Shown: positions 1-64,000 of the stretch, in pieces | How the letters are laid out: each line of letters begins with the position of its first letter | Position numbering within the stretch: position 1 is the first letter of the stretch | Assembly (NCBI GenBank): GCA_016432585.1 | Contig: CP066696.1 | Span: 310,001 to 374,000, forward strand | Direction of reading: 5' to 3' | Source: Candidatus Saccharibacteria bacterium | Lineage (GTDB): Bacteria > Patescibacteriota > Saccharimonadia > Saccharimonadales > Saccharimonadaceae | Length of the DNA: 64,000 nucleotides | Program-made: the position numbers and the translations under genes | Notes under the pieces: generated by a model | The model's database searches: none | Seen by the model: the letters and a program-made list of their open reading frames with translations, nothing else | Told to the model about the DNA's origin: nothing

Positions 1-269
1 GCACAACAGTCTACCAAGGTATGATTGTTGGTCAGAACACTCGTGGTGACGATTTGGATGTTAACGTTTGCCGCGGTAAACAGCTAACGAACATGCGTAC
101 ATCTTCAAGCGATGGTACGGTTCAGCTAACACCATTCACCGATCTTAGCCTTGAACAGTGTATCGACTTTATCGAAGACGACGAGCTACTTGAGGTAACG
201 CCTAAGTCACTTCGACTTCGCAAGCGTTTCCTCGATCCAAACCAACGCAAGCGCGCTGCCAAGCAATAA
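1..269 (+). CDS. typA: TypA/BipA translational GTPase, C-terminal end (5' truncated by window)
   Basis: The reading frame is open from base 3 to the TAA at 267-269, so only the last ~89 residues are present. The segments MIVGQN, LTNMR, SLEQCIDFIEDDELLEVTPK and LRLRKRFLD match the conserved C-terminal domain of TypA/BipA, a ribosome-associated GTPase of the EF-G/LepA group used under stress and in late ribosome assembly. The GTPase domain lies upstream of the window. A strong intrinsic terminator follows directly, so this is the last gene of its transcript. Confidence 0.9.
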   Translation, partial: TTVYQGMIVGQNTRGDDLDVNVCRGKQLTNMRTSSSDGTVQLTPFTDLSLEQCIDFIEDDELLEVTPKSLRLRKRFLDPNQRKRAAKQ

Positions 270-280
270 CAAGATTTTCA

Positions 281-325
281 AATAACACCTGCCTCGCTAC
301 CACGGGGCGGTGTTATTTTGTTGCG
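281..325 (+). terminator. Intrinsic terminator after typA
   Basis: AATAACACC (281-289) pairs with GGTGTTATT (309-317); an inner stem GCCTCG/CGGGGC extends the hairpin, and TTG-rich sequence follows. Confidence 0.85.
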
Positions 326-413
326 TTTGTTACTATACGTAAATCTTGGGTGGGTTGTAAGTGTATGCTATACCCCTTATACTAAAATCTATAACCATTA
401 GCAGAAAACGACT

Positions 414-1985
414 ATGAAAATACCTGGCGAAAACAAATTAAAATCGACGTTCGTACTGACCACAGGCGGCTTTACGCCAACGTCTAAAAGCCCCGACGAA
501 GCGTTGGGTGAGTTGTTCGCCGATGTTCAAAACCGCAAGGTGTACGGCGACGGTAAAACATTCGTCGATCTTATTCCGCGCCGCCGCATGAAGCAAATTC
601 AGCAGGAATACCTTATTGCAAAGGGAGACCCAAACTTCGATCTGCGCGATTTCGTATCGCGTCATTTTTACGAATTTGGCCACTACAATACTGCATATCA
701 CACCGATACCGCCATGTCGCCGCGCCAGCATATTGCCGAGCTTTGGCATGTCTTAGAGCGCAAGAATCGTCGGGATCGCGGCTCGCTGATTGCGCTTCCG
801 TATGCCTATATTGTGCCGGGCGGTCGTTTTAGTGAGCAATTTTACTGGGATAGCTATTTTATCATGCTAGGCCTCGCCGCCGATAACCGCTGGGATATGG
901 TAGAGGGCATGATGAAAAACTACGCCTACATGATGCGCAAGTTCGGGTTTATTCCTACGGCTAACCGTACTTACTTTTTAAGCCGAAGCCAGCCGCCGTT
1001 CTTTTCGCAGATGGTAAAACTACTGGGCGAGCACAAGGGCCGAACGCGAACATATGTTGAGTATTTACCGTATATGCTGCTTGAATATCGCTTTTGGATG
1101 AAAGGGCGTCGCAAGCTCGATAGTTACGAGCACCGGGCATATGCGCGTGTTGCCGAAATGAGCAACGGAATACTTCTTAACCGCTACTACGACAATAAAA
1201 CGACACCACGACCGGAATCTCTTCGTGAAGACATGGAAACGGTTGTGGGTGCGCCAGATCGCGAACCCGACCGCCTATATCTTCATCTCCGTGCCGGGGC
1301 CGAATCTGGCTGGGACTTTAGTTCGCGTTGGTTTGAAGACGTTAACGACATAAGCACTATTCACACGGCCGACATTATTCCGGTCGACCTCAACAGCCTT
1401 ATGTATCTTCTTGAAGAAATGATCGCTGAAACGTACCGTATTTTGCGTCAGCCGCTACTTGCCAGCAAGTTTCAGGGTGCAGCAGACAGGCGAGTGCGCG
1501 GCATGCAGGAATACTGCTGGAGCGACGAAGAAGGGTTCTTTGTTGATTATAACTTCCACAAGCAAAAGGCAACCGGCCACCTAACGCTCGCCGGTGTGTT
1601 TCCGCTGTATGCAAAAATTGCCACTACAAAACAGGCCGAGGCAGTGGCTGCGCGGCTAGAAAAAGATTTCTTGAAAGACGGTGGCCTTGTAACGACCCTA
1701 GAAGATACTGGCCAGCAATGGGATTCACCAAATGGCTGGGCGCCGCTTCAGTGGATGGCGATTGAAGGGCTTCGTAATTACGGTCTGCACGAGTTGGCTG
1801 ATGAAATTAAACAGCGCTGGATCAAAACCAATCTTAAAGTCTTTAAAAACAAAGCAAAGATGGTCGAGAAATACGATGTTCTTAACCCCGGCAGCGTTGG
1901 TGGTGGCGGCGAATATCCGCTTCAAGATGGGTTCGGCTGGACGAATGGCGTTCTTGCGGCACTACTAGCAGAAGACGACAAGTAA
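414..1985 (+). CDS. treF: Cytoplasmic alpha,alpha-trehalase, GH37
   Basis: This 523-residue protein should hydrolyse trehalose to two glucose molecules. Both trehalase signatures are present: PGGRFSEQFYWDSY at residues 135-148 and QWDSPNGWAP at 435-444. The general acid is expected at D301 (ESGWDFSSRW) and the base at E500 (GGGGEYPLQDGF), as in family GH37. There is no signal peptide, so it acts in the cytoplasm. A -10 TATACT at 378-383 lies 30 bases before the ATG and no clear Shine-Dalgarno is seen. It converges on a GT4 gene, with a GH13 alpha-glucosidase beyond, forming a small alpha-glucoside locus. An enzyme on a different alpha-glucoside within GH37 cannot be excluded. Confidence 0.9.
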   Translation: MKIPGENKLKSTFVLTTGGFTPTSKSPDEALGELFADVQNRKVYGDGKTFVDLIPRRRMKQIQQEYLIAKGDPNFDLRDFVSRHFYEFGHYNTAYHTDTAMSPRQHIAELWHVLERKNRRDRGSLIALPYAYIVPGGRFSEQFYWDSYFIMLGLAADNRWDMVEGMMKNYAYMMRKFGFIPTANRTYFLSRSQPPFFSQMVKLLGEHKGRTRTYVEYLPYMLLEYRFWMKGRRKLDSYEHRAYARVAEMSNGILLNRYYDNKTTPRPESLREDMETVVGAPDREPDRLYLHLRAGAESGWDFSSRWFEDVNDISTIHTADIIPVDLNSLMYLLEEMIAETYRILRQPLLASKFQGAADRRVRGMQEYCWSDEEGFFVDYNFHKQKATGHLTLAGVFPLYAKIATTKQAEAVAARLEKDFLKDGGLVTTLEDTGQQWDSPNGWAPLQWMAIEGLRNYGLHELADEIKQRWIKTNLKVFKNKAKMVEKYDVLNPGSVGGGGEYPLQDGFGWTNGVLAALLAEDDK

Positions 1986-2023
1986 GCAAACAAACTTGTC
2001 GTCGTCGATAAACCGGTCGTCAA

Positions 2024-3184
2024 CTACTTTGGCGAGTTAATAAGAAGCTTGTCGGAAAGCAACTTTAAGCTTCGGATGATCTTTTTCGTATCGGTCTTTG
2101 GCTTTGGTGGTGTTACGATACTGCGCAGCACTTTTTCGTAGCCGTTTATCATGTGATCAAGCGTGAATCGCTCTTCGACATGTTTTCGACAATCCTTGCG
2201 GTTGATTTTGCTCAGTTTGCCCACAGCTTCAATCATTGCCGATGTATTGTCGACGATAAATCCGGTCTTACCGTCGTCGACAACCTCTGGCACAGAACCT
2301 CGACGAAATGCAATAACGGGGGTGCCGCAGGCGTTTGCTTCGGCCATCGTAAGGCCAAATGGCTCTTCCCACTGAATTGGCACAAGAAGTGCCAGCGCTT
2401 TTTGATAGTACTTCACCATTTGCGCATGGTCGATCATTCCGAGGTACAAAATCTTATCACTTAGATACGGCTTTACGTATTCATCGAAATACCACTGCGA
2501 TGTCGGCAGCGTGCTACCGGTAATAATAAGTCGCTTGCCGGTTTGTAGGGCTACTTGAACCGCCTCGCGAAGACCCTTTTCGGGAATAATTCGGCCTGCA
2601 AACATCAAATAATCTTCGTGACTATCATGAAAAACAAACTTCTCGATATCGATACCGTTGTAAACCGTTGCGGCGTAGTTGAAGTCTGGTGCATCGCGGC
2701 GTTGGCTGTTCGAGATAGAGACATAATGTTGGTTTGGCGAACTATGCATCTCGAATACTTGACGTCTTGTGGAGTCTAGATAATCGTGAACGGTGTAAAC
2801 AACCGGTACGTCAGGAAAAAGCCTTGCAAAAGGTGCGGCTGATTCCGGGTGGTGAAAGAACAATACGTCAAATTCGCCAGCTCGGGCCCGTTCGAACATA
2901 GATTTCACCATGTACTGGTCGTAAAGGCTGGGAAGATAGTCGCGGAATAAATCGGTAGTACTGACGAGATCGAACAGTTCACTTGCGCTGGTCGCAAGCG
3001 GACGTATATTACATGTTTCAACGTTGGTCGCGAGGTGTGTTCCCTCGGGTCCAAAAAATGTTACTTCGTGGCCGCGCTTCGCTAATCCTTCTGCGATCGC
3101 CACGGCAACACCGGTTGGTGAATAGGCGATATCTTTGGACACAGGGGATACAAGGTACGCGCGTACCATCATTGCAATTTTCAT
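2024..3184 (-). CDS. Glycosyltransferase family 4 protein
   Basis: This 386-residue GT-B fold enzyme belongs to the GT4 group, which transfers a sugar from an NDP-sugar with retention. The N-terminal half begins MKIAMMVRAYLVSP and contains the glycine-rich YSPTGVAVAI segment. The donor-binding half contains the EX7E motif (E274 and E282) in the segment EEPFGLTMAEANACGTP. The start is supported by a GAGGG Shine-Dalgarno and a -10 TATAAT about 30 bases upstream on the minus strand. It lies between the convergent trehalase and the divergent GH13 gene. The acceptor cannot be deduced; a cell-surface glycan or glycolipid is a guess. Confidence 0.85.
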   Translation of the reverse strand: MKIAMMVRAYLVSPVSKDIAYSPTGVAVAIAEGLAKRGHEVTFFGPEGTHLATNVETCNIRPLATSASELFDLVSTTDLFRDYLPSLYDQYMVKSMFERARAGEFDVLFFHHPESAAPFARLFPDVPVVYTVHDYLDSTRRQVFEMHSSPNQHYVSISNSQRRDAPDFNYAATVYNGIDIEKFVFHDSHEDYLMFAGRIIPEKGLREAVQVALQTGKRLIITGSTLPTSQWYFDEYVKPYLSDKILYLGMIDHAQMVKYYQKALALLVPIQWEEPFGLTMAEANACGTPVIAFRRGSVPEVVDDGKTGFIVDNTSAMIEAVGKLSKINRKDCRKHVEERFTLDHMINGYEKVLRSIVTPPKPKTDTKKIIRSLKLLSDKLLINSPK

Positions 3185-3319
3185 AATGTTGATACCCTCA
3201 TTAGATACATTCTATTATACCACACGCGACGTATTAGCAACATCAGACCAGAGAAATACACATGTAGCAACTATGCTACACTAAATACTATAATCAGTAT
3301 AAAACACAAAGCAGAATAT

Positions 3320-4921
3320 ATGAAACGATGGCAGCATGTAAACGGCATTTATCAGATCTATCCGCGAAGTTTTAAAGACTCAAATGGCGATGGCACGGGT
3401 GATTTGCCCGGTATTATCGAAAAGCTTGATTACATAAAAAGTGGCAACGCAACGCTTGGTATCGATGCAATTTGGCTGTCGCCGTTTTACCCGTCGCCTA
3501 TGGCGGATTTTGGCTACGACGTTGCCGATTACAAAAACGTCGATCCTATGTTTGGAACGCTCGATGATTTTAAACGGCTTCTTAGCGAGGCGCATGCCCG
3601 TGATATAAAGGTGATGATTGATTTCGTTCCCAACCACACGTCAGATGAGCATGAATGGTTTCAGGAATCAAAGACCTCGCGCGCTAGTGCTAAGCGCGAT
3701 TGGTATATCTGGCGCGACCCCAAGGCAGATGGCTCGCCGCCAAATAACTGGTTAAGCGTTTTTGGTGGTTCGGCGTGGGAGTATGATACGGCAAGCGGCC
3801 AGTATTATTTGCACAGCTTTTTGGCAAAACAACCCGATCTTAACTGGGATAACCCAGAGGTTCGTGCGACGATGTGCGACGTGCTGCGATTTTGGCTTGA
3901 TATGGGTGTCGATGGTATTCGCGCCGATGCTGTGCGTTGGATATCAAAAGACCCGGCATACCAAAACAATCCACTTAATGCCGATTTTGCCGAAGGCGAC
4001 GACCCTTACTTTACCCAGCGTCAAAAATATAGCCGGTATGGCGAAAACCTCTTTGCATATCTAAAAGAGATGAGCAATGTCATTGAAGAATACGACGATA
4101 GAATCATTCTCTTCGAGGACTATCCCGACCCATGGATCGATCTAAAAAGCCAGTATTCGCATTTTTATGCCGTTAATCCGCGTGTGGCCGCACCGTTTAA
4201 CTTTGAAGGATTCGGTACGCCCTACAGCGCCAAGCATTTTAGAAGCTTTGTTAATAAGTTTCAAACGTATATCGGTAGCGAAGAGCGCCCATTTTACTGT
4301 TTTGGAAACCACGACAACCCCCGCCTTGTAAGCCGGATAGGGCGGCCACAGGCAAAACTTATCGGCATGCTTCAACTAACGCTGCCAGGCACACCCGTTA
4401 TTTACTACGGCGACGAAATTGGCATGGAAAACGTACCTATCGCGCCGGAATACGTTCATGACCCCTTCGAAAAGCAGACCCCAGGCCTAGGGCTTGGCCG
4501 AGACCCCGAGCGAACCCCAATGCAGTGGTCGGCACAGCCACATGCGGGCTTTACGAGCGGCGAGCCATGGCTGCCGGTGGCGAATAATTATTCGCTCACG
4601 AATGTCGAGACGGAGTTTGGCGATTCTGGTTCGTTCCTTCGCATGTACCATGCTCTTTTAAAGCTCCGCCGGCTTTCGGTGCTTCGCTTTGGCACCTACG
4701 AAGAGTGGATGGGATCAAACGATCAGCTGTACGGGTTTTTTCGCGAAGATACAAAGGGTGCGCTGTTTGTGCTGCTTAATATGTCGGCCGAGCCAGTTGC
4801 GTATAACGGTGATATTTTCGGGCTGGTTTTGTACAGTACTCATGCCATGCAGGCGCAAACAATCGATGGCCCTATGACGCTTCAGGCGCATCAGGGAATC
4901 ATTATCGATTGCAGTATTTAA
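3320..4921 (+). CDS. GH13 alpha-glucosidase (oligo-1,6-glucosidase or trehalose-hydrolase type)
   Basis: This 533-residue (beta/alpha)8 GH13 enzyme should release glucose from alpha-linked oligosaccharides in the cytoplasm. The N-terminus YQIYPRSFKDSNGDGTGDL is typical of the GH13 alpha-glucosidase subfamilies. The nucleophile is D203 (GIRADAVRW), the acid/base E266 (ILFEDY) and the third acid D332 (FGNHDNPR). No signal peptide is present. The stop codon overlaps the stop of convergent rarA by three bases. A -10 TATAAT with an AT-rich leader of about 30 bases lies upstream. With the trehalase and GT4 genes it suggests scavenging of host- or environment-derived alpha-glucosides. Exact substrate specificity is not readable. 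Confidence 0.9.
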   Translation: MKRWQHVNGIYQIYPRSFKDSNGDGTGDLPGIIEKLDYIKSGNATLGIDAIWLSPFYPSPMADFGYDVADYKNVDPMFGTLDDFKRLLSEAHARDIKVMIDFVPNHTSDEHEWFQESKTSRASAKRDWYIWRDPKADGSPPNNWLSVFGGSAWEYDTASGQYYLHSFLAKQPDLNWDNPEVRATMCDVLRFWLDMGVDGIRADAVRWISKDPAYQNNPLNADFAEGDDPYFTQRQKYSRYGENLFAYLKEMSNVIEEYDDRIILFEDYPDPWIDLKSQYSHFYAVNPRVAAPFNFEGFGTPYSAKHFRSFVNKFQTYIGSEERPFYCFGNHDNPRLVSRIGRPQAKLIGMLQLTLPGTPVIYYGDEIGMENVPIAPEYVHDPFEKQTPGLGLGRDPERTPMQWSAQPHAGFTSGEPWLPVANNYSLTNVETEFGDSGSFLRMYHALLKLRRLSVLRFGTYEEWMGSNDQLYGFFREDTKGALFVLLNMSAEPVAYNGDIFGLVLYSTHAMQAQTIDGPMTLQAHQGIIIDCSI

Positions 4922-6090
4922 AAGATCTTTTTGTCGGCAATTTCGTCGGGTAAAAACCCCTTGCCGTGCTTAAACCCGGCTTCCCATTTGTAATCTTTGT
5001 TGTATCCTAAATCTTTCATGAGTTTGGTCGGGGCGTTTCGCAAGTGGATAGGCACGGGCGAGTCTGGATACTGTGCGGCAAGCGTTTTAGCGCGCCCCAT
5101 GGCGTCGGTGGACTGGCGCGATTTAGCGGCCTTGGCCAGTGCTGCGGCCACATGAAACAATATGTAGTTGCTCTCGGGCATGCCAACGCGCTCTACCGCC
5201 TGAAAAGCATTCAGTGCAAGGCCTAGCGCGCCATTGCCAGCGAGGCCAATATCTTCCGACGCAAAAATAATCATACGACGGGCGATAAACTTTGGATCTT
5301 CACCGGCGTCGATCATTCGCGCCAGGTAGTAAAGGGTGGCATCGACGTCGCTGCCGCGCATGCTTTTTATAAAAGCACTAATAACGTTGTAGTGCATGTC
5401 ACCCTTTTTATCGTAGCCGGGCACGCGCTTTTGGGCAGCAACTTTTACGATTTCGGGCGTTACCTTTTCGTTCATCGAAAGCGCAAGCTCTAGGTTGCCT
5501 AATGCCACTCGTGCGTCGCCGCTGGAGAGCTCCGCTAAATAATCGAGCGCCTTTGGTGTTACTTTTTTTGTTGCTTTTAGTTCTTTTAGTGACCGCTTAA
5601 GAATTGTAATAATCTCGTCTTTAGAAAGTGGCTGAAGCACCAATACGCGGCTCCGCGAGAGCAGCGGGCTGATGATTTCAAAACTCGGGTTTTCAGTGGT
5701 AGCGCCAATGAGGGTAATAAGACCCGATTCAACATGCGGCAAAAACGCGTCTTGCTGGGCCTTGTTAAACCGGTGAATCTCATCGACAAATAGGATTGTG
5801 CGAATTTGCAAATTCCAGTTTTGGCGGGCATGCACAATTACTTTTTCAACGTCTTTTTTACCGCTGGTGACGGCCGAAAGTTCAATAAACTCGGCATCAA
5901 CCTCGTTTGCGATAATTCGGGCAAGCGTTGTTTTGCCACTGCCAGGCGGCCCCCATAAAATAAGGCTAACCGGCTGCTTTTTACGCACGATTTGGCGCAA
6001 AATTTCGCCATCTGCAAGGAGATGCGATTGTCCGATCACATCTTCAAGGGTTTGCGGCCGCATACGTTCGGCGAGTGGCTTGCGTTCCAT
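4918..6090 (-). CDS. rarA: Replication-associated recombination protein A (AAA ATPase RarA/MgsA)
   Basis: This 390-residue AAA+ protein is of the RarA/MgsA/WRNIP1 family, which acts at stalled replication forks with SSB. The N-terminus [17 protein letters not shown] is typical. Walker A is GPPGSGKTT (residues 47-55) and Walker [11 protein letters not shown] (99-108); [10 protein letters not shown] is the sensor 1 region. The C-terminal tetramerisation domain follows, with [18 protein letters not shown]. Length is slightly below the usual 420-450. On the minus strand a TATAAT (6103-6098) lies seven bases before the ATG, suggesting a leaderless mRNA. Confidence 0.92.
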
Positions 6091-6115
6091 ACCTTTTATT
6101 ATACGCTACCAAGAG

Positions 6116-6134
6116 AAATCCCCCCGAAGGGAGA
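6116..6134 (-). terminator. Terminator of cassette A (UUCG tetraloop)
   Basis: On the minus strand TCTCCC-TTCG-GGGGGA forms a six-pair hairpin with a UUCG tetraloop, followed by TTTCT. It ends the transcript of the small zinc-ribbon gene and lies just before the rarA promoter region. Confidence 0.65.
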
Positions 6135-6433
6135 CTCTCGAGCCGCTATAAAAGCGACGATGGTTTCCTTTCAGGGGGTAAGCGGGGCACTGCAGTGAAG
6201 ACAGTGTCCGAGGCGGGTGTGTGTGAGAAGGTGACACGTGGGGCAGGTCTTCTCGCGGTCTGCCGCGGGCTTCACTGGCTTGGACGCCGGCTTGTCTTTC
6301 GGGGGCGTCGTGGCCTTTTTAGAAGCCTGCTTTTTCGTGGGTTCCGACAGAACGATGAGGCGGGCCGCCTCGCTGCCTGTTACGAACCTGCGTACTCCTT
6401 TGCGTGATCGGGCCATGATTCCATCGCCTTCGG
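6124..6433 (-). repeat. Complementary 5' and 3' untranslated arms of cassette A
   Basis: The minus-strand leader at 6433-6421 (CCGAAGGCGATGG, containing the likely Shine-Dalgarno) is complementary to two stretches after the stop codon. CCATCGTC (6163-6156) pairs with GGCGATGG with one G-U pair, and CCTTCGG (6130-6124) pairs perfectly with CCGAAGG. The second partner is also an arm of the terminator. Pairing would hide the ribosome-binding site. Confidence 0.4.
6171..6416 (-). CDS. Small zinc-ribbon protein, GC-rich cassette A
   Basis: This 81-residue protein is not recognised as a named family. It has a basic N-terminus (MARSRKGVRRF), a Lys/Pro/Ala-rich linker and a C-terminal CPTC-x10-CLHC pair of CxxC knuckles that should bind one zinc ion. 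The segment is more GC-rich than its surroundings. It has its own promoter (TGGACA-N17-TATAAT) and terminator. The Shine-Dalgarno candidate GAAGG is about ten bases before the ATG. Nucleic-acid binding is possible from charge and zinc ribbon but is only a guess. It sits between divergently arranged rarA and ddl. Confidence 0.6.
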   Translation of the reverse strand: MARSRKGVRRFVTGSEAARLIVLSEPTKKQASKKATTPPKDKPASKPVKPAADREKTCPTCHLLTHTRLGHCLHCSAPLTP

Positions 6434-6452
6434 TCGGGTAAAGGTTATTTTC

Positions 6453-6481
6453 ATTATATCACAATTATAGGTTTTTGTCCA
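6453..6481 (-). promoter_or_regulatory. Promoter of cassette A
   Basis: On the minus strand TGGACA (6481-6476), a 17-base spacer and TATAAT (6458-6453), preceded by TGTGA as an extended -10. The predicted start is near 6446, about 30 bases before the ATG. Confidence 0.65.
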
Positions 6482-6517
6482 CTAGGGTCGATCTTTAGAA
6501 TGTGGTATAATTACCGC

Positions 6518-7582
6518 ATGGAACGCACGACTGTACTGTTACTCTTCGGTGGCGAATCGTCGGAGCATAATGTCTCGGTGTCTTCGGCACGCAATGTTTA
6601 CGCGGCAATAGATGATGTTAAATACAATGTCCTTCTAGGGTTTATTGATAGGCATGGCAAATGGTGGCTGCTCGATAAGTTCAGTACCGAAATCGATACG
6701 CACGGTACACCACAATTCGCGCCGGTGCTTGGTACGGGAAGTTTTGTTACTTTTCCCGGCAACAAGGTGATTAAGCCAGATGTTATTCTGCCGATTCTTC
6801 ATGGAAAAAACGGCGAAGATGGCAGCGTGCAAGGCCTTGCGCAATTGCTGCATGTTCCTATGGTGGGGTGCGACATGACCGCCAGCGCGATTTGCATGGA
6901 TAAAGTCGCGACAAAAGAAATTCTTATGACCCAAGATGTTTTGGTGGCGCCCTACGAGGTGCATCGGCGTGGTACGCCACTTCCTGATTTTTCGTCGCTT
7001 AGCGGCCGGCTAGGCAGCCCGATGTTTGTTAAGCCTGCACGCGCCGGTAGTTCGGTAGGCGTTAGCAAGGTGCGTAGTGAAGAGGAACTTACTGACGCCC
7101 TACGCCTTGCACATGAACACGACGACGTTGTACTGATCGAGCGTGGCATAGTTGGCCGAGAACTAGAAGTTTCGGTACTCGGTAATCCACCGAATCACCA
7201 AGTGAGTGGCGTGGGCGAGGTAACGCCGGGCGATGACTTTTATAGCTATGATGCCAAATACGCTGCCAACAGTACGTCGCAGGTGGTTATTCCTGCGGCT
7301 ATTAGCGAGGCTGATTCCGAGCGGTTGCGCACCTTGGCGGGTAAAGTTTACGCAGCACTTGGCTGCCGTGGGCTTGCCCGTGTCGACTTCTTTCTTACGG
7401 AAGATGGCAAGGCATACGTTAACGAGCTGAATACGCTTCCCGGATTTACAAATATCAGCATGTACCCAAAGCTTTGGCGTCAGCAGGGCATTTCGTATTC
7501 GCAGCTCATCGAACGACTCATCGAGGCGGCATTTGCCGCAAATCGGCCGCAACTTACAGATTCTTTGCTCGTAACCTTGTGA
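6518..7582 (+). CDS. ddl: D-alanine--D-alanine ligase
   Basis: This 354-residue ATP-grasp enzyme joins two D-alanines for peptidoglycan synthesis. It starts MERTTVLLLFGGESSEHNVS. It carries LPILHGKNGEDGSVQG, the ATP-binding FVKPARAGSSVGVSK loop, and ARVDFFLTEDGKAYVNELNT with NTLPGFTNISMYPKLW, all typical of Ddl. A longer frame opens at 6500, but ATG 6518 is chosen because an extended -10 (TGTGGTATAAT, hexamer 6506-6511) ends exactly six bases before it, implying a leaderless mRNA. The product would feed the MurF-type ligase encoded at 17.7 kb. Confidence 0.93.
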   Translation: MERTTVLLLFGGESSEHNVSVSSARNVYAAIDDVKYNVLLGFIDRHGKWWLLDKFSTEIDTHGTPQFAPVLGTGSFVTFPGNKVIKPDVILPILHGKNGEDGSVQGLAQLLHVPMVGCDMTASAICMDKVATKEILMTQDVLVAPYEVHRRGTPLPDFSSLSGRLGSPMFVKPARAGSSVGVSKVRSEEELTDALRLAHEHDDVVLIERGIVGRELEVSVLGNPPNHQVSGVGEVTPGDDFYSYDAKYAANSTSQVVIPAAISEADSERLRTLAGKVYAALGCRGLARVDFFLTEDGKAYVNELNTLPGFTNISMYPKLWRQQGISYSQLIERLIEAAFAANRPQLTDSLLVTL

Positions 7583-7594
7583 AAACTGTATAAT
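7565..7594 (+). promoter_or_regulatory. Promoter of tRNA-Phe
   Basis: TTGCTC (7565-7570), 18-base spacer, TATAAT (7589-7594). It overlaps the 3' end of ddl. Confidence 0.55.
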
Positions 7595-7628
7595 TCTAGT
7601 AGAATAACTACAGCTTATATGCTGCCGT

Positions 7629-7704
7629 GGCTCTTTAGCTCAGTTGGTAGAGCAGAGGCCTGAAGAGCCTTGTGTCCCCAGTTCAAGTCTGGGAGGAGCC
7701 ACCA
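7629..7704 (+). tRNA. tRNA-Phe (anticodon GAA)
   Basis: The 76-base cloverleaf is complete: acceptor GGCTCTT/AGGAGCC, D arm GCTC/GAGC, anticodon stem GAGGC/GCCTT with loop CTGAAGA giving anticodon GAA, T arm CCCAG/CTGGG with TTCAAGT, and an encoded CCA end. Confidence 0.95.
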
Positions 7705-7721
7705 AGATTATCCAACGAATG

Positions 7722-7753
7722 CAAAAACTCAGAATTTATTTTCTGAGTTTTTG
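7722..7753 (+). terminator. Terminator after tRNA-Phe
   Basis: CAAAAACTCAGAA pairs with TTCTGAGTTTTTG, a 13-pair hairpin whose 3' arm ends in T5. Confidence 0.85.
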
Positions 7754-7817
7754 TTTACGTGTTGAATAAGACCTGCTCCAATTGTACGCCGGAAAGCAAT
7801 AATGCTACGATACATAG

Positions 7818-8513
7818 GTGAACCCAATTGGCTTTTCTGTTATTTATTCCAAAGTACATACAACGCAGTTTTATGCTTCGCTTCTGCGCGATATGTTAAC
7901 TGCTGGTTGTAGTGCCATAGAACTGCATACCCCGCATCATGATATACTCGACGATCCGGAGCTAGTGGATCTAATCAAGGTATTTAAGTATCGCTATATC
8001 CATTCCTCAGATATTCATTCTTCGGTGGAAAATAAAGATGACCTCGCTTACTACGAGGGACTGATGGGTAAGATCAATGCGATGGCTATCACGATTCACC
8101 CGCATACGATGAAGAGCTGGGGATGGGTAGCTGATCATTTTGGCGATCTCGCGTCGTTCGAAAACATGGATCGCTTTAAGCCGTTCGGTGGATCGGTAGA
8201 AGATATGCAACAGATAAAAAGCGAATATCCTATGACTCGCTGGACGTTTGATATTAATCATGTGTATACGAATGATTCGAGTCTTTCGCGCATGTCTGAT
8301 TTTTACGAACTGCTTGGCGACCCAGGCCATTATCACGTTAGCGGCTTCAGGGACGAAGCCTTGCCTCATACGACACTCTGTACAACGGGGCAAGATAAGA
8401 TTATCGATGCCGTGGCGACAGAGCATCCAATTATCATTGAGAGCCTTGGGAGTAGTGATATTCATTTATTTCGCCAAGAATATGACTATATTGTAGCGCG
8501 ACTAAAGGGGTGA
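7818..8513 (+). CDS. Sugar phosphate isomerase/epimerase-like TIM-barrel protein
   Basis: This 231-residue protein resembles the xylose-isomerase-like/AP-endonuclease-2 TIM-barrel superfamily. It shows AIELHTPHHD, a histidine-rich ITIHPHTMKSW strand, FENMDRFKP and WTFDINHVYTND, which place metal-binding His, Asp and Glu residues at strand ends. Length is short compared with typical 260-290-residue members. The start is GTG, six bases after TACGAT (7806-7811), matching the leaderless pattern of this genome. Substrate and reaction are unknown; an endonuclease IV-like role is less likely. Confidence 0.6.
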   Translation: MNPIGFSVIYSKVHTTQFYASLLRDMLTAGCSAIELHTPHHDILDDPELVDLIKVFKYRYIHSSDIHSSVENKDDLAYYEGLMGKINAMAITIHPHTMKSWGWVADHFGDLASFENMDRFKPFGGSVEDMQQIKSEYPMTRWTFDINHVYTNDSSLSRMSDFYELLGDPGHYHVSGFRDEALPHTTLCTTGQDKIIDAVATEHPIIIESLGSSDIHLFRQEYDYIVARLKG

Positions 8514-8553
8514 TCGTAGTGATGTCTGCAGTTAGGTCGGGTATACTAGTAGT

Positions 8554-9144
8554 ATGAAATCAGAAATCGAAGCCAAGTTCCTCCACGTGGATCCAACTGA
8601 TATCCGCGGGCGCTTAGAAAAAGCCGGTGCGACATGTAAACAACCTATGCAGGTAATGCGACGCGTCGTATTCGATAATGCTGCCATGAACAAAAAGAAC
8701 GGCTTTGTGCGTATTCGCGACGAAGGCCACCGTATTACTATGACCTACAAGCAGTACGATGAAATGTCGCTTACTGGGGCAAAAGAAATCGAATTTTCAG
8801 TAAGCGACTACGAAGCGGCGATCGAATTTATGGATGCTATCGATATCAAGGCCAAAAGCATCCAAGAGGCTCGCCGTGAAATATGGCTGCTTGGCGACGC
8901 CGAGGTTGTTATAGATGAATGGCCATGGATCGATCCATTTATAGAGATAGAAGCTGCTAGCGAAGAAGTAGTAAAAGCAGCGGCGGGCCAGCTAGGGTTT
9001 GATTGGAGCGACGCGGCATTTGGCGATATCATGACAGCCTATCGGGCTGAATACCCTAAAACAGGTCTTGCGCCGAGTGATATGGTATACAATTTGCCGG
9101 TTGTGAGATTTGGCGATGCGAGGCCAGATATTCTTAAGGCGTAG
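8554..9144 (+). CDS. CYTH-domain protein (class IV adenylate cyclase / triphosphatase-like)
   Basis: This 196-residue protein begins with the EXEXK signature of CYTH triphosphate tunnel enzymes (EIEAKF at residues 4-9). Alternating basic and acidic strands follow (FVRIRDEGHRITMTYKQY, KEIEFSV, VVIDEWPWIDPFIEIEA), as expected for the tunnel. Members hydrolyse thiamine triphosphate or polyphosphate or make cAMP; the substrate is not readable. The ATG is exactly six bases after TATACT (8542-8547), so the mRNA should be leaderless. If it makes cAMP it could matter to the CRP-family protein at 62 kb, but that regulator lacks the usual cAMP-binding arginine-serine pair. Confidence 0.75.
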   Translation: MKSEIEAKFLHVDPTDIRGRLEKAGATCKQPMQVMRRVVFDNAAMNKKNGFVRIRDEGHRITMTYKQYDEMSLTGAKEIEFSVSDYEAAIEFMDAIDIKAKSIQEARREIWLLGDAEVVIDEWPWIDPFIEIEAASEEVVKAAAGQLGFDWSDAAFGDIMTAYRAEYPKTGLAPSDMVYNLPVVRFGDARPDILKA

Positions 9145-9214
9145 TATCTAGGTTAATTTTACAGCGCACGCGGTAGTGTTATTGCCTATGCTTCTGTGTA
9201 TAATATGACCGAGT

Positions 9215-9274
9215 ATGATTGTTCCGGAGGATCTCTCAGAACGACCGACATTTGCTAATAGAGAGGGGATATGA
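9215..9274 (+). CDS. Upstream ORF of 19 codons coupled to the 9271 gene
   Basis: ATG 9215 is ten bases after TATAAT (9199-9204) and reads MIVPEDLSERPTFANREGI, ending at TGA 9272-9274, which overlaps the ATG of the next gene as ATGA. The leader also contains ATCTCTC, which can pair with the GAGAG of the downstream ribosome-binding site, so translating the upstream ORF could open it. It may be a regulatory leader or chance; no coding homology is recognised. Confidence 0.35.
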   Translation: MIVPEDLSERPTFANREGI

Positions 9275-9993
9275 TGACAAAAGTAGGGATATTGCTGCAC
9301 TGCCGGCATTTAGAAACGATTGCCTGGGAAGATCTAGTGTTTGGCTTGCCTGCCGAAGATAAATTGGGTGACCACGGCATGCTTGCCAAGATTTTATTGT
9401 CCCTTAGCGAGGGTGAAGAGGTGGTAAGTATTCTTATTGGCCGCGGACCATCGTACCGCGACGGACTCGACGAAGGCGCTTATTCAAAGCAATATCTTAT
9501 CGATCATTTCGACCGTTTGTGGGAATTTCCATCGCTAAAACCTTTGCTAGAAAAAGCAGGTGATGCCAAAGTCGCGGCACTAAAACAGAGTATCGAAAAT
9601 ATCGTTGTCATGCCCGAAATCAAAAATACCAAGGCCGAGCTAGAAATGGGCGCAAAGATGTTTCGTGAGCAGGGTGTCGAAAAGGTGATTCAACTATGCG
9701 CTGCTAGCCATGCCTCGCGCTGTATCAAAGAACAAGCTGTTGCGCGTGCAAATGGGGTCATAGGTAAAGATCAGCTATGGTCAACCATTGCATCGGACAT
9801 GTCGTATCATGGCACAAAACCCGAAGATGTTTGTATTATCGAGCCACTGCATAGGCGCGATCAGCCCATGACATTTGTCCGCCCCGGGCTAAGCGAGGTT
9901 ATGATCCCGTACTTCTTCTTGCCCGACGAAGATAAAAAGGCATTCGTAACCCTTGTCGAAGATTTCATGAACAGCAAGAATCCCTTGTCATAG
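9271..9993 (+). CDS. Uncharacterised protein, possible DUF218/YdcF-like fold
   Basis: The function of this 240-residue soluble protein is not recognised. It begins MMTKVGILLHCRHLETIAWE. The middle segment VEKVIQLCAASHASRCIKEQ weakly resembles the strand-helix around the conserved core of DUF218 (YdcF/SanA) proteins, which have a Rossmann-like fold and unknown function. There is no signal peptide or membrane segment. Two start codons, ATG 9271 and ATG 9274, follow GAGAGGGG. The gene overlaps an upstream ORF by four bases, suggesting translational coupling. It is followed by a tRNA gene. Confidence 0.5.
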   Translation: MMTKVGILLHCRHLETIAWEDLVFGLPAEDKLGDHGMLAKILLSLSEGEEVVSILIGRGPSYRDGLDEGAYSKQYLIDHFDRLWEFPSLKPLLEKAGDAKVAALKQSIENIVVMPEIKNTKAELEMGAKMFREQGVEKVIQLCAASHASRCIKEQAVARANGVIGKDQLWSTIASDMSYHGTKPEDVCIIEPLHRRDQPMTFVRPGLSEVMIPYFFLPDEDKKAFVTLVEDFMNSKNPLS

Positions 9994-10013
9994 CGGGGGT
10001 TATTATGTATAAT
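9985..10013 (+). promoter_or_regulatory. Promoter of tRNA-Gly
   Basis: TTGTCA (9985-9990), 17-base spacer, TATAAT (10008-10013). Confidence 0.75.
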
Positions 10014-10033
10014 CATTCAGGTAAGTTACACAT

Positions 10034-10109
10034 GCGGGTGTAGCTCAGCTGTTAGAGCGCATCCTTGCCAAGGATGAGGTCCAGGGTTAGAGTCCCTGTA
10101 CCCGCACCA
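10034..10109 (+). tRNA. tRNA-Gly (anticodon GCC)
   Basis: The 76-base cloverleaf has acceptor GCGGGTG/TACCCGC, anticodon stem CATCC/GGATG with loop TTGCCAA giving GCC, T arm CAGGG/CCCTG and an encoded CCA. Confidence 0.95.
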
Positions 10110-10112
10110 TAG

Positions 10113-10143
10113 AAGACTTTTCAGTCACTGGAAGGTCTTTTTT
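10113..10143 (+). terminator. Terminator after tRNA-Gly
   Basis: AAGACTTTTCAG pairs with CTGGAAGGTCTT (two G-U pairs) and is followed by TTTT. Confidence 0.8.
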
Positions 10144-10157
10144 GTTATACTAACCCT

Positions 10158-10574
10158 ATGACTGTAAAACAAAAATCCACCCAACTTCCTTGGCGGCTTA
10201 TTTTAATACTGGGATCGTTTGCGCTAATTAGGCCTATTATTAAAATATTTGGAGATATATTTGGCTACAGCGTTCCGCCGATAGCTACCGTGCTTATTAC
10301 TGTAGCGATAGCGATAATTTGGATTGGTGTCATTATTCACTTGAAGGTTAAGAAGCCGATGGTTGTATTGGCGATGAGTGGTGTTGTGTATGCTGTTCTA
10401 TCTATTGCAATGGCTGTACTTATTCAGCTGTTAGCGCCTGATCTGGGCGATGAAAAGGCGAGTGTTGCTGTGCTGTTAACCGCTGGCCTGATTGCGACCA
10501 CAAGCTTTAATTTTGTTTACGGTGCCTTTTTGGGCTTAATAGCGTCAATGATTCAAAAAATCTCTCGCCGGTAA
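10158..10574 (+). CDS. Small four-helix membrane protein, unknown
   Basis: This 138-residue protein has about four hydrophobic segments (roughly residues 12-32, 38-60, 66-90 and 105-130) and a basic N-terminus. No family is recognised. The ATG is exactly six bases after TATACT (10146-10151), so the gene has its own promoter and a predicted leaderless mRNA directly after the tRNA-Gly terminator. Confidence 0.6.
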   Translation: MTVKQKSTQLPWRLILILGSFALIRPIIKIFGDIFGYSVPPIATVLITVAIAIIWIGVIIHLKVKKPMVVLAMSGVVYAVLSIAMAVLIQLLAPDLGDEKASVAVLLTAGLIATTSFNFVYGAFLGLIASMIQKISRR

Positions 10575-10628
10575 ACGGATGTAACTTTTAGGGTAAACCC
10601 TCTAGTGAACTTGTTAGTTAGTGAAAAA

Positions 10629-11174
10629 CTAATTGTCGAGTAACTTTTTAATTCCTTGAATCAAATCTCTTCCAACTTTGTCTGTTAGGACTGTAGCGAA
10701 CTTTTCGGGACTAGAGTCTAGCTGTCGCTCCAGCTCTTCGATGGATAGTACGGTAAAGCCTGCCCCATCACCATCTTCAACCGTAAGATCGGCGGAGTTA
10801 CCCTCGAATTTATAAGCAAATAGTCCTCGCATAGCGTTACTTAGGTACGTCCCTTGCACGTAGTCTGCTCTTACGACACCTAAACTTGTTAAATCGCCTG
10901 CTCCAATTTTTACGCCAGATTCTTCAACGGTTTCTCTGACCGCCGTCTCTAGGTAGTCTTGGCCACTTGCAACATGGCCGCTCACCGTCGTCGTTAATTT
11001 GCCTGGGTCATTCTTTTTCGTGTCACTTCGCTTTTGAAGAATCACTTTCCCATCTGCCGTATAAAAACATACGTATACAAGGCGGCAAACGAGCCCTACG
11101 CGATGAACTTCGTCGCGTTCGGCCTGTCCTATGATTTCATCATTGTCGTTTACTATATCAAGTATTTCGCTCAT
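10629..11174 (-). CDS. Nudix hydrolase (IPP-isomerase-like subgroup) with altered box
   Basis: This 181-residue protein begins MSEILDIVNDNDEIIGQAER and has VCFYTADGKVILQKRS, as in Nudix proteins of the YfcD/IPP-isomerase-like group. The Nudix box lies at residues 66-88: G66, then RETVEESG at 80-87 with the metal-binding glutamates intact. The first glutamate of the canonical Gx5Ex7REUXEEXGU motif is glutamine (Q72). The substrate is unknown. The start ATG lies close to the divergent DUF1428 gene. Confidence 0.75.
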   Translation of the reverse strand: MSEILDIVNDNDEIIGQAERDEVHRVGLVCRLVYVCFYTADGKVILQKRSDTKKNDPGKLTTTVSGHVASGQDYLETAVRETVEESGVKIGAGDLTSLGVVRADYVQGTYLSNAMRGLFAYKFEGNSADLTVEDGDGAGFTVLSIEELERQLDSSPEKFATVLTDKVGRDLIQGIKKLLDN

Positions 11175-11293
11175 AGATTAAGTGTAGCATTTGAAAGCCG
11201 TCGGAATCTATTTGAAGTACCTGCCAAGTTTATAAATTTACGCATAATGCTAAACTTAGTAGTGAATAGTACTAATGCTTGAAAGGATTTGAA

Positions 11294-11674
11294 ATGTCTA
11301 AATATGTTGATGGTTTTGTATTGGTTGTCCCAAAGGACAAAACGGAAGAATATCGAAAAATGGCAGAAGAGGGGCGAGATTCGTGGATGAAGCACGGCGC
11401 GCTCCAGTATTTTGAATGCAAAAGTGAGGATCTGAAGCCGCAAGAGATGGGTCCAGATAAATCACGTTCTTTTATCGAAATGACTGGTTCGCAAGATAGT
11501 GATGACGTATGGTTCTCGTTTATCGTTTTTGAATCTAGGGAACACCGCGACGAAGTAAACAAAAAGGTGATGGAAGAGATGGACGAAGCATATAGCGACG
11601 GTAGTGACTTCGTGTCACCTTTTGAAATGAGCAAAATGGCATATGGCGGATTTGAGGTTCTGGTCGAAGGCTGA
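11294..11674 (+). CDS. DUF1428 family protein (YbaA-like)
   Basis: This 126-residue protein starts MSKYVDGFVLVVPKDK and continues with EYRKMAEEG, QYFECKSEDL and FSFIVFESREHRDEVN, the pattern of DUF1428, a dimeric alpha/beta-barrel (ferredoxin-like) family of unknown function. A TTG at 11279 opens the frame earlier, but ATG 11294 is preferred because AAAGGA lies seven bases upstream. Confidence 0.8.
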   Translation: MSKYVDGFVLVVPKDKTEEYRKMAEEGRDSWMKHGALQYFECKSEDLKPQEMGPDKSRSFIEMTGSQDSDDVWFSFIVFESREHRDEVNKKVMEEMDEAYSDGSDFVSPFEMSKMAYGGFEVLVEG

Positions 11675-11737
11675 GACGATTAGTTTAAGTTGGGGTGGTA
11701 GGTTGAATCCTGTGAATTCTGATATAGTTACGGCAGT

Positions 11738-12484
11738 ATGACTAAAAAGAGAAAAGGCAAGAATCAATTGATCACTCGTAAGTCTGTTGCCGCCGCGGTG
11801 GCTTTGGTCGCGGCCATTATTTGTGTGGCATTTATCAACAATGCGATTCACGACTCCAATATTAAAGCGAAAGTTCTTAAATCTAAGAATGAAAGTGAAA
11901 TGTTGTTTGATGAATCACGCGGTTTGCAGATTTCTGCCCTTGTAAAAGCTGGCGTACTATCATCATCAACTCCTGACTACTCTTCGAAGCTTGACGTATG
12001 TTATGTTACGCATTCAGACCAGGGCTGGGTAGCTAGCAATTGGTATCAGGATTGTTATATCCGTTATGTTGATTTATTCAGTACGCTACTTGACCGGCGC
12101 GATGTAGATGAAAAACTAAAAAAGGGACGGATTTCGGGAACGCCCTATGATGCTCTGAATAAGAAAGCCTGCGACGTAGTGTATGAGCAGGGCTCTGACA
12201 GCTCGCTCTCATACTTAAATTGGCAGGTTGACTCTGCGCAACAGGCACAATACAATTGTCGAGTTCCAAAACCAACGCAGAATTCATTCACCACAAGGGG
12301 TCCTATCTTGTTAGATCGTGAACTTGTTACATTCTCTGAGCGTTCATTCTCTCCTGAGGAGGTTGACAAGTCAAAGCATTATATAGCTATCGAGTCTGAC
12401 AATTTCTATTATCATGAATCTCTGGGATGTGGCATGGGGTTTCTGTGTTCTTCACCTAGGGAGAGGGCGATTACTGGATTCTAG
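11738..12484 (+). CDS. Membrane-anchored secreted protein, unknown
   Basis: This 248-residue protein is not recognised. It has a strongly basic start (MTKKRKGKNQLITRK), one hydrophobic helix at about residues 17-34, and an extracytoplasmic domain with several cysteines (for example DVCYVTH, QDCYIRY, KKACDVV, YNCRVP, GCGMGFLC), consistent with disulphide bonds outside the cell. A TATAGT (11723-11728) lies nine bases before the ATG. The gene stands alone between small cytoplasmic genes. Confidence 0.5.
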   Translation: MTKKRKGKNQLITRKSVAAAVALVAAIICVAFINNAIHDSNIKAKVLKSKNESEMLFDESRGLQISALVKAGVLSSSTPDYSSKLDVCYVTHSDQGWVASNWYQDCYIRYVDLFSTLLDRRDVDEKLKKGRISGTPYDALNKKACDVVYEQGSDSSLSYLNWQVDSAQQAQYNCRVPKPTQNSFTTRGPILLDRELVTFSERSFSPEEVDKSKHYIAIESDNFYYHESLGCGMGFLCSSPRERAITGF

Positions 12485-12524
12485 TTCAGTGGTTGATAGG
12501 ATCTCCTGATGTTATAGTAAACAT

Positions 12525-12917
12525 ATGAACAAAGATATTCAGGCGTATCACGATAAGCAGGCCAGCGAAGATAAGCGTATTTGCGACAAGCTGCACGAAA
12601 TAATCAGCAGTAACTTACCAAAGTCAGAAAGTAAGGTTTGGCATGGTCACCCTGTTTGGTTTTTAGATGGCAATCCGATTGTCGGCTATAGCAAACTTAA
12701 GGGCGATGTGCGACTTCTTTTTTGGAGCGGCCAATCGTTTGATGAGCCAGGTCTTGCCCCCGAAGGAAGTTTTAAAGCTGCTGAAGTTCGTTATGTACAG
12801 GCTGGCGATATTGATGAGAGCGCCTTAAAACGCTACCTGAAGAAGTCGATTGCTATTCAGTGGGACTATAAAAACATCGTAAAAAAGCGTGGCCTACTAG
12901 AAAGAAAAAATGGCTAA
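12525..12917 (+). CDS. DUF1801 family protein
   Basis: This 130-residue protein resembles DUF1801 (YdhG-type): KVWHGHPVWFLDGNPIVGYS, DVRLLFWSGQSF and a C-terminal ALKRYLKKSIAIQWDYKNIV helix. The biochemical role of the family is unknown. The ATG is six bases after TATAGT (12513-12518), so a leaderless mRNA is predicted. It overlaps the following DUF1697 gene by eight bases, and the two form an operon. Confidence 0.75.
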   Translation: MNKDIQAYHDKQASEDKRICDKLHEIISSNLPKSESKVWHGHPVWFLDGNPIVGYSKLKGDVRLLFWSGQSFDEPGLAPEGSFKAAEVRYVQAGDIDESALKRYLKKSIAIQWDYKNIVKKRGLLERKNG

Positions 12918-13437
12918 GTACGTTGCGTTACTGAGGGGGATAGCCCCTATGAATCCTAATATGCGCAACGAAAAACTGCGAGGCTTGTTTGAGGATCTTG
13001 GTTTTACTGGTGTAAAGACAGTGATTTCAAGTGGCAATGTGCTGTTCGAGGCGAATGAAAAAGATGCTACGAAACTCGAATCGATAATTGAACATGCACT
13101 GCCAGAAAAGCTGGGCTTTACTAGCACGACAATTGTGCGGAGCTTGACTGAGCTGCAAGAGCTTGTGGCGACAAATCCGTTTGCGGGATACGAACACAGC
13201 CTAAAGACATCGCTGAACGTGACGTTTTTAAAAGCGGCACCTATAGGCCACCAGTCACTAGAGGGGCGAGGTTTTTCGATTTTGAGCGTATCGGATCGTG
13301 AAATATGTAGCGTTATCGATACCTCGACTGCCAAAACGCCCGATTTTATGGCAAAGGCCGAGAAAGCATATGGCAAACAGATAACAACGCGCACCTGGAA
13401 AACGGTCGAACGCATCATACAAAAGTTCGCCGTGTGA
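12910..13437 (+). CDS. DUF1697 family protein
   Basis: This 175-residue protein shows the DUF1697 hallmark start YVALLRGIAPMN followed by VISSGNVLFEA and TTRTWKTVERI near the end. The family is widespread and uncharacterised. The start overlaps the end of the DUF1801 gene. A second DUF1697 copy lies at 46277-46816. A bidirectional terminator follows. Confidence 0.85.
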   Translation: MAKYVALLRGIAPMNPNMRNEKLRGLFEDLGFTGVKTVISSGNVLFEANEKDATKLESIIEHALPEKLGFTSTTIVRSLTELQELVATNPFAGYEHSLKTSLNVTFLKAAPIGHQSLEGRGFSILSVSDREICSVIDTSTAKTPDFMAKAEKAYGKQITTRTWKTVERIIQKFAV

Positions 13438-13444
13438 ATATAAA

Positions 13445-13475
13445 AAAATACCGCCATAAAGCGGTATTTTATTTG
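13445..13475. terminator. Bidirectional terminator
   Basis: AAAATACCGC pairs with GCGGTATTTT around CATAAA, flanked by A- and T-runs. It serves the DUF1697 gene and the convergent ABC permease gene. Confidence 0.85.
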
Positions 13476-13490
13476 TGCACAAGGCTTGCC

Positions 13491-14243
13491 TTACGCTAGT
13501 CGTTTGTACGTTTTCATTGCAAAAAAGTAGGCGACGATCGTAATTGCCAGACACCAAGCAAGTGCAATCCATAGTTCGCTTCCGACAGAGCCAGAGTTTA
13601 GTAGCGCCCGTATGGCATCGACAATAGAGGTAACCGGCTGGTTTTCGGCAAATACTCGTACGACAGTTGGCATTGTGTCGGTAGGAACGAATGCCGAGCT
13701 AATGAAAGGCAGAAAGATAAGCGGGTACGAGAATGCGCTGGCGCCATCGATCGTTTTTGCCTTTAGGCCGGGTATGACCGCAAGCCACGTCAACGCAAAG
13801 GTAAACAGAAACAGTATGCCGGCAACGCCGAGCCATTCCATAATTCCGGCGCTCGAACGAAATCCCATAAGGAGGGCGACCAAAAATATGATCGCGATCG
13901 AAATGGCGTTGGAAATAATCGATGTCAGAACGTGACCCCATAAAATCGACGAGCGATTGACTGGCATAGAATTAAACCTGCTGAGGATTCCTTTTTGCAT
14001 GTCGGTGAATATGCGAAATGCTGTGTACGAAACGCCCGAGGCAACAGCAATAAGTAGAATGCCAGGCAATAGGTAGTTAACGTAGTTTTCGGTGCCGGTA
14101 GAAATTGCGCCACCAAAAACATAAACAAATAACAGCATCATCATGATCGGCATAATAGCGACCGTAATAATCGTGTCGGGGCTGCGCATAATATGGCGCA
14201 TGCTTCGCCCGAATAGTACTGAGGTTTGCCGTAGGGCGTTCAT
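13491..14243 (-). CDS. ABC-2 type permease of drug/antibiotic exporter (DrrB-like)
   Basis: This 250-residue integral membrane protein has about six transmembrane segments and belongs to the ABC-2 permease family (DrrB/NodJ type). IIMPIMMMLLFVYVFGGAI near the N-terminus and the LLPGILLIAVASGVSYTA region are typical. Its start codon overlaps the stop of the ATPase gene as TAATG, so the two are translationally coupled and should form a heteromeric exporter in the cytoplasmic membrane. The exported compound is unknown. Confidence 0.88.
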   Translation of the reverse strand: MNALRQTSVLFGRSMRHIMRSPDTIITVAIMPIMMMLLFVYVFGGAISTGTENYVNYLLPGILLIAVASGVSYTAFRIFTDMQKGILSRFNSMPVNRSSILWGHVLTSIISNAISIAIIFLVALLMGFRSSAGIMEWLGVAGILFLFTFALTWLAVIPGLKAKTIDGASAFSYPLIFLPFISSAFVPTDTMPTVVRVFAENQPVTSIVDAIRALLNSGSVGSELWIALAWCLAITIVAYFFAMKTYKRLA

Positions 14244-15004
14244 TATTTTGACTCCTTTTTGCCGGTTATCGCAAAGAAGATATCTTCAAGCGAGGGCTGT
14301 TTTTCGATGTATTGTTTCTCGGCTGGTGGCAGTAGCTTTTTTAATTCGCCAAGCGTGCCGTTTGCGATGATTTTACCGCCATGAAGGATTGCGATTCTGT
14401 CGGCTAAATGCTCGGCTTCCTCTAGATACTGCGTGGTTAAAAGAATAGTCGTGCCACTAGAAGCAAGTGATTTGATTGTTTTCCAAACTTCTTTGCGGGC
14501 TTCTGGGTCGAGGCCGGTGGTAGGTTCATCGAGAAAAATAACAGCGGGATCACCAACAAGACTCATGGCAATATCGAGCTTTCGCATCATTCCGCCCGAA
14601 TATGTACCGGCGCGGCGATCGGCGGCATCCTTAAGACCAAATTGCTCAAGGAGCTGGCTGGCGATCTTGCTAGGGTTAGCGACGTTTCGCAACTTGGCAA
14701 CGAGAATGATATTTTCGCGGCCTGTCAGGATTTCATCGACGGCCGCAAACTGGCCTGTTAGGCTAATTGCTTCGCGTACTTTATCTGGCTGAGTAGAGAC
14801 ATCGTAGTCACTTACAGTCGCCGTGCCTGCATCTTGGCGTAGCAGGGTAGAGAGGATTTTGATAGTTGTGGTTTTGCCGGCGCCGTTCGAACCAAGTAGC
14901 GCGAATATTTGGCCGCGCTCGATTGTAAAGCTGACACCGTTTAGTACCTTCGTGTCTTTAAATGATTTTTGCAACCCATCGACCGCAATGATTGTATTTG
15001 CCAT
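14243..15004 (-). CDS. ABC transporter ATP-binding protein (DrrA-like)
   Basis: This 253-residue ATPase carries Walker A GSNGAGKTT (residues 38-46), signature YSGGM, Walker B VIFLDEPTTGLDP and the H-loop segment ILLTTQYLEEAEHLADR. The DrrA-like arrangement with TTQYLEEAE is characteristic of antibiotic exporters. It is second to last in the padR-DUF1048-ATPase-permease operon. Confidence 0.92.
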   Translation of the reverse strand: MANTIIAVDGLQKSFKDTKVLNGVSFTIERGQIFALLGSNGAGKTTTIKILSTLLRQDAGTATVSDYDVSTQPDKVREAISLTGQFAAVDEILTGRENIILVAKLRNVANPSKIASQLLEQFGLKDAADRRAGTYSGGMMRKLDIAMSLVGDPAVIFLDEPTTGLDPEARKEVWKTIKSLASSGTTILLTTQYLEEAEHLADRIAILHGGKIIANGTLGELKKLLPPAEKQYIEKQPSLEDIFFAITGKKESK

Positions 15005-15006
15005 CG

Positions 15007-15342
15007 TTATTTTCCGTTTTTATTTAGTTTTTTGTTGAGCTTTTCGCGCTGCTGGTCTTTGTATGAGCTTTCGCCGCGTACCAAGTCGTCGGCAAATGCA
15101 GCAGCGTCGGGGCCGGTAATATCTACGACGCGCCTGTTATCTGCGGCAGCTTCTTCGAGCATGTCAACAAGCGAAACGAGTGGGTCGATGGTAAGAATGC
15201 CCGACGTGTTCCATAGGTAGTGCTTGATGCTTTGGTAAGCATCGGCATATTCAGCCGGCAATGCTTTCGCGCGTTTTTCTAGGGCGTTGTACCTTTTCTT
15301 TTCGCCAAGGTCGCCGATAATTGTGTTTATAATCTTTCCCAT
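15007..15342 (-). CDS. DUF1048 family protein
   Basis: This 111-residue protein has MGKIINTIIGDLGEKKRYNA followed by ALPAEYADAYQSIKHYLWN, the signature of DUF1048, small helical proteins encoded beside PadR regulators and ABC exporters. The family has no assigned function. It lies four bases downstream of padR and two bases upstream of the ATPase, so it is co-transcribed. Confidence 0.8.
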   Translation of the reverse strand: MGKIINTIIGDLGEKKRYNALEKRAKALPAEYADAYQSIKHYLWNTSGILTIDPLVSLVDMLEEAAADNRRVVDITGPDAAAFADDLVRGESSYKDQQREKLNKKLNKNGK

Positions 15343-15346
15343 TTTG

Positions 15347-15664
15347 TTATCCCTTCAATTCATTAATTTTTGACGATACGAACTTCCATTTTTCCCAGAA
15401 TACCGCAAGCTCATTGTGGCCAGCCTCGGTAAGGCTGTAGAACTTTCGGGGTGGGCCAACTTCGGACGGCTTTTTCTCAATATCTACGAATCCGTTTTTC
15501 TCGAGTCGTACGAGGATCGTATATACGGTTCCCTCAACGACATCGGTAAAACCGAGCTTTCGCAACTGTTGAGTAATATCGTAGCCATAGGTTGGCTTGC
15601 GGCTGATAACTTCGAGTACGCAGCCCTCAAGCACTCCTTTTAGCATTTCGGTTATATTATCCAA
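15347..15664 (-). CDS. PadR-family transcriptional repressor
   Basis: This 105-residue protein has a PadR winged helix: ISRKPTYGYDITQQLRKLG, VVEGTVYTILVRLEKNGFV and PRKFYSLTEAGHNEL. PadR proteins repress adjacent exporter operons until a ligand binds. The likely start is TTG 15664 with AAAGGA six bases upstream; ATG 15646 is an alternative. It heads the exporter operon and faces palindromic promoter sequence, implying autoregulation. Confidence 0.88.
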   Translation of the reverse strand: MDNITEMLKGVLEGCVLEVISRKPTYGYDITQQLRKLGFTDVVEGTVYTILVRLEKNGFVDIEKKPSEVGPPRKFYSLTEAGHNELAVFWEKWKFVSSKINELKG

Positions 15665-15675
15665 ACTGGTTCCTT

Positions 15676-15720
15676 TACTATGTAGTATTACTTATTACTG
15701 CTATATAGTATCACGTAGTA
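15676..15720 (-). promoter_or_regulatory. Promoter and candidate PadR operator
   Basis: The near-palindrome TACTATGTAGTA (15676-15687) and related TATAGTATCACGTAGTA sequence (about 15704-15720) repeat a TACTA/TAGTA half-site over the exporter promoter. The TACTAT within it can serve as -10. This is where PadR would be expected to bind. Confidence 0.45.
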
Positions 15721-15889
15721 GTGAAATGCGTCAAGGAAATTCATGAACAAATGCTATTTTTTAAGGCTCCACCTCTGGTAGTAGCCCTTATCGTGAGACT
15801 TATATCACACCTGTCTAGTGCGTAGATCACAGATATAACACCACCAGTAGCGTATGATTCATGCTAGAGACAAGTTCTAAGGGGATACT

Positions 15890-17608
15890 ATGACAATAGC
15901 GGTCGAGGCGGACCTGCGAGAAGGCGAATACTTTTTGGCGCAGCAGCGTGAGGCGGTAGATTCGGTTATGTACGAATACCGTCCTGTTATTGATGCTCAG
16001 GAGTTGCTCGATCCCGACGGGGTAATGCGACGCCGAGCGACTGAAATGGTGGTCGAGCGGCGCAATAACGCAGAAGCTAAGATGTCGGAAGCCGACCCTA
16101 TGACCGATCTTTTGGGCGGTGCGCGTATGGCGGTGGCGTTTGCCGAAATGAATCAGCCCGAGGCCGAGGCTGCGTATCAGAACCACGAAAACGATATCCG
16201 AACGGCCTACACCGAGGCTTTATTAAAGGGCGGACATATCTCGGAAATTACGGCAGACCTTAATGAATCGGGCGAGGCCACAATTGGCGCTATGCGGCAC
16301 TGGGAGATATTTTTGCGGGCGGCACCGAAAAGCCGGCCCGATGTCTGTGCGGCCGAGGTTGCCGAGGAATTTATGGCTGCCGCGCATTACCATAACACTA
16401 CGCTGCGGAACGATTATTACCTTGCGGCTGTGAGTCCATCGCGCCCAGACACCAAGGGTAATACGCTGATGGTGCGTTTTTTAAGTTTTGACCAAACCGT
16501 GACAGGTAAGTGGGTTCGCAAGACGCAGCAGGTATATTTAGACAATAGCAACACTGAGGATGCAAATAGGCTTTTGCGTGAATGGGGCGCCATGCCAGAT
16601 GATGACCAATTGGGCGAGGTTGCTATTTTGTCGCGGCCTGTGCTACTTCGAAAACAATCATTCCGAGAAGGCGTTGCTTCGGCTGCGGAAATGCTGGATA
16701 CGTTTGCAAGTGAGAGGCTGGGTGTTCCTGTTTTTTGCGGAGTACCTATTGAGGGCGCGGCGTCGAAAGATCGCTATACCGAGCTTTTGCGCACGTCAAT
16801 CAAACGTGAGGCGCAAATTGGGCCCGAGGTAAAGCGGCTCGCGCGTGACACGTACGATATTATCGCGGCTAAAAATCTTTCATTTAGCGAGGAAAATAAA
16901 GCATATTCCCGCATGTTGCTTGCCAGCCTTCGCAAGATCTGTAGTGACCATCCCGAATATGCCGAGGCTGCTTTTGGTGAAGAAGCCGCAAGGCACTATT
17001 ATGAAGCGCACGAACGAGTTGCGGCGGGTGACAGCGACGGAGCAGCCGCGTCGATTGAAAGTGCTTTTCAAAATTCAACCTCCGTCACTATGTGCGACAC
17101 GGTAGTAAGCGAAGAGAAATCAGAGATAGACGATGGACCAGAGCGTGTTCAGTCGGCTGCGGAGCGCATAGAGGCACTGCACTGCCTTGAAATAAAGATT
17201 AAAGGTTTTACGATCCGAAAAGGTGTTAAATGTCCTGCGTGTCACGACGTGACGAAACGCAAGGTAAATGCATACGAAACGCAAGACGCTATTCGCTGTA
17301 TGGATAGGGATTGTGGGTATTGTATAAACAAAGAAACAGGGGCGGTTATTACAAAAAGCCGAATTCGGGAAAAGAAGGGCGATGCAAGGGAGAGTTCAAA
17401 ACCTAAATCATTGACGCCGGGTAGGTCGTATCGCCTGGGGGTTACAGACTACTTTTTTGCTAGAGAGCGAGTGAGCGGTGAGTTGCAGCCTAAATTTACA
17501 ACCGATAAGGGTGAGAAAATAACCGGTGAGGCTGCGCGTGGCCTAGAGCAGGCGATTATCTATTACCAGGAGCGCCCGCTTTTGTGGATGCTTTGGCTAT
17601 ATGAATAG
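15890..17608 (+). CDS. Large lineage-specific protein with C-terminal zinc ribbon
   Basis: This 572-residue soluble protein is not recognised. The first ~390 residues are acidic and mostly helical. At roughly 435-480 lies a treble-clef or zinc-ribbon-like module with KCPACHDV, then CMDRDCGYC, so four or five cysteines could hold zinc. The last ~60 residues form a compact YRLGVTDYFF...ITGEAARGLEQ domain. No signal peptide is seen. AAGGGG lies six bases before the ATG. It is a single-gene unit between the exporter operon and the MurF-type ligase. A nucleic-acid or large-complex role is possible but unproven. Confidence 0.5.
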   Translation: MTIAVEADLREGEYFLAQQREAVDSVMYEYRPVIDAQELLDPDGVMRRRATEMVVERRNNAEAKMSEADPMTDLLGGARMAVAFAEMNQPEAEAAYQNHENDIRTAYTEALLKGGHISEITADLNESGEATIGAMRHWEIFLRAAPKSRPDVCAAEVAEEFMAAAHYHNTTLRNDYYLAAVSPSRPDTKGNTLMVRFLSFDQTVTGKWVRKTQQVYLDNSNTEDANRLLREWGAMPDDDQLGEVAILSRPVLLRKQSFREGVASAAEMLDTFASERLGVPVFCGVPIEGAASKDRYTELLRTSIKREAQIGPEVKRLARDTYDIIAAKNLSFSEENKAYSRMLLASLRKICSDHPEYAEAAFGEEAARHYYEAHERVAAGDSDGAAASIESAFQNSTSVTMCDTVVSEEKSEIDDGPERVQSAAERIEALHCLEIKIKGFTIRKGVKCPACHDVTKRKVNAYETQDAIRCMDRDCGYCINKETGAVITKSRIREKKGDARESSKPKSLTPGRSYRLGVTDYFFARERVSGELQPKFTTDKGEKITGEAARGLEQAIIYYQERPLLWMLWLYE

Positions 17609-17664
17609 ATAAACCGCCGCACTTTTGCCATACCTCTCAAAATCGTTTATGATTAGACATAAGT

Positions 17665-18945
17665 ATGTTTAAGAAGTATATCCAGAAGAAGCTCGAAAAA
17701 TACGTTGTTAAGTATTTTAAAAAACACCCCGAAGTAAAACTGATTGTTGTTGCTGGTAGTGTGGGTAAAACCAGTACAAAACGCGCGATTGCAACGCTAC
17801 TTTCGCAAAAATACCGCGTAGCACTGCACGAGGGTAATCATAATACGCATCTCAGTGCGCCGCTGGCGATCCTTGGTATCGATTATCCGGGCCGCGTAAA
17901 AAGCATTGGCGCTTGGCTATCGATATTTAGCGCTGCACGAGAGCGTATAAAACAACCAAGTGGTGTTGATGTTATTATTGCCGAAATTGGAACTGATCAT
18001 CCTGGCGATATTGCTAAATTTGGTGCCTATCTAAAACCATACATTGGGGTAGTGACAGCAGTAACGCCCGAGCATATGGAGTTCTTTACGGGTATTGAAG
18101 CTGTTGCCCAAGAAGAGCTAGCGGCGGCGAATTTTTCGCAGATTGCCGTTATTAACCGTGATGATATTGAAAGTAGATTCGCAAGTTTTCTGACGAATCC
18201 AAATGTCGATACGTATGGCACGACAGGTCTGGCTGAATATCGTTTTGAAACACAGGATTTTACTGTTGATAATGGATATGTAGGGGCGGTTATTGCGCCA
18301 GATTTTGACCAGCCGATTCCGGCAACGATCAAGGTTGTTGGTGAACATTCGCTGCGACCCGCAATGGGGGCAGTTGCCGTTGCGGCGAAAATGGGGCTTG
18401 AGCCTCAAGAGATTGCCGCGGGGCTTGCGCTTATTCGGGCCGTTCCAGGGCGAATGAATGTCTTAAAAGGTGTTGAAAACTCTATTATTATAGATGACAC
18501 ATATAATTCAAGCCCACTTGCTGCCAGCTCGGCACTACAGGCACTTTATAGTCTTCAGGCGCCACAGCGAATCGCGATTCTAGGGAGTATGAACGAACTT
18601 GGCGTTACGTCTTCGGCAGAGCACGAAAAATTAGGAAACATGTGCGACCCTAATGTACTGTCGTGGGTAATTACTATTGGCGATGAGGCTGAAAAATATC
18701 TTGCACCCGCCGCACGTGCGCGCGGCTGCCAGGTAAAAAGCTTTAAGTCGGCAATCGATGCGGGTTCTTTTGCGCATAGTGTCCTAGAGGAAGGTGCGGC
18801 GGTGCTTGCCAAGGGTTCTCAAGGGGGTATCTATGCCGAAGAAGCGGTGAAGGTACTTTGTGTTATGAGTGAAGAGCCTGAACTTGTTCGCCAATCGCCA
18901 AAATGGATGAAGATCAAAGACGAGTATTTCTCTAAATTTGCCTAA
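17665..18945 (+). CDS. murF: UDP-N-acetylmuramoyl-tripeptide--D-alanyl-D-alanine ligase-like (Mur ligase)
   Basis: This 426-residue Mur ligase has the ATP loop VAGSVGKTSTKRAI at about residues 30-43, EIGTDHPGDI and AVTPEHMEFF in the central domain, and DDTYNSSPLAASSALQAL plus GSMNELG in the C-terminal domain, as in MurF. The usual N-terminal UDP-binding domain is missing; a short basic amphipathic segment (MFKKYIQKKLEKYVVKYF) replaces it. It should add D-Ala-D-Ala, supplied by Ddl, to the peptidoglycan precursor or a variant acceptor. A TATGAT about eleven bases before the ATG may be its -10. Confidence 0.82.
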   Translation: MFKKYIQKKLEKYVVKYFKKHPEVKLIVVAGSVGKTSTKRAIATLLSQKYRVALHEGNHNTHLSAPLAILGIDYPGRVKSIGAWLSIFSAARERIKQPSGVDVIIAEIGTDHPGDIAKFGAYLKPYIGVVTAVTPEHMEFFTGIEAVAQEELAAANFSQIAVINRDDIESRFASFLTNPNVDTYGTTGLAEYRFETQDFTVDNGYVGAVIAPDFDQPIPATIKVVGEHSLRPAMGAVAVAAKMGLEPQEIAAGLALIRAVPGRMNVLKGVENSIIIDDTYNSSPLAASSALQALYSLQAPQRIAILGSMNELGVTSSAEHEKLGNMCDPNVLSWVITIGDEAEKYLAPAARARGCQVKSFKSAIDAGSFAHSVLEEGAAVLAKGSQGGIYAEEAVKVLCVMSEEPELVRQSPKWMKIKDEYFSKFA

Positions 18946-18993
18946 AAATATGTTAAGCTAACCATAAGTATTTATATAGCTATGGAGGCTAAC

Positions 18994-20181
18994 ATGGACG
19001 ATCAGAACAACAAACCCATACAACCAGTAACTCCGCCGCCCACACCGGTAGTTCCAGAAGTTGAGCGGGAGCCTTCTGTTGTACCGACACCCCAGTTTGC
19101 TTCTATGGATGCGCCCGTGGCACCTCCGCCTGCACCAAAAAAGAAAAATGGTAAACTTATCGCGATTATTGTTGCGGTTGTTGTTGCACTGCTGGGTGTG
19201 GGAACGGCGCTTGCGTACTTTTTGTGGTACCAGAACCCCGATAAGGTAGTAACTGATGGTATTTTGAATGCAATGCAGGCAAAAACCGCAACATATACCG
19301 CAACCATTGATTCGAACGACGAGTCTAAAATGCGCTTGATAGTTATGGGCAAAGCGAACGAAGCCGCTATGAGCGCCGACCTTGACTTTACGATGACAAG
19401 CGGCGGCAAGAACGTTGCTGTAAAAGGTGGGGCGGTTGTGGAATTTAAAGGCGATATGTATGTAAAAGTCGCAAACGCAAGCGAGCTAGTGATAACATTC
19501 CTCGATGGTGTATTGGGCGGGGGAGCATCCGCAGAGGTAGCGCAACCTATTAATGACTTTGCAAGTAAAATCAACGACAAATGGATCAAAATAAGTGCCG
19601 AGGATACAAAGTCACTAAGCCAAGAAACTAGCGAGACACAAAAATGTACGCAGGACGCCATGGCGAAGTTTCAGCAAGATAAGGCGATGACGGCTGAGAT
19701 CGGTCGCTTGTATGAGAAGAACCGTTTTATCGCCATTGTAAAAGATCTTGGTGAGCAAAATGGCAGTAAGGGCTACGAACTAAAGGGTGATAATGCGAAG
19801 CTGAAGGCATTTATTCTTGGTCTGAAAGATACGCAAATCTACAAAGATCTCAATGCCTGCGATAAAAGCATCGTTATCGATGAAAAAGACTTATCCTCGC
19901 TTGATAAAACTGAAGAGGTGACCACGACGACAGAACTTTGGGTGAACACGTGGACGCACCAAATTACCAAGCTCAGCGTTAAGTCGAACGAAGCAGATAA
20001 TAAGTCAACCATGGTGGTTGAGCCGGTCTTTAATCAAACGGTAAGTATTGATATTCCTCGCGACACAAAATCGATTAACGATGTTATGATCGAATTCCAA
20101 AAAATGCAAGAAGCTGTTATGAACCAATTGTATGGAACTTCTATGACTGGCATGACACAGTCGCAAATCTCTGAATTATAG
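18994..20181 (+). CDS. Membrane-anchored extracytoplasmic protein, unknown
   Basis: This 395-residue protein has a proline-rich cytoplasmic N-terminus (about 1-50), one transmembrane helix near residues 55-76 (LIAIIVAVVVALLGVGTAL) and a large extracytoplasmic domain. The pattern of amphipathic beta strands and modest length recalls LolA/LprG-like lipid-binding folds, but there is no clear family signature. ATG 18994 is preferred over ATG 18982 because GGAGG lies five bases before it. It could be a cell-envelope lipoprotein-like factor; this is inference only. Confidence 0.5.
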   Translation: MDDQNNKPIQPVTPPPTPVVPEVEREPSVVPTPQFASMDAPVAPPPAPKKKNGKLIAIIVAVVVALLGVGTALAYFLWYQNPDKVVTDGILNAMQAKTATYTATIDSNDESKMRLIVMGKANEAAMSADLDFTMTSGGKNVAVKGGAVVEFKGDMYVKVANASELVITFLDGVLGGGASAEVAQPINDFASKINDKWIKISAEDTKSLSQETSETQKCTQDAMAKFQQDKAMTAEIGRLYEKNRFIAIVKDLGEQNGSKGYELKGDNAKLKAFILGLKDTQIYKDLNACDKSIVIDEKDLSSLDKTEEVTTTTELWVNTWTHQITKLSVKSNEADNKSTMVVEPVFNQTVSIDIPRDTKSINDVMIEFQKMQEAVMNQLYGTSMTGMTQSQISEL

Positions 20182-20234
20182 ATTAGCTACCATATGGCTA
20201 ACAGGGGCGTGAAAAGTTTGCTATACTAGTGGAC

Positions 20235-23129
20235 ATGAAGCGCTATAATCCCTCCGATATCGAACAGAAATGGCAAGAAAAATGGGAGCAGGATGGCACG
20301 TACAAGGTAGATCTTGACGACCATTCAAAGCCCAAGTATCTCGGCATGAGTATGCTGCCAGGTATTACAGGTGCCGGGATTCATATCGGACACGGGCGAA
20401 CGTTCCAATTTAGCGACATTAAAGTCCGCGCCAAAAGGCAGCAGGGCTTTAATGCGTATAACCCTATTGGATGGGACTCTTTTGGGCTACCGGTTGAAAA
20501 CTATGCAATTAAACTGGGTAAAAAACCTCGCGAGGCGCACGACGAGGCGAAAGTTCATTTTAAAAAGCAGCTAAAGCGACTTGGCTATAGCTATGATTGG
20601 TCGAAAGAGATCAGCACTGCCGACCCGCAGTATTATCGCTGGACTCAGTGGATTTTTAACCAGCTATACGAACACGGCCTCGCCTACCAAAAAGAAAGCC
20701 CGCAGTGGTGGTGCGAAACCGACCAAACAGTGCTTGCAAACGAACAGGTAGAGGGCGGCAGATGTTGGCGTTGTGGCAATCAGGTGGTGAAGCGAAACTT
20801 AAAACAGTGGTTTTTTAAGATTACCGAATACGCCGACGAAATGCTGGAAGCGACCGACGATTTGAATTGGACCGAAATGGTGAAGACGATGCAGAAAAAC
20901 TGGATCGGCAAGTCACAAGGTGCAGAAGTCGAATTTAAGATTGATAGTAGCGACGAGGCGATTACGGTATTTACAACACGCCCCGACACCCTATTTGGTG
21001 CGACTGTTGTGGTGCTTGCCCCAGAACACGAGCTAGCGAAAAAACTAGTGAACGACGACACAAAAGAGGCGGTTGAGGCATATATTGCAGAGGCGGCTCG
21101 CAAATCAGAAATCGAGCGCATGAATGATACCCGCGAAAAGACAGGTGTGTTTAGTGGTAGCTATGCAATTAATCCGGTAAATGGTGAGAAAGTGCCGATT
21201 TGGATTGCCGATTACGTACTAGTGGGCTACGGAACCGGTGCAATTATGGCTGTTCCTGCACACGACGAACGCGACTTTGCGTTTGCCGAAAAGTTTAATA
21301 TTCCTATTGTTCAGGTAATTGCCCCATCGGTGACCGATCCCGCAAATCCGCCGCAAGAAGACAAGGAAGACACGCGTCGTACAGTGGTGCAGTGTATTGT
21401 AAAACATCCTACCGAAGATAAATACCTGACCCTAAAGTGGAATAAGCACGACTGGCACACGTTTATTACGGGTGGGGTTGAAGACGACGAAGAATTGATT
21501 GACGCCGCAATGCGCGAAATTCGCGAAGAAACAGGCTACAAGAACCTTATCCATGTGCGCACGATGCCGCTCAAGGTGAACGCTAATTTTTACGCTGCCC
21601 ACAAAGATGTGAACCGCAATATTATTTCGACAATCTTGGAATTTGAGCTAAAAGATCTTGAACGCGACGAGCAAAAGCTAGAGGCACACGAATCTTTTGA
21701 GGTGGTTTGGACTGATAAAAAAGATATCGGAACGCTTGCACCTGTTACGGAATTACCATTCATTCAAGATTGGTTTAGCGGAAGCAAAATGCTGCACGTC
21801 GGCGAAGGTCAAATGATCAACTCGGGTATTTTTACCGGTCGTCGATCCGAAGATGTTCGCGAAGAGATTGTTGCGTGGCTAGAAGAGCAGGGGCTTGGTA
21901 ATTCAAAGGTTGTCTACAAAATGCGTGACTGGCTTATTAGCCGTCAGCGTTATTGGGGTGCACCGATCCCTATCATCCACTGTGACGAGCACGGAGCCGT
22001 GCCAGTTCCAGATGACCAGCTGCCGGTTATTTTGCCAGATGTCGAGGATTACAAGCCGAAAGATGGCAATATTTCGGCGCTTGCCGGGGTGACCGATTGG
22101 GTAAATACTACTTGCCCTGTGTGTGATAAGCCCGCAAAACGCGAGACCGACACGATGGATGGCTACGCTTGTAGCAGCTGGTATTTCCTTCGCTACATGG
22201 ATCCGTTCAACGATACGCAGGCCTGGAACCCAGAAACCGAAGCTCACTGGGGTCCTGTCGATTACTACAATGGCGCCGATCATGCGGTTGCGCACTTGCT
22301 GTACTCGCGTTTTTGGATGCGATTCTTTCACAAGCTCGGCCTTGTTTCGCACCCCGAGCCGTTTAGCCGCATGATGTATAACGCCTACATTATGGCGCCA
22401 GACGGTCTAAAAATGAGTAAGTCTAAAGGCAATGTGATTGACCCGCTAGAGATCATGGATAGCGGCTACGGTGCCGACAGCCTGCGCCTTTACGAAATGT
22501 TTATTGCGCCATATGATATCGAAGCGCCATGGGATACGCGTGGTGTTCCGGGTACGTACAGGTTCCTTAATCGTGTCTGGACACTTGCCCAGGAATATAT
22601 CGACTCGACTGAATCAAGCACGAATCCAGCGGCGGAAGCTCAAATTCTTTCTATTGCTCACAAAACGGTTAAAAAAGTAACGAGCGATATCGAAAACGAC
22701 AAATTCAATACTGCAGTTTCAACGATGATGGAAGCGGTAAATGGTTATTACAAGCTAAAAGAATCGCACCCAATCAACAAGTCGGACGCTTGGAAGTTCG
22801 CGATCGAAAGCCTTCTTCAGGTGCTTTCGCCGTTCGCACCGCATATTACCGAAGAGCTGTGGCACCAAATGGGCTATGAAACAACCATTCATATCGACAC
22901 ATGGCCAAAGTGGGACGACGCCTATCTTCAGGCTGGCGACATGAAAACGATTATCGTTCAGGTAAACGGTAAGCTTCGTGGCAAGATAGAGGCACCTACT
23001 AGCGCCTCTGAAGATGAGGTGAAAAAAGCCGCACAAAATGAGCCAAACGTTCAGAAGTTCCTGGGTGGCAAATCGCCAGTGAAGGTTATTTACGTTCCGG
23101 GCCGGCTTGTTAATATCGTTATAAAGTAG
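20235..23129 (+). CDS. leuS: Leucyl-tRNA synthetase with Nudix domain inserted in editing domain
   Basis: This 964-residue class I synthetase charges tRNA-Leu. The HIGH motif (GAGIHIGHGRTF, ~residue 50) and KMSKS (GLKMSKSKGNVIDP) are present, as is the C-terminal FAPHITEELWHQMG anticodon domain. The CP1 editing domain carries TTRPDTLFGATVVVLAPEH and GAIMAVPAHDERDF. Directly after FNIPIVQVI, about 135 residues (~378-513) form a complete Nudix domain with GGVEDD-E and REIREETGY, after which the LeuRS sequence resumes. ATG 20235 is chosen because TATACT (20222-20227) ends seven bases before it. The insertion adds roughly 100 residues over typical bacterial LeuRS. Confidence 0.93.
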   Translation: MKRYNPSDIEQKWQEKWEQDGTYKVDLDDHSKPKYLGMSMLPGITGAGIHIGHGRTFQFSDIKVRAKRQQGFNAYNPIGWDSFGLPVENYAIKLGKKPREAHDEAKVHFKKQLKRLGYSYDWSKEISTADPQYYRWTQWIFNQLYEHGLAYQKESPQWWCETDQTVLANEQVEGGRCWRCGNQVVKRNLKQWFFKITEYADEMLEATDDLNWTEMVKTMQKNWIGKSQGAEVEFKIDSSDEAITVFTTRPDTLFGATVVVLAPEHELAKKLVNDDTKEAVEAYIAEAARKSEIERMNDTREKTGVFSGSYAINPVNGEKVPIWIADYVLVGYGTGAIMAVPAHDERDFAFAEKFNIPIVQVIAPSVTDPANPPQEDKEDTRRTVVQCIVKHPTEDKYLTLKWNKHDWHTFITGGVEDDEELIDAAMREIREETGYKNLIHVRTMPLKVNANFYAAHKDVNRNIISTILEFELKDLERDEQKLEAHESFEVVWTDKKDIGTLAPVTELPFIQDWFSGSKMLHVGEGQMINSGIFTGRRSEDVREEIVAWLEEQGLGNSKVVYKMRDWLISRQRYWGAPIPIIHCDEHGAVPVPDDQLPVILPDVEDYKPKDGNISALAGVTDWVNTTCPVCDKPAKRETDTMDGYACSSWYFLRYMDPFNDTQAWNPETEAHWGPVDYYNGADHAVAHLLYSRFWMRFFHKLGLVSHPEPFSRMMYNAYIMAPDGLKMSKSKGNVIDPLEIMDSGYGADSLRLYEMFIAPYDIEAPWDTRGVPGTYRFLNRVWTLAQEYIDSTESSTNPAAEAQILSIAHKTVKKVTSDIENDKFNTAVSTMMEAVNGYYKLKESHPINKSDAWKFAIESLLQVLSPFAPHITEELWHQMGYETTIHIDTWPKWDDAYLQAGDMKTIIVQVNGKLRGKIEAPTSASEDEVKKAAQNEPNVQKFLGGKSPVKVIYVPGRLVNIVIK

Positions 23130-23170
23130 GCGCTATCGCACCACATAAGGGGCGTACGTCAAATATGCTC

Positions 23171-23199
23171 TTGAGAAATAACGATAACTTCGTTATAAT
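23171..23199 (+). promoter_or_regulatory. Promoter of rpmF
   Basis: TTGAGA (23171-23176), 17-base spacer, TATAAT (23194-23199). Confidence 0.7.
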
Positions 23200-23243
23200 A
23201 TCTCTAAGTTTTATTATCACAACCTATAAAGGAGATCTTTTAC

Positions 23244-23477
23244 ATGGGACAACCAAAAAAACAGAGTAGCCCTCGCAAGACCGGCACACGCCGTAGCCAT
23301 CTTTTGCTTAACCTTGCTCGCCGCGTTAACGGCAAGTCACCGGTTAAAGTTCACACGACAAAGCGTGAAACTGGCAAAAAAGATGTTGCGACCCCTGTTG
23401 CACCAAAGGCTGCAAAAACCGCTGCCCCTAAGAAAGCTGCAAAGCCTGCTGCTAAAAAAGCACCAGCTAAAAAATAG
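23244..23477 (+). CDS. rpmF: Ribosomal protein bL32, zinc-less, with Lys/Ala/Pro tail
   Basis: The N-terminus MGQPKKQSSPRKTGTRRSHL matches bL32, a small protein of the 50S subunit. The zinc-binding cysteines found in many bL32 proteins are absent. The last ~35 residues are a low-complexity run of AAK/APKK repeats resembling histone-like tails. AAAGGAG precedes the ATG. It is located next to leuS and the nusB-rnc group. The short length makes the family call moderately certain. Confidence 0.7.
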   Translation: MGQPKKQSSPRKTGTRRSHLLLNLARRVNGKSPVKVHTTKRETGKKDVATPVAPKAAKTAAPKKAAKPAAKKAPAKK

Positions 23478-23536
23478 CATTCGCTGTTAGAATGCACCTT
23501 TAAACAAACCGTTAGTCAAAAGAAAGAACCAAACCT

Positions 23537-23998
23537 ATGGCCTCAAACCGCCACCTTGGACGAATCGTCGCACTGCAAAGCCTTTACGAGTACGAATTTC
23601 GTACAGGCTCTGAAGATACTTCGGTGGATATCGATGAAATCCTAGGACGCAATCTTGAGCGTTACGAATCGGCTATCGAAGACAAAGATTTTGTTAGCAG
23701 CTTAGTAAAAGGCGTTATTGCCGAGCAGCCCGATCTCGATGAAAAAATCCAGCCTATCGCGCCTGATTGGCCTATCGAGCAAATAGCCCGGATCGACCGG
23801 TCTATTCTGCGTATTGGTCTGTATGAACTACTTCATCTTGCCAAGATTGTTCCGCCGAAAGTTGCGATCAACGAGGCGGTAGAGCTCGCCAAAGCGTTTG
23901 GTTCTGATAACTCAAGCAAGTTTGTAAACGGTGTCCTTGGCACCGCTTACCGCACACTTGTCGAAGGGAACTCAGACAATGCAGAATCCAAAGTTTGA
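23537..23998 (+). CDS. nusB: Transcription antitermination factor NusB
   Basis: This 153-residue protein carries the NusB fold: [19 protein letters not shown] at the N-terminus, then [17 protein letters not shown] and [27 protein letters not shown], the conserved RNA/NusE-binding helices. NusB binds boxA in rRNA leaders with S10. Its 3' end overlaps the next Nudix gene by 20 bases, and the rnc gene follows, linking rRNA transcription and processing. Confidence 0.95.
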
Positions 23999-24473
23999 AC
24001 GATTTAAAAAATACTTTCGACGTCCGGGCGCCTCGATCCAAGAGATAGTTCGCGAGCCAACGGCCGGAGGCGTTGTATTTCGCCGCAACAAAGAAAATGA
24101 AGTAGAAATACTCCTCATCCAAGATGCAAAAGACCGCTGGACAATTCCGAAAGGGCATATCGAAGAGGGTGAAACGGCCCAGCAAACTGCGAAGCGCGAA
24201 ATCGGTGAAGAGGCAGGCCTGCATGATACCGAAGTGCTGGGGTGGTTAGGAAAAATCCATTTCCGCTACCGACGCGTCGACCGATTGGTCCTTATGACAA
24301 CGCAAATCTATCTCGTGCGCGCAAAAGGCGACACGAACGCAATTAAAAAAGAAGAGTGGATGAACGGCATCAGATGGTTCAAGTTCCATGAAGCGCTCGA
24401 TGTTATCGAATACGAGGATATCGGCAAACTGATGCTTCTCGCCATGAAACGAATCCGCCAGGAGAACCTATAA
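23979..24473 (+). CDS. Nudix hydrolase (Ap4A-hydrolase-like)
   Basis: This 164-residue protein has [25 protein letters not shown] and REIGEEAGL, an intact Nudix box, in the arrangement of diadenosine polyphosphate/MutT-type hydrolases. ATG 23979 is preferred to the more upstream in-frame start because AGGGAA lies eight bases before it and the N-terminus [13 protein letters not shown] is compact. It overlaps nusB and its stop overlaps the rnc start as TAATG, so nusB-Nudix-rnc is a coupled operon. Confidence 0.85.
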
Positions 24474-25189
24474 TGAGTGGTATGCAAGTAACACCCTACC
24501 AGGAATTTGCACTAGAGCACCTGGGCTTTGAATATAAAAACATCGATCTTTTTATTACCGCACTAACGCACCGTAGTTATGTCAACGAGCACAAAAAGAG
24601 CGTCAACGAACACAATGAACGCCTAGAGTTTTTGGGTGATGCTGTTCTTGAGCTGGTTGTTACCGACTACTTGTTTCGGAACTTTAGCGAACCCGAAGGC
24701 ATTTTAACTAGTTGGCGCGCGTCGCTTGTCCGTACCGAAAGTATTGGCGAGGCTGGTGATAAGCTTGGTTACGAATCGCTTATTCGCATGAGCAAAGGCG
24801 AAAAAAACGGCAGCCAGCGCGCACGTCAGCAGATTTTAGCCAACGCGTTTGAAGCGGTTATCGGCTCGATTTACCTCGAGAGAGGCTATGCGGACGCTGA
24901 AGCGTTCATAACGAAACATATCCTGTCGAAGCTCGATGAAATTATTGCCTCTGGTAGCTGGCGCGACCCGAAATCGCACCTTCAAGAGGTATCCCAGCGT
25001 ATCGACAACCATACGCCCGTGTATAAAGTTCTAGAGGAAATCGGTCCAGATCACGATAAGGTCTTTACCCTAGGCGTCTTTGTTGCAGATAGACTTATGG
25101 GCCAAGGAAGCGGCCCAAGTAAGCAGGTTGCGCAGCAGGCGGCTGCACGAGCGGCGCTAAAGGCCTACGAAAAGCGTTCTCAAGATTGA
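24473..25189 (+). CDS. rnc: Ribonuclease III
   Basis: This 238-residue enzyme cleaves double-stranded RNA, chiefly rRNA precursors. The signature ERLEFLGDAVLELVV starts near residue 49, with acidic residues for Mg2+ binding, and LANAFEAVIGSIYLERG provides the second acidic site. A double-stranded RNA-binding domain occupies about 160-235 (DPKSHLQEVSQ ... SKQVAQQAAARAAL). The start overlaps the preceding stop (TAATG). Confidence 0.95.
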   Translation: MSGMQVTPYQEFALEHLGFEYKNIDLFITALTHRSYVNEHKKSVNEHNERLEFLGDAVLELVVTDYLFRNFSEPEGILTSWRASLVRTESIGEAGDKLGYESLIRMSKGEKNGSQRARQQILANAFEAVIGSIYLERGYADAEAFITKHILSKLDEIIASGSWRDPKSHLQEVSQRIDNHTPVYKVLEEIGPDHDKVFTLGVFVADRLMGQGSGPSKQVAQQAAARAALKAYEKRSQD

Positions 25190-25214
25190 CTTAGGTGTTA
25201 AAACAGTGTAAACT
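25186..25214 (+). promoter_or_regulatory. Promoter of rpsP
   Basis: TTGACT (25186-25191), 17-base spacer, TAAACT (25209-25214), overlapping the rnc stop codon. Confidence 0.7.
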
Positions 25215-25267
25215 TGTCCAAGAACTATAAACAAGTCTAAGAGTGAAGTAAAGGAAGTTCAATTTTT

Positions 25268-25627
25268 ATGCTCGCAATTCGTTTGCAACGTATCGGCCGT
25301 AAAGGCTACCCTGTGTACCGCCTAGCCGTACAGGAATCTCAGCGCCACCCATCAAGTGGTCGTGTTGTTGCCTATGTTGGTAGTTACAACCCACACACTA
25401 AAGAAGCAACTATTCAAGTAGAAGCTGCTCAAAAATACCTCGACAATGGTGCTCAGCCATCACCTCGTATCGTTAAGCTCCTCAAGGATGCTGGCGTTAA
25501 GCTTCCAAGCTGGGTAAAAGAAGCTGCGACTGACAAACAGAAGACTATCCGAAACGCTGAAAAACTTCGCAAGAACCAGCCAAAAGAAGAAGCTCCTGCA
25601 GAAGCCGAAGAAACAACCGAAGCCTAA
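25268..25627 (+). CDS. rpsP: Ribosomal protein bS16
   Basis: This 119-residue protein begins MLAIRLQRIGRKGYPVYRLA, followed by QESQRHPSSGRVVAYVGSYNP, diagnostic of bS16 of the 30S subunit. The C-terminal ~35 residues are a charged Lys/Glu-rich extension. In most bacteria rpsP is followed directly by khpA, rimM and trmD; here GC-rich cassette B intervenes and no rimM is seen. Confidence 0.95.
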   Translation: MLAIRLQRIGRKGYPVYRLAVQESQRHPSSGRVVAYVGSYNPHTKEATIQVEAAQKYLDNGAQPSPRIVKLLKDAGVKLPSWVKEAATDKQKTIRNAEKLRKNQPKEEAPAEAEETTEA

Positions 25628-25642
25628 CAAGCGCTTCAAAGT

Positions 25643-25673
25643 AAAATAACATCCGTAGAGGGTGTTATTTTTT
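25643..25673 (+). terminator. Terminator after rpsP
   Basis: AAAATAACATC pairs with GGTGTTATTTT and is followed by TTT. Confidence 0.85.
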
Positions 25674-25685
25674 GCCACGCCTTAA

Positions 25686-25714
25686 TTGACAAAAGCTTAC
25701 TTAATTAGTATAAT
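25686..25714 (+). promoter_or_regulatory. Perfect consensus promoter of cassette B
   Basis: TTGACA (25686-25691), 17-base spacer, TATAAT (25709-25714). The predicted start is near 25721. Confidence 0.85.
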
Positions 25715-25732
25715 ATTTTAGCAACGAAATAC

Positions 25733-25750
25733 CCCAAACCACAGTTTGGG
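25733..25750 (+). promoter_or_regulatory. 5' leader stem-loop of cassette B
   Basis: CCCAAAC-CACA-GTTTGGG forms a perfect seven-pair hairpin about a dozen bases after the predicted transcription start. It may protect the 5' end of the mRNA. Confidence 0.6.
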
Positions 25751-25795
25751 CGTAGATTCGCGCACATCCACAGAGTAGAGATAACGGGAGGCATT

Positions 25796-26179
25796 GTGAA
25801 GTACCTGGTATTTGCCGCGCTCGCCCTCGGGCTGGCCGCCGCGCTGGTGCAGGCCGCGAAGTACTTCGTGGGCTACTTCATGCCGCAGACGGCCGACAAG
25901 GTCGACGCGTGGCGTGAGCAGCGCTTCATCAGCAAGACGGCTCAGGCCATCCTCGACGGCAACGACTACATCGGCTGGGAACTCCAGCGGTACGTCGAGC
26001 GTCGGACGCCCAAGCTGCTGCCGCGTCCCGAGCACGAGAACACCTACGGCACCATGCAGGGACACCCCGAGGCGGCCGAGTTCGACCAGATCGCGGCTGC
26101 CAACCGGCACGCCCGCATCATCGACGTGATCAACGTGCGTACGAAGGAGGGCTTCGATCTGCGCCGGAACGCGGCGTAG
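25796..26179 (+). CDS. Small single-pass membrane protein, cassette B gene 1
   Basis: This 127-residue protein is not recognised. One N-terminal transmembrane helix (about residues 3-25) is followed by a cytoplasmic or external domain starting TADKVDAWREQRF. It is a paralogue of the next gene: both have a helix, a glycine-proline turn, a KVDAWRE/KIDAWRE motif and a later MPRP/LPRP. The start is GTG with GGGAGG four bases upstream. Codon use is sharply different from neighbours: 28 of the first 30 codons end in G or C, against 10 of 30 in khpA. This suggests acquisition from a high-GC organism. Confidence 0.65.
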   Translation: MKYLVFAALALGLAAALVQAAKYFVGYFMPQTADKVDAWREQRFISKTAQAILDGNDYIGWELQRYVERRTPKLLPRPEHENTYGTMQGHPEAAEFDQIAAANRHARIIDVINVRTKEGFDLRRNAA

Positions 26180-26237
26180 CCTGAAGAAGGTACTCAGTTC
26201 ACAGCACTATCCGAGGTTCAATCTAGGAGACCAGTTC

Positions 26238-26540
26238 GTGATCATCATCCTCGCTGCAATCGTCGCGGCGCTCGCCTGCTACATCGCAGGAAGGCGCCTC
26301 ATCGGCTTCGTTCTTCCCGGCATCGCCGGCAAGATCGACGCCTGGCGTGAGCGCAGGTACGTCGCTTCGATCGTCAAGCAGATCGAGGGCGGCGATGAGT
26401 GGCTGAAGGTGCGTTATGCCGGACAAGTCCGGAAGTCCATGCCGCGTCCGCTCAGGCGTGCAGACAAGTTCGACCGTTTCCTGCTGGAGCTCAACCTGAT
26501 CCAAGCGATCGGGCAGAGCATCGGCGGGCCGTCCGCCTGA
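26238..26540 (+). CDS. Small single-pass membrane protein, cassette B gene 2
   Basis: This 100-residue protein is a tandem paralogue of the preceding one. It has an N-terminal transmembrane helix (about residues 2-22), a short basic loop (GRRLIGFVLPGIAG), KIDAWRERRYV and a C-terminal helical tail without cysteines. The start is GTG with AGGAGA seven bases upstream; 57 bases separate it from gene 1, so they are co-transcribed. G/C-ending codons predominate. No function can be assigned; a two-component membrane complex is conceivable. Confidence 0.6.
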   Translation: MIIILAAIVAALACYIAGRRLIGFVLPGIAGKIDAWRERRYVASIVKQIEGGDEWLKVRYAGQVRKSMPRPLRRADKFDRFLLELNLIQAIGQSIGGPSA

Positions 26541-26547
26541 TTGACCC

Positions 26548-26583
26548 CTGGCGGCGAGGTTGCGTTTGCGACCTCGCCGCCAG
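26548..26583 (+). terminator. 13-pair GC hairpin after cassette B genes
   Basis: CTGGCGGCGAGGT (26548-26560) pairs perfectly with ACCTCGCCGCCAG (26571-26583), beginning eight bases after the stop. No T-run follows, so it may protect the 3' end rather than terminate. Confidence 0.6.
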
Positions 26584-26612
26584 CTAGGCATGTGGATCTA
26601 CTCTGTGATTCA

Positions 26613-26643
26613 CCTAAGTACATAAATTAATTATGTGTTTAGG
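26613..26643. repeat. AT-rich imperfect palindrome
   Basis: CCTAA-GT-ACATAA pairs with TTATGT-GT-TTAGG around ATTAA. It could be an operator, a hairpin or a junction remnant at the right edge of cassette B. Confidence 0.35.
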
Positions 26644-26655
26644 CGAATAAAAATG

Positions 26656-26682
26656 AAAAAAGGCATAGACAAGCCCTTTTTT
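26656..26682. terminator. Terminator between cassette B and khpA
   Basis: AAAAAAGG-C and GCC-CTTTTTT form a short hairpin with A and T runs on either side, able to work in both directions. Confidence 0.65.
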
Positions 26683-26745
26683 GTTCGTGATACAATAGAA
26701 AGTACGATATTAGTTGTAGACTGAAGACGGAAAGCGGAGGGCAAG

Positions 26746-27138
26746 ATGTCGACCATAGACCAACAATTTGTAGAATATATCGTAAAATCTCTCGTAGGTT
26801 ACCCAGACGATGTTGTTGTTGATAGACTCATCGATGAAAAGGGTGTGCTATTAACGCTTACCGTCAATCCAGACGACCTTGGTCGTGTTATTGGAAAACG
26901 GGGTGTGACCGCGCAAAGCCTACGGACGCTTTTACGAGCACTTGGTACTAAAAACGACGCCAGGTACAATCTTAAAATCGTCAATAACGACGACGAGCGT
27001 GAAAACTATACTATCTCATCTGAGGCCTCAGATGACGAGCCTGTGAAAAACTCTACAGATGAACCTGTGGATAAGGAATCGAATCTTGCAAGAAACACTC
27101 GAAAAGAGCTTGCAGAACTCGATGATCTCGATATATAA
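26746..27138 (+). CDS. khpA: KH-domain RNA-binding protein KhpA
   Basis: This 130-residue protein has one KH domain in its first ~77 residues with the GXXG loop in GRVIGKRGVTAQSLR (residues 46-60). KhpA binds RNA, often with KhpB, and affects cell division and small-RNA biology. The C-terminal ~55 residues are an acidic extension not found in the usual ~80-residue protein. GGAGG lies five bases before the ATG, and a -10 TACAAT is present upstream. It sits between rpsP and trmD as in many bacteria, but separated from both by GC-rich cassettes. Confidence 0.9.
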   Translation: MSTIDQQFVEYIVKSLVGYPDDVVVDRLIDEKGVLLTLTVNPDDLGRVIGKRGVTAQSLRTLLRALGTKNDARYNLKIVNNDDERENYTISSEASDDEPVKNSTDEPVDKESNLARNTRKELAELDDLDI

Positions 27139-27227
27139 TCATAAACAGTTCAGAACAACTCTTGAACTGCGAGAAAAATGAAGCTCTATGCGAGCAACAA
27201 AACATATTTGTTGAGAGCCTTGTATGT

Positions 27228-27270
27228 GTCACGAAAGTCACCCACCTGAAAAATGGTGGGTTTCGTGATT
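27228..27270 (+). terminator. Structured 3' region and terminator after khpA
   Basis: CACGAAA and ACCCACC pair with GGTGGGT and TTTCGTG around TGAAAAAT, then ATTTC. A second stem, CAACAAA/TTTGTTG, lies just upstream (about 27195-27213). Bases 27139-27227 hold no gene that I can see. Confidence 0.65.
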
Positions 27271-27280
27271 TCAATGATAA

Positions 27281-27604
27281 TTATCGCAGGACGAAATAGA
27301 GGCTAGCGCCAATAGCTAGGCCTGCAACTACCAACGTAACGGCAATAAGACTAAGAGCTTGCTTTCTAGTCTTTGGATCGGCTTGATTGTCTGTTGAATC
27401 TAAGTGACGAACGGGCGGGGTGTCTTGCTCGATATCGTTTGGTGGGTTGGCAATAGGTTGCCCATTAATATGCGAGGCGGCAATTTCCGAATCCGAAATA
27501 TCATCTGGTGTGATATTGGCATGAATTGGCTGCACGGTTACTTTTTTTGCCTCTGCTAAACGACGCTCTTCGTCGCTGACAGGTTTGTCCTTATCAAATT
27601 CCAT
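27281..27604 (-). CDS. Tail-anchored membrane protein, unknown
   Basis: This 107-residue protein has a polar, acidic N-terminal ~80 residues and one C-terminal transmembrane helix (about residues 84-105), so it should be tail-anchored. It is not recognised. A GGGGG Shine-Dalgarno lies four bases before the ATG, and TATAAT lies about 22 bases upstream on the minus strand. It is downstream of cassette C in the same direction, but has its own promoter. Confidence 0.5.
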   Translation of the reverse strand: MEFDKDKPVSDEERRLAEAKKVTVQPIHANITPDDISDSEIAASHINGQPIANPPNDIEQDTPPVRHLDSTDNQADPKTRKQALSLIAVTLVVAGLAIGASLYFVLR

Positions 27605-27674
27605 TTTACCCCCGGATCTTTACTAAATTATAGCATCGCCAAAACCATATACAAAGGTAGATAGCTTTGGTGAT

Positions 27675-27723
27675 GCCCGAGCGGGCCGTGGTTTCGCCGG
27701 GGCGACCATGGTCCACTCGGGGC
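27675..27723 (-). terminator. GC hairpin after cassette C gene
   Basis: On the minus strand CCCGAG and CTCGGG bracket a GC-rich branched region containing CGCC-CC-GGCG, starting a few bases after the stop. There is no T-run. Weakly supported as a terminator. Confidence 0.4.
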
Positions 27724-27728
27724 GCGCA

Positions 27729-27992
27729 TCAGAGGTCGGGGAAGTAGGTGTTCACGTAGGCCACGAGCAGGCGGCTGAGTGCCAGCTTGGTTCGCGTTTC
27801 GGCCAGGAATCCCTTCTTCTCGTCTCGGGCGGTAGCAGCGGCGTCCGCTTGGGCCACGATCGCCGCCGCGTCGGTGTTCTGCTGAAGGTCCTCGGGGCGA
27901 GTACCTTCCTTCAGGGCCGCCGCTCGTGCGTTCAGGTTGGCGTGAAACGCCGGGTCGGCCAGAATCTCTCGAATGACTGCCGGTGACGGCAT
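27729..27992 (-). CDS. Small soluble alanine-rich protein, cassette C
   Basis: This 87-residue protein is predicted all-helical and alanine-rich (MPSPAVIREILADPAFHANL, then AAATARDEKKGFLAETRTK). It is not recognised. The ATG at 27992 is preferred over an upstream in-frame start because AGGAGA lies five bases before it. It is GC-rich with G/C-ending codons, unlike flanking trmD and the 27281 gene. Its promoter TTGACA-N17-TATAGT shares the -35 palindrome with the divergent trmD promoter. It separates khpA from trmD. Confidence 0.6.
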   Translation of the reverse strand: MPSPAVIREILADPAFHANLNARAAALKEGTRPEDLQQNTDAAAIVAQADAAATARDEKKGFLAETRTKLALSRLLVAYVNTYFPDL

Positions 27993-28020
27993 GACTTCTC
28001 CTAGGGTGGTGCGCGGTATA

Positions 28021-28032
28021 CGACAAATGTCG
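28021..28032 (-). promoter_or_regulatory. 5' leader stem-loop of cassette C
   Basis: CGACATTTGTCG can fold with four to five pairs within the first bases after the predicted start on the minus strand. Slightly downstream CGCGCACCA matches TGATGCGCG at the stop codon in eight of nine pairs. Confidence 0.4.
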
Positions 28033-28040
28033 ATACGAAT

Positions 28041-28069
28041 ACTATACATTAAATTATTAAACTTGTCAA
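28041..28069 (-). promoter_or_regulatory. Promoter of cassette C
   Basis: On the minus strand TTGACA (28069-28064), 17-base spacer, TATAGT (28046-28041). Confidence 0.8.
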
Positions 28070-28091
28070 TCTGTTACAGAGGTGATACACT
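28063..28091 (+). promoter_or_regulatory. Promoter of trmD
   Basis: TTGTCA (28063-28068), 17-base spacer, TACACT (28086-28091), then seven bases to ATG 28099. The -35 overlaps the -35 of divergent cassette C. Confidence 0.7.
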
Positions 28092-28098
28092 AATAGCA

Positions 28099-28752
28099 AT
28101 GAAAAAAATCCAAGTCATAACCCTATTTCCCGAGATGTTCGAAGGTGTTTTGAACAATTCCATGATGTGGAAGGCGCAAGATAAAGGCGCGGCTGAATTT
28201 ACACTGATTAATCTGCGAGATTTTGGAATCGGCCCCCGCAAGCAAGTAGACGATACACCGTACGGTGGTGGCGACGGCATGCTATTAAAACCAGAGCCGT
28301 TGTTTGCTGCGGTCGAAAAGGCAAAAGCGAACGATCCAACGGCCAAGGTGGCGCTCATGACGCCTCGCGGTCAGCGCTGGAAACAATCTTTGGCGCAGCA
28401 GTGGGCAGACGACGAACGGGGTATTATTTTTATCTGTGGCCGCTACGAGGGGTACGATGAGCGTATTGTAACGCTTGTAGATGAGCAGGTGAGCGTGGGT
28501 GACTACGTGCTGACTGGTGGCGAGTTACCTGCCATGACGATCATAGATAGTATTGTACGACTTATTCCTGGCGTACTTGGCGGTGAGAAAAGTGCCGAGA
28601 TCGAAAGCTTTAGCGACGGCGAAACGTTAGAGTTCCCCCAATACACCCGCCCAGAGGACTTTAGGGGGCTTGTCGTGCCTGACGTTTTGCTTAGTGGCAA
28701 TCATGCTAATATTGAAAAATGGCGCGCTCAGAACTCGTTTAAAGCAGAATAA
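28099..28752 (+). CDS. trmD: tRNA (guanine-N1)-methyltransferase
   Basis: This 217-residue SPOUT enzyme makes m1G37 in tRNAs. It begins MKKIQVITLFPEMFEG and carries PYGGGDGMLLKPEPL, ICGRYEGYDERI and SVGDYVLTGGELPAM, which form the trefoil knot that binds S-adenosylmethionine. An upstream in-frame start exists at 27973, but ATG 28099 fits both the family N-terminus and the promoter spacing (seven bases after TACACT). Usual partner rimM and rplS are not present nearby. Confidence 0.95.
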   Translation: MKKIQVITLFPEMFEGVLNNSMMWKAQDKGAAEFTLINLRDFGIGPRKQVDDTPYGGGDGMLLKPEPLFAAVEKAKANDPTAKVALMTPRGQRWKQSLAQQWADDERGIIFICGRYEGYDERIVTLVDEQVSVGDYVLTGGELPAMTIIDSIVRLIPGVLGGEKSAEIESFSDGETLEFPQYTRPEDFRGLVVPDVLLSGNHANIEKWRAQNSFKAE

Positions 28753-28770
28753 AATAAGAACGCCACACAA

Positions 28771-28800
28771 AAACGCCCTGGCAAAACCAGGACGTTTTTA
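28771..28800 (+). terminator. Terminator after trmD
   Basis: AAAACGCCCTGG pairs with CCAGGACGTTTTT around CAAAA; an outer CCACA/TGTGG stem extends it. Bases 28810-28960 hold nothing recognisable. Confidence 0.85.
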
Positions 28801-28972
28801 GTTGTGGTGGGTTATCGTAGTGCGAGCAGTCACAACATATTTTTTGTTGGAGTAATGTTTGTTTTTGTAACCTTCGCTGATTAGTACAATACGCGATATT
28901 TTAAGAAAGCGCAAGCGAAATGAAGAAAATACAACATTTTCCATCATGCCCGGTCTGGCGTATACTACAGGC

Positions 28973-29452
28973 ATGAGCTTTTTTGTCGATTCAACACCAG
29001 CGGTAAAACCAAAAACCGAAAACGTCCGTACGATGAGCGTCGCGCTTGCCGCGATATTTATGATAATGGCCGTTGCCCAACTATATAGCTACGAAGACTT
29101 TCCAGCTACTCTTGCTGCAATGTGGCTACCTGGCGGCGAGAGCTTTGCTATGGTGCTTGCGGCGCTGCTTGTTATTTACGAAGTGTTTGCGCTGCCGTTT
29201 TTGCTGGGAATGCGCCTAAGCCCCGCGATGCGTGTTATTAGCATGGTGTTTGGTTGGCTAACGGTGGCGTGGTGGCTTTATATTACGTTGTGGCAAAATC
29301 TTAGCGGACATATTATTGGCAACAGCGGGCTGCTTGGCGCAACTGTTCCGTTGCCGGTGGGTTGGTGGGGCGTATTATTTATTGTTGCCCTAGGTGTGCT
29401 TTCGGCTTGGGCAAGCTGGGGAATGTGGCCTATCTCACGTACGAAAAAATAG
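28973..29452 (+). CDS. Multi-pass membrane protein, unknown
   Basis: This 159-residue protein has about four transmembrane helices (roughly residues 22-42, 60-80, 87-107, 130-150). It is not recognised. ATG 28973 is chosen because TATACT (28961-28966) ends exactly six bases before it; the frame opens earlier at 28946, but that start lies upstream of the promoter. Confidence 0.6.
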   Translation: MSFFVDSTPAVKPKTENVRTMSVALAAIFMIMAVAQLYSYEDFPATLAAMWLPGGESFAMVLAALLVIYEVFALPFLLGMRLSPAMRVISMVFGWLTVAWWLYITLWQNLSGHIIGNSGLLGATVPLPVGWWGVLFIVALGVLSAWASWGMWPISRTKK

Positions 29453-29504
29453 TTGCTACTCCCTAGTATTCAGCGTATGATGAAGACATTAATAAGGGGG
29501 AGCT

Positions 29505-30017
29505 ATGGATAGTGTACGAAAATTAGAGTCGAAGGTGGCATCGTGGTATAAAGATGTGCCTCACCTGCCTGAAAACGCAGCAAAGTGGATTGCGCAAAAT
29601 ATATGGTGGATGGCGCTTATCGGTGTTGTTTTGGGTGCTATGACTATCTTTAGTATTATATCCGTGACATTCTTTGCTGGTGCGGTATTTATTGGATATG
29701 GTGGCGCTATTGGCGCGGCTGTTGCCGGTGTCGCACTGGTTGCCGTTATCTTTTCGCTCGCTTTTTGGGCGCTAGAACTCGTTCTTATGGGGCTCGCAAT
29801 TACGCCGCTGCGTACGCTGCAAAAGAAAGGCTGGACGCTATTATTTATGGTCGCGCTTTTACAAGTAGTGGCTCATGGTGTTTCGTTCCTGTTTAACCTC
29901 AATCTGTTTAGCCTGATTTGGAGCTTACTCTACGTTGCGGTGGGCGTTTACTTCTTGTTCGAAATTCGTGGCCAGTTTGGCGCACATAACGCAAAAACTG
30001 TTAAAGCTAAGAAATAG
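29505..30017 (+). CDS. Multi-pass membrane protein, unknown
   Basis: This 170-residue protein has an amphipathic N-terminal helix and about four transmembrane helices, then a basic C-terminus (AKTVKAKK). The pattern is seen in CPR membrane proteins of unknown role; no family is named with confidence. AAGGGGGAG precedes the ATG. Confidence 0.55.
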   Translation: MDSVRKLESKVASWYKDVPHLPENAAKWIAQNIWWMALIGVVLGAMTIFSIISVTFFAGAVFIGYGGAIGAAVAGVALVAVIFSLAFWALELVLMGLAITPLRTLQKKGWTLLFMVALLQVVAHGVSFLFNLNLFSLIWSLLYVAVGVYFLFEIRGQFGAHNAKTVKAKK

Positions 30018-30080
30018 AGGGTTGCTTCGCACAAACGGCGTGTGAGGCTCTGTTTTCTATGAACAAAAAGGGGTGTGGGT

Positions 30081-30674
30081 ATGTTAGGTTTGCTGGCTGG
30101 TGCTATAGGGGTTATTGGATATGCGCCTTACATCAGGGATATTTTAAAGGGTAGCACGAAGCCGGATAGGGCGTCGTGGCTAATATGGACGCTTGAGTAT
30201 GCTGCATTATTTGCTGCGCAGCTAAGTGTTGGCGCTGCTGAATCACTTTGGTTAATAGGGTTACAGCTGCTGGGCGTGGTAGCGATATGCGCGCTTTCTT
30301 ACAGATATGGCGTAGGCGGATTTGATAAGAAAAACGTTATTGTTCTGCTAAGCGTTTGTGTTGTGCTGACAATTTGGTATCTTACCCGCAGTGCCGATCT
30401 TACGATTATTCTTCTTATTGCCGTAGAGGCTGTAGGAGTGGCGTTGACAATGCGCAAGGTCTACAAACAGCCTGGCAGTGAAACTCTCGTTATGTGGGCG
30501 CTTATCGCGGCCGCTGGCGTTATAGGTATTGCTGCCGTAGGTGCCGGCGCGGCTGTGATTCTGTACGTGTATCCGGTGGCGCTCATCGCAATGGGTCTTG
30601 GCGTTATCGGCGCATCGAAGCTTGGCGAACGGCGCACCAACAGCGAGCCAACTCTTGAGCTTAGTACCGAATAA
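30081..30674 (+). CDS. PQ-loop-like (SemiSWEET-type) membrane protein
   Basis: This 197-residue protein has about six to seven transmembrane helices. The first helix is followed by GYAPYIRDILKGSTKPDRAS, which resembles the PQ-loop of SWEET/SemiSWEET and lysosomal transporters, and a second related loop ALTMRKVYKQPGSET suggests an internal duplication. Small-solute transport is inferred. ATG 30081 is preferred to GTG 30075 on spacing from AAGGGG. The promoter of tRNA-Gln lies in its 3' end. Confidence 0.5.
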   Translation: MLGLLAGAIGVIGYAPYIRDILKGSTKPDRASWLIWTLEYAALFAAQLSVGAAESLWLIGLQLLGVVAICALSYRYGVGGFDKKNVIVLLSVCVVLTIWYLTRSADLTIILLIAVEAVGVALTMRKVYKQPGSETLVMWALIAAAGVIGIAAVGAGAAVILYVYPVALIAMGLGVIGASKLGERRTNSEPTLELSTE

Positions 30675-30696
30675 TGGTACAATCTGTACGAGCTAA

Positions 30697-30771
30697 TGGG
30701 ATGTCGCCAAGTGGTAAGGCACTGGGTTCTGGTTCCAGCATTCGGGGGTTCGAATCCCTCCATCCCAGCCA
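30697..30771 (+). tRNA. tRNA-Gln (anticodon CTG)
   Basis: The 75-base cloverleaf has acceptor TGGGATG/CATCCCA, D arm GCC/GGC, anticodon stem CTGGG/TCCAG with loop TTCTGGT giving CTG, T arm GGGGG/CCCTC and an encoded CCA. TTGAGC-N17-TACAAT lies upstream. Confidence 0.93.
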
Positions 30772-30783
30772 AGAGATTATGAG

Positions 30784-30815
30784 AAAGACTATAGATTGAA
30801 TCGTAGTCTTTTTTA
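30784..30815 (+). terminator. Terminator after tRNA-Gln
   Basis: AAAGACTA pairs with TAGTCTTT and is followed by TTT. Confidence 0.8.
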
Positions 30816-30922
30816 ATACGAAAAATTCGAATCAATATGGACATCACATCCTCACTTAGCTATGCCGCCACTTTTCTAACTTCTATGCTACAATATGTCT
30901 AAACGGTGGGAGAAAGTTGCTG

Positions 30923-31255
30923 ATGAACAATACCAAAACTCTCATCCTCAAAGAACGTGTTAGGGCAGCATGGATCGTACTATGGTTACTGCTACTTATA
31001 GCTAACGTATTCGTGTACATAAATGACCCAGTACACTTATCGATAGACGCGGGATCTAATTTTGAGAATTGGATCGTTTATTTCTTGTCGCCCCACAATT
31101 GGTTGGCACTTGCAACCGCGCTATTAGCACTAAATGGGCTTCGATCAATTTGGCTTGTGTGCGAGCAAGGGTGGCCAGTTATCAAGGATTTTCGTTTTAT
31201 ACCAGTGGTCGCGAGTATCGGCGGCATACTAATTTTTATTGGAGTTGTCTTCTAG
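30923..31255 (+). CDS. Small membrane protein, partner of KAP NTPase
   Basis: This 110-residue protein has about three transmembrane helices (near residues 13-33, 50-70 and 88-108) and no recognised family. Its TAG stop directly abuts the ATG of the KAP NTPase gene, so the two should be translated together. KAP ATPases usually carry their transmembrane helices within the ATPase domain; here they appear to be supplied by this separate protein. GGTGGGAG precedes ATG 30923, and a TACAAT lies upstream. Confidence 0.55.
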   Translation: MNNTKTLILKERVRAAWIVLWLLLLIANVFVYINDPVHLSIDAGSNFENWIVYFLSPHNWLALATALLALNGLRSIWLVCEQGWPVIKDFRFIPVVASIGGILIFIGVVF

Positions 31256-32782
31256 ATGGGTATTGACGCCATTTATACTTTTGATGGCGAATCGTACGAC
31301 GAGCTAAGGAAAAAGACACTTAACGGCATAAATGGCGAAAATCTCAAGCAGGAGCTTGCTTACTTTCAGTCAAACATCGTCGATCTCAGTACCGGCGGGC
31401 AGAAGAACTCACTGGATAAACGTGGTTTTGTGGTGGCGATAAATGGCGCATGGGGTACAGGTAAGAGTACTGCAACTTGGGCGCTCATAAACGAGCTGGA
31501 TAAGGACTTGCCAGATCATTTTGTAATTATTGATCGATCACTATTGCCTTTTGGTAGTGTTAATGAGTCTATATCTACTTTTCTAAATGACTTTGCGGCA
31601 GTGCTAAAAGACGAAAACCTAATAGATATAAACAACGAAATCGCCCAGTTTATCTTGGAATCTACGCCATCATCTAAGACGCTTGGTGTCACCGCCAGCC
31701 TTGGCCCAATATCTATATCTCGGAATTTTGGAGGAACAAGGAACCCACTTAATACTGATACTCTTGTAGACAAATTCAAGAAGCTGCGTGCTAAATCGAG
31801 AGCGGTCATTATTGTTCTGGACGATTTAGACCGGTTACGACCCAGTGAGGTTGTCGATGTCCTAAGGATGGTAGAAAAGCTTAGGGTGCTGCCGGGTGTA
31901 GTAATATTACTGCCGATTTTCAAGAAAATCATAAACGAGGCTATAAAGAACTCTTTGAATCTAGATAGTCCGAGTGCGGCGACCTTTTTGCGAAAGCTGA
32001 CTGATGCTGAAATAAATATCGAAAATAGCGTGGAAGATCTGAAGACGTCATTTGATAGTACTCTGAAGTCGCTACTTGCTGACCAAGACCAAAAACGTAC
32101 ATGGGGAGTGGGAAGTGTTACGAGAGAGATGTGGCTATCAGACCTGGTTTGGTCACTTTTATTGCACATTATGGTTATCAGTGAAACCGTAAGTAAAGCT
32201 AGTGGGGTAGATAATCCAAATCCCGGTTTGCTCATTAGCAATGCAAACTCGAACTATTTGCAAAAAATGGCAGATTTATTTAGGGACAGCTCATACAACT
32301 CACGCTCTCGACCGTCCGCAGAGCATCCATACCCCGTATGGGTTAATAATGGTGGTGAAAAGTTGGCTTCAATCGGTGAGCGCTGGCCAGGAATTCGAGA
32401 TAGGAATAATAACTGGCTTGGCGAACTTCACGAACTTCTTGGATGGGCAAATAGCGCATCGGTAGTAACTACCGACGATACTGTTATAAACAGCCTGAAG
32501 TCAAATACTAGTATAGAGTTCACAAAAGACGGCGATGATAGTATTCGGTCTAGAGAGGCTGCATCGCACATACCTATCTTTATCGAAGTGTTTATGCCGT
32601 TAACAAGGGTTACTGATAGTGAACCTTTGCTTACGGAGAACTACAAGCGTCGCGATGTTAACATCCTGGCTCGTAAAATAGCTCCCGAACTAATGAGTAT
32701 GGCGCTAGAGCATGATGATGAGGGTGCTATGCGACAGCTCTTCACTTTCGTTAAATCAAAGTATGACCAATTTCGTGGGTAA
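31256..32782 (+). CDS. KAP-family P-loop NTPase
   Basis: This 508-residue STAND-like ATPase has Walker A GAWGTGKST (residues 64-72) and Walker B VIIVLDDLDRLRPSE (184-198), the hallmark of KAP NTPases. The region between them shows no transmembrane helices, unlike typical KAP proteins. The C-terminal ~250 residues are helical and unassigned. KAP proteins are known in phage exclusion, plasmids and defence-like loci; a defence role here is inference. It follows a tRNA gene and its small membrane partner, and precedes cassettes D and E. Confidence 0.82.
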   Translation: MGIDAIYTFDGESYDELRKKTLNGINGENLKQELAYFQSNIVDLSTGGQKNSLDKRGFVVAINGAWGTGKSTATWALINELDKDLPDHFVIIDRSLLPFGSVNESISTFLNDFAAVLKDENLIDINNEIAQFILESTPSSKTLGVTASLGPISISRNFGGTRNPLNTDTLVDKFKKLRAKSRAVIIVLDDLDRLRPSEVVDVLRMVEKLRVLPGVVILLPIFKKIINEAIKNSLNLDSPSAATFLRKLTDAEINIENSVEDLKTSFDSTLKSLLADQDQKRTWGVGSVTREMWLSDLVWSLLLHIMVISETVSKASGVDNPNPGLLISNANSNYLQKMADLFRDSSYNSRSRPSAEHPYPVWVNNGGEKLASIGERWPGIRDRNNNWLGELHELLGWANSASVVTTDDTVINSLKSNTSIEFTKDGDDSIRSREAASHIPIFIEVFMPLTRVTDSEPLLTENYKRRDVNILARKIAPELMSMALEHDDEGAMRQLFTFVKSKYDQFRG

Positions 32783-32805
32783 ACTCGGGGGAGTTGCCTA
32801 TAGAA

Positions 32806-32834
32806 TTGACTCAGGACAAATAATGTTATATAAT
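32806..32834 (+). promoter_or_regulatory. Promoter of cassette D
   Basis: TTGACT (32806-32811), 17-base spacer, TATAAT (32829-32834). The predicted start is near 32841. Confidence 0.8.
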
Positions 32835-32842
32835 GCTTAATA

Positions 32843-32918
32843 ATCATTTCTAATGATAGTTGCTTGACATGTGCATAAGAGGTGAGATATCAGTTCATAT
32901 CCGTGCATTGATATCTCA
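32843..32918 (+). promoter_or_regulatory. Structured leader of cassette D
   Basis: Two stems lie in a ~160-base leader. ATCATT-TCT-AATGAT (32843-32857) sits at the predicted 5' end. TGAGATATCA (32883-32892) pairs perfectly with TGATATCTCA (32909-32918) and is followed by TCTTTT, so it could act as a terminator or attenuator ahead of the gene. Confidence 0.5.
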
Positions 32919-33672
32919 TCTTTTGTGCGTGCTTATCAGAAGTCCGCGCGAGAGCATATTATATGCTGAACCGCAGTGGTTCGAGATGAGACGAGGAGTA
33001 ATCGTGAGCGAGCGTCGACTCAAGGGCGACTTCAACACCGCCATCACGGGCATCAACCCGGACACCGGTGCGTGGAGCGAGAAGACCCACAACGCCACGG
33101 TGTTGCCGCTGCGCGGCAAGATCATGCAGATCGACGGCGTCGTCGGTTGCCACATCGCTCGATACGGCCTGGAGGTCACCTACCTGCAGGACCGCGTCAG
33201 CAAGACGGCACTCACGCGCGCCGTGAAGGCGGCAGTCGCCGAGATCGCCAACAACGCCGCGGACATCTTCTTCCCCTTGCGGGGCAAGAAGACCCCGCGT
33301 CTGACGATCCCCCGGCCGCGTCCCAGCACCACTCGTACCTGGCACTGCGTGGAGGTTGAGTTCAACACCGACCTCCACGCCAACGCCGGCGAGGAGCTGA
33401 CCACCGCGATCAAGGAGAAGCTGAAGTTCCGCCTCATGCAGGTGGATGGAGCGCGCCGTGTCTGCGTGACGCAGCGCTGCCTCCAGGTCTGCTTCGACAA
33501 GGACGCCACGGCGGAGGAGGGCATCGTCGCCCACCTGCAGCAGGTGGTCCGTGAGATCCTGGAGAGCCGCGTCGACTACGCGCTCTACTTCCCGTTCGGC
33601 GACCCGACCTGTGTCTACCGGACGTTCAGGACGAACATCGTCATCTGATCAAGCACATGCGCGTCAAGCAAC
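32859..33672 (+). repeat. Inverted arms flanking cassette D gene
   Basis: GTTGCTTGAC-ATGTGC (32859-32874) before the gene is the reverse complement of GCACAT-(GCGC)-GTCAAGCAAC (33653-33672) after it: ten plus six pairs, separated by a four-base bulge on one side. Confidence 0.6.
33004..33648 (+). CDS. Two-repeat alpha/beta protein, cassette D
   Basis: This 214-residue protein is not recognised. It contains an internal duplication: residues ~40-94 (MQIDGVVGCHIARYGLEV ... FFPLRG) and ~144-200 (MQVDGARRVCVTQRCLQV ... YFPFGD), with a Pro/Arg-rich linker between. The beta-turn-beta then long helix pattern resembles small ferredoxin-like domains such as HMA or NifU-C, but the metal cysteines are lacking in repeat 1. 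GTG 33004 is chosen because GAGGAG lies six bases upstream; the frame runs further upstream without an alternative Shine-Dalgarno. 27 of the first 30 codons end in G or C. Confidence 0.6.
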   Translation: MSERRLKGDFNTAITGINPDTGAWSEKTHNATVLPLRGKIMQIDGVVGCHIARYGLEVTYLQDRVSKTALTRAVKAAVAEIANNAADIFFPLRGKKTPRLTIPRPRPSTTRTWHCVEVEFNTDLHANAGEELTTAIKEKLKFRLMQVDGARRVCVTQRCLQVCFDKDATAEEGIVAHLQQVVREILESRVDYALYFPFGDPTCVYRTFRTNIVI

Positions 33673-33704
33673 TGCCCCGGCTGAAGTCGGGGCAGTTCGC
33701 TTTT
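33670..33704 (+). terminator. Terminator of cassette D
   Basis: AACTGCCCCG pairs with CGGGGCAGTT, then TCGCTTTT. Its 5' arm overlaps the inverted arm at 33653-33672. Confidence 0.8.
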
Positions 33705-33749
33705 AAGACGATGTCAATTCTCTAGATTTTACGCCTTTATGGTGGCTGT

Positions 33750-33755
33750 TATAAT
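33750..33755 (+). promoter_or_regulatory. -10 element of cassette E
   Basis: TATAAT (33750-33755) with a weak T-rich -35; the predicted start is about 33762. Confidence 0.5.
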
Positions 33756-33758
33756 AAA

Positions 33759-34107
33759 AATGGTCGCAAGTCCTAACTATCTTGGAGGCTTTGGTGCCTA
33801 CGAAGATTACGTTACCCTCGCGCGCAACAATTATCAGTCGTCTGGATCGGCAGCTCAGGTATCCTCATCTGAAAAAGCACTTCTTTCCTCTTATTGCCGA
33901 TCACGGCGGCGAGGAGGTCGACGCAAATGAGGTGGCTCAACTACTGTTTGATGCCATAACCTCGTATGCCGACGGCCATCCGTTCGTGAAGACGGTTTTG
34001 TCTGAGTCGACTGGCGACATGGTGAGGGCGCTGGTCTCTGACCGGCGGGTCTGCAGTGAAGCGATCTCGGCCGCGCGTAGGTTAGGGATCTAGCTTCTGC
34101 GATCATT
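33759..34107 (+). repeat. Complementary ends of cassette E mRNA
   Basis: AATGGTCGCA (33759-33768), at the predicted mRNA 5' end, pairs with TGCGATCATT (34098-34107), just after the stop codon, in ten pairs with one G-U. Confidence 0.45.
33794..34093 (+). CDS. Small soluble helical protein, cassette E
   Basis: This 99-residue protein is predicted mainly helical and is not recognised. It reads PTKITLPSRATIISRLDRQL and later VDANEVAQLLFDAITSYADG. GTG 33794 is preferred because GGAGG (33784-33788) is five bases upstream; a TTG at 33782 is less likely. The coding part is more GC-rich than flanking DNA. It ends at a strong terminator shared with convergent lysS. Confidence 0.5.
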   Translation: MPTKITLPSRATIISRLDRQLRYPHLKKHFFPLIADHGGEEVDANEVAQLLFDAITSYADGHPFVKTVLSESTGDMVRALVSDRRVCSEAISAARRLGI

Positions 34108-34139
34108 TCCCCGCTGATTCGGTACTGCTTCTTTTGAAA

Positions 34140-34176
34140 GAGGAAGCCCGCTGTAACGGCGGGCTTCCTCTTTATT
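34140..34176. terminator. Bidirectional terminator, cassette E / lysS
   Basis: GAGGAAGCCCGC (34140-34151) pairs perfectly with GCGGGCTTCCTC (34159-34170), followed by TTTATTT; the other side has GAAAG. Confidence 0.85.
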
Positions 34177-35699
34177 TAGTTGAACTTTATATCGGGGTAG
34201 ATATCTTTGGTGGTTTCGTCGACCTCGCTTTTTAGCTGAGGGAAAGGAATACCTTCGCGCGCAGAAATACCCTCTAGGCTCCAGAAAATTCGCTCGCTGT
34301 AGCCAAGCCCACAGGCTGGTGGCATGCCATATTCGAGTGCTTCTACGAAATCGATATCAAGCATTTGCGCCTCGTCATCGCCGGCGTCGCGCATTTTTTG
34401 CTGCTCTTTAAAGCGGTTTAGCTGATCGATTGGGTCGTTGAGCTCGCTGAATGCCTTACACATTTCGCTTCCACCGAATACAAGATTGAATTGTTCGGTG
34501 AGACGCGTGTCGCTAGCGTTTGTTTTTGCCAAAGGTTGCATAAACACAGGAATATCAACAAGGAAAACGGGACCAGCGATTGTTTTGCGGTATTTTTTCC
34601 ATAGTTTATCAAGGCTGCGAATACGATTATCGGTCTTTTCAACTTCTAAGTTCTCGGCCTTTAGTTTCGCCTGGATTTCTGGCATTTCGGATTCAAAAAC
34701 GTCGATATCGTATTGGTCTTTTAGGATTTTTACAAAGCTAATACGTTCAAAATGCTCGCCGTCTTTGCCAAAATCCACCTGTTGGCCATCGGCAAGAGTA
34801 AACTGCCGCGTGCCCCATGTCTTATCACAGACATAGCGGATCATTTCTTCGGTGAGTTCCATGCCCATTTCCCAGTCGGCAGAAGCCCAGTACCATTCCA
34901 TGGCGTTGTGCTCGGGAAGGTGTTCGTCGCTGTAGTTTTCGTTGCGGAAACGAGGCCCGATTTCGAATACTTTTTCGAACCCAGCAACGAGCAGACGCTT
35001 TAGGGGTAGTTCGTGGCTGATCCTCAAGAAGAAATCCTGGCCAAGCGCGTCCATATGAGTGACAAATGGATTTGCATCGGCGCCGCCGGCGGTTACTTCG
35101 AGGACATTGTTGTTAACCTCAATGAAGTCTTTTGAGTTTAAAAAGTCACGGGTTGCTTGCCAAAACTTAGAGCGGCGGACAAACCGGTTGCGAACGTCGA
35201 TATTAACGTTCATGTCAACATATCGGCGGCGAAGTCGCTCTTCTTTGTCGGTAAAGCTTTCGTGGTCGAGCGGCATAGGTCGGAGCGTTTTTGTAATAAG
35301 CTTGAGCTCGGATAGGGCAAGTGAAACCTCGCCGGTCTTTGTTTTGATAACCTCGCCAGTTGCCTCAATAAAGTCGCCCGTATCAAGCAGATTGAGATCC
35401 TCGATACCGATGAACCCCTTACTGCTATTAGAGGGCTGTAGATTTTGCGCCTGTAAAAAGAGTTGAACTGAACCAGAAAAATCTCGCACAACGATAAAAG
35501 CTATTTTACCGAATTTTCGAATCGACTTGATACGCCCAAAGACTGTTTCGGACTTTCCATTTAGGGTATCAAAATTAGCCGAGATAGCATCGGCCATAAC
35601 GGTTCGGTTAGCTTTGGCGGGATACGGATTGTAGCCCATGCTATGCAGCTTTTCTAGTTTTTTAATTCGCTCTTCGCGAAACTCTTTCATTGTAGCCAT
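34176..35699 (-). CDS. lysS: Lysyl-tRNA synthetase, class II
   Basis: This 507-residue protein has the N-terminal OB-fold anticodon domain (FGRIKSIRKFGKIAFIVVRD) and a class II catalytic core: ERLRRRYVDMN, GGADANPFVTHMDAL, motif 2 VFEIGPRFRNEN and motif 3 GLGYSERIFWSLEG. Motif 3 is somewhat unlike the common GLGIDR form. ATG 35699 (MATMKEF) is chosen over a longer frame because TATACT (35711-35706, minus strand) ends exactly six bases before it. The gene is flanked on both sides by GC-rich cassettes. Confidence 0.9.
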   Translation of the reverse strand: MATMKEFREERIKKLEKLHSMGYNPYPAKANRTVMADAISANFDTLNGKSETVFGRIKSIRKFGKIAFIVVRDFSGSVQLFLQAQNLQPSNSSKGFIGIEDLNLLDTGDFIEATGEVIKTKTGEVSLALSELKLITKTLRPMPLDHESFTDKEERLRRRYVDMNVNIDVRNRFVRRSKFWQATRDFLNSKDFIEVNNNVLEVTAGGADANPFVTHMDALGQDFFLRISHELPLKRLLVAGFEKVFEIGPRFRNENYSDEHLPEHNAMEWYWASADWEMGMELTEEMIRYVCDKTWGTRQFTLADGQQVDFGKDGEHFERISFVKILKDQYDIDVFESEMPEIQAKLKAENLEVEKTDNRIRSLDKLWKKYRKTIAGPVFLVDIPVFMQPLAKTNASDTRLTEQFNLVFGGSEMCKAFSELNDPIDQLNRFKEQQKMRDAGDDEAQMLDIDFVEALEYGMPPACGLGYSERIFWSLEGISAREGIPFPQLKSEVDETTKDIYPDIKFN

Positions 35700-35785
35700 G
35701 CAGTTAGTATACCAGAGGTGGCCAACTTCCTTAAGTATTTTATTGAGGTTGCTTGGTTGTTGGGTTTGGTTTGTACGACAAGATA

Positions 35786-35834
35786 TGAAAAGCCACCCAC
35801 GAGGGCGACTCTTCACCTTTCGCTTCGTGGGTGG
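35786..35834 (-). terminator. Terminator of cassette F
   Basis: On the minus strand CCACCCACGA pairs with TCGTGGGTGG, then CTTTTC. Confidence 0.8.
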
Positions 35835-35846
35835 GATAGCAGGGAG

Positions 35847-36563
35847 TCAGTCGGTAGTGTCTCGCCGGGCAAGCGAGATTGCTACGCGGACTGCCTTGCT
35901 GAGGTAGCCGTACAGGCTGCCGATTGCCAGTGGGATCGCGAATGTCACGAGAGAACCACATACGAGCACTCCTTCGGGCGTCATGGGGAGGAGTATCCAT
36001 CCGAGGAAGACCGCTGCACACTCGACACCCATCTTGACTTTGCCGATATTGCTGGCGCCCGCTTTCTCGGAGGTGCCCTGGCTGTTTACGAGCGCGCCAC
36101 TGACGGCTCCGGCCATGATGTTCGCCAGCTCGATGCTGGCTAAGACAATGGCCGCCTTCCAGAAGAAGGGGGAGTCGAACTTGAGGCATAGCCCGTAGAC
36201 GAGCCCTCCGATAAGCAGCTTGTCGCTGAGCGGATCGAAGATTGCCCCGAAGACCGATGTCACCTTGAGTCGGCGAGCGAGCGTGCCATCGATGCCATCG
36301 CTGAGAACCAGCAGTAGAATGACGACGATGTATGTCCAGCGCTCCGGGCTGCTTGTTGCGTGATAGATGCCCCAGGCCGCCGCCCCGCCCAGGATTGCCC
36401 TTAGAACGGATATGGCGTTTGGGATATTTCTCACGACCCTACTGTTGGTGTGAGGTTCGAGAACGATCGCGAGGGGTTCTACGAGGAGGCTAAAAAACCA
36501 CCTACTCCACTCGACGAGCCGTCCGGTGAACGTTACTCGGCTGCTTTTAGCAGAGCTGACCAT
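35847..36563 (-). CDS. CDP-alcohol phosphatidyltransferase (PgsA-like), cassette F
   Basis: This 238-residue membrane enzyme has the exact CDP-alcohol phosphotransferase signature D-x2-DG-x2-AR-x8-G-x3-D-x3-D (D89, D92, G93, A96, R97, G106, D110, D114). About six transmembrane helices are present. It should transfer a phosphatidyl group from CDP-diacylglycerol to an alcohol such as glycerol-3-phosphate or inositol; the acceptor is not readable. The gene is GC-rich, with AAGGAG ten bases before the ATG, and a -10 TATACT (36618-36613) on the minus strand. An N-terminal ~40-residue extension is unusual. Confidence 0.82.
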   Translation of the reverse strand: MVSSAKSSRVTFTGRLVEWSRWFFSLLVEPLAIVLEPHTNSRVVRNIPNAISVLRAILGGAAAWGIYHATSSPERWTYIVVILLLVLSDGIDGTLARRLKVTSVFGAIFDPLSDKLLIGGLVYGLCLKFDSPFFWKAAIVLASIELANIMAGAVSGALVNSQGTSEKAGASNIGKVKMGVECAAVFLGWILLPMTPEGVLVCGSLVTFAIPLAIGSLYGYLSKAVRVAISLARRDTTD

Positions 36564-36687
36564 GCTTCTCCATCTCCTTCGGTTGAATGGTTGGGATCGG
36601 CATTTGAAGTGTAGTATATAATTGTTATATTTTCAAATTTGTATTCTTGAATGGTGGCCCTAGTATGGAAATATTGCGACATAATCA

Positions 36688-36726
36688 ATTATATTATATA
36701 ATTACATTAGTAATGTATTGCATTGC
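36688..36726 (+). promoter_or_regulatory. Promoter and 5' stem-loop of cassette G
   Basis: TTGCGA, 17-base spacer and TATAAT precede the perfect hairpin TACATTA-G-TAATGTA, which lies at the predicted mRNA start in an AT-rich region shared with divergent cassette F. Confidence 0.55.
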
Positions 36727-36728
36727 TC

Positions 36729-37410
36729 GTTTGACCTACGGAGGTGAACGTATTCATGGATTCGACGCCGGGCAAGCTCGGTATCGTTCCGGGACTGCGA
36801 TGGATGCTGGCAAGTTCGCGTTGGTCGCCCTGGGCGCCCGCACTGATCATGCTGGTCATTCCAGAGCTCATCGCTATCGGCCTTGAAGGTCGCGTGGCAA
36901 ACCCGTTCAAGCAGTACCTGGGTGTTTTCCCGGGCGACCTCTTTCTGAGTTTCGCCATCGGGTCTGCCTTCTGGCTGGCGATGTACCATATGGCGCCTTC
37001 GGGTCGCCAGCGGTGGTACGCCAGCTGGCAATGGCAGGTGTGGTGCGTGGTGTCCGGACTGATGTTCGCGGGCTCGGTCTTCTACGGCGAGCTCAGCAAC
37101 ACTCTCTACCGCCACGTGCCAGAGGCCGCCTACACCCAGGCGCAGTTCGTGAGTCCGACTAACCTGTTCCACTACGTGATCGTGGCGGTGATGAGTTACA
37201 TGCTGTGGGCTGTTGTTTTGCCCGCGCTGATTCACTCGCCGCGGCGGTTCTGGTGGCTCAAGGTGCTGATCGTTCTGGCCCTGCTGGGCTGGGCGGTCTG
37301 CGCGATCGTGCTGGACAACAGTCTGCCACGGCCCAACCTGGACGATGTCCACGGTGAGTGGTTCGGCGGCTGGTACCGGGACTGAACCCGAACCTACCGA
37401 AAGGTCGAAC
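36729..37410 (+). repeat. Complementary arms flanking cassette G gene
   Basis: GTTTGACCT-A-CGG-AGG (36729-36744) matches CCT-A-CCG-AA-AGGTCGAAC (37393-37410) in about fifteen pairs with one G-U and small bulges. The first arm includes part of the Shine-Dalgarno GGAGGTGA (36740-36747). Confidence 0.45.
36756..37385 (+). CDS. Multi-pass membrane protein, cassette G
   Basis: This 209-residue protein is not recognised. It has about five transmembrane helices, rich in tryptophan and proline, with HMAPSGRQRWY and PRRFWWLKVL loops. ATG 36756 with GGAGGTGA eight bases upst. Confidence 0.55.
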   Translation: MDSTPGKLGIVPGLRWMLASSRWSPWAPALIMLVIPELIAIGLEGRVANPFKQYLGVFPGDLFLSFAIGSAFWLAMYHMAPSGRQRWYASWQWQVWCVVSGLMFAGSVFYGELSNTLYRHVPEAAYTQAQFVSPTNLFHYVIVAVMSYMLWAVVLPALIHSPRRFWWLKVLIVLALLGWAVCAIVLDNSLPRPNLDDVHGEWFGGWYRD

Positions 37411-37412
37411 TG

Positions 37413-37453
37413 GCCGCTCGCACCTGGTGTACTACCGGGGCGAGCGGCTGTTT
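37413..37453 (+). terminator. Terminator of cassette G
   Basis: GCCGCTCGC pairs with GCGAGCGGC, followed by TGTTT. Confidence 0.7.
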
Positions 37454-37530
37454 GATGCCTCGTTAACGCTTTTTATAGATATATGTTATAGTATATGTAG
37501 TCACACTCCCTCATGACGGAGCTGAGAGTT

Positions 37531-37752
37531 ATGGTAAGGAAAAATAGGGTGCCGGACTCGTCGACAGACGACACGGTGCCGATCCCGCGTGACAGCTCGG
37601 GCTGTACGCCCGACCCGTACGCCGTCAATAATCCTCACGTGAGGACCAACTTCGGTACTACCGACGGCGACGCCCATCTCCGACCGACGGTCGAAGTCCC
37701 TGGTGGCGTCTCGTCGGATCCGCCGCAGACAAGGAGTGATGGCCGCCGGTAG
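37531..37752 (+). CDS. Small proline-rich polar protein, cassette H
   Basis: This 73-residue protein is polar, rich in Pro, Asp, Thr and Arg, has no hydrophobic helix and is likely disordered (for example DDTVPIPRDSSGCTPDP). No family is recognised and coding potential is uncertain. ATG 37531 is preferred over ATG 37513 because GGAG lies nine bases upstream. Promoter-like TTAACG-N18-TATAGT precedes it. Its stop codon lies inside the arm of a long hairpin. Confidence 0.4.
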   Translation: MVRKNRVPDSSTDDTVPIPRDSSGCTPDPYAVNNPHVRTNFGTTDGDAHLRPTVEVPGGVSSDPPQTRSDGRR

Positions 37753-37815
37753 GTGGCAGCCGCGTGGCAGAGGGCTGGTTCAGCCTCTGCCACGAAGGCG
37801 AAATGCCGCCTACCG
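37747..37815 (+). terminator. Long nested hairpin at the end of cassette H
   Basis: Outer arms CGGTAGGTGGCA (37747-37758) and TGCCGCCTACCG (37804-37815) pair over twelve positions with one G-U; inner arms GTGGCAGAGG (37764-37773) and CCTCTGCCAC (37784-37793) pair perfectly. It includes the stop codon of cassette H. No T-run follows. Confidence 0.6.
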
Positions 37816-37829
37816 ATTATTCAAGTTTA

Positions 37830-38693
37830 TTAGTTATTGTTGTTTAAAGTATTCAAGACATCTCCTTTCTTTGCGGCATTAATCATGCGCGTCAGGCCGA
37901 TGCCACCGCCTGAGCGTGGAAAGAAATCGAGTTTAAGAAAGTCGTTGAGTTCGCGTTCAACTCGATCTTTTCCAAATAATTGGAATAGCTTTTCGGCGTA
38001 TTTACCGTTAGAAATCGTATAGAAGCTTTCCTTCATTGCGATTGGGTCGGTGCTGCGCTCGGCACTTCCTATGGTTTCGTCGCCGTACATAATAACGTCG
38101 ATTTTATGCGCATGCGAATCGCCATTCTTTTTCATGTTCCAGAATGGCGATGTGTAGGTAGGAAAGTCGCTGCAAAAAACGACGGGGCTGAAGTCTTTTT
38201 CCATGCGGTTTTCGTGAGCGTGGGTAAGCTCCTCGGTTTCATAATGCGCTTTAAGCTCGTCGTAGGTTTTGTAGGTAAAAGAACTGGATTCGCCAAACCC
38301 TAGGTATTCGAGGAGTTCGGTGTTGAATGCCTCGAGATCTTTTATGCCGCCCTTTAGTTCGTACTCGAACATGGGAAAGATAAGCTTATGGCGACCAGGA
38401 ACGGGATTTTGCTCGTTTCGGTAGCTGGTGCTGACACAAAAAACACCGGCCAATTGCGGCCGGGTAAGAAGTTCGTATTCGAGCCACATCTGGCCTGTTT
38501 GTGGTAACGGCCAGACTTCGCCGGCATATTCGTACGTAGCGACAGTATCGGGGTCTTCACAGGCCGCGAGAATGCTAAGGCGGTCCTGCGTGTTTACTTC
38601 GATAAAGTTTTTATCGAGGCAGAACTGTCGCAATTTATTAACGATTTCGCTAAACGCGATGATATCCTCGACGCCCTTGTAGTTGTCTTGCAT
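37830..38693 (-). CDS. Class II aminoacyl-tRNA-synthetase-like protein, probable asparagine synthetase A type
   Basis: This 287-residue protein is a class II synthetase core without an anticodon-binding domain. Motif 2 is VSTSYRNEQNPVPGRHKLIF and motif 3 SGGGIGLTRMINA; IGSAERSTDP and FPMFEYE line the active site. It resembles AspRS/AsnRS-derived asparagine synthetases (as in archaea), which amidate aspartate using ATP and ammonia; a tRNA-modification or amino-acid-activating role is possible. AGGAGG lies five bases before the ATG. The ~155-base leader holds a nine-residue ORF with two Asn codons and an intrinsic terminator, suggesting attenuation. Confidence 0.65.
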   Translation of the reverse strand: MQDNYKGVEDIIAFSEIVNKLRQFCLDKNFIEVNTQDRLSILAACEDPDTVATYEYAGEVWPLPQTGQMWLEYELLTRPQLAGVFCVSTSYRNEQNPVPGRHKLIFPMFEYELKGGIKDLEAFNTELLEYLGFGESSSFTYKTYDELKAHYETEELTHAHENRMEKDFSPVVFCSDFPTYTSPFWNMKKNGDSHAHKIDVIMYGDETIGSAERSTDPIAMKESFYTISNGKYAEKLFQLFGKDRVERELNDFLKLDFFPRSGGGIGLTRMINAAKKGDVLNTLNNNN

Positions 38694-38723
38694 GTGTCCT
38701 CCTGTTATTTGGTTATTAGTGCA

Positions 38724-38749
38724 TAAAAAAACAACCCCTAGGGGTTGTT
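38724..38749 (-). terminator. Attenuator-like terminator before the asparagine-synthetase-like gene
   Basis: On the minus strand AACAACCCC-TA-GGGGTTGTT forms a nine-pair palindromic stem (tip pairs open) ending in T7, 30 bases upstream of the gene. Its 3' arm and T-run can alternatively pair with GCATAAAAACAA at the start of the leader ORF. Confidence 0.7.
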
Positions 38750-38777
38750 AATAAAAAATAAGGTGCCTGTTGCTATC

Positions 38778-38807
38778 TTAAGCATTGGACGCCTTGTTTT
38801 TATGCAT
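38778..38807 (-). CDS. Candidate leader peptide MHKNKASNA
   Basis: A nine-codon ORF starts eight bases after the weak -10 TAAGCT on the minus strand (-35 TTGTCG, 17-base spacer) and reads MHKNKASNA. Two of nine codons are Asn (AAC, AAT); two are Lys and two Ala. Its stop codon lies in the loop of a hairpin formed by AAGGCGTC and GGCACCTT. Consistent with a translated attenuator leader controlling amino-acid supply, not proven. Confidence 0.45.
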   Translation of the reverse strand: MHKNKASNA

Positions 38808-38851
38808 TACCAGCAAGCTTAGCACAACCGTTTTGCCGCGACAAGCCGAAT

Positions 38852-39415
38852 CTATTTGTTTTGTGCGGCCCTAAGCAAAAGAGAGAGCGTGGGAAGGGTA
38901 GAAGCTGGAAATTCTCGTCGCATAACAATCCATGCGCTCGTTCCATCGTAAAGGAGGATAAGTTGCTGAGCTAGCTGATCGGGCTTGTGGGCATTCATTG
39001 CTACGGCTTGTTCGTGAAAGAAAGCGTAAAGCCTACCTTTGAAATCGCGCGCTGCGGATACAGCCAGCTCGTTAGAGTCGCGAAGCTCGATACTTGAGTT
39101 CATAAGAACGCAGCCATAGAAATCCTTTACCTTCGCCATTGGCTCTACCATTTTAAAGACGTGGGTAATGCGTTCTGCCGGAGTGGTCAGATTTGTATTT
39201 GTACAAGCTTCAAACCACGACTCACCAAGGTTTGTTATGGCTGCCGACACCAACGCTTCTTTTGAAGGAAAGTATTTGTAGAGTGTGCGTTTTGATACCT
39301 CTGCCTCGAGACATATCCTATCGACACCTACGGCGTTAATACCATATCGCGCAAAAAGCCGGGCGGCTGTGCCGACAATCCGCTCTTTCGGTTTTTCGCT
39401 GCCAATGTTGGTCAT
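38852..39415 (-). CDS. TetR-family transcriptional regulator
   Basis: This 187-residue protein has an N-terminal TetR helix-turn-helix: IVGTAARLFARYGINAVGVD and EAEVSKRTLYKYFPSKEALV. The C-terminal ligand domain is variable. ATG 39415 is selected because TATAAT (39427-39422, minus strand) ends exactly six bases before it; longer in-frame starts lie within the promoter. It is divergent from an SRPBCC gene with a palindromic operator between, so it probably represses both. Confidence 0.9.
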   Translation of the reverse strand: MTNIGSEKPKERIVGTAARLFARYGINAVGVDRICLEAEVSKRTLYKYFPSKEALVSAAITNLGESWFEACTNTNLTTPAERITHVFKMVEPMAKVKDFYGCVLMNSSIELRDSNELAVSAARDFKGRLYAFFHEQAVAMNAHKPDQLAQQLILLYDGTSAWIVMRREFPASTLPTLSLLLRAAQNK

Positions 39416-39433
39416 GCGATTATTATAACAAAA

Positions 39434-39468
39434 GTACTTGCAAAAGTAAACAGATCTGTGTACTATTG
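39434..39468 (+). promoter_or_regulatory. Promoter and TetR operator of the SRPBCC gene
   Basis: The near-palindrome GTAAACAGATCTGTGTAC (39446-39463, 16 of 18 symmetric, core ACAGATCTGT perfect) occupies the spacer of a TTGCAA-N17-TACTAT promoter. Binding there would block transcription. Confidence 0.6.
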
Positions 39469-39498
39469 CAATGTTAACTATTGAAAACAGGAGAAAAA

Positions 39499-39972
39499 AT
39501 GAATAATTACACAGCATCATTTGTGGTCGACCAATCGCCCGAAGAAGTGTTTAAGGCCATAACGAACGTTCGCGGATGGTGGGGACAGGGTATTGTTGGT
39601 GGCACCGAAAAAGAGGGCGACGAATTTATTTTCGAAGTTCCCGATGTACACCGTTCTGTACAGAAGTTAGTAGAAGTTATTCCGAATGAAAAGATGGTAT
39701 GGCTCGTTACAGAGAGCAACATGACGTTTATTAAGGATGCGGAAGAGTGGGTTGGAACAAAGATTATCTTTGCTATTACAAAAGATGGCGACAAGACCAA
39801 GCTTACCTTTACTCACGAAGGGCTTGTTCCTGAGGTAGAATGCTACCAGTTTTGTATGCCGGCGTGGGATCAGTATATAAAGGGCAGCTTGTACAAGTTA
39901 ATCACCAAAGGTGAAGGCACGCCAAATCTCGAGGAAAAGCCTGATTTTGTGAAGCCTGAAAAAGTTTCGTAA
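39499..39972 (+). CDS. SRPBCC/AHSA1-like domain protein
   Basis: This 157-residue protein has the AHSA1-type helix-grip fold pattern: ASFVVDQSPEEVFKAITNVR, GWWGQGIVGGTEKEGDEF, KTKLTFTHEGLVPEVECYQF and a C-terminal amphipathic helix ending LYKLITKGEG. Such proteins bind hydrophobic ligands or act in resistance and signalling. ATG 39499 is preferred because AGGAG lies shortly upstream. It is divergent from the TetR regulator, which likely controls it. Confidence 0.82.
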   Translation: MNNYTASFVVDQSPEEVFKAITNVRGWWGQGIVGGTEKEGDEFIFEVPDVHRSVQKLVEVIPNEKMVWLVTESNMTFIKDAEEWVGTKIIFAITKDGDKTKLTFTHEGLVPEVECYQFCMPAWDQYIKGSLYKLITKGEGTPNLEEKPDFVKPEKVS

Positions 39973-39993
39973 AAACTAGTTCGTGGATCAGTC

Positions 39994-40030
39994 GCCCCTC
40001 ACGCGCGCTCGCATAGAGGGGCTTTTACTT
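39994..40030 (+). terminator. Terminator after the SRPBCC gene
   Basis: GCCCCTC (39994-40000) pairs with GAGGGGC (40016-40022), followed by TTTTACTTT. Confidence 0.75.
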
Positions 40031-40097
40031 TATGGAGCCATTGCAGGTTAGCGTTGCCTACCGAACTTCAGGGTTTGCAACTTGTTATACTGTCACT

Positions 40098-40715
40098 ATG
40101 GAAAAAGTTGATTTCAAAAAAACGCTCGACAGCTACAAGTCTCAAAATCATAAATTTCGCATTGTTGAAATTCCGAAGCGACAGTACCTTATGGTAGACG
40201 GGCATGGTGATCCGAATAGCTCGAAAGAATTTAAAGACGCGATCGAGGCGCTGTATCCGGTTGCCTATAAACTGAAGTTTGCCAGTAAACAGCAACTTGG
40301 CAAAGATTATGTTGTTATGCCGCTCGAAGGTCTTTGGTGGGCTGAGGATATGACAAAGTTTACGACGGCGCGGGATAAATCTGAGTGGGATTTTACGCTT
40401 ATGATTATGCAGCCAGATTGGATAACCGAAGAGATGTTTGCGGCGGCTATGAAAAAAGTTACCGATAAGAATCCTCCGGCAAGCATTGCTAAAGTGAGGT
40501 TTGAGACCCTGAACGAAGCTACTTGCGTGCAGACGCTTCATATTGGATCGTTCGATGACGAGTCGGCTATTCTCGATGAAATGCATAATGAGTTTATTCC
40601 AGAACAAGGCTGTGTAATGACTGGGAAACATCACGAAATATATCTCAGCGACTTTAGAAAAGTCGCGCCTGAAAAACTGCGTACAATATTACGACAGCCC
40701 GTTGTTCGCAAATAG
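40098..40715 (+). CDS. GyrI-like small-molecule-binding domain protein
   Basis: This 205-residue protein resembles the GyrI-like family: IVEIPKRQYLMVDGHGDPNS, ALYPVAYKLKF, MPLEGLWWAEDM and TLHIGSFDDES. Members bind or hydrolyse cyclic or drug-like small molecules. ATG 40098 is chosen because TATACT (40086-40091) ends exactly six bases before it; an earlier in-frame start at 40032 would precede the promoter. Confidence 0.8.
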   Translation: MEKVDFKKTLDSYKSQNHKFRIVEIPKRQYLMVDGHGDPNSSKEFKDAIEALYPVAYKLKFASKQQLGKDYVVMPLEGLWWAEDMTKFTTARDKSEWDFTLMIMQPDWITEEMFAAAMKKVTDKNPPASIAKVRFETLNEATCVQTLHIGSFDDESAILDEMHNEFIPEQGCVMTGKHHEIYLSDFRKVAPEKLRTILRQPVVRK

Positions 40716-40778
40716 TATGTGACATTCAAGAACGGTATTTGTGATATGCTATAGCTACAACCATAAGAGGTATTTATC

Positions 40779-41183
40779 ATGAACGAAGAACGTGACGAAC
40801 AGACCACTGAAGTACGAGATACTAACGAGCGTCAGGGAAGCACTAACATTCGACGCCAAAGTGTAACGACGGCGACAAAGGTAGATGCCGGAATTGTGGC
40901 ACGCCGTATTGTGTATTATGTTGTGGGCGTTATTATTGCACTGCTTGCACTGCGTATCGTTTTGCTTTTACTTGCGGCAAACGAAGGATCGGCCTTTGTT
41001 GATTTTGTCTATGCGGTAAGTGGGCTATTTGCAATGCCATTTTACGGAATGTTTAACTACACGCCAACCTATGGACAATCTGTTTTTGAAATCAGTAGCC
41101 TTGTAGCGATTATCGTATATGCGCTTATTGGCATGGGTATTGCAAAGCTTTTCTCGTTAACGAAATCCGAAGACGCCGTTTAG
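40779..41183 (+). CDS. YggT-like small membrane protein
   Basis: This 134-residue protein has a polar N-terminal ~38 residues and then three hydrophobic helices; RIVLLLLAANEGSAFVDFVY followed by MPFYGMF resembles the YggT arrangement. The role is unknown; YggT proteins are linked to osmotic stress and envelope. AAGAGG lies about eight bases before the ATG. Confidence 0.55.
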   Translation: MNEERDEQTTEVRDTNERQGSTNIRRQSVTTATKVDAGIVARRIVYYVVGVIIALLALRIVLLLLAANEGSAFVDFVYAVSGLFAMPFYGMFNYTPTYGQSVFEISSLVAIIVYALIGMGIAKLFSLTKSEDAV

Positions 41184-41201
41184 TCTCGTACGACTCTATT
41201 C

Positions 41202-42881
41202 ATGACGCTAACGACTGAAAAAGATAAACCTACGTTAGATAATAACGCAAGGCTTGATACTGCACTACTGGCCGAGCTTGAATCCAAAAATCACGGGGCG
41301 CGGCAATATTACTCTGGCGAGACGGGGCTGCGGTTTTATTGTAGTGATTTAGCCGCGCTGGCGTGTAAAAAGTATGATCACGAATCGCTCGCTAAGCTTG
41401 AGAGACAACTGAACGTCTACGGGACGTTCACTATCCCAATCGTTACAGGGCACATGGTAAAGGTGGGCGATACTATGCGCGAGGTAGCCTTTGTGGCGGC
41501 GACCGAAACGAATGCAAGCCACGGCGAAATGTCGTCGATGGTATATTTGCGAGACCAAATTCAGGTGGCGGGCGCATACATGGAGCTAGCATTAAGCAAC
41601 CGAGTTCGCTACGAACGTGAAGGCGTCGCAGGAAAAACTCTGCTCATAAGCGCTCTAGACTTAATGTCGACCACTTCGCAGCTCGATCGTTTTAAGGATG
41701 TAATTATACGTGGCGGTAAAGCTGGTCAGGCGGATTGGCCACAGATATCGCTGTATTTTGATGATCTTGATGGTAAGCGACCGAACGGCTGGCGAAACAA
41801 GCAAGATTCGTGGCAGATGCTTGCTTATCTTGCGCTCGACGCGATCGAACGAGGCTTTGTGACGCCCGAGGAGCTACTTAATTCTCATAGGCAATTCCTT
41901 GGCTCGGTTGTGCCGCTGCTGAAGGCTGTTGGGTTTCCTTGCTACGAAAGCTCAGGGTCATGGGAGGAGGTAACAGCTCGACGCAGCTCGGTAATGGCTG
42001 TAGAGACTGCTTTATTGTACAAAATAAAAAAGGCAAGCAAAAACAAGCAGCTTGATTTTTTGAAAGACGATTCGGTCGATTCGGTGGATAATTTTGATAC
42101 TGTTCTGGACGGTATGATTCAGCAGGGATTAAATGAGTTAGGCAACCGGTTGCCCTATGAATCTCCGGATTATGACAAAGCCTCTGTTAAGTTTCGCGAG
42201 AGCGATGCGGCCTTAGTGTATGTACTGCGATATGGTGTGGCGGAGCTGCTTGCGAGGAGTAATACGCCGATGCGGGCAAACGGAGGCAGCCCAATGCAAA
42301 TAGATGCGATTGAAGATATAATCTTGAATCAACTAGAAGGCTTGATCGACAAAGAGACTAATGGCATGATTCGCTACAAAGACGATTCTTATCAGCGAGT
42401 AAATTTTCATACTAATACAGTGCAAGCGACTATTAAATCTATTAAACAAAAGGTTCAGCAAGCGGCGAATGGCGGCGAAGTTGATCTTGATAAAAAGCAG
42501 CAGCTTCGTGGAGCTCTGACCCCGGCGGGTAGGTGTGCCGCTTGGACTCATCCGCTTGGTCAGGTGTCATCTTGGGCGGCACGACGCGCCGTAGTGGCGA
42601 AGCAGGGCGGAGATGTAGAAAATGCAATGCGGTATCAACAGATAAGCGCAAGGTTTTTAAACAGAGCGTTGTCGACGGTGACCGGCGACAATCAATGGCA
42701 TGCAGCTCTGGCCACGAACGGTGCTTATCGCGTCCAAAAAGTTGCCGCGTACAAGCTGCCCGAATGCTATGTCGCGTATGAAACGCAAAAAGGCGATTCG
42801 TTTTTTGTGCCATCTCCCCATACGCCACTTAACTGGAGTAGTGCAATGCTACAAGAGGCAATAGGATTGGGATTGAAATAA
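41202..42881 (+). CDS. Large uncharacterised protein, weak GH15-like (alpha/alpha) features
   Basis: This 559-residue soluble protein has no recognised family. Several segments recall (alpha/alpha)6-toroid enzymes: PNGWRNKQDSWQMLAYLALD, PCYESSGSWEEV and THPLGQVSSWAARRAVV resemble the aromatic/acidic helices of glucoamylase-like GH15 proteins, with possible catalytic acids in WEEV. No signal peptide is present. The start follows TACGAC with a seven-base gap. If correct it would complement the trehalase and alpha-glucosidase genes; this is a low-confidence suggestion. Confidence 0.4.
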   Translation: MTLTTEKDKPTLDNNARLDTALLAELESKNHGARQYYSGETGLRFYCSDLAALACKKYDHESLAKLERQLNVYGTFTIPIVTGHMVKVGDTMREVAFVAATETNASHGEMSSMVYLRDQIQVAGAYMELALSNRVRYEREGVAGKTLLISALDLMSTTSQLDRFKDVIIRGGKAGQADWPQISLYFDDLDGKRPNGWRNKQDSWQMLAYLALDAIERGFVTPEELLNSHRQFLGSVVPLLKAVGFPCYESSGSWEEVTARRSSVMAVETALLYKIKKASKNKQLDFLKDDSVDSVDNFDTVLDGMIQQGLNELGNRLPYESPDYDKASVKFRESDAALVYVLRYGVAELLARSNTPMRANGGSPMQIDAIEDIILNQLEGLIDKETNGMIRYKDDSYQRVNFHTNTVQATIKSIKQKVQQAANGGEVDLDKKQQLRGALTPAGRCAAWTHPLGQVSSWAARRAVVAKQGGDVENAMRYQQISARFLNRALSTVTGDNQWHAALATNGAYRVQKVAAYKLPECYVAYETQKGDSFFVPSPHTPLNWSSAMLQEAIGLGLK

Positions 42882-42904
42882 CAATTATTTGCTACTATTA
42901 AGAC

Positions 42905-43540
42905 ATGGACACTATCGACGTATCGACAAGAGCATGGCTGCGTAATTATGTTGATGAAGATTTTAAGATTAAAAAGCATCATTTCTCGAATCAAGATGAT
43001 GTCTATGCGATTGAAGCGACCGAGGGTAGTTTTTATCTAAAAACAGCGAAGGATCTGAAGTCGGAGAGGGATAATTTACAAAGAACACTTTCTTATATTC
43101 GTGTGCCTAAAGTAATTGGCTTTGGCACGGTGGGCGATAAAGATCACCTGCTTATGACCGCGCTTCCAGGAAAGAATCTTGCTGAGTATGTCGACGAATG
43201 GGATACTATGACGATTGTTCGCGAGTTTGCCCGCGCGGTAAAAGAGTTTCATGCGCTTGATATAACGAAACTGTTTACAACAAGTGCCGCTCCTGGAACC
43301 GTGGTGCTGCATGGCGATATGGCAATGCCTAATATTATTTGCACAGAACCCGGTAGCGCCGGATTTATAGACCTGGGCCAGATGTCGGTGGGCGCGGCTG
43401 ATTTGGATCTTGCCGATGCACTTTGGAGCTTACAGCGAAATTTAGGCGCAGGGTATGGCGAGCTGTTTTTAAGTGAATATGGCAATTTTGTTATGACCGA
43501 AAAAGTAGATAAGGCGCTAAAGTATCGTCATCAAGCATAA
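42905..43540 (+). CDS. Aminoglycoside-phosphotransferase-like small kinase
   Basis: This 211-residue protein has the APH kinase-like catalytic loop VLHGDMAMPNII and the metal-binding GFIDLGQM. It has the upstream ATP-binding Lys candidate in FYLKTAKDL and AEYVDEW. Family members phosphorylate antibiotics or small molecules such as choline and fructosamine; the substrate is not readable. It is shorter than APH(3') enzymes (about 260). ATG is six bases after TACTAT (42893-42898). Confidence 0.78.
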   Translation: MDTIDVSTRAWLRNYVDEDFKIKKHHFSNQDDVYAIEATEGSFYLKTAKDLKSERDNLQRTLSYIRVPKVIGFGTVGDKDHLLMTALPGKNLAEYVDEWDTMTIVREFARAVKEFHALDITKLFTTSAAPGTVVLHGDMAMPNIICTEPGSAGFIDLGQMSVGAADLDLADALWSLQRNLGAGYGELFLSEYGNFVMTEKVDKALKYRHQA

Positions 43541-43541
43541 G

Positions 43542-43557
43542 TGTGATCGCGGTCATT
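43542..43557 (+). promoter_or_regulatory. Weak CRP-like site upstream of the VOC gene
   Basis: TGTGA-TCGCGG-TCATT matches eight of ten bases of TGTGA-N6-TCACA. Its centre is about 35 bases upstream of the start predicted from TATACT (43573-43578). Confidence 0.3.
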
Positions 43558-43618
43558 GCAGTTTTTGTTTGTTATACTAAAAAGGCGAATTGAGCAAAAT
43601 AAAAAGGAGATTGTCATT

Positions 43619-44119
43619 ATGGCGTCACTGCAAAAAATTACCCCTTGTCTTTGGTTCGATAAAGACTGCGAAGATGCGATGAACTACTATGTTTCGGTTT
43701 TTCCGAACTCAAAGATCGAGCTGATTCAGCGCTATCCAGAAGGCGTAACTGAAGGTCCGATGGCTGGAATGAGCGGCAAAGTACTAACGGGCGTGTTTGA
43801 GCTAAACGGCCAGCGCTTTATGGCGCTCGATGGTGGGCCAATCTTTAAATTTAGTGAGGCGACATCGTTTGTTGTTGATTGCGACACTCAGGAAGAGATC
43901 GACCACTACTGGCAAGCACTTTCGGCGGTTCCCGAAGCCGAGCAGTGTGGTTGGTGTAAAGACAAGTACGGTGTTTCATGGCAGATTACTCCTGCTGTTC
44001 TTGGCGACATGATGACAGATGAAGATCCAGAGAAAGTTGCCCGTGTTACCGATGCGTTTATGTCGATGAAGAAGTTTGACATTGCGGCGCTGACAGCTGC
44101 TTTTGAAGGCAAGAACTAG
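43619..44119 (+). CDS. VOC-superfamily protein (PhnB / 3-demethylubiquinone methyltransferase-like)
   Basis: This 166-residue protein has ITPCLWFDKDCEDAMNYYVS, LNGQRFMALDGGP and CGWCKDKYGVSWQITP, typical of PhnB-like VOC proteins with two beta-alpha-beta-beta-beta units. The metal-dependent activity is unknown. ATG 43619 is preferred because AAAAGGAG lies shortly upstream. A strong terminator follows. Confidence 0.85.
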   Translation: MASLQKITPCLWFDKDCEDAMNYYVSVFPNSKIELIQRYPEGVTEGPMAGMSGKVLTGVFELNGQRFMALDGGPIFKFSEATSFVVDCDTQEEIDHYWQALSAVPEAEQCGWCKDKYGVSWQITPAVLGDMMTDEDPEKVARVTDAFMSMKKFDIAALTAAFEGKN

Positions 44120-44138
44120 CGATCTAGCGGATAAACGC

Positions 44139-44174
44139 AAGTACCCCGCGCCACATAGGTGCGGGGTACTTTTG
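44139..44174 (+). terminator. Terminator after the VOC gene
   Basis: AAGTACCCCGC pairs with GCGGGGTACTT, then TT. Confidence 0.85.
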
Positions 44175-44234
44175 TGATCGCGATTTGTGTAATATAAGCA
44201 AAAGCAGTATGATGAAGGAAAATAAGGAGATGAT

Positions 44235-44438
44235 ATGACAAAAGGTGACAGTTCTTTAGTAAAAATTACCAACCAGCATGGTCCAAGCGGATTTTTGTTT
44301 TTTGTTGCGTATATTGGCGCGGTTATTTACTTTTTCCAGCAGTCGCCCGACTTCTGGGGTTTTATCCTCGCGCTTCTTAAGGCTATTGTGTGGCCAGCCT
44401 TCGTGATGTATCACGGCCTCGGCGCTCTTGGCGTATAA
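44235..44438 (+). CDS. Small two-helix membrane protein
   Basis: This 67-residue protein has two hydrophobic helices (about residues 18-35 and 41-62) and no recognised family. AAGGAG lies five bases before the ATG. It abuts the convergent AspT-type gene. Confidence 0.55.
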   Translation: MTKGDSSLVKITNQHGPSGFLFFVAYIGAVIYFFQQSPDFWGFILALLKAIVWPAFVMYHGLGALGV

Positions 44439-46091
44439 TCACCCTATCGAGTAAAGGGATATTAAAAGAACCTGCGCAAGGATTATCTTGAGGATGATCG
44501 CAGTAGGAAAGACTATCGCGTAGCCGTGATTTGGTAAGTCGTTGCCAGCCTGCTGTACAGCATATGCCTGTACGGCGGGTTGCGTGTGTGCGGCCGCCAT
44601 TATGCCTGCAGAAATCGCAAAGGGAAGTTTGAATTTCTTATACAAAACAGGCAGAAGAATAAAAGGAATAACGAGCGAGATGATGGCGCCGGCGATAAAG
44701 AGCCATAATCCGCCCGGACCGTTCATTGCTTCGACAAAGGTTTGCCCCGAACGAGTCCCGATGCTGGCAAGCATTAACACGAGGCCGAATTCGCGAAGTG
44801 TAAGGTTTGCGGTATAGGGAATGCCCCATACGATACGGCCACTGCGGCGTACGTATCCAAGAATAAGCCCAATAATAAGAGGTCCGCCCGCATCACCTAA
44901 GTGGAAAACAACGCCACCCGGCAAGTCGATAGGGATGCTGCCTAAAAGCAGGCCAAGACTGATACCTATGCCGATTCCCAGAACATTGATACGACTAGTG
45001 TCTCGATAGGAATCGCCAAGATATTTGCGGATATCGCGGACTGTACTAAGGGGTGCTAAAACGCAAACGCGGTCACCGTATTCGAGAATAAGGTTTTTGT
45101 GAGCTAGCATATCAACATCACCTCGCTTGACTCGTGTAATCATGGCGCCAAAACGCTGTGGCAGGCGAAGCTCACGGATCTTTCTTCCGGCAATATGTTT
45201 ACTGGAAACGATAATTCGGTGCCGGTCGTACTGGCTAAGATCGAGCTCGAGGTGTTCGTCGCACACTTCGCCCAGCGATTTGGCGACACCTAGGACATCT
45301 TCTGGCGAGCCGATAACGTTAAGGAGGTCGCCGGTTTTCAAGGGGCGATTGTCGGCAGCAGCGAGCCATTCTTCACTCCCGCGCCTGGCGCGCCCAAATA
45401 CGACAGGCCAATGTTGCTCGGCCAAGAGCTCCTTGAGCGTTTGCCCGACGTATTCTTTATTGGTGATACGGATAGTGCGGTTATGAAGATGCTTGTCGAC
45501 AGCAACACTGTCGGTGACAAGCTCGGCATCTTTTTTGTAATTAATTTTGAATCGTCGCTGCCAAAATGCAATGGCGAGGATAGGACCAAGGACGCCCATT
45601 GGGTAGGCGATTGAGTAGCCGACTGCTGGCAAGGTAGCTATTGTTTCGTTAAACTTTCCGTCGGACAGCATTTGCACGAGCCCCGCAAGGGTAGGCGTAT
45701 TGGTCATTGCCCCGGTAAAAAGCCCAGCGGCAATTGCAGGGTCGGGTCGAAGAATAAAATACGTTGCAAGAATCATAGCGAGGCCGGTGACGATTGCTGC
45801 TATAACAATGCCGTTGTTCCGTTTTCCGCCGTTTCTTAGCGAGGCGAAAAAACTTGGACCGCTAGCGATACCAATCGAGTAGACGAAAATCACCAGCCCT
45901 AGGCTCCCATATGCTGCAGGCAAGGTGTAGCGGGGATCGAGCGCGCTCAGTGCGATACCTACAAACAATATAGCTGCGACTCCCAGCTGGATTCCTTTAA
46001 ACTGTATTTTGCCGACCAAATAACCGATAGTGGCCACGAAGAATAGAAGAAGCAGGCTTTGCTCCGCCAATAATTCAGATAGCATATTCAT
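44439..46091 (-). CDS. AspT/YidE-family antiporter with two RCK_C domains
   Basis: This 550-residue membrane protein has the duplicated AspT-type membrane halves flanking two cytoplasmic TrkA-C (RCK_C) domains. The domains lie at roughly residues 200-280 (RTIRITNKEYVGQTLKELL) and 285-360 (HRIIVSSKHIAGRKIREL), as in aspartate:alanine exchangers. GPILAIAFWQ and IIGLILGYVRRSGRIVW are typical helices. With aspA nearby it could import aspartate. AAAGGAGG precedes the ATG. Confidence 0.82.
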   Translation of the reverse strand: MNMLSELLAEQSLLLLFFVATIGYLVGKIQFKGIQLGVAAILFVGIALSALDPRYTLPAAYGSLGLVIFVYSIGIASGPSFFASLRNGGKRNNGIVIAAIVTGLAMILATYFILRPDPAIAAGLFTGAMTNTPTLAGLVQMLSDGKFNETIATLPAVGYSIAYPMGVLGPILAIAFWQRRFKINYKKDAELVTDSVAVDKHLHNRTIRITNKEYVGQTLKELLAEQHWPVVFGRARRGSEEWLAAADNRPLKTGDLLNVIGSPEDVLGVAKSLGEVCDEHLELDLSQYDRHRIIVSSKHIAGRKIRELRLPQRFGAMITRVKRGDVDMLAHKNLILEYGDRVCVLAPLSTVRDIRKYLGDSYRDTSRINVLGIGIGISLGLLLGSIPIDLPGGVVFHLGDAGGPLIIGLILGYVRRSGRIVWGIPYTANLTLREFGLVLMLASIGTRSGQTFVEAMNGPGGLWLFIAGAIISLVIPFILLPVLYKKFKLPFAISAGIMAAAHTQPAVQAYAVQQAGNDLPNHGYAIVFPTAIILKIILAQVLLISLYSIG

Positions 46092-46234
46092 GCGTATCCT
46101 CCTTTTATAATTAGGTGATTATGCGGGCATAGACCGAGGCGATAGAGTAGCGCGCGTTAGGCGACCGTAACGACTAGATCAAGAGGGTTTATGTCACGTA
46201 TACATATAGTATATGCCGTTGTGATCGAGGATAC

Positions 46235-46250
46235 TGTGACTAAGATCACA
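46235..46250 (+). promoter_or_regulatory. Perfect CRP-like site
   Basis: TGTGA-CTAAGA-TCACA matches TGTGA-N6-TCACA at all ten positions. It lies between divergent aspT-type and DUF1697 genes, centred about 35 bases upstream of the DUF1697 start. Confidence 0.6.
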
Positions 46251-46276
46251 CGGTAGGATCTGATATTATTAAATGC

Positions 46277-46816
46277 ATGATATATGTGGCACTTCTTCGG
46301 GGAATAAACGTTGGTGGTAATAACAAGGTAGATATGAAACGGCTTAAGGCCGCATTTGAGCGTGTTGGTCTAAAGAAGGTTGTTACCTACATAAATAGCG
46401 GTAATATTATTTTCGAAGACACCGACATACCTTACGCAAAACTTGCGGATCTTTTGGAGCGTGTGATAAAAGAGGAATTTGGCCTTGATATAAGAGTATT
46501 ACTAAAAAGCTTGGATACAATGAAGACTATTGTGGGCGCACTGCCGAAAGAATGGCAAAATAGCGACGAAATGAAATGCGACGTACTTTTTTTGTGGGAT
46601 GAAATTAATACGCCTGAAATTATGACACAACTGACATTTAAAGATTTTGAACAAGTAAAGTATGTTGCGGGCGCACTGCTGTGGAGTGTCGAGAGGAAGA
46701 ATGCTACGCGAAGTAGCCTACCAAAAATCGTGGGCACTGCCATGTATAAAAAGATGACAATTCGTAACTGCAATACCGCCAGAAAGTTGTTGGGTATGAT
46801 GGAGAATTTGCAGTAA
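46277..46816 (+). CDS. DUF1697 family protein, second copy
   Basis: This 179-residue protein has the family start IYVALLRGINVGGNNKVDM, then VTYINSGNIIFED and TIRNCNTARKLLGM. It is a paralogue of 12910-13437. TATTAT (46264-46269) lies seven bases before the ATG, so the mRNA should be leaderless. It carries a CRP-like site just upstream. Confidence 0.85.
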   Translation: MIYVALLRGINVGGNNKVDMKRLKAAFERVGLKKVVTYINSGNIIFEDTDIPYAKLADLLERVIKEEFGLDIRVLLKSLDTMKTIVGALPKEWQNSDEMKCDVLFLWDEINTPEIMTQLTFKDFEQVKYVAGALLWSVERKNATRSSLPKIVGTAMYKKMTIRNCNTARKLLGMMENLQ

Positions 46817-46851
46817 AATTGTAGCTTCCGCCTACGCGCAGAAACATTCGA

Positions 46852-47598
46852 TTATTTTTTATGTTTTTTCATGAGATTCGTAGCGTTAAAAAGATTTACC
46901 CATTGCGCTAGCTTCATTTGAGACGGGCGAATATCCGCAGGAAGCCCAATAGAGTTTTTTGCTGTTTTGGCAAATATTTTTGGATCGGAAAAACAACCAA
47001 CGATGAATTTTCGGTATGCCGGCATTTGACTACGAGGAATAAGAGGCTCGTCTCGGTGGATTATTTCGATAAGAACGGTATCGACATTCGGATGCGGCCA
47101 AAAGTCTGTGCGTTGAAGCGGTCTTCGGATTCGAACGGCAAATTCTGGCCCTATTGCCATGCCAAGCTGTCCGGTAAAGCGGTCTGAGTTTGGCAACAGT
47201 TTATTTGCGAATTGTTTTTGAACGATAAGGTATGTTGCGACAGGTGGATTCTCGGCCTCGGCAATTTTATGGAGGATTGGTGAACTAAGATGAAAAGGGA
47301 TATTGGCAAATATTTTATACGGTGTTTTTGGAAGCGGCATGGCAAGAAAATCACCTTCCTGGACATCGACATTCGGGTAGCGCTGCATGTTCTGGCGTAG
47401 TTTTTCTGCGGTTCGCGGCTCGAATTCTATGGCAATAACTTTCTTGCACCTCATGGCAAGAACAGACGAAATAGTACCGCTGCCCGCGCCGATATCATAA
47501 ACAATATCTTTAGAGTTTATCGAGGTGTGGCCGACAAGCTCTTTTATAAGACTTGGATTGCGAAGAAAATATTGTGAATAATGAGCAAGTCGTTTCAT
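46852..47598 (-). CDS. rRNA adenine N6-methyltransferase, Erm-like
   Basis: This 248-residue protein has the KsgA/Erm fold: YSQYFLRNPSLIKEL, VYDIGAGSGTIS (SAM motif I), GDFLAMPLP and the catalytic FANIPFHLSSPILHKI. The NIPFHLS form and the PHPNVDTVLIEI segment resemble Erm-type 23S rRNA A2058 methylases of actinobacterial type more than KsgA (NLPYNIS). It could give macrolide protection or be a housekeeping dimethylase; which is unclear. A terminator and a small basic ORF lie just upstream. Confidence 0.72.
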   Translation of the reverse strand: MKRLAHYSQYFLRNPSLIKELVGHTSINSKDIVYDIGAGSGTISSVLAMRCKKVIAIEFEPRTAEKLRQNMQRYPNVDVQEGDFLAMPLPKTPYKIFANIPFHLSSPILHKIAEAENPPVATYLIVQKQFANKLLPNSDRFTGQLGMAIGPEFAVRIRRPLQRTDFWPHPNVDTVLIEIIHRDEPLIPRSQMPAYRKFIVGCFSDPKIFAKTAKNSIGLPADIRPSQMKLAQWVNLFNATNLMKKHKK

Positions 47599-47630
47599 GG
47601 TGGATGTACCTTTATCTTAACAGGAAAATC

Positions 47631-47657
47631 AAAAAATCCCAGGATTGAACCTGGGAT
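47631..47657 (-). terminator. Terminator between the small basic ORF and the Erm-like gene
   Basis: On the minus strand ATCCCAGG (47657-47650) pairs with CCTGGGAT (47643-47636), followed by TTTTT. It sits about 30 bases upstream of the Erm-like start, where an attenuator would lie. Confidence 0.75.
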
Positions 47658-47662
47658 GATGG

Positions 47663-47743
47663 TTAGCGCTTTTTCTGTGATTTTGCTTTTTTCTTCAGAA
47701 GACGCTTGCGGGACGCACCGTGCCAGTTCTTGTGTTTTGCCAT
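47663..47743 (-). CDS. Small basic protein of 26 residues, AURKAIP1/COX24-like or leader peptide
   Basis: The ORF begins MAKHKNWHGASRKRLL and ends in KKKAK and QKKR. The RKRLLKKKAKSQKKR part resembles small AURKAIP1/COX24-type ribosome-associated proteins found in CPR bacteria. Alternatively it is a leader peptide for the downstream Erm-like gene; its RKR and KKR segments match the +X+ pattern known to stall under macrolides. It is separated from the Erm-like gene by a terminator. Confidence 0.55.
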   Translation of the reverse strand: MAKHKNWHGASRKRLLKKKAKSQKKR

Positions 47744-47821
47744 GACATTTAATCCAATCGTTAATATAATTCTCTTTATCATAGCATGTTATGGGGTAAA
47801 ACGCGCTAAAATCACTCAAAG

Positions 47822-47837
47822 TGTGCTTGCGCTCACA
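47822..47837 (+). promoter_or_regulatory. CRP-like site upstream of the MFS gene
   Basis: TGTGC-TTGCGC-TCACA matches nine of ten positions. Its centre is about 35 bases upstream of the predicted leaderless start. Confidence 0.5.
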
Positions 47838-47864
47838 CATTAGAAACAGATATAATAGACAAAT

Positions 47865-49280
47865 ATGAAAAAATCGGACACTAATGACTCAACGCCAGAT
47901 CTTTCTGTACATGCGCCGTACATGAAGACGTTCTTTAATCTACTTGCTAACACGCTATTTGTTTCGGTTATCGATTTTACCGTCTGGTTTGCGATCACGT
48001 TCTATATTTATTTGCAAACTCGCTCGGTGTTCGCAACGGCGATGATTTCGGGTATTTACCTTGTGACAACGGTGTTTACAGGTATTTGGTTCGGTAGTTT
48101 GGTCGATCACCACAAAAAGAAAACAATGATGTTGCTCTCGACAGTCGTGTCATTTATCTTCTATGCAATTTGTTTTGGTATTTATCAAACAGTGCCGCAC
48201 GAAACTTTTACCGACCCGGCAAACCCTATGCTTTGGGTGTTTGTGACACTAATTATTATTGGTGTTATTGCTGGTAATATTCGTACTATTGCGCTTCCAA
48301 CGATTGTGACGATTCTTATTCCTGAGGATAGGCGCGCAAAAGCGAACGGTTTGGTGGGGACGGCGTCGGGTATATCGTTCCTCGTTACAGCGGCAATAAG
48401 TGGTGTGTTGGTTGCACAGGGTGGCATGTTCTATGTGCTTATTTTGGCGGCGGCGATTCAGGTGCTTGCAATTATTCACCTGTGGTTTATACCGGTTCCC
48501 GAAAAAGGTATCGTTCATGTCGAGGGGGCACCGGAGGCATCGAAAAAGATCGACCTAAAGGGCACCTACAAAATCGTTCGTGGCGTTCCAGGCCTCATGG
48601 CACTTATTTTGTTCTCGACGTTCAACAACTTTTTGGGCGGCGTGTTTATGGCGCTTATGGACGCTTACGGTCTTTCGCTAGTTTCGGTTGAGGTATGGGG
48701 ATTCATTTGGGCGCTTCTTAGCACCGGATTTATTGTGGGTGGACTAGTTATTGCTAAGGTGGGTCTTGGCAAGAATCCTGTAAGGACATTGCTACTCGCA
48801 AACGTAATTTTGTGGGTAATTAGTAGTGTATTTACGATTCAGGCGTCACTACTACTGCTTGTTGTTGGTATGTATATTTATATGCTACTTGTGCCGTATA
48901 TCGAGGCGTCGGAGCAAACGATTTTGCAGAAAGTTGTGCCGTACGAACGCCAGGGGCGTGTGTTTGGGTTTGCGCAAAGTGTTGAACAGTCGGCATCGCC
49001 GCTTACTGCGTTTATGATCGGCCCTATAGCGCAGTTTATCTTTATTCCGTTCATGACAACAGGCGCAGGGGTAACAATGCTAGGCGGTTGGTTTGGCACC
49101 GGTGCGGATAGGGGCATTGCACTCGTATTTACAATTACTGGAATTATTGGCCTGATCGCGACACTGCTTGCGCTGACGACTAAATATTACCGCCAGCTTT
49201 CGAAGCGCTATCTTGAAAGCAAAAACGAAGGGGCGGACGTTCAGGTAGACAAGGTAATAAAAGAAGGTCTTGTAGAATAA
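47865..49280 (+). CDS. Major facilitator superfamily transporter
   Basis: This 471-residue protein has about twelve transmembrane helices. GSLVDHHKKKTMMLLS between helices 2 and 3 resembles the MFS A-motif (GxLaDrxGrkxxl), and PEDRRAKANGLVGTASGIS is the typical helix 4-5 loop. The substrate is unknown; drug or solute efflux is possible. TATAAT (47851-47856) ends eight bases before the ATG. A CRP-like site lies directly upstream. Confidence 0.88.
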   Translation: MKKSDTNDSTPDLSVHAPYMKTFFNLLANTLFVSVIDFTVWFAITFYIYLQTRSVFATAMISGIYLVTTVFTGIWFGSLVDHHKKKTMMLLSTVVSFIFYAICFGIYQTVPHETFTDPANPMLWVFVTLIIIGVIAGNIRTIALPTIVTILIPEDRRAKANGLVGTASGISFLVTAAISGVLVAQGGMFYVLILAAAIQVLAIIHLWFIPVPEKGIVHVEGAPEASKKIDLKGTYKIVRGVPGLMALILFSTFNNFLGGVFMALMDAYGLSLVSVEVWGFIWALLSTGFIVGGLVIAKVGLGKNPVRTLLLANVILWVISSVFTIQASLLLLVVGMYIYMLLVPYIEASEQTILQKVVPYERQGRVFGFAQSVEQSASPLTAFMIGPIAQFIFIPFMTTGAGVTMLGGWFGTGADRGIALVFTITGIIGLIATLLALTTKYYRQLSKRYLESKNEGADVQVDKVIKEGLVE

Positions 49281-49281
49281 G

Positions 49282-49866
49282 CTAGCTAATCAAAAGCTTC
49301 TTGATGTCGGTCCAACTCTCCACGCGTTCAATATTTGCCGGAAGTGTATCGGCTTGATTCCACGAATAGTTGCCGAATAGTAAAACGCGAACGCCACATT
49401 CTGCCACAACTTTTGCGTGGTGAAGATGATCATCTATCAATATACTTGCACCGATATCCTGGCAGACAGTCGCCTTAGAACGGGGTGTTTCTGTAAAGAA
49501 ATTTGTGTATTCGACAGATGTGAAAATATCAGGGAAATACTGTTCCAGCATTGCCTCGGTGGCGGGTGCGAGAAAATCTGCGCGCCCTGTAACGACGTGG
49601 AGCTCGTAGTGTTTAGCGAGCTCGCGCGCGACATCTATTGCCTCGCGAAAGGGCGGAAGTTGCTGATATTCATCGGTCATCAGGTAATCATCGACACGCT
49701 TAATCGCTTCGGCGCGGCTTGTCGTACCCCATAGTGTTAGGTCTTCGGAGTAAAAATCGCTAATATCGAGGTTTGTTCCGTACGTTGTGTTGTAATGCTG
49801 TAAAATATACGGCGCACTTCCAACAATAACGTCATCGCAGTCTATCGCTATAATCAGCTTTGTCAT
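49282..49866 (-). CDS. HAD-like 5'-nucleotidase (NT5C type)
   Basis: This 194-residue protein starts TKLIIAIDCDDV, with the HAD nucleophile and acid in DCDD, and carries HVVTGRADFL and GASILIDDHLHH as motifs II and IV. It resembles 5'(3')-deoxyribonucleotidases of the NT5C group. ATG 49866 is chosen because TATAGT (49878-49873, minus strand) ends exactly six bases before it. Confidence 0.8.
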   Translation of the reverse strand: MTKLIIAIDCDDVIVGSAPYILQHYNTTYGTNLDISDFYSEDLTLWGTTSRAEAIKRVDDYLMTDEYQQLPPFREAIDVARELAKHYELHVVTGRADFLAPATEAMLEQYFPDIFTSVEYTNFFTETPRSKATVCQDIGASILIDDHLHHAKVVAECGVRVLLFGNYSWNQADTLPANIERVESWTDIKKLLIS

Positions 49867-49945
49867 TGCTTTACTATACATCTTTGGTGTGTTTTTGAAA
49901 AATAAACATAGGCACTGTAATTGACATAGTTGCTATAATATAAAG

Positions 49946-51385
49946 ATGATAGAATCTAACTTTCGAACCGAGCACGATCTTCTTGGAGACCGAAAAGTAC
50001 CATCTAACGTCTATTATGGAGTGCATACCCTGCGCGCCACCGAGAACTTTCCGATAACGGGCACCTCTGTGCAAATGTACCCTGGGTTTATCGATGCGAT
50101 TGCCTATATAAAAGAAGCCTGCGCTGTCGCAAACTACCGCCTAGGGCTGCTGGATAGAATCCGCACCGAAGCAATTGTAAAAGCATGTCAAGAAATTCGT
50201 GAAGGTAAACTGCACGAATTTTTTGTTGTCGATGTGATCCAGGGCGGGGCGGGAACCTCGATGAACATGAACGCGAATGAAGTTATTGCTAATAGGGCGC
50301 TTGAGATTTTGGGATATAAAAAAGGCGACTATAAGCATTTGCATCCGCTTGATCATGTGAATATGAGCCAAAGCACGAACGATGTTTATCCGTCTTCTAT
50401 AAAAGTAGCGTTGCGTTTTGAAATAGATAAATTGGTTGAAGCCCTTGATGTTTTGCATAGCGAATTTGATCGAAAATCGACTGATTTTGCCGGCATACTA
50501 AAAATGGGGCGGACGCAGTTGCAAGAGGCGGTGCCTATGACGCTTGGACAAGAGTTTGGTACGTACGCGGCAATGCTCGCGAGTGATCGTAGGCGACTGG
50601 AAACAACAGCGCTTGCCGTTGAAGAGTTAAATATGGGCGCAACGGCAATCGGCACGGGTATTAATACGCACCCGGAATATGCGGGAACTGTTTGTCAAAT
50701 CCTGTCAGAGCTGACGGGTTATAGTTTTACGAAAGCCGAGAATTTGATTGAATCGACACAGGACATGGGCGCGTTTGTTGAGCTTTCGGGAACGCTTAAA
50801 AGAATGGCAGTGAAGATATCGAAGGTATGTAACGATTTGCGCCTTCTTTCGTCGGGGCCGCGTGCAGGCTTTGGCGAGATTAACTTGCCAGCTGTTCAGG
50901 CGGGGTCGAGTATTATGCCGGGCAAGGTGAACCCGGTTATTCCCGAAGTAGTGAACCAAATTGCCTTCGAGGTTATCGGCAACGATGTTACCGTTTCGTT
51001 TGCGGCTGAGGCTGGGCAGTTACAGCTAAATGCATTCGAGCCTATTATTGCGCATAATCTACTAAACAGTCTTATTTATTTGCGCCAAGGGTATATTACG
51101 CTGGCGGTCAATTGCGTAAAAGGGATTACGGCAAATCATGAGCTATTAAGCCAAACGGTAGCGAACTCGATAGGTATTGTTACGGCACTAAACCCTCATA
51201 TTGGCTACGCAAACACAAGCGCTGTCGCTAAAGAGGCGGCGCGTCGGAACAGTGGCGTTGTTGAGGTGATTTTAGAGATGGGGCTGATGACTCAAGAGGA
51301 GTTGGATAAAATTTTGCGCCCCGAAAACTTGACGCGGCCCAATCACGATGCGCACAGGAAAAGAAAAGTGCTAAAAAAGAAATAA
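49946..51385 (+). CDS. aspA: Aspartate ammonia-lyase
   Basis: This 479-residue enzyme of the fumarase/aspartase family converts aspartate to fumarate and ammonia. It begins RTEHDLLGDRKVPSNVYYGVHT; GGAGTSMNMNANEVI, HPLDHVNMSQSTNDVYPSSI and the signature GSSIMPGKVNPVIPE (catalytic Ser loop) are diagnostic. Length is typical of AspA. TATAAT (49934-49939) ends six bases before the ATG. The AspT-type exchanger at 44 kb could supply aspartate; ammonia could serve the asparagine-synthetase-like enzyme. Confidence 0.9.
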   Translation: MIESNFRTEHDLLGDRKVPSNVYYGVHTLRATENFPITGTSVQMYPGFIDAIAYIKEACAVANYRLGLLDRIRTEAIVKACQEIREGKLHEFFVVDVIQGGAGTSMNMNANEVIANRALEILGYKKGDYKHLHPLDHVNMSQSTNDVYPSSIKVALRFEIDKLVEALDVLHSEFDRKSTDFAGILKMGRTQLQEAVPMTLGQEFGTYAAMLASDRRRLETTALAVEELNMGATAIGTGINTHPEYAGTVCQILSELTGYSFTKAENLIESTQDMGAFVELSGTLKRMAVKISKVCNDLRLLSSGPRAGFGEINLPAVQAGSSIMPGKVNPVIPEVVNQIAFEVIGNDVTVSFAAEAGQLQLNAFEPIIAHNLLNSLIYLRQGYITLAVNCVKGITANHELLSQTVANSIGIVTALNPHIGYANTSAVAKEAARRNSGVVEVILEMGLMTQEELDKILRPENLTRPNHDAHRKRKVLKKK

Positions 51386-51398
51386 AATCGTTTCGTCG

Positions 51399-51436
51399 GG
51401 CGCGCGGAGAACTGCGTGTGCAGCCCTCCGCGCGCC
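51399..51436 (-). terminator. Terminator of cassette I
   Basis: GGCGCGCGGAG (51399-51409) and CTCCGCGCGCC (51426-51436) pair perfectly over eleven positions; on the minus strand CGACGAAACGATTTT follows. Confidence 0.7.
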
Positions 51437-51895
51437 ATTTCGCATGACGATCAGAACATCTGGCCGATCACCATCTCCACCTGGCTGCTCACGGTCAGCT
51501 TGCGGATCTTGCCGTCCGTGTCGAACTCGACGAGGTCAGCGGAGGGGATGACGACCGTCTGGCCCGTGGGCGGGTATGAGATACCCCACCCGTCGGTGAG
51601 TGGTCCCGAGAAGGTGACAGTCATGTCATAGGAGACACGAAGCGTGTCGCCTTTCTCTGCGACTTTGGCGACCTTGACGTTCTTTCCCAGATCCGGGAAG
51701 GCCGTCCGCTGCCGTGTGATCTCTTCCCAGAAACCCTCGAATCGTAAGGGTCCCTTGCCGAGTTCGGCGCGGAAGTCCCGCGAAACGAGTGCTGCCACGG
51801 CCGCGCGGTCATCGTTCGTGACCCCGTCCGTGAACGCCTTGTACGTGGTTTGATGCGGAGATATCACTGGTACTGTCCCATCTGCGAATGGGCGC
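51432..51895 (-). repeat. Complementary 5' and 3' arms of cassette I
   Basis: The leader sequence at 51895-51883 (GCGCCCATTCGCA) and TGCGAAATGGCGC at 51444-51432 after the stop can pair over twelve positions with two one-base bulges. The second arm overlaps the terminator. Confidence 0.4.
51451..51867 (-). CDS. SnoaL-like/NTF2-fold protein, cassette I
   Basis: This 138-residue protein is of the SnoaL-like ester-cyclase/NTF2 group: AFTDGVTNDDRAAVAALVS, WEEITRQRTAFPDL and DLVEFDTDGKIRKL are typical. Function in this family varies from polyketide cyclisation to ligand binding. The start is GTG, with a weak GATGGGA region upstream that lies in a CCCAT-TCGCAG-ATGGG hairpin. It is GC-rich, with its own promoter TTGAAT-N16-TATAAT. 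Confidence 0.72.
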   Translation of the reverse strand: MISPHQTTYKAFTDGVTNDDRAAVAALVSRDFRAELGKGPLRFEGFWEEITRQRTAFPDLGKNVKVAKVAEKGDTLRVSYDMTVTFSGPLTDGWGISYPPTGQTVVIPSADLVEFDTDGKIRKLTVSSQVEMVIGQMF

Positions 51896-51913
51896 CGGTG
51901 TAGCGCCTGTGTT

Positions 51914-51941
51914 ATTATAAAAGATAACGAAAATAATTCAA
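51914..51941 (-). promoter_or_regulatory. Promoter of cassette I
   Basis: On the minus strand TTGAAT (51941-51936), 16-base spacer, TATAAT (51919-51914), then a leader with GGCGC/GCGCC and CCCAT/ATGGG stems. Confidence 0.65.
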
Positions 51942-51956
51942 GTACTACATGTATGT

Positions 51957-51983
51957 GCCCGCCGAACTGGATGTCCGGCGGGC
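51957..51983 (-). terminator. GC hairpin after the GNAT gene
   Basis: GCCCGCCG (51957-51964) pairs with CGGCGGGC (51976-51983), six bases after the stop. There is no T-run on the minus strand. Confidence 0.5.
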
Positions 51984-51989
51984 GATTGA

Positions 51990-52682
51990 TTAGGGGAGTG
52001 TGACGTTTGCGTCAGCCCATTGCAGCGCCTCTAGGGTGACGGCGCGGGCGGCTACGGCTGCTTGTGAAGGCGTGTCCTGCCCCCACCAGTTGCTCCAGAA
52101 TGGCTCGAGCGGGTTAAGGCACTCAAGATTATCCTGGTGGCGAAGCTCTCCGTTCGTGTAGCAGGTGTTTCGCTCCACGTAGACATGGGTATAGCCGCTT
52201 TTTTGAAGCGCCTTCAGGCTAGCGACGTTTCCTTGAATGACCGCGGATTTGATCCGGGTGATTCCAAGTTCGCGAAACGCAAACCATGTCCTCGCCTTGT
52301 GGATATAGCTGGCGATACCTTTGCCCCAGTACTCCTTATCGAAGATAAGGACACCACTTGTCGCTTGCTTGATGCCGGTGCGTCCATGCTCGATTGCGTT
52401 GAGGCCGGACGTGCCGATGAGCGTGCGCTGATTGTCCTCGATAATCCAGATTCCCCAGATCATCGAATCTTTGTTCGCGCGGACACTGTCGTACCACTCC
52501 AGCTCATCCTCGAGTACGGGTGCCGACTGCCGGCCCAAAAAACGGACAACAGGGTAGCTTTGCATGCCTCCGGTGGAAGCGAATGAGCCCATTGCGTCTT
52601 TTTGCAAAGGCGCAAGCTCGACAACGATATCGTTGCCCTCGGTCTGCGGCACGGTGAGCCGCATGACTGGTCCAAATGCCAT
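51990..52682 (-). CDS. GNAT N-acetyltransferase, cassette J
   Basis: This 230-residue protein has a GNAT domain of the RimJ/RimL type: IWGIWIIEDNQRTLIGTSGL, the acetyl-CoA loop EYWGKGIASYI, and GNVASLKALQKSGYTHV in the typical motif B region. It should acetylate a small molecule or protein amino group. AGGAGAGG lies four bases before the ATG. A leader with a 32-codon ORF, a terminator and a competing arm precedes it, suggesting induction, for example by an antibiotic. Base composition is higher in GC than neighbours. Confidence 0.8.
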   Translation of the reverse strand: MAFGPVMRLTVPQTEGNDIVVELAPLQKDAMGSFASTGGMQSYPVVRFLGRQSAPVLEDELEWYDSVRANKDSMIWGIWIIEDNQRTLIGTSGLNAIEHGRTGIKQATSGVLIFDKEYWGKGIASYIHKARTWFAFRELGITRIKSAVIQGNVASLKALQKSGYTHVYVERNTCYTNGELRHQDNLECLNPLEPFWSNWWGQDTPSQAAVAARAVTLEALQWADANVTLP

Positions 52683-52703
52683 TGTTCCTCTCCTTTTCTT
52701 TAT

Positions 52704-52724
52704 GGTTTCAGTATTTCTGAAACC
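52704..52724 (-). promoter_or_regulatory. Perfect eight-pair hairpin before the GNAT ribosome-binding site
   Basis: GGTTTCAG-AAATA-CTGAAACC on the minus strand lies between the terminator and AGGAGAGG. Confidence 0.6.
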
Positions 52725-52728
52725 AGAG

Positions 52729-52781
52729 AAGCCTCCGATATTCGATTGTTTGTACGAAAAAACCTCCGAAGTCGGAGGCTT
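52729..52781 (-). terminator. Terminator with competing antiterminator arm before the GNAT gene
   Basis: On the minus strand AAGCCTCCG-ACTT-CGGAGGTTT followed by TTT (52781-52757) is an intrinsic terminator. TCGGAGGCTT (52738-52729) downstream is the exact complement of AAGCCTCCGA, the terminator's 5' arm, over ten bases, so the two structures are mutually exclusive. Confidence 0.65.
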
Positions 52782-52802
52782 ATCTCGTTTCGCAAATGAA
52801 GT

Positions 52803-52901
52803 TTAGATTACAAGATAAGCCACGCAGTGTGAATTGCCGCCCTTAAGCATGTCGTGTGATGCGACGCGGCAAGATTCAATCTGTGTGGCTATATAATTCA
52901 T
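52803..52901 (-). CDS. 32-residue leader ORF upstream of the GNAT gene
   Basis: The ORF starts MNYIATQIESCRVASH and ends SHCVAYLVI. ATG 52901 lies ten bases after an extended -10 TGTGGTATAAT on the minus strand. It has two Cys and two His (C11, H16, H25, C26), so it could bind metal, or its translation could govern the terminator just downstream. No family is recognised. Confidence 0.5.
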   Translation of the reverse strand: MNYIATQIESCRVASHDMLKGGNSHCVAYLVI

Positions 52902-53000
52902 AACATTTCGTATTATACCACAATTATATAAAAAAGAAATAATTTAGCATGAGCTTTTCTATTGTAGTGGCCACTGTTTTAGCATAAAATTAGATCAAGT

Positions 53001-56000
53001 ATGAAGTTGGGTGATCGAAGCATACGGCCACTTAGGCGCATGAGGGTGCGAAAGTGGAGGCTACAAGCCTTTTTGGGTGTTGCTTTTCTGATCGCTGCAA
53101 TAACCCCACTCTCTATGACATGGCTGGAAAACGTAAGTGCTGACTGTGCTTGTTCGCTTTTCGGTACTCCTACGGGCGCTTCTAACTTTAGCGAAGGCGC
53201 CGACCTAGAGCTGGGCGTGAAAGTAATACCCGATCAAGATGGCTATATTAGCGGCGTAAAGTTTTATAAGCAAGGGGCGATGTCGGGTGTTCACACGGGT
53301 AGGCTTTGGGCTGCGAACGGAACGCCTTTGGCATCGATAACCTACACTGAGACGGCGTCTGGCTGGCAGGAAGCGACATTTTCTACGCCTGTTTTTGTAA
53401 CGGCGGGTACAACGTATGTCGCTTCAACGACATTTAACGACGGGCGATATATCGCAACCAGTAGTTATTTTACGACCGATATTATCAATGGTCCGCTAAA
53501 AGCACCTTCATCTGCCAGTTCGGGTGGTAATGGAGTTTTTGCAGGTAATGGTGGCGATTTTCCAGCTAGCTCGTTTAATGCAGCGAACTATTGGATAGAC
53601 GTCATTTTCTTTGCGACAGCGCAACCGGAAGTGACGGCGGTTACTCCAACGGCGGGCGCGACAAATGAGCAATTAGGAACGACGATATCGGCAACGTTCA
53701 GTACAAGTATGGACACTGCGACGCTAACCAGTGATAAATTTATTGTAGAAGATGCTTCGGGTGATCCCGTTCCGGGTGTTATTAGTTACGATGGCGCATC
53801 TAAAACAGCATCGTTTGTGGCAGATGAAGGCTTTGAGGTTAATACCGAGTATACAATTTTATTAAAAGGTGGAACCGGGGATGTTCTTAAAAACAACGCC
53901 GGCCTGCCGCTTGCAGCCGACTATACATGGTCATTCACCACAGCCGCTACGAATGCGTGCCCGTGTTCGCTAAAGGATAAAGTTAATCCGACGAATGTTC
54001 TTACGGCCAGCGAGGCGGCCCCTGTTGAGCTTGGGGTGAAAATTAAGCCAAGTAGCAACGGCTACATTACCTCGCTGCGATACTTTAAACCCTTGCTAAG
54101 TAACGACACAACGAATGCGGCGAGGGTATGGAGCTCGACTGGCACGAGTCTTGCCACGGCGACATTCGACAACCAGTCTGATTATGGCTGGCAAGAGGCA
54201 AAACTTTCAACGCCTCTCCGTGTTTATAAAAATCAGTTGTATATAATTTCATACACAGCCTCGAGTACTTATGTTTCTTCGAATGGCGCGTTGACAGGGC
54301 AGAATATCCAAAATGGATATCTGACTGCTTTCGCAAACGACTCGGCCGAGAATGCGGCGACGTCGAGCGGAAATCGCAACGGTGTATTTAATATCAGTGG
54401 CGGTAACTATCCGGGTACGGGAAGTACCACGGGTAACTACTACTGGATTGATGCCGTTTTCTCGACTACGTCAACTATTACTAATCCACTAGCTGTTGAA
54501 GTGACGCAGCCAAGTAGTGGAGCCTATGGTATTGCTGCCGACGCCGAAATCACCGCCCAGTTTAATAGGGTTCTGGATAATGCAACGGTAACAAATGCAT
54601 CGTTTCGATTATTTAATTCGAGCGGCACGCAGGTAAGTGGTGCCGCTAGCTACGACTCTCGAACCGGAGGCGCGCTGTTTACCCCGTCGAGTCCTCTTTC
54701 TGCCGGTGCACGTTACACGGCTAAAATTGCCGCATCTGTTGCTGATGGCGACGGTGTAGAACTAGGATCGGAATATGAATGGAGCTTTACCGTTGGAAGC
54801 GCAGCTTCACCAACCCTCTCTCAGGGTGCGGGTGGTCCGATTCTTGTTGTGACATCTGCGGCAAATCCATACAGCACCTACTATGCCGAAATCCTACGAG
54901 CAGAAGGCTTAAACGAATTTGAAGTAAAAGATATCGATGATATCACGCCAACCGTTCTTACCAACTACAATGCTGTTATATTGTCTGAACTGTCTTTAAG
55001 CGCTGCTCAGGCTACTGTCTTTACGACTTGGGTGAATGCCGGGGGTGATCTTGTGGCTATGCGCCCCGATAGTGATCTTGCGAGCTTACTTGGAATAAGT
55101 TCTGCCGGGGGAACATTGACGAATCAATATCTTATGATCGACACAACTCAGGCTCCTGGCGAAGGGCTTGTTAATGAAACGATACAGTTTAAGGGTGTGG
55201 CCGATAACTACACCCTAAATGGCGCGCGTGCGGTGGCGACACTTTACAGTGATGTTTCGACAAGTACGACTAATCCTGCTGTAACAACCCGCCAAGTAGG
55301 GACAAAAGGTGGCTCGGCGACAGCATTTACCTACGATCTTGCGAAATCCGTAATCGCTCTCCACCAAGGCAATCAGGCTTGGGCGGGGCAAGAGCGTGAT
55401 AGTAGCTCGCCGCGCCGGCCAAATGATCTGTTTTTTGGAGCGAAAGCCGGAGACGTGCAGCCTGATTGGGTTAATCTTAACAAAATGCACATTCCTCAGG
55501 CAGATGAACAACAGCGTTTGCTGGCGAACACGATCATCGATGCCACAAAAGAGGCGCAACCATTGCCGCGTTTTTGGTATCTGCCACACGACTACAAAGC
55601 GGCGATGGTAATGGCGGGTGATGATCATGGGTTAAGTAATGCCAATGGCACCGAAAAAATCTTGAATAACTGGCTGAATGATAGCCCTACTTATTGCTCC
55701 GAAATGGATTGGGAGTGTGTTCGCGCGACACATTATATTTATGCAAGCTCTGCGTTAACAAACACACGTGCTGGTCAGTACTATAATTTGGGATTCGAGA
55801 TCGGTGATCATGTTGACAGCGCCTGTACAAACCTTTCGTATGCGGCAACACTTAATCAATATAATGCAGATCTCGCAATATGGCGGGCTAAGTACACAAG
55901 CTTACCCGACCAGCTTTCTCACCGGTTCCATTGTTATGCTTGGGGCGATTGGGACAGTCAAATCAAAATTGATGATGTACTAGGAATTAGATACGATCTT

Positions 56001-56909
56001 AACTACGTCGCTTACCCGGCATCATGGATTGGGTCAAACGCGACGGTTATAACAGGGTCGGCCATGAATATGCGATTTACCGATGCAACGGGCGGTATGC
56101 TTGATGTTCGCCAAGGTGTGACGAACTTCGACGATCAGGCATCGACAGCGACAAATATCAATGCCACACTGGCAAATGCGGTCGGGGCAGCTGGGTACTA
56201 CGGAATTTTTGGCACGCACTACGATATGACGAATACGTTTGATAAAACGCTTGCAGCAGCAGCGCGAACGTACAACATACCTATGATTAGTGCTGAACAA
56301 GCGCTGTTGTGGCAAGAGGGTCGTGAAAGCTCGACAATCAGCGACATGACAGCGACGGTTGGGCGAACTAGCTTTACGCTGTCGCCTGCCGAAGGCGCAA
56401 ATGGTCTCCGGACGATGCTGCCCGTGTCAAACGGCGGAGGCAGCCTAACGACGTTGCTGCGAGGTGCAAGTACCGTCTCGTTTGATATAAGTACGATCAA
56501 AGGTATCGAGTATGCTGTATTTGATGCGCTACCAGGAGAGTACGAGGCGACATACAGCAACTACACACCGCCAGTCGATGAGGAGCCGGAAACGCCAACG
56601 CCAGAAGAGCCGGGTGTGCCTTCGTCGCCAGATGGTGGAAGCGGAAACGAAGACGGTGCTACAGGACAGCCTGGAGCCGGAGGCGGCGCTGTGGAAGGAC
56701 CTGAAGAGACTCCTACCGATGCTATTCCTGAAGAGCCGGTTAATCAAAACGAAGAGCCAGGCGTGCAACAGCCGCAGACGCAGGATGAGACCAAAAAACC
56801 CACAGTCGATAATTCGCTGTGGGTATGGATAGTTGGTGGGTTCGTATTTGTGGTGTTGTCGGGGCTGTTGTTTATAGGAATACGTCGACGAAGTCACGAA
56901 CAAAACTAA
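53001..56909 (+). CDS. Large surface-anchored multidomain protein (DUF4082 and Big_5 repeats, deacetylase-like domain)
   Basis: This 1302-residue protein has a basic N-terminus and a hydrophobic helix (~residues 22-41) serving as signal or anchor, and a C-terminal Pro/Glu/Gln-rich linker followed by a transmembrane helix and RRRSHEQN. Two DUF4082 domains (~50-208 and ~325-490; GYISGVKFYK and GYITSLRYFK) alternate with two SbsA-type Big_5 Ig-like domains (PEVTAVTPTAGATNEQLG at ~210). A glutamine-amidotransferase-like region (~610-700) and a polysaccharide-deacetylase-like region (FWYLPHDYKAAMVMAGDDHG onward) follow. Glycan binding or modification at the host interface is likely. Confidence 0.72.
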   Translation: MKLGDRSIRPLRRMRVRKWRLQAFLGVAFLIAAITPLSMTWLENVSADCACSLFGTPTGASNFSEGADLELGVKVIPDQDGYISGVKFYKQGAMSGVHTGRLWAANGTPLASITYTETASGWQEATFSTPVFVTAGTTYVASTTFNDGRYIATSSYFTTDIINGPLKAPSSASSGGNGVFAGNGGDFPASSFNAANYWIDVIFFATAQPEVTAVTPTAGATNEQLGTTISATFSTSMDTATLTSDKFIVEDASGDPVPGVISYDGASKTASFVADEGFEVNTEYTILLKGGTGDVLKNNAGLPLAADYTWSFTTAATNACPCSLKDKVNPTNVLTASEAAPVELGVKIKPSSNGYITSLRYFKPLLSNDTTNAARVWSSTGTSLATATFDNQSDYGWQEAKLSTPLRVYKNQLYIISYTASSTYVSSNGALTGQNIQNGYLTAFANDSAENAATSSGNRNGVFNISGGNYPGTGSTTGNYYWIDAVFSTTSTITNPLAVEVTQPSSGAYGIAADAEITAQFNRVLDNATVTNASFRLFNSSGTQVSGAASYDSRTGGALFTPSSPLSAGARYTAKIAASVADGDGVELGSEYEWSFTVGSAASPTLSQGAGGPILVVTSAANPYSTYYAEILRAEGLNEFEVKDIDDITPTVLTNYNAVILSELSLSAAQATVFTTWVNAGGDLVAMRPDSDLASLLGISSAGGTLTNQYLMIDTTQAPGEGLVNETIQFKGVADNYTLNGARAVATLYSDVSTSTTNPAVTTRQVGTKGGSATAFTYDLAKSVIALHQGNQAWAGQERDSSSPRRPNDLFFGAKAGDVQPDWVNLNKMHIPQADEQQRLLANTIIDATKEAQPLPRFWYLPHDYKAAMVMAGDDHGLSNANGTEKILNNWLNDSPTYCSEMDWECVRATHYIYASSALTNTRAGQYYNLGFEIGDHVDSACTNLSYAATLNQYNADLAIWRAKYTSLPDQLSHRFHCYAWGDWDSQIKIDDVLGIRYDLNYVAYPASWIGSNATVITGSAMNMRFTDATGGMLDVRQGVTNFDDQASTATNINATLANAVGAAGYYGIFGTHYDMTNTFDKTLAAAARTYNIPMISAEQALLWQEGRESSTISDMTATVGRTSFTLSPAEGANGLRTMLPVSNGGGSLTTLLRGASTVSFDISTIKGIEYAVFDALPGEYEATYSNYTPPVDEEPETPTPEEPGVPSSPDGGSGNEDGATGQPGAGGGAVEGPEETPTDAIPEEPVNQNEEPGVQQPQTQDETKKPTVDNSLWVWIVGGFVFVVLSGLLFIGIRRRSHEQN

Positions 56910-56910
56910 A

Positions 56911-57810
56911 CTAGTAGTAAGTAATCTTCAAGTTTGCCATGCCTATTTTACCTTCAAGTCGTATTTTTTGGTCAGCTAGGTCGTAGCCGGTTGTTTCATA
57001 TATACCTTTGCTAATTTCGTGCATATCGGGAATACTGATGTTACTTACGCCCGATTCAACAGTATTGTGAATGCCTGCTCCGCGTGGAATCAATAATTCA
57101 ATCGAACTTACACCGGTGTCGAGATGAATTGTCGTTGCTTTGGTTTTTTGTCCTAGTTTAATCGTGTTCGAGCTGGCGCCAGATTTAATCGTGAGGACAT
57201 GAAGTGGAACACGCGAGAAATCTGCATCCACATTTGCTGCACCCGAAGATAGCGTAACGTCAGTCGCGATTGTCTCGTTCATGGTGACATTGAGGTCATT
57301 TGAAGATCCAAGCCACCAGTTCGTATTATTTGTCGCTTCGAGGTCGATTGTTTGTGTTCCATCTTTTAATGTCTCATTGTGACGAAGCTCGCCACCGTAA
57401 GCCGCACGCACCAGCGACCCCTCGGTGTCTGAATCTATCTTTAGTTTGCCTGCAGCATTTTTTATAAGTAGGTTGATCATGTGAACATCTGTGTCGGGTT
57501 TTGCTACAGTAACACTGCTATTTGCCGACTGTTGGGCGGCTGGCGGCTGAAGATAGCCGGTGGCGATTGCTACTGCGCCTGCAAGAAGCGTGACAATTAG
57601 TAGCATGACTGTCGAACCCCATAACCAGCTGCGGACAGAAAGTAATGATATTCCAGAGAAAACGATAAGGAGCGGCCACATACGCGCGACACTTTCTCCG
57701 TCGATGACAACAATATTGTAGTACTGAAGAAGAGCTAAGACGCCTATTGTAACAAGTGTAAGTCCCCAGATGTATCTCCCAAATGCAATATCTTGTGTTT
57801 TGGTTTTCAT
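56911..57810 (-). CDS. LiaF-like membrane protein (DUF5668 plus DUF2154-like)
   Basis: This 299-residue protein has about three to four N-terminal transmembrane helices (LTLVTIGVLALLQYYN, WPLLIVFSGISLLS) and a beta-helical C-terminal domain with repeated strands, as in LiaF and DUF2154 cell-wall-stress proteins. Its start overlaps the stop of the PspC gene (TAATG), so they are coupled. It probably senses or modulates envelope stress. Confidence 0.75.
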   Translation of the reverse strand: MKTKTQDIAFGRYIWGLTLVTIGVLALLQYYNIVVIDGESVARMWPLLIVFSGISLLSVRSWLWGSTVMLLIVTLLAGAVAIATGYLQPPAAQQSANSSVTVAKPDTDVHMINLLIKNAAGKLKIDSDTEGSLVRAAYGGELRHNETLKDGTQTIDLEATNNTNWWLGSSNDLNVTMNETIATDVTLSSGAANVDADFSRVPLHVLTIKSGASSNTIKLGQKTKATTIHLDTGVSSIELLIPRGAGIHNTVESGVSNISIPDMHEISKGIYETTGYDLADQKIRLEGKIGMANLKITYY

Positions 57811-58280
57811 TATTTACCACTCCGTAGCAAGATAACGGCTCCGATTGCAATAAGAATCATCGGCCAGAAGATTGCGCCGTACGTCTCAATCCAGTTTGGA
57901 AATATCTGGGCGAGTAAGAGCCATACTCCTAGCAAAATAAGGCCGACTCCAGCGTAGTTTCGCATGCGATGTGTCGATTCGACACTTTTAGCTTCCGACG
58001 CCAATTCTTGAAGGTTATTAGAAATCTCGTTTGGCTCGCCCGACTGAACCGGCATAACGATTGCAAGGACAAGATATACAAGAATGCCAAAGCCGCCGCT
58101 GATAAACGTAAATATAATAAAGGCGACGCGCAGAAGCGTAACATCGACGGCAAAGTATTCAGCGAGTCCCGAACATACCCCGGCAATTTTGCCAGTCTTA
58201 GGGCGTCGGTATAGCTTGCGGACCGGTGGTTGGATGTGGTGAGTTTTCTTTTCGTCTTTATCTGGTGCTGGGTTGCTCAT
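57810..58280 (-). CDS. PspC-domain membrane protein
   Basis: This 156-residue protein has the PspC domain KLYRRPKTGKIAGVCSGLAE followed by YFAVDVTLLRVAFIIFTF. A LiaI/LiaF-type C-terminal pair of helices (LILLGVWLLLAQIFPN) follows. PspC proteins act in envelope stress. It heads the operon with the LiaF-like gene. On the minus strand TATACT-like sequence lies near 58315, beside the CRP-like site that also precedes the flavodoxin gene. Confidence 0.85.
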   Translation of the reverse strand: MSNPAPDKDEKKTHHIQPPVRKLYRRPKTGKIAGVCSGLAEYFAVDVTLLRVAFIIFTFISGGFGILVYLVLAIVMPVQSGEPNEISNNLQELASEAKSVESTHRMRNYAGVGLILLGVWLLLAQIFPNWIETYGAIFWPMILIAIGAVILLRSGK

Positions 58281-58336
58281 GGGAGTCTCCTTATTCTGGT
58301 TTTGCTTTAAGTATAGTATATGTCAACTGGCGCTTG

Positions 58337-58352
58337 TGTGCGAATAATCACA
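58337..58352 (+). promoter_or_regulatory. CRP-like site between pspC and flavodoxin genes
   Basis: TGTGC-GAATAA-TCACA matches nine of ten positions. Its centre is about 41 bases from starts predicted both for the flavodoxin gene (TTAAAT 58374-58379) and for pspC. Confidence 0.5.
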
Positions 58353-58388
58353 TATGATCAGCGGCACATCTGTTTAAATGGTGATGAC

Positions 58389-58862
58389 ATGAAATCATTA
58401 ATTATATACGATTCTGCATACGGAAATACGGAAATGGTAGCGCTTGCTATTAAACGGGCACTCGATGAACAAGGGGCTGCTACTATCTCACTGGTTAAGA
58501 GTGCGCAAGCGGATATGCTCGATGACATAGATTTGCTTATTGTAGGGTCTCCAACACAAGGTGGACAGCCAACTCGTGCAATGCTTGATTATGTGAGAGA
58601 TATTCCGAATATCCGAGTTAAGAACCTGCGTATTGCCTCGTTTGATACGCGCTACGCCGAAAAAGAACACGGATTTGGCCTAAAGATGTTAATGAGGATT
58701 ATCGGCTACGCTGCTCCAAAAATGGCGGACATATTGCGACTAAAGGGCGCCACATTAATTGGAAACCCCGAAGGGTTTATTGTCACGGGCCAAGAAGGTC
58801 CTTTGAAAGACGATGAACTGAATCGTGCTATTGCCTGGGCTCGAACACTTATCAAACGCTAG
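58389..58862 (+). CDS. Flavodoxin-domain protein
   Basis: This 157-residue protein starts MKSLIIYDSAYGNTEMVALA, which contains the FMN phosphate loop, and has LIVGSPTQGGQPTRAM and a later FDTRYAEKEHG segment, typical of flavodoxin-fold proteins. It may transfer electrons or act as an NAD(P)H-quinone-type reductase. ATG 58389 is preferred over a frame opening at 58320 because of family alignment and the promoter position. Confidence 0.82.
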   Translation: MKSLIIYDSAYGNTEMVALAIKRALDEQGAATISLVKSAQADMLDDIDLLIVGSPTQGGQPTRAMLDYVRDIPNIRVKNLRIASFDTRYAEKEHGFGLKMLMRIIGYAAPKMADILRLKGATLIGNPEGFIVTGQEGPLKDDELNRAIAWARTLIKR

Positions 58863-58948
58863 AAGTAGCGTAGCGAGACTCTTACAACACGCTAATGTAG
58901 TAATATAGTCATTAGTTTCTTGGGGTGTATATGCCAATTACAAATATA

Positions 58949-58964
58949 AGTGACAAGCATCACA
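58949..58964 (+). promoter_or_regulatory. CRP-like site upstream of nrdJ
   Basis: AGTGA-CAAGCA-TCACA matches nine of ten positions. Its centre lies about 41.5 bases before the start predicted from TATAAT (58986-58991), where a class II activator would bind; no -35 hexamer is visible. Confidence 0.55.
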
Positions 58965-58985
58965 CCAATCCGTTTCTGGGTTATC

Positions 58986-59014
58986 TATAATACGCCTCAC
59001 TGCCGGAGAGGCGT
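58986..59014 (+). promoter_or_regulatory. -10 and 5' hairpin of nrdJ
   Basis: TATAAT (58986-58991) is followed at once by TACGCCTC/GAGGCGTG, an eight-pair stem at the predicted mRNA 5' end. Confidence 0.5.
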
Positions 59015-59046
59015 GTGTAATAAAAACAAAACGGGGGATAAGGGTA

Positions 59047-61371
59047 ATGAAAAAAGATGCTAGTGGCACCGATGTGTCAGTTATTGAAGACTCTTTTGAT
59101 AAAACTTCAGCGGTAAAGACATATAAGAAATATCTACCGCAAACGCAAAAGCGCGATGGAAGAGTGGTGCCGTTTGCATTTGGCAAAATCGTGACAGCAG
59201 TCGACAAAGCACTGCAAGAGACCAAGGAAGGGACGCGAGACGAAGCGATAGTTTTGGCGCACAAGGTTGCAAGCGAACTTGTGCTTGCTGCTAAAAAATA
59301 CAAGGGCTTTTTGCCAAACGTAGAGGCTATCCAAGATGAAGTCGAGCGCCAACTTATGCTGGCAGATTATGTCGCGACGGCAAAGGCATTTATATTGTAC
59401 CGCGAAGAGCATGCGAAAAAACGCCAAATGGAACAGGCGATTTCGCAGGAGATTCGCGATAAGGTCGCCGAGAGCGGCGCGTATTTCTCGTCGTCGTACC
59501 AAGAATTTATTTTTTACCAGTTCTATGCGAGGTGGCGCGATGACCTTGGGAGGCGCGAAACCTGGATTGAGGCGATCGACAGGTTTATGGCGTATATGCA
59601 GAAAAAACTTGGTGATAAGCTGACAGATAAAGAGTATAGTGAAGTCCGTCAGGCAATTATCAGCCGCGAGATTTGTCCTTCTATGCGACTTTTATGGTCG
59701 GCGGGCGATGCTTGTGAAGCGACAAATGTTTGCGCCTACAACTGTGCATATATTGCACCGACTTCTTGGCAAGATTTGTCTGAAATTATGTATGTTTCAA
59801 TGTGCGGCGCCGGCTGTGGGTTTGCGGTAGAGCCAGAAAACGTTGAAAAGTTTCCGCAAATTCAAAAGCAAACGGGCAAGCAGCGCGAAAAGATTGTCGT
59901 AGAGGACAGCAAAGAAGGTTGGTGTGAGGCGTATGTTCAGGCCTGTGATGCTTGGGCCTCGGGGTATGATGTATTTATCGATTACTCTAAAGTTCGTCCC
60001 GCTGGCGACAGACTTATGACAATGGGTGGCCGCTCGTCGGGTCCCGCACCGCTGCGTGATCTCATGATCTTTACTCGCGCTAAAATGCTATCACGCCAAG
60101 GTCGTCGCCTATCGACGCTCGATCTGCACGATATTATCTGTCAGATCGGGCTGATTGTAGTTGCGGGTGGCGTGCGACGCTCGGCACTTATCTCGCTATC
60201 GTCGCTTGATGATTCTGCAATGCGTGACGCGAAAAAAGGTGCATTCTGGCAAACCGAAGGCCAGCGTTCAATGGCAAATAACTCTGCCGTGTACGAGGTA
60301 AAGCCTTCTGCTGGCGACTTTTTAGAGGAGTGGACGGCACTTGTAACGTCTGGCAGTGGTGAACGAGGCATCTTTAACCGCGGCGATTTGGACAAGCAGG
60401 TTCCTGCACGCCGCTGGAAAGAATTAGAGGGTAAGTCGCAGGTTGGCGTTAATCCGTGTGGCGAAATCTATTTGCAATCGAAACAATTTTGCAACCTTAC
60501 ATCTATTGTTGTTCGCCCAGATGACGACATGAAAAACCTTACACGGAAGATGCGACTTGCTGCGCTTGTAGGAACATACCAAGCAACCTTGACTGATTTT
60601 GGCTACCTTGATAAATCGTGGCATGAAAACTGTGAACGTGAACAGCTTCTGGGTGTCTCGATGACGGGCTATTACGACAACGAGATTGTCCGTAACGATA
60701 AAAACCTTGAAATACTGCGAGATAGTTGTGTTGAAGCGAACGTAAAATATGCAAAGCGTTTTGGCAAAAATCCATCGACAGCCGTCACTTGTGTAAAGCC
60801 GCATGGAAACTCCGGACAGCTGCTTGGTGTTGGTTCGGGTATGCACCCATGGTTTGCCAAGTATTACATTCGCCGCGTTCGAATAAGTATCAACGACCCG
60901 CTACTTAAGTTAGCGCAGGAACAAGGTGTGCCTATTTTTCCAGAGGTTGGCTACTCAACATCAACAGCCACAACAATGGTTCTGGAATTTCCTGTAAAAG
61001 CTCCAGAAGGTGCGATTGTTGCAAAGGATGTCTCTGCCCTTACGATGCTCGAAGAATGGAAGCGCTTAAAGACGCATTTTACCGAGCATAATCCATCGGT
61101 GACAATTTATGCAAGCGATAACGAATGGCTTTCGGTAGCAAACTTTGTGTACGAAAACTGGGATATTGTTGGCGGGCTATCGTTTCTTCCTCGAAACGAT
61201 CACGTCTATCAACTTGCACCGTACGAAGAAATCACCGAGGAGGAATTTACGAAACGAACGAATGCGCTGGGCAAACTCGACTTTTCGCGACTTGTTATTT
61301 ACGAACAGCAAGATCAAACGAATGGCGCTAAGGAGCTTGGTTGTGCGGGCGGCGTCTGCGAGATGCAGTAG
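59047..61371 (+). CDS. nrdJ: Adenosylcobalamin-dependent ribonucleotide reductase (class II) with ATP-cone
   Basis: This 774-residue enzyme reduces ribonucleotides to deoxyribonucleotides without oxygen. An ATP-cone regulatory domain occupies ~30-125 (KRDGRVVPFAFGKIVTAVDK). VCAYNCAYIAP, MGGRSSGPAPL, NPCGEI and GLSFLPRNDH are typical of the class II family. The C-terminal CAGGVCEMQ supplies the redox-active cysteine pair. A corrinoid adenosyltransferase gene lies five bases downstream, which makes its cofactor. TAAGGG precedes the ATG. A CRP-like site lies in the promoter. Confidence 0.93.
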   Translation: MKKDASGTDVSVIEDSFDKTSAVKTYKKYLPQTQKRDGRVVPFAFGKIVTAVDKALQETKEGTRDEAIVLAHKVASELVLAAKKYKGFLPNVEAIQDEVERQLMLADYVATAKAFILYREEHAKKRQMEQAISQEIRDKVAESGAYFSSSYQEFIFYQFYARWRDDLGRRETWIEAIDRFMAYMQKKLGDKLTDKEYSEVRQAIISREICPSMRLLWSAGDACEATNVCAYNCAYIAPTSWQDLSEIMYVSMCGAGCGFAVEPENVEKFPQIQKQTGKQREKIVVEDSKEGWCEAYVQACDAWASGYDVFIDYSKVRPAGDRLMTMGGRSSGPAPLRDLMIFTRAKMLSRQGRRLSTLDLHDIICQIGLIVVAGGVRRSALISLSSLDDSAMRDAKKGAFWQTEGQRSMANNSAVYEVKPSAGDFLEEWTALVTSGSGERGIFNRGDLDKQVPARRWKELEGKSQVGVNPCGEIYLQSKQFCNLTSIVVRPDDDMKNLTRKMRLAALVGTYQATLTDFGYLDKSWHENCEREQLLGVSMTGYYDNEIVRNDKNLEILRDSCVEANVKYAKRFGKNPSTAVTCVKPHGNSGQLLGVGSGMHPWFAKYYIRRVRISINDPLLKLAQEQGVPIFPEVGYSTSTATTMVLEFPVKAPEGAIVAKDVSALTMLEEWKRLKTHFTEHNPSVTIYASDNEWLSVANFVYENWDIVGGLSFLPRNDHVYQLAPYEEITEEEFTKRTNALGKLDFSRLVIYEQQDQTNGAKELGCAGGVCEMQ

Positions 61372-61376
61372 CACAT

Positions 61377-61937
61377 ATGCAGGGTAAGCAAAAAGAAAGT
61401 CTCGTGGTTGTTTATACAGGCGATGGCAAAGGCAAAACAAGTGCAGGGCTCGGCTTAGTATGCCGGGCCCTCGGCGCTGGCTCGAAGGTGGCGTTTATAC
61501 AATTTATTAAAAGCTGGCAGGTAAGTGAGGATGCGTTTTTTACAAAAATTGCCCCACTTTTTGATGGCAAGCTAGTGACGCATAAAGGCGGTAAAGGTTT
61601 TTACAATGCAGGCTCTATGAGCGCCGCAAATGTGAGTGTAAACGAGCATAAACTTGTTGCACGCAAGACGTATAATCTTGCGTTGGAATATGCGAGCAGT
61701 GGCGACTATGATTTGGTTGTTTGCGACGAAATTAACAATGCAGTTCACGACGGCCTACTATCGATCAATGATCTAAAAGAGCTCATCTACGCTAAGCATG
61801 AAAAAACAAGTCTTTGCCTGACGGGACGAAACTTTCCTATGGATAGTAAAGGTAGGGTTGATATTTTAACGGAAATGAAAAAACAAAAGCATCATTTTGA
61901 TGATGGGTTTATTGCAAATCAAGGAATCGATTTTTAG
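61377..61937 (+). CDS. cobO: Cob(I)yrinic acid a,c-diamide adenosyltransferase (corrinoid adenosyltransferase)
   Basis: This 186-residue P-loop protein has the Walker A YTGDGKGKTSAGLGLVCRAL, FIQFIKSWQ, and DLVVCDEINNAVHDGLL as Walker B region, all diagnostic of CobA/CobO/BtuR. It attaches the adenosyl group to a corrinoid, producing coenzyme B12 needed by NrdJ encoded five bases upstream. ATG 61377 is chosen over GTG 61341, which lies inside nrdJ. Confidence 0.92.
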   Translation: MQGKQKESLVVVYTGDGKGKTSAGLGLVCRALGAGSKVAFIQFIKSWQVSEDAFFTKIAPLFDGKLVTHKGGKGFYNAGSMSAANVSVNEHKLVARKTYNLALEYASSGDYDLVVCDEINNAVHDGLLSINDLKELIYAKHEKTSLCLTGRNFPMDSKGRVDILTEMKKQKHHFDDGFIANQGIDF

Positions 61938-61961
61938 TAGGTTACTTGATTAAAGGTAAAC

Positions 61962-62621
61962 CTAGAGGTCTGAGCCTAGGGTCGCTTCGAGATCGGCGTG
62001 GCTGAATATAACAACACCACGTGCCTGTAGCTGAACGAGACCGGCAGTCTTGAGTGAACGAATTGTACGACTAACCGTTTCGCGCGATAAGCCTGAACGT
62101 TTTGCGAGGTCGCTTTCGGTAAGAGGAATAAATGTGCTGTTGTCGGGCCCTGGAACGCCGAATCGTGCCGAGGCGTTAAGTAATTCGAAAATGAGGCGAC
62201 TTTTTGCACTACCGCCCATTAAGTGAGCGGTTCGTCGGAGTAGTCCGTCGGTCCCACGGTAGACGCGGCTCAAAAGCTCAAAGGTGACATCGGGGTTTTC
62301 TTTAAGAAACGCAACGACATCCTTTGCTGGTGCAATACGAACGGTAACGGAATTTACTGCCTCGTAAAAGTAACGATTCGGTGTGTCGTTAATAGCCTGC
62401 GAAAGCGGAAAAAAAGCACCAGACTTAAAGGCATTCACAACAATATCATTGCCGCCAACAGAAATATCGTAAGCGACGATTTGTCCCTCTTCGAGGTATA
62501 TGATGTCCTTTAATTTTTCCTCGGGTCGTAGAACGAGTTCGCCTTTACTGAACTGACGGGAAGGGTAAGCGTCAAAAAACGATTTGACGGTTTCTTTGAT
62601 CGTTGTATTCATCTTACCCAT
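61962..62621 (-). CDS. CRP/FNR-family transcriptional regulator
   Basis: This 219-residue protein has an N-terminal cyclic-nucleotide-type jelly roll and a C-terminal winged helix. The recognition helix LAKRSGLSRETVSRTIRSL carries R180, E181 and R185, the residues that read TGTGA in E. coli CRP. The cAMP-binding R-S pair of CRP is not visible, and no FNR-type cysteine cluster is present, so the ligand is unknown. Several TGTGA-N6-TCACA-like sites occur in this window. It is downstream of hisC in the pheA-hisC operon. Confidence 0.9.
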   Translation of the reverse strand: MGKMNTTIKETVKSFFDAYPSRQFSKGELVLRPEEKLKDIIYLEEGQIVAYDISVGGNDIVVNAFKSGAFFPLSQAINDTPNRYFYEAVNSVTVRIAPAKDVVAFLKENPDVTFELLSRVYRGTDGLLRRTAHLMGGSAKSRLIFELLNASARFGVPGPDNSTFIPLTESDLAKRSGLSRETVSRTIRSLKTAGLVQLQARGVVIFSHADLEATLGSDL

Positions 62622-62624
62622 ACT

Positions 62625-63719
62625 CTACTTCTTTTTTGCTGATGAGACAAGCGGAATGAGTGTATTTATGAAGCAATCGTTCTCTTGAGGCAGCCCAATA
62701 CTGACACGGATCCAGCCGGACAAGCCATAATTATCAAGCGGGCGCACGATAATTCCCTGGCGCAAAAGGCTATCGTATACGGCGCTATCCGAAATGCGCA
62801 GTGTAATAAAGTTACCTTTCGATGGAATGAAATCGATGCCGTGAAGCGTCAGCTGCTGTTCGATTTTACGTCGTTCGTTTGCATTTGTCTTTCGGCTCAT
62901 TTCTATGAACTTGTGATCGAGTAGGGCAGCCGAGGCGGCTACAACGGCAAGATGATTATTTGTAAATGGAAGACGTACGCGATTGATTAGCTCGGCAATA
63001 TGAGGTGCTGCAATAGCGTACCCCACGCGCAGTCCCGCAATTCCATGTATCTTTGAGAAAGTGCGAATAATAATGACATTGGGATATTTTGCAGGCCAAA
63101 GCGCTGTGTTGTGGCGTTCACTCGGTTCGAGGTATTCGTAGTAGGCTTCGTCTAAAACGATGATGCAATTTTTTGGAACCTGCGTAATAAAGTTTTCTAG
63201 ATCGGCATATGAAATGAATGTCCCTGTGGGGTTATTGGGGTTGGCTATCCATACTACTTTTGTCTTGGCAGCGAGGGCATTTTTCATGGCCTCAAGATCA
63301 TGGCCGTAATTATTTGCCGGCACAATGTGGCTCGAGGCGCCCACTGTTTGAATAGCGACCTCGTACATGGCGAAAGCGTATTGTGACACGATTGATTCGT
63401 CGTTATTACCAAGAAATGTTCTTGCGATAAGATCGATAATATCGTTAGAGCCATTGCCAAGTATCAGCGAGTCGCCTGAAACGCCTAATTGTTCAGATAG
63501 GAGCCGAGTGAGCGAAAAAGTATCGGGGTAGCGATGAGAGTTTTGCAGGGCATGGCGCATTGCCTCTACGGCAGCGGGGCTTGGTCCGTGGGGGTTTTCG
63601 TTTGAATTAAGTTTAATAATGGCATCTGGCTGTAGGCCATAGCTCCGCGCAACGACTTCTATTGGAAGTCCGGGCTGATAGGGGGCAAGGGTTTTTATGT
63701 AGGGCTTTGGTGAGATCAT
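62625..63719 (-). CDS. hisC: Histidinol-phosphate/aromatic aminotransferase
   Basis: This 364-residue PLP enzyme of the HisC group has KLNSNENPHGPSPAA, WIANPNNPTGTFIS, VLDEAYYEY (D190) and RTFSKIHGIAGLRVGY (PLP lysine K223). HisC enzymes can also transaminate prephenate or phenylpyruvate. It overlaps the end of the prephenate-dehydratase gene by ATGA, and no other histidine gene is in view, so an aromatic aminotransferase role is plausible. GGAGCG precedes the ATG. Confidence 0.88.
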   Translation of the reverse strand: MISPKPYIKTLAPYQPGLPIEVVARSYGLQPDAIIKLNSNENPHGPSPAAVEAMRHALQNSHRYPDTFSLTRLLSEQLGVSGDSLILGNGSNDIIDLIARTFLGNNDESIVSQYAFAMYEVAIQTVGASSHIVPANNYGHDLEAMKNALAAKTKVVWIANPNNPTGTFISYADLENFITQVPKNCIIVLDEAYYEYLEPSERHNTALWPAKYPNVIIIRTFSKIHGIAGLRVGYAIAAPHIAELINRVRLPFTNNHLAVVAASAALLDHKFIEMSRKTNANERRKIEQQLTLHGIDFIPSKGNFITLRISDSAVYDSLLRQGIIVRPLDNYGLSGWIRVSIGLPQENDCFINTLIPLVSSAKKK

Positions 63720-64000
63720 AGTAGCGCTCCTTTTGGATATGACCCAAGAAATTTTGTCGAGGTGGTGACATCTTTGATTGCTTCAAGGGCGTTTTGTATT
63801 GGCGCATCATCTTTGTGTCCGTCTATGTCTATATAGAAATAATATTCCCATAAATTTTGACGTGATGGCCGCGATTCGAGCTTAACGATATTGATATTTT
63901 GATTGGCTAGTATTTCCAAAAGCCTATATAACGCGCCCGGTTTGTTCTGTGTCGTGCAAATAAGTGATGTTTTGTCGTCTCCCGTAGCTGAGGTTTCGTT
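63716..64000 (-). CDS. pheA: Prephenate dehydratase C-terminal ACT domain (5' end beyond window)
   Basis: The frame is open from the window end to TGA at 63718-63716. It shows TTQNKPGALYRLLEILANQN, ESRPSR and LGSYPKG, the ACT domain that mediates phenylalanine feedback inhibition of PheA. The catalytic dehydratase domain is beyond the window. The stop overlaps the start of hisC, indicating a pheA-hisC operon making phenylpyruvate and phenylalanine. Confidence 0.88.
   Translation of the reverse strand, partial: NETSATGDDKTSLICTTQNKPGALYRLLEILANQNINIVKLESRPSRQNLWEYYFYIDIDGHKDDAPIQNALEAIKDVTTSTKFLGSYPKGALL

Follow-up and report, generated by a model that had tools for sequence, protein, structure and literature searches.

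A candidate ribosome-mediated transcription attenuator with a predicted (near-)leaderless upstream ORF preceding acetyltransferase and transporter genes in Patescibacteria

The gene for a GNAT acetyltransferase in the single-contig genome (952,504 bases) of a Saccharibacteria bacterium is probably controlled by a ribosome-mediated four-segment transcription attenuator that is run by a leaderless or nearly leaderless upstream ORF (uORF). The gene and its leader reside on the minus strand of the window, i.e., the whole stretch of 64,000 nucleotides that was analyzed, and 52 leaders of the same build were found in Patescibacteria, several classes included. As judged by sequence comparison, which provided the anatomy, the covarying helices, the promoter spacing and the targets, the leaders feature a short ORF that opens the predicted transcript (51 leaders), an intrinsic terminator between this ORF and the gene (with exceptions regarding the T-tract in leaders L002 and L007) and a covarying antiterminator, S2:S3, that is mutually exclusive with the terminator. 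In silico, the position of the ribosome decides which fold is adopted when compared with codon-shuffled controls.

On the minus strand, promoter, 32-codon ORF, terminator, competing arm, hairpin P and GNAT gene follow each other in this order. The original prediction had named an extended -10, a 32-residue ORF, a terminator, a complementary arm and a GNAT ribosome-binding site (RBS), and every one of these elements was found where it had been placed:

52912-52920, minus strand: extended -10 element TGGTATAAT of the leader promoter, ending 10 nt before the uORF ATG, with a predicted 5' UTR of about 3-4 nt
52803-52901, minus strand: uORF of 32 codons, MNYIATQIESCRVASHDMLKGGNSHCVAYLVI, plus stop, kept at the same place in relatives
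52874-52890, minus strand: S1, AGCCACACAGATTGAAT, 5' arm of the uORF-internal helix and putative anti-antiterminator arm, pairing with 52818-52834
52811-52823, minus strand: S2, GTGGCTTATCTTG, putative antiterminator arm in the last uORF codons, opposite S3 at 52777-52787
52772-52787, minus strand: S3, CGAGATAAGCCTCCGA, common to the antiterminator (with S2), the terminator (with S4) and the S3:S5 helix
52757-52779, minus strand: predicted S3:S4 intrinsic terminator, GCCTCCGACTTCGGAGGTTTTTT, hairpin and T-tract
52772-52781, minus strand: 5' arm of the terminator, AAGCCTCCGA, exact complement of TCGGAGGCTT
52729-52738, minus strand: TCGGAGGCTT, exact complement of the terminator 5' arm
52725-52738, minus strand: S5, TCGGAGGCTTCTCT, the competing arm of the original prediction, 14 nt complementary to S3 with one mismatch
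52703-52725, minus strand: hairpin P, TGGTTTCAG-AAATA-CTGAAACCA, located between S5 and the RBS and showing covariation
52687-52695, minus strand: GNAT RBS, AAGGAGAGG
51990-52682, minus strand: GNAT acetyltransferase of 230 aa, RimJ/RimL-SpeG-like (PF13302, E 4e-15)

The exact complementarity over ten bases that had been claimed for the terminator 5' arm and the arm farther downstream likewise holds true (52772-52781 vs. 52729-52738). The 219-nt leader folds more strongly than its dinucleotide shuffles (z = -5.6), and the same applies to the part that follows the ORF (z = -5.3). The interval 51868-51989 (minus strand) contains a GC-rich hairpin directly after the GNAT stop codon and a separate promoter-like site that precedes the next minus-strand ORF, which is SnoaL-like (51451-51867), so that GNAT is probably alone on its transcript. 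Divergently from the leader promoter, the plus strand encodes a large protein that matches DUF4082 twice and Big_5 twice (53001-56909).

GNAT orthologs were found in 151 near genomes, 393 class-level genomes and a named collection, and the same leader build was found at 27 of the distinct orthologs. In some genomes, GNAT copies occur without the leader (L010, L011, L014, L031-L033 and L043); genome G409 features two tandem GNAT paralogs of the same family, L031 and L043, both of which lack it. A covariance model (R1) derived from 25 GNAT leaders matched 35 of the 393 class genomes, and in the 16 of these 35 that are outside the GNAT-ortholog set the matches precede MFS transporters or, in two cases, a different GNAT. 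With an extended model (R2), nine further genomes were recovered, of which seven lie outside the class, though in the same phylum, and only GNATs or MFS transporters are located downstream. All sense-strand matches of the covariance models (44 genomes) are followed either by an MFS transporter or by a GNAT from one of three groups, where the targets of the R2-added and some further leaders were assigned by reading translations instead of by family scan and the largely masked MFS transporter of L090 was assigned from its first residues. The ten targets that were scanned all pass Pfam MFS_1 or, for two GNATs, Acetyltransf_3. Matches off the sense strand are only antisense shadows of the same places. 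A second leader copy was not found in the genome studied here, its plus-strand match (G000, 362669-362814) being the palindromic reverse of the same element. Genome G116 contains two leaders, L015 and L125, one before a GNAT and one before an MFS transporter, while the other genomes have a single one.

Joint scoring of -35 and -10 elements of the sigma70 type gave a sharp peak for the promoter position, while the best -10 by hexamer score alone was noisy. In 51 of 51 leaders, the distance between the end of the -10 hexamer and the uORF ATG is 6-11 nt (6 nt in 22 leaders and 9 nt in 14), a -10 end 5-10 nt before the ATG is present in 49 of the 51 vs. 14% in shuffles, and 65% of the scored leaders have an extended -10. 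The usual distance from the -10 element to the start site is 6-8 nt. From this spacing a 5' UTR of 0 to about 4 nt is deduced and the uORF is therefore predicted to be leaderless or nearly so. Five of the 51 genes in the window have a good promoter with a -10 ending 5-11 nt before the start codon (plus-strand starts 10158, 17665, 47865, 49946 and 53001), and as far as promoter positions tell, the genome may contain many leaderless mRNAs.

The uORFs comprise 24-55 codons (median 33, 51 leaders). They were chosen by eye for each leader, such that frame 0 is open by choice; this choice is nevertheless informative because open spans in other frames are rare, with the other two frames open over the uORF span in only two and five of 51 leaders, respectively. 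The second codon is mostly AAC or AAT. Apart from an MN start, the peptides have little in common; many GNAT leaders of the window's family additionally encode a Gly-Gly pair. The latter is common at residues 18-22 in these leaders and mostly absent elsewhere, and its distance from the uORF start hardly varies. In the window, the pair is encoded at 52836-52841, by codons at which stalling of a ribosome is predicted to release S2. Selection on the peptide appears weak (pooled pN/pS 0.57, for pairs chosen for their similarity), and because of this weak constraint the peptides do not define a specific stall site. Substitution counts and peptide comparison speak only weakly for a conserved stall peptide, the Gly-Gly pair of many GNAT leaders being suggestive. 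The unusual Cys/His pattern noted originally is real in the leader peptide of the window and is not conserved in relatives.

The leader switch is predicted to consist of four segments, with S1 and S2 inside the uORF, S3:S4 as terminator and S2:S3 as antiterminator. S1 covers about nt 10-25 of the uORF and its partner is S2 or the bases just upstream of S2. Complementarity between S1 and S2 amounts to 22.6 as compared to 17.1 ± 0.5 for swapped partners, a value not reached in any of 10,000 permutations. S2 reads GGCTTATCT in many leaders, and S3, AGATAAGCC, follows the uORF stop. For S2:S3, 90% of the cells are paired (32-52% in sliding controls), seven of nine pairs show changes on both sides and none of 500 shuffles reaches the covariation score; the pairing was also examined over 35 leaders. 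Against swapped partners, z is 11.0 in 50 leaders and 5.6 within the 17 MFS leaders alone, which were found with models starting from GNAT leaders. Shuffle and swap controls leave some relatedness, and the MFS and outside-class leaders are distant. RNA duplex energies with free bulges proved too noisy for S2:S3 specificity and were replaced by ungapped complementarity with permutation. In nearly all leaders, the terminator hairpin and T-tract are located 40-60 nt past the uORF stop. In L002 and L007 (1358-1488 in both) the S3:S4 hairpin is kept and the T-tract is lost, perhaps reflecting a change in how the gene is controlled.

Folding of each transcript as far as the terminator was predicted at equilibrium, not co-transcriptionally, with a ribosome footprint of 30 nt positioned on each codon in turn. 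The mean terminator probability is 0.85 without a ribosome, about 0.43 (range 0.39-0.46) when codons 2-10 occupy the P site and about 0.8 at codons 15-20, followed by a dip to 0.65 some ten codons before the end and by 0.94-0.95 at the end of the uORF. Codon-shuffled uORFs yielded 0.90-0.91 in all states (P about 1e-24), and because they stay flat, it is the order of the uORF sequence and not its composition that creates the pattern. For the leader in the window, the values are 0.95 without a ribosome, 0.2-0.5 at codons 1-11 and 0.96 at the end, with a second dip to 0.2 where the second residue of the Gly-Gly pair is encoded (codon 22). Little or no switching is predicted for L009, L015, L086 and L103. 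These equilibrium models predict a three-state logic: off without a ribosome, off during fluent translation and on when the ribosome stalls early.

In the proposed mechanism, transcription would start at or beside the uORF AUG. Without a ribosome, S1:S2 would pair within the uORF, leaving S3 to S4, and the terminator would stop RNA polymerase. During translation at normal speed, the ribosome at the uORF end would cover S2, and S3:S4 would again terminate transcription. A ribosome that slows down or stops within about the first 12 codons would block S1 and thereby free S2, as would, in many relatives, a stall about ten codons before the uORF end. S2:S3 would then form before S4 emerges, the terminator would fail and GNAT, or elsewhere an MFS transporter, would be transcribed. 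Translation of the uORF, actual termination, a response to ribosome-targeting compounds and a detoxifying role of the targets are presumed in this scheme. Comparison and folding lend good support to inducible attenuation of GNAT by a translated leader as originally put forward, whereas an antibiotic as the inducer is suggested solely by the kinds of target genes.

The attenuator may work as described while its natural signal is polyamine stress, a shortage of charged tRNA or slow translation in host-detached cells, a reading to which we assign an appreciable chance, albeit one clearly short of even. It is consistent with the lack of enrichment of the peptides in any one amino acid and with their poor conservation, which fits generic sensing of slow translation. 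By sequence, GNAT is RimJ/SpeG-like; its predicted fold (mean pLDDT 92.8) has a lasso-peptide acetyltransferase, the polyamine acetyltransferase SpeG, RimJ and PA3270 as nearest solved folds, two of which, SpeG and RimJ, point in the same direction. Since all of these share only 14-22% identity with it, the structure does not decide the substrate. No curated family of resistance GNATs (AAC, ArsN1 and others) was matched, all NCBIfam scores being far below cut-off. What argues against a non-antibiotic signal is the alternation of GNAT targets with MFS transporters; these fall into several subgroups and distantly resemble tetracycline and macrolide efflux proteins. None of their NCBIfam matches, among them tetracycline-efflux, HP1165 and Mef-type models, comes close to its cut-off. 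CPR genomes have been reported, on the basis of sequence matches, to carry many resistance-like genes (PMC8651080).

The most strongly covarying helix of the leader is S3:S5, with 87% of the cells paired, changes on both sides in nine of 14 pairs and a covariation score reached by none of 500 shuffles. It is kept in 48 of 50 leaders, being absent from L009 and L029, and yields a z of 15.6 against swapped partners and of 7.9 within the 17 MFS leaders alone. Covariation between the terminator arm and the downstream arm in relatives, on which the original prediction had staked itself in advance, is therefore present. The role assigned to the downstream arm had to be revised: as S5 is transcribed after the T-tract, it cannot antiterminate, and S3:S5 can form only in readthrough transcripts. 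The competing arm S2 in the last uORF codons is better placed and has its own sequestering helix within the uORF. In most leaders, S3:S5 has a single mismatch at a position at which S2:S3 pairs perfectly. Hairpin P, which like S2, its sequestering helix and the spacing between -10 and ATG had not been named in the original prediction, is conserved as well (two-sided changes in eight of nine pairs, covariation score reached by none of 500 shuffles). A counterpoint to the attenuator model is that it does not require S3:S5, the strongest helix. Release of S2 after antitermination, an RNase III site and stabilization of the mRNA are possible roles of S5. To our knowledge, the post-terminator module of S3:S5 and P has not been described for any other attenuator.

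The position of S5 and P just upstream of the RBS, the CCUCC in S3, which resembles an anti-Shine-Dalgarno sequence, and the hairpins of L002 and L007 without T-tract would fit a translational attenuator of the ermC/toiL type, in which the GNAT RBS is masked in one fold and accessible in the other and S3:S4 is no working terminator. We consider this unlikely, since a T-tract follows the hairpin in nearly all leaders and predicted RBS accessibility is the same with and without an in silico block of S5 (0.46 vs. 0.47, P = 0.38), which does not support RBS control through S5 or, as far as pairing of S5 is concerned, an ermC-type switch. Likewise improbable is a metabolite-binding riboswitch with the folded region as aptamer and an accidental ORF, for which the strong folding and the alternative structures with a terminator might speak, yet the region from promoter to S2 lacks a conserved core and varies between 24 and 55 codons while ATG spacing and open frame are retained in 51 of 51 leaders, the other frames are closed in 46-49 of the 51 and no Rfam family matches. 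With Rfam release 15, only tRNAs reached the gathering score, all other matches being sub-threshold.

Returning to the ribosome-mediated transcription attenuator, its four-segment logic (1:2, 2:3, 3:4) is that of the trp/his-type attenuators. The latter differ in having a run of regulatory codons and biosynthetic targets, while S2 of the Patescibacteria leaders is inside the leader ORF; an amino-acid attenuator was rejected in view of the unremarkable composition of the leader peptide and the lack of a repeated codon. Leader ORF, intrinsic terminator, antiterminator and anti-antiterminator are shared with bmrB-bmrCD of Bacillus subtilis, for which the same logic was established by experiment and removal of the leader start codon abolishes induction (PMC4191407). 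Its dependence on translation and its target, a multidrug transporter, are further likenesses (PMC4191407). In contrast, the bmrB terminator is located inside the leader ORF and not 40-60 nt past its stop, and the (near-)leaderless uORF, the S5/P module after the terminator and the GNAT or MFS targets set the Patescibacteria leaders apart. In Escherichia coli toiL-topAI-yjhQ, the whole leader ORF senses ribosome stalls caused by several drug classes, but control acts on the RBS and via Rho (PMC12121999), whereas the Patescibacteria leaders have a predicted intrinsic terminator upstream of the gene. Mycobacteria have many short ORFs that are leaderless (PMC4633059), and the whiB7 uORF is a sensor of ribosome-targeting antibiotics from several classes (reviewed in PMC12121999); phylum, segments and targets are different and neither a sequence nor a structural relation to these was apparent.

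While the kind of attenuation is known from bmrB and trp-type systems, the family, its leaderless design and its GNAT/MFS targets appear to be new; neither an attenuator nor a leaderless leader ORF from Patescibacteria was found in the literature searched, many subscription papers being outside that search. A bolder reading, tentative and given slightly less than even credence, is that these phylum-wide leaderless-uORF attenuators constitute a translation-stress response in which ribosomes loading at a 5'-AUG test elongation, stalls, e.g., caused by antibiotics of host or neighbors, induce one detoxification gene per genome, either an acetyltransferase or an exporter, and readthrough mRNA is locked or processed by the S3:S5 and P module. 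How Patescibacteria regulate their genes has hardly been studied, and systems for inducible expression in them are lacking (PMC11665869). The leaders offer a compact, native and phylum-conserved cis-acting switch and thereby a testable translation-stress response, and the genes downstream of them merit tests for a role in detoxification in epibionts. The leader could serve as an inducible promoter-leader for Patescibacteria genetics, and with this family, ribosome sensing by leaderless leader ORFs would be extended to a phylum without a described case in the literature searched.
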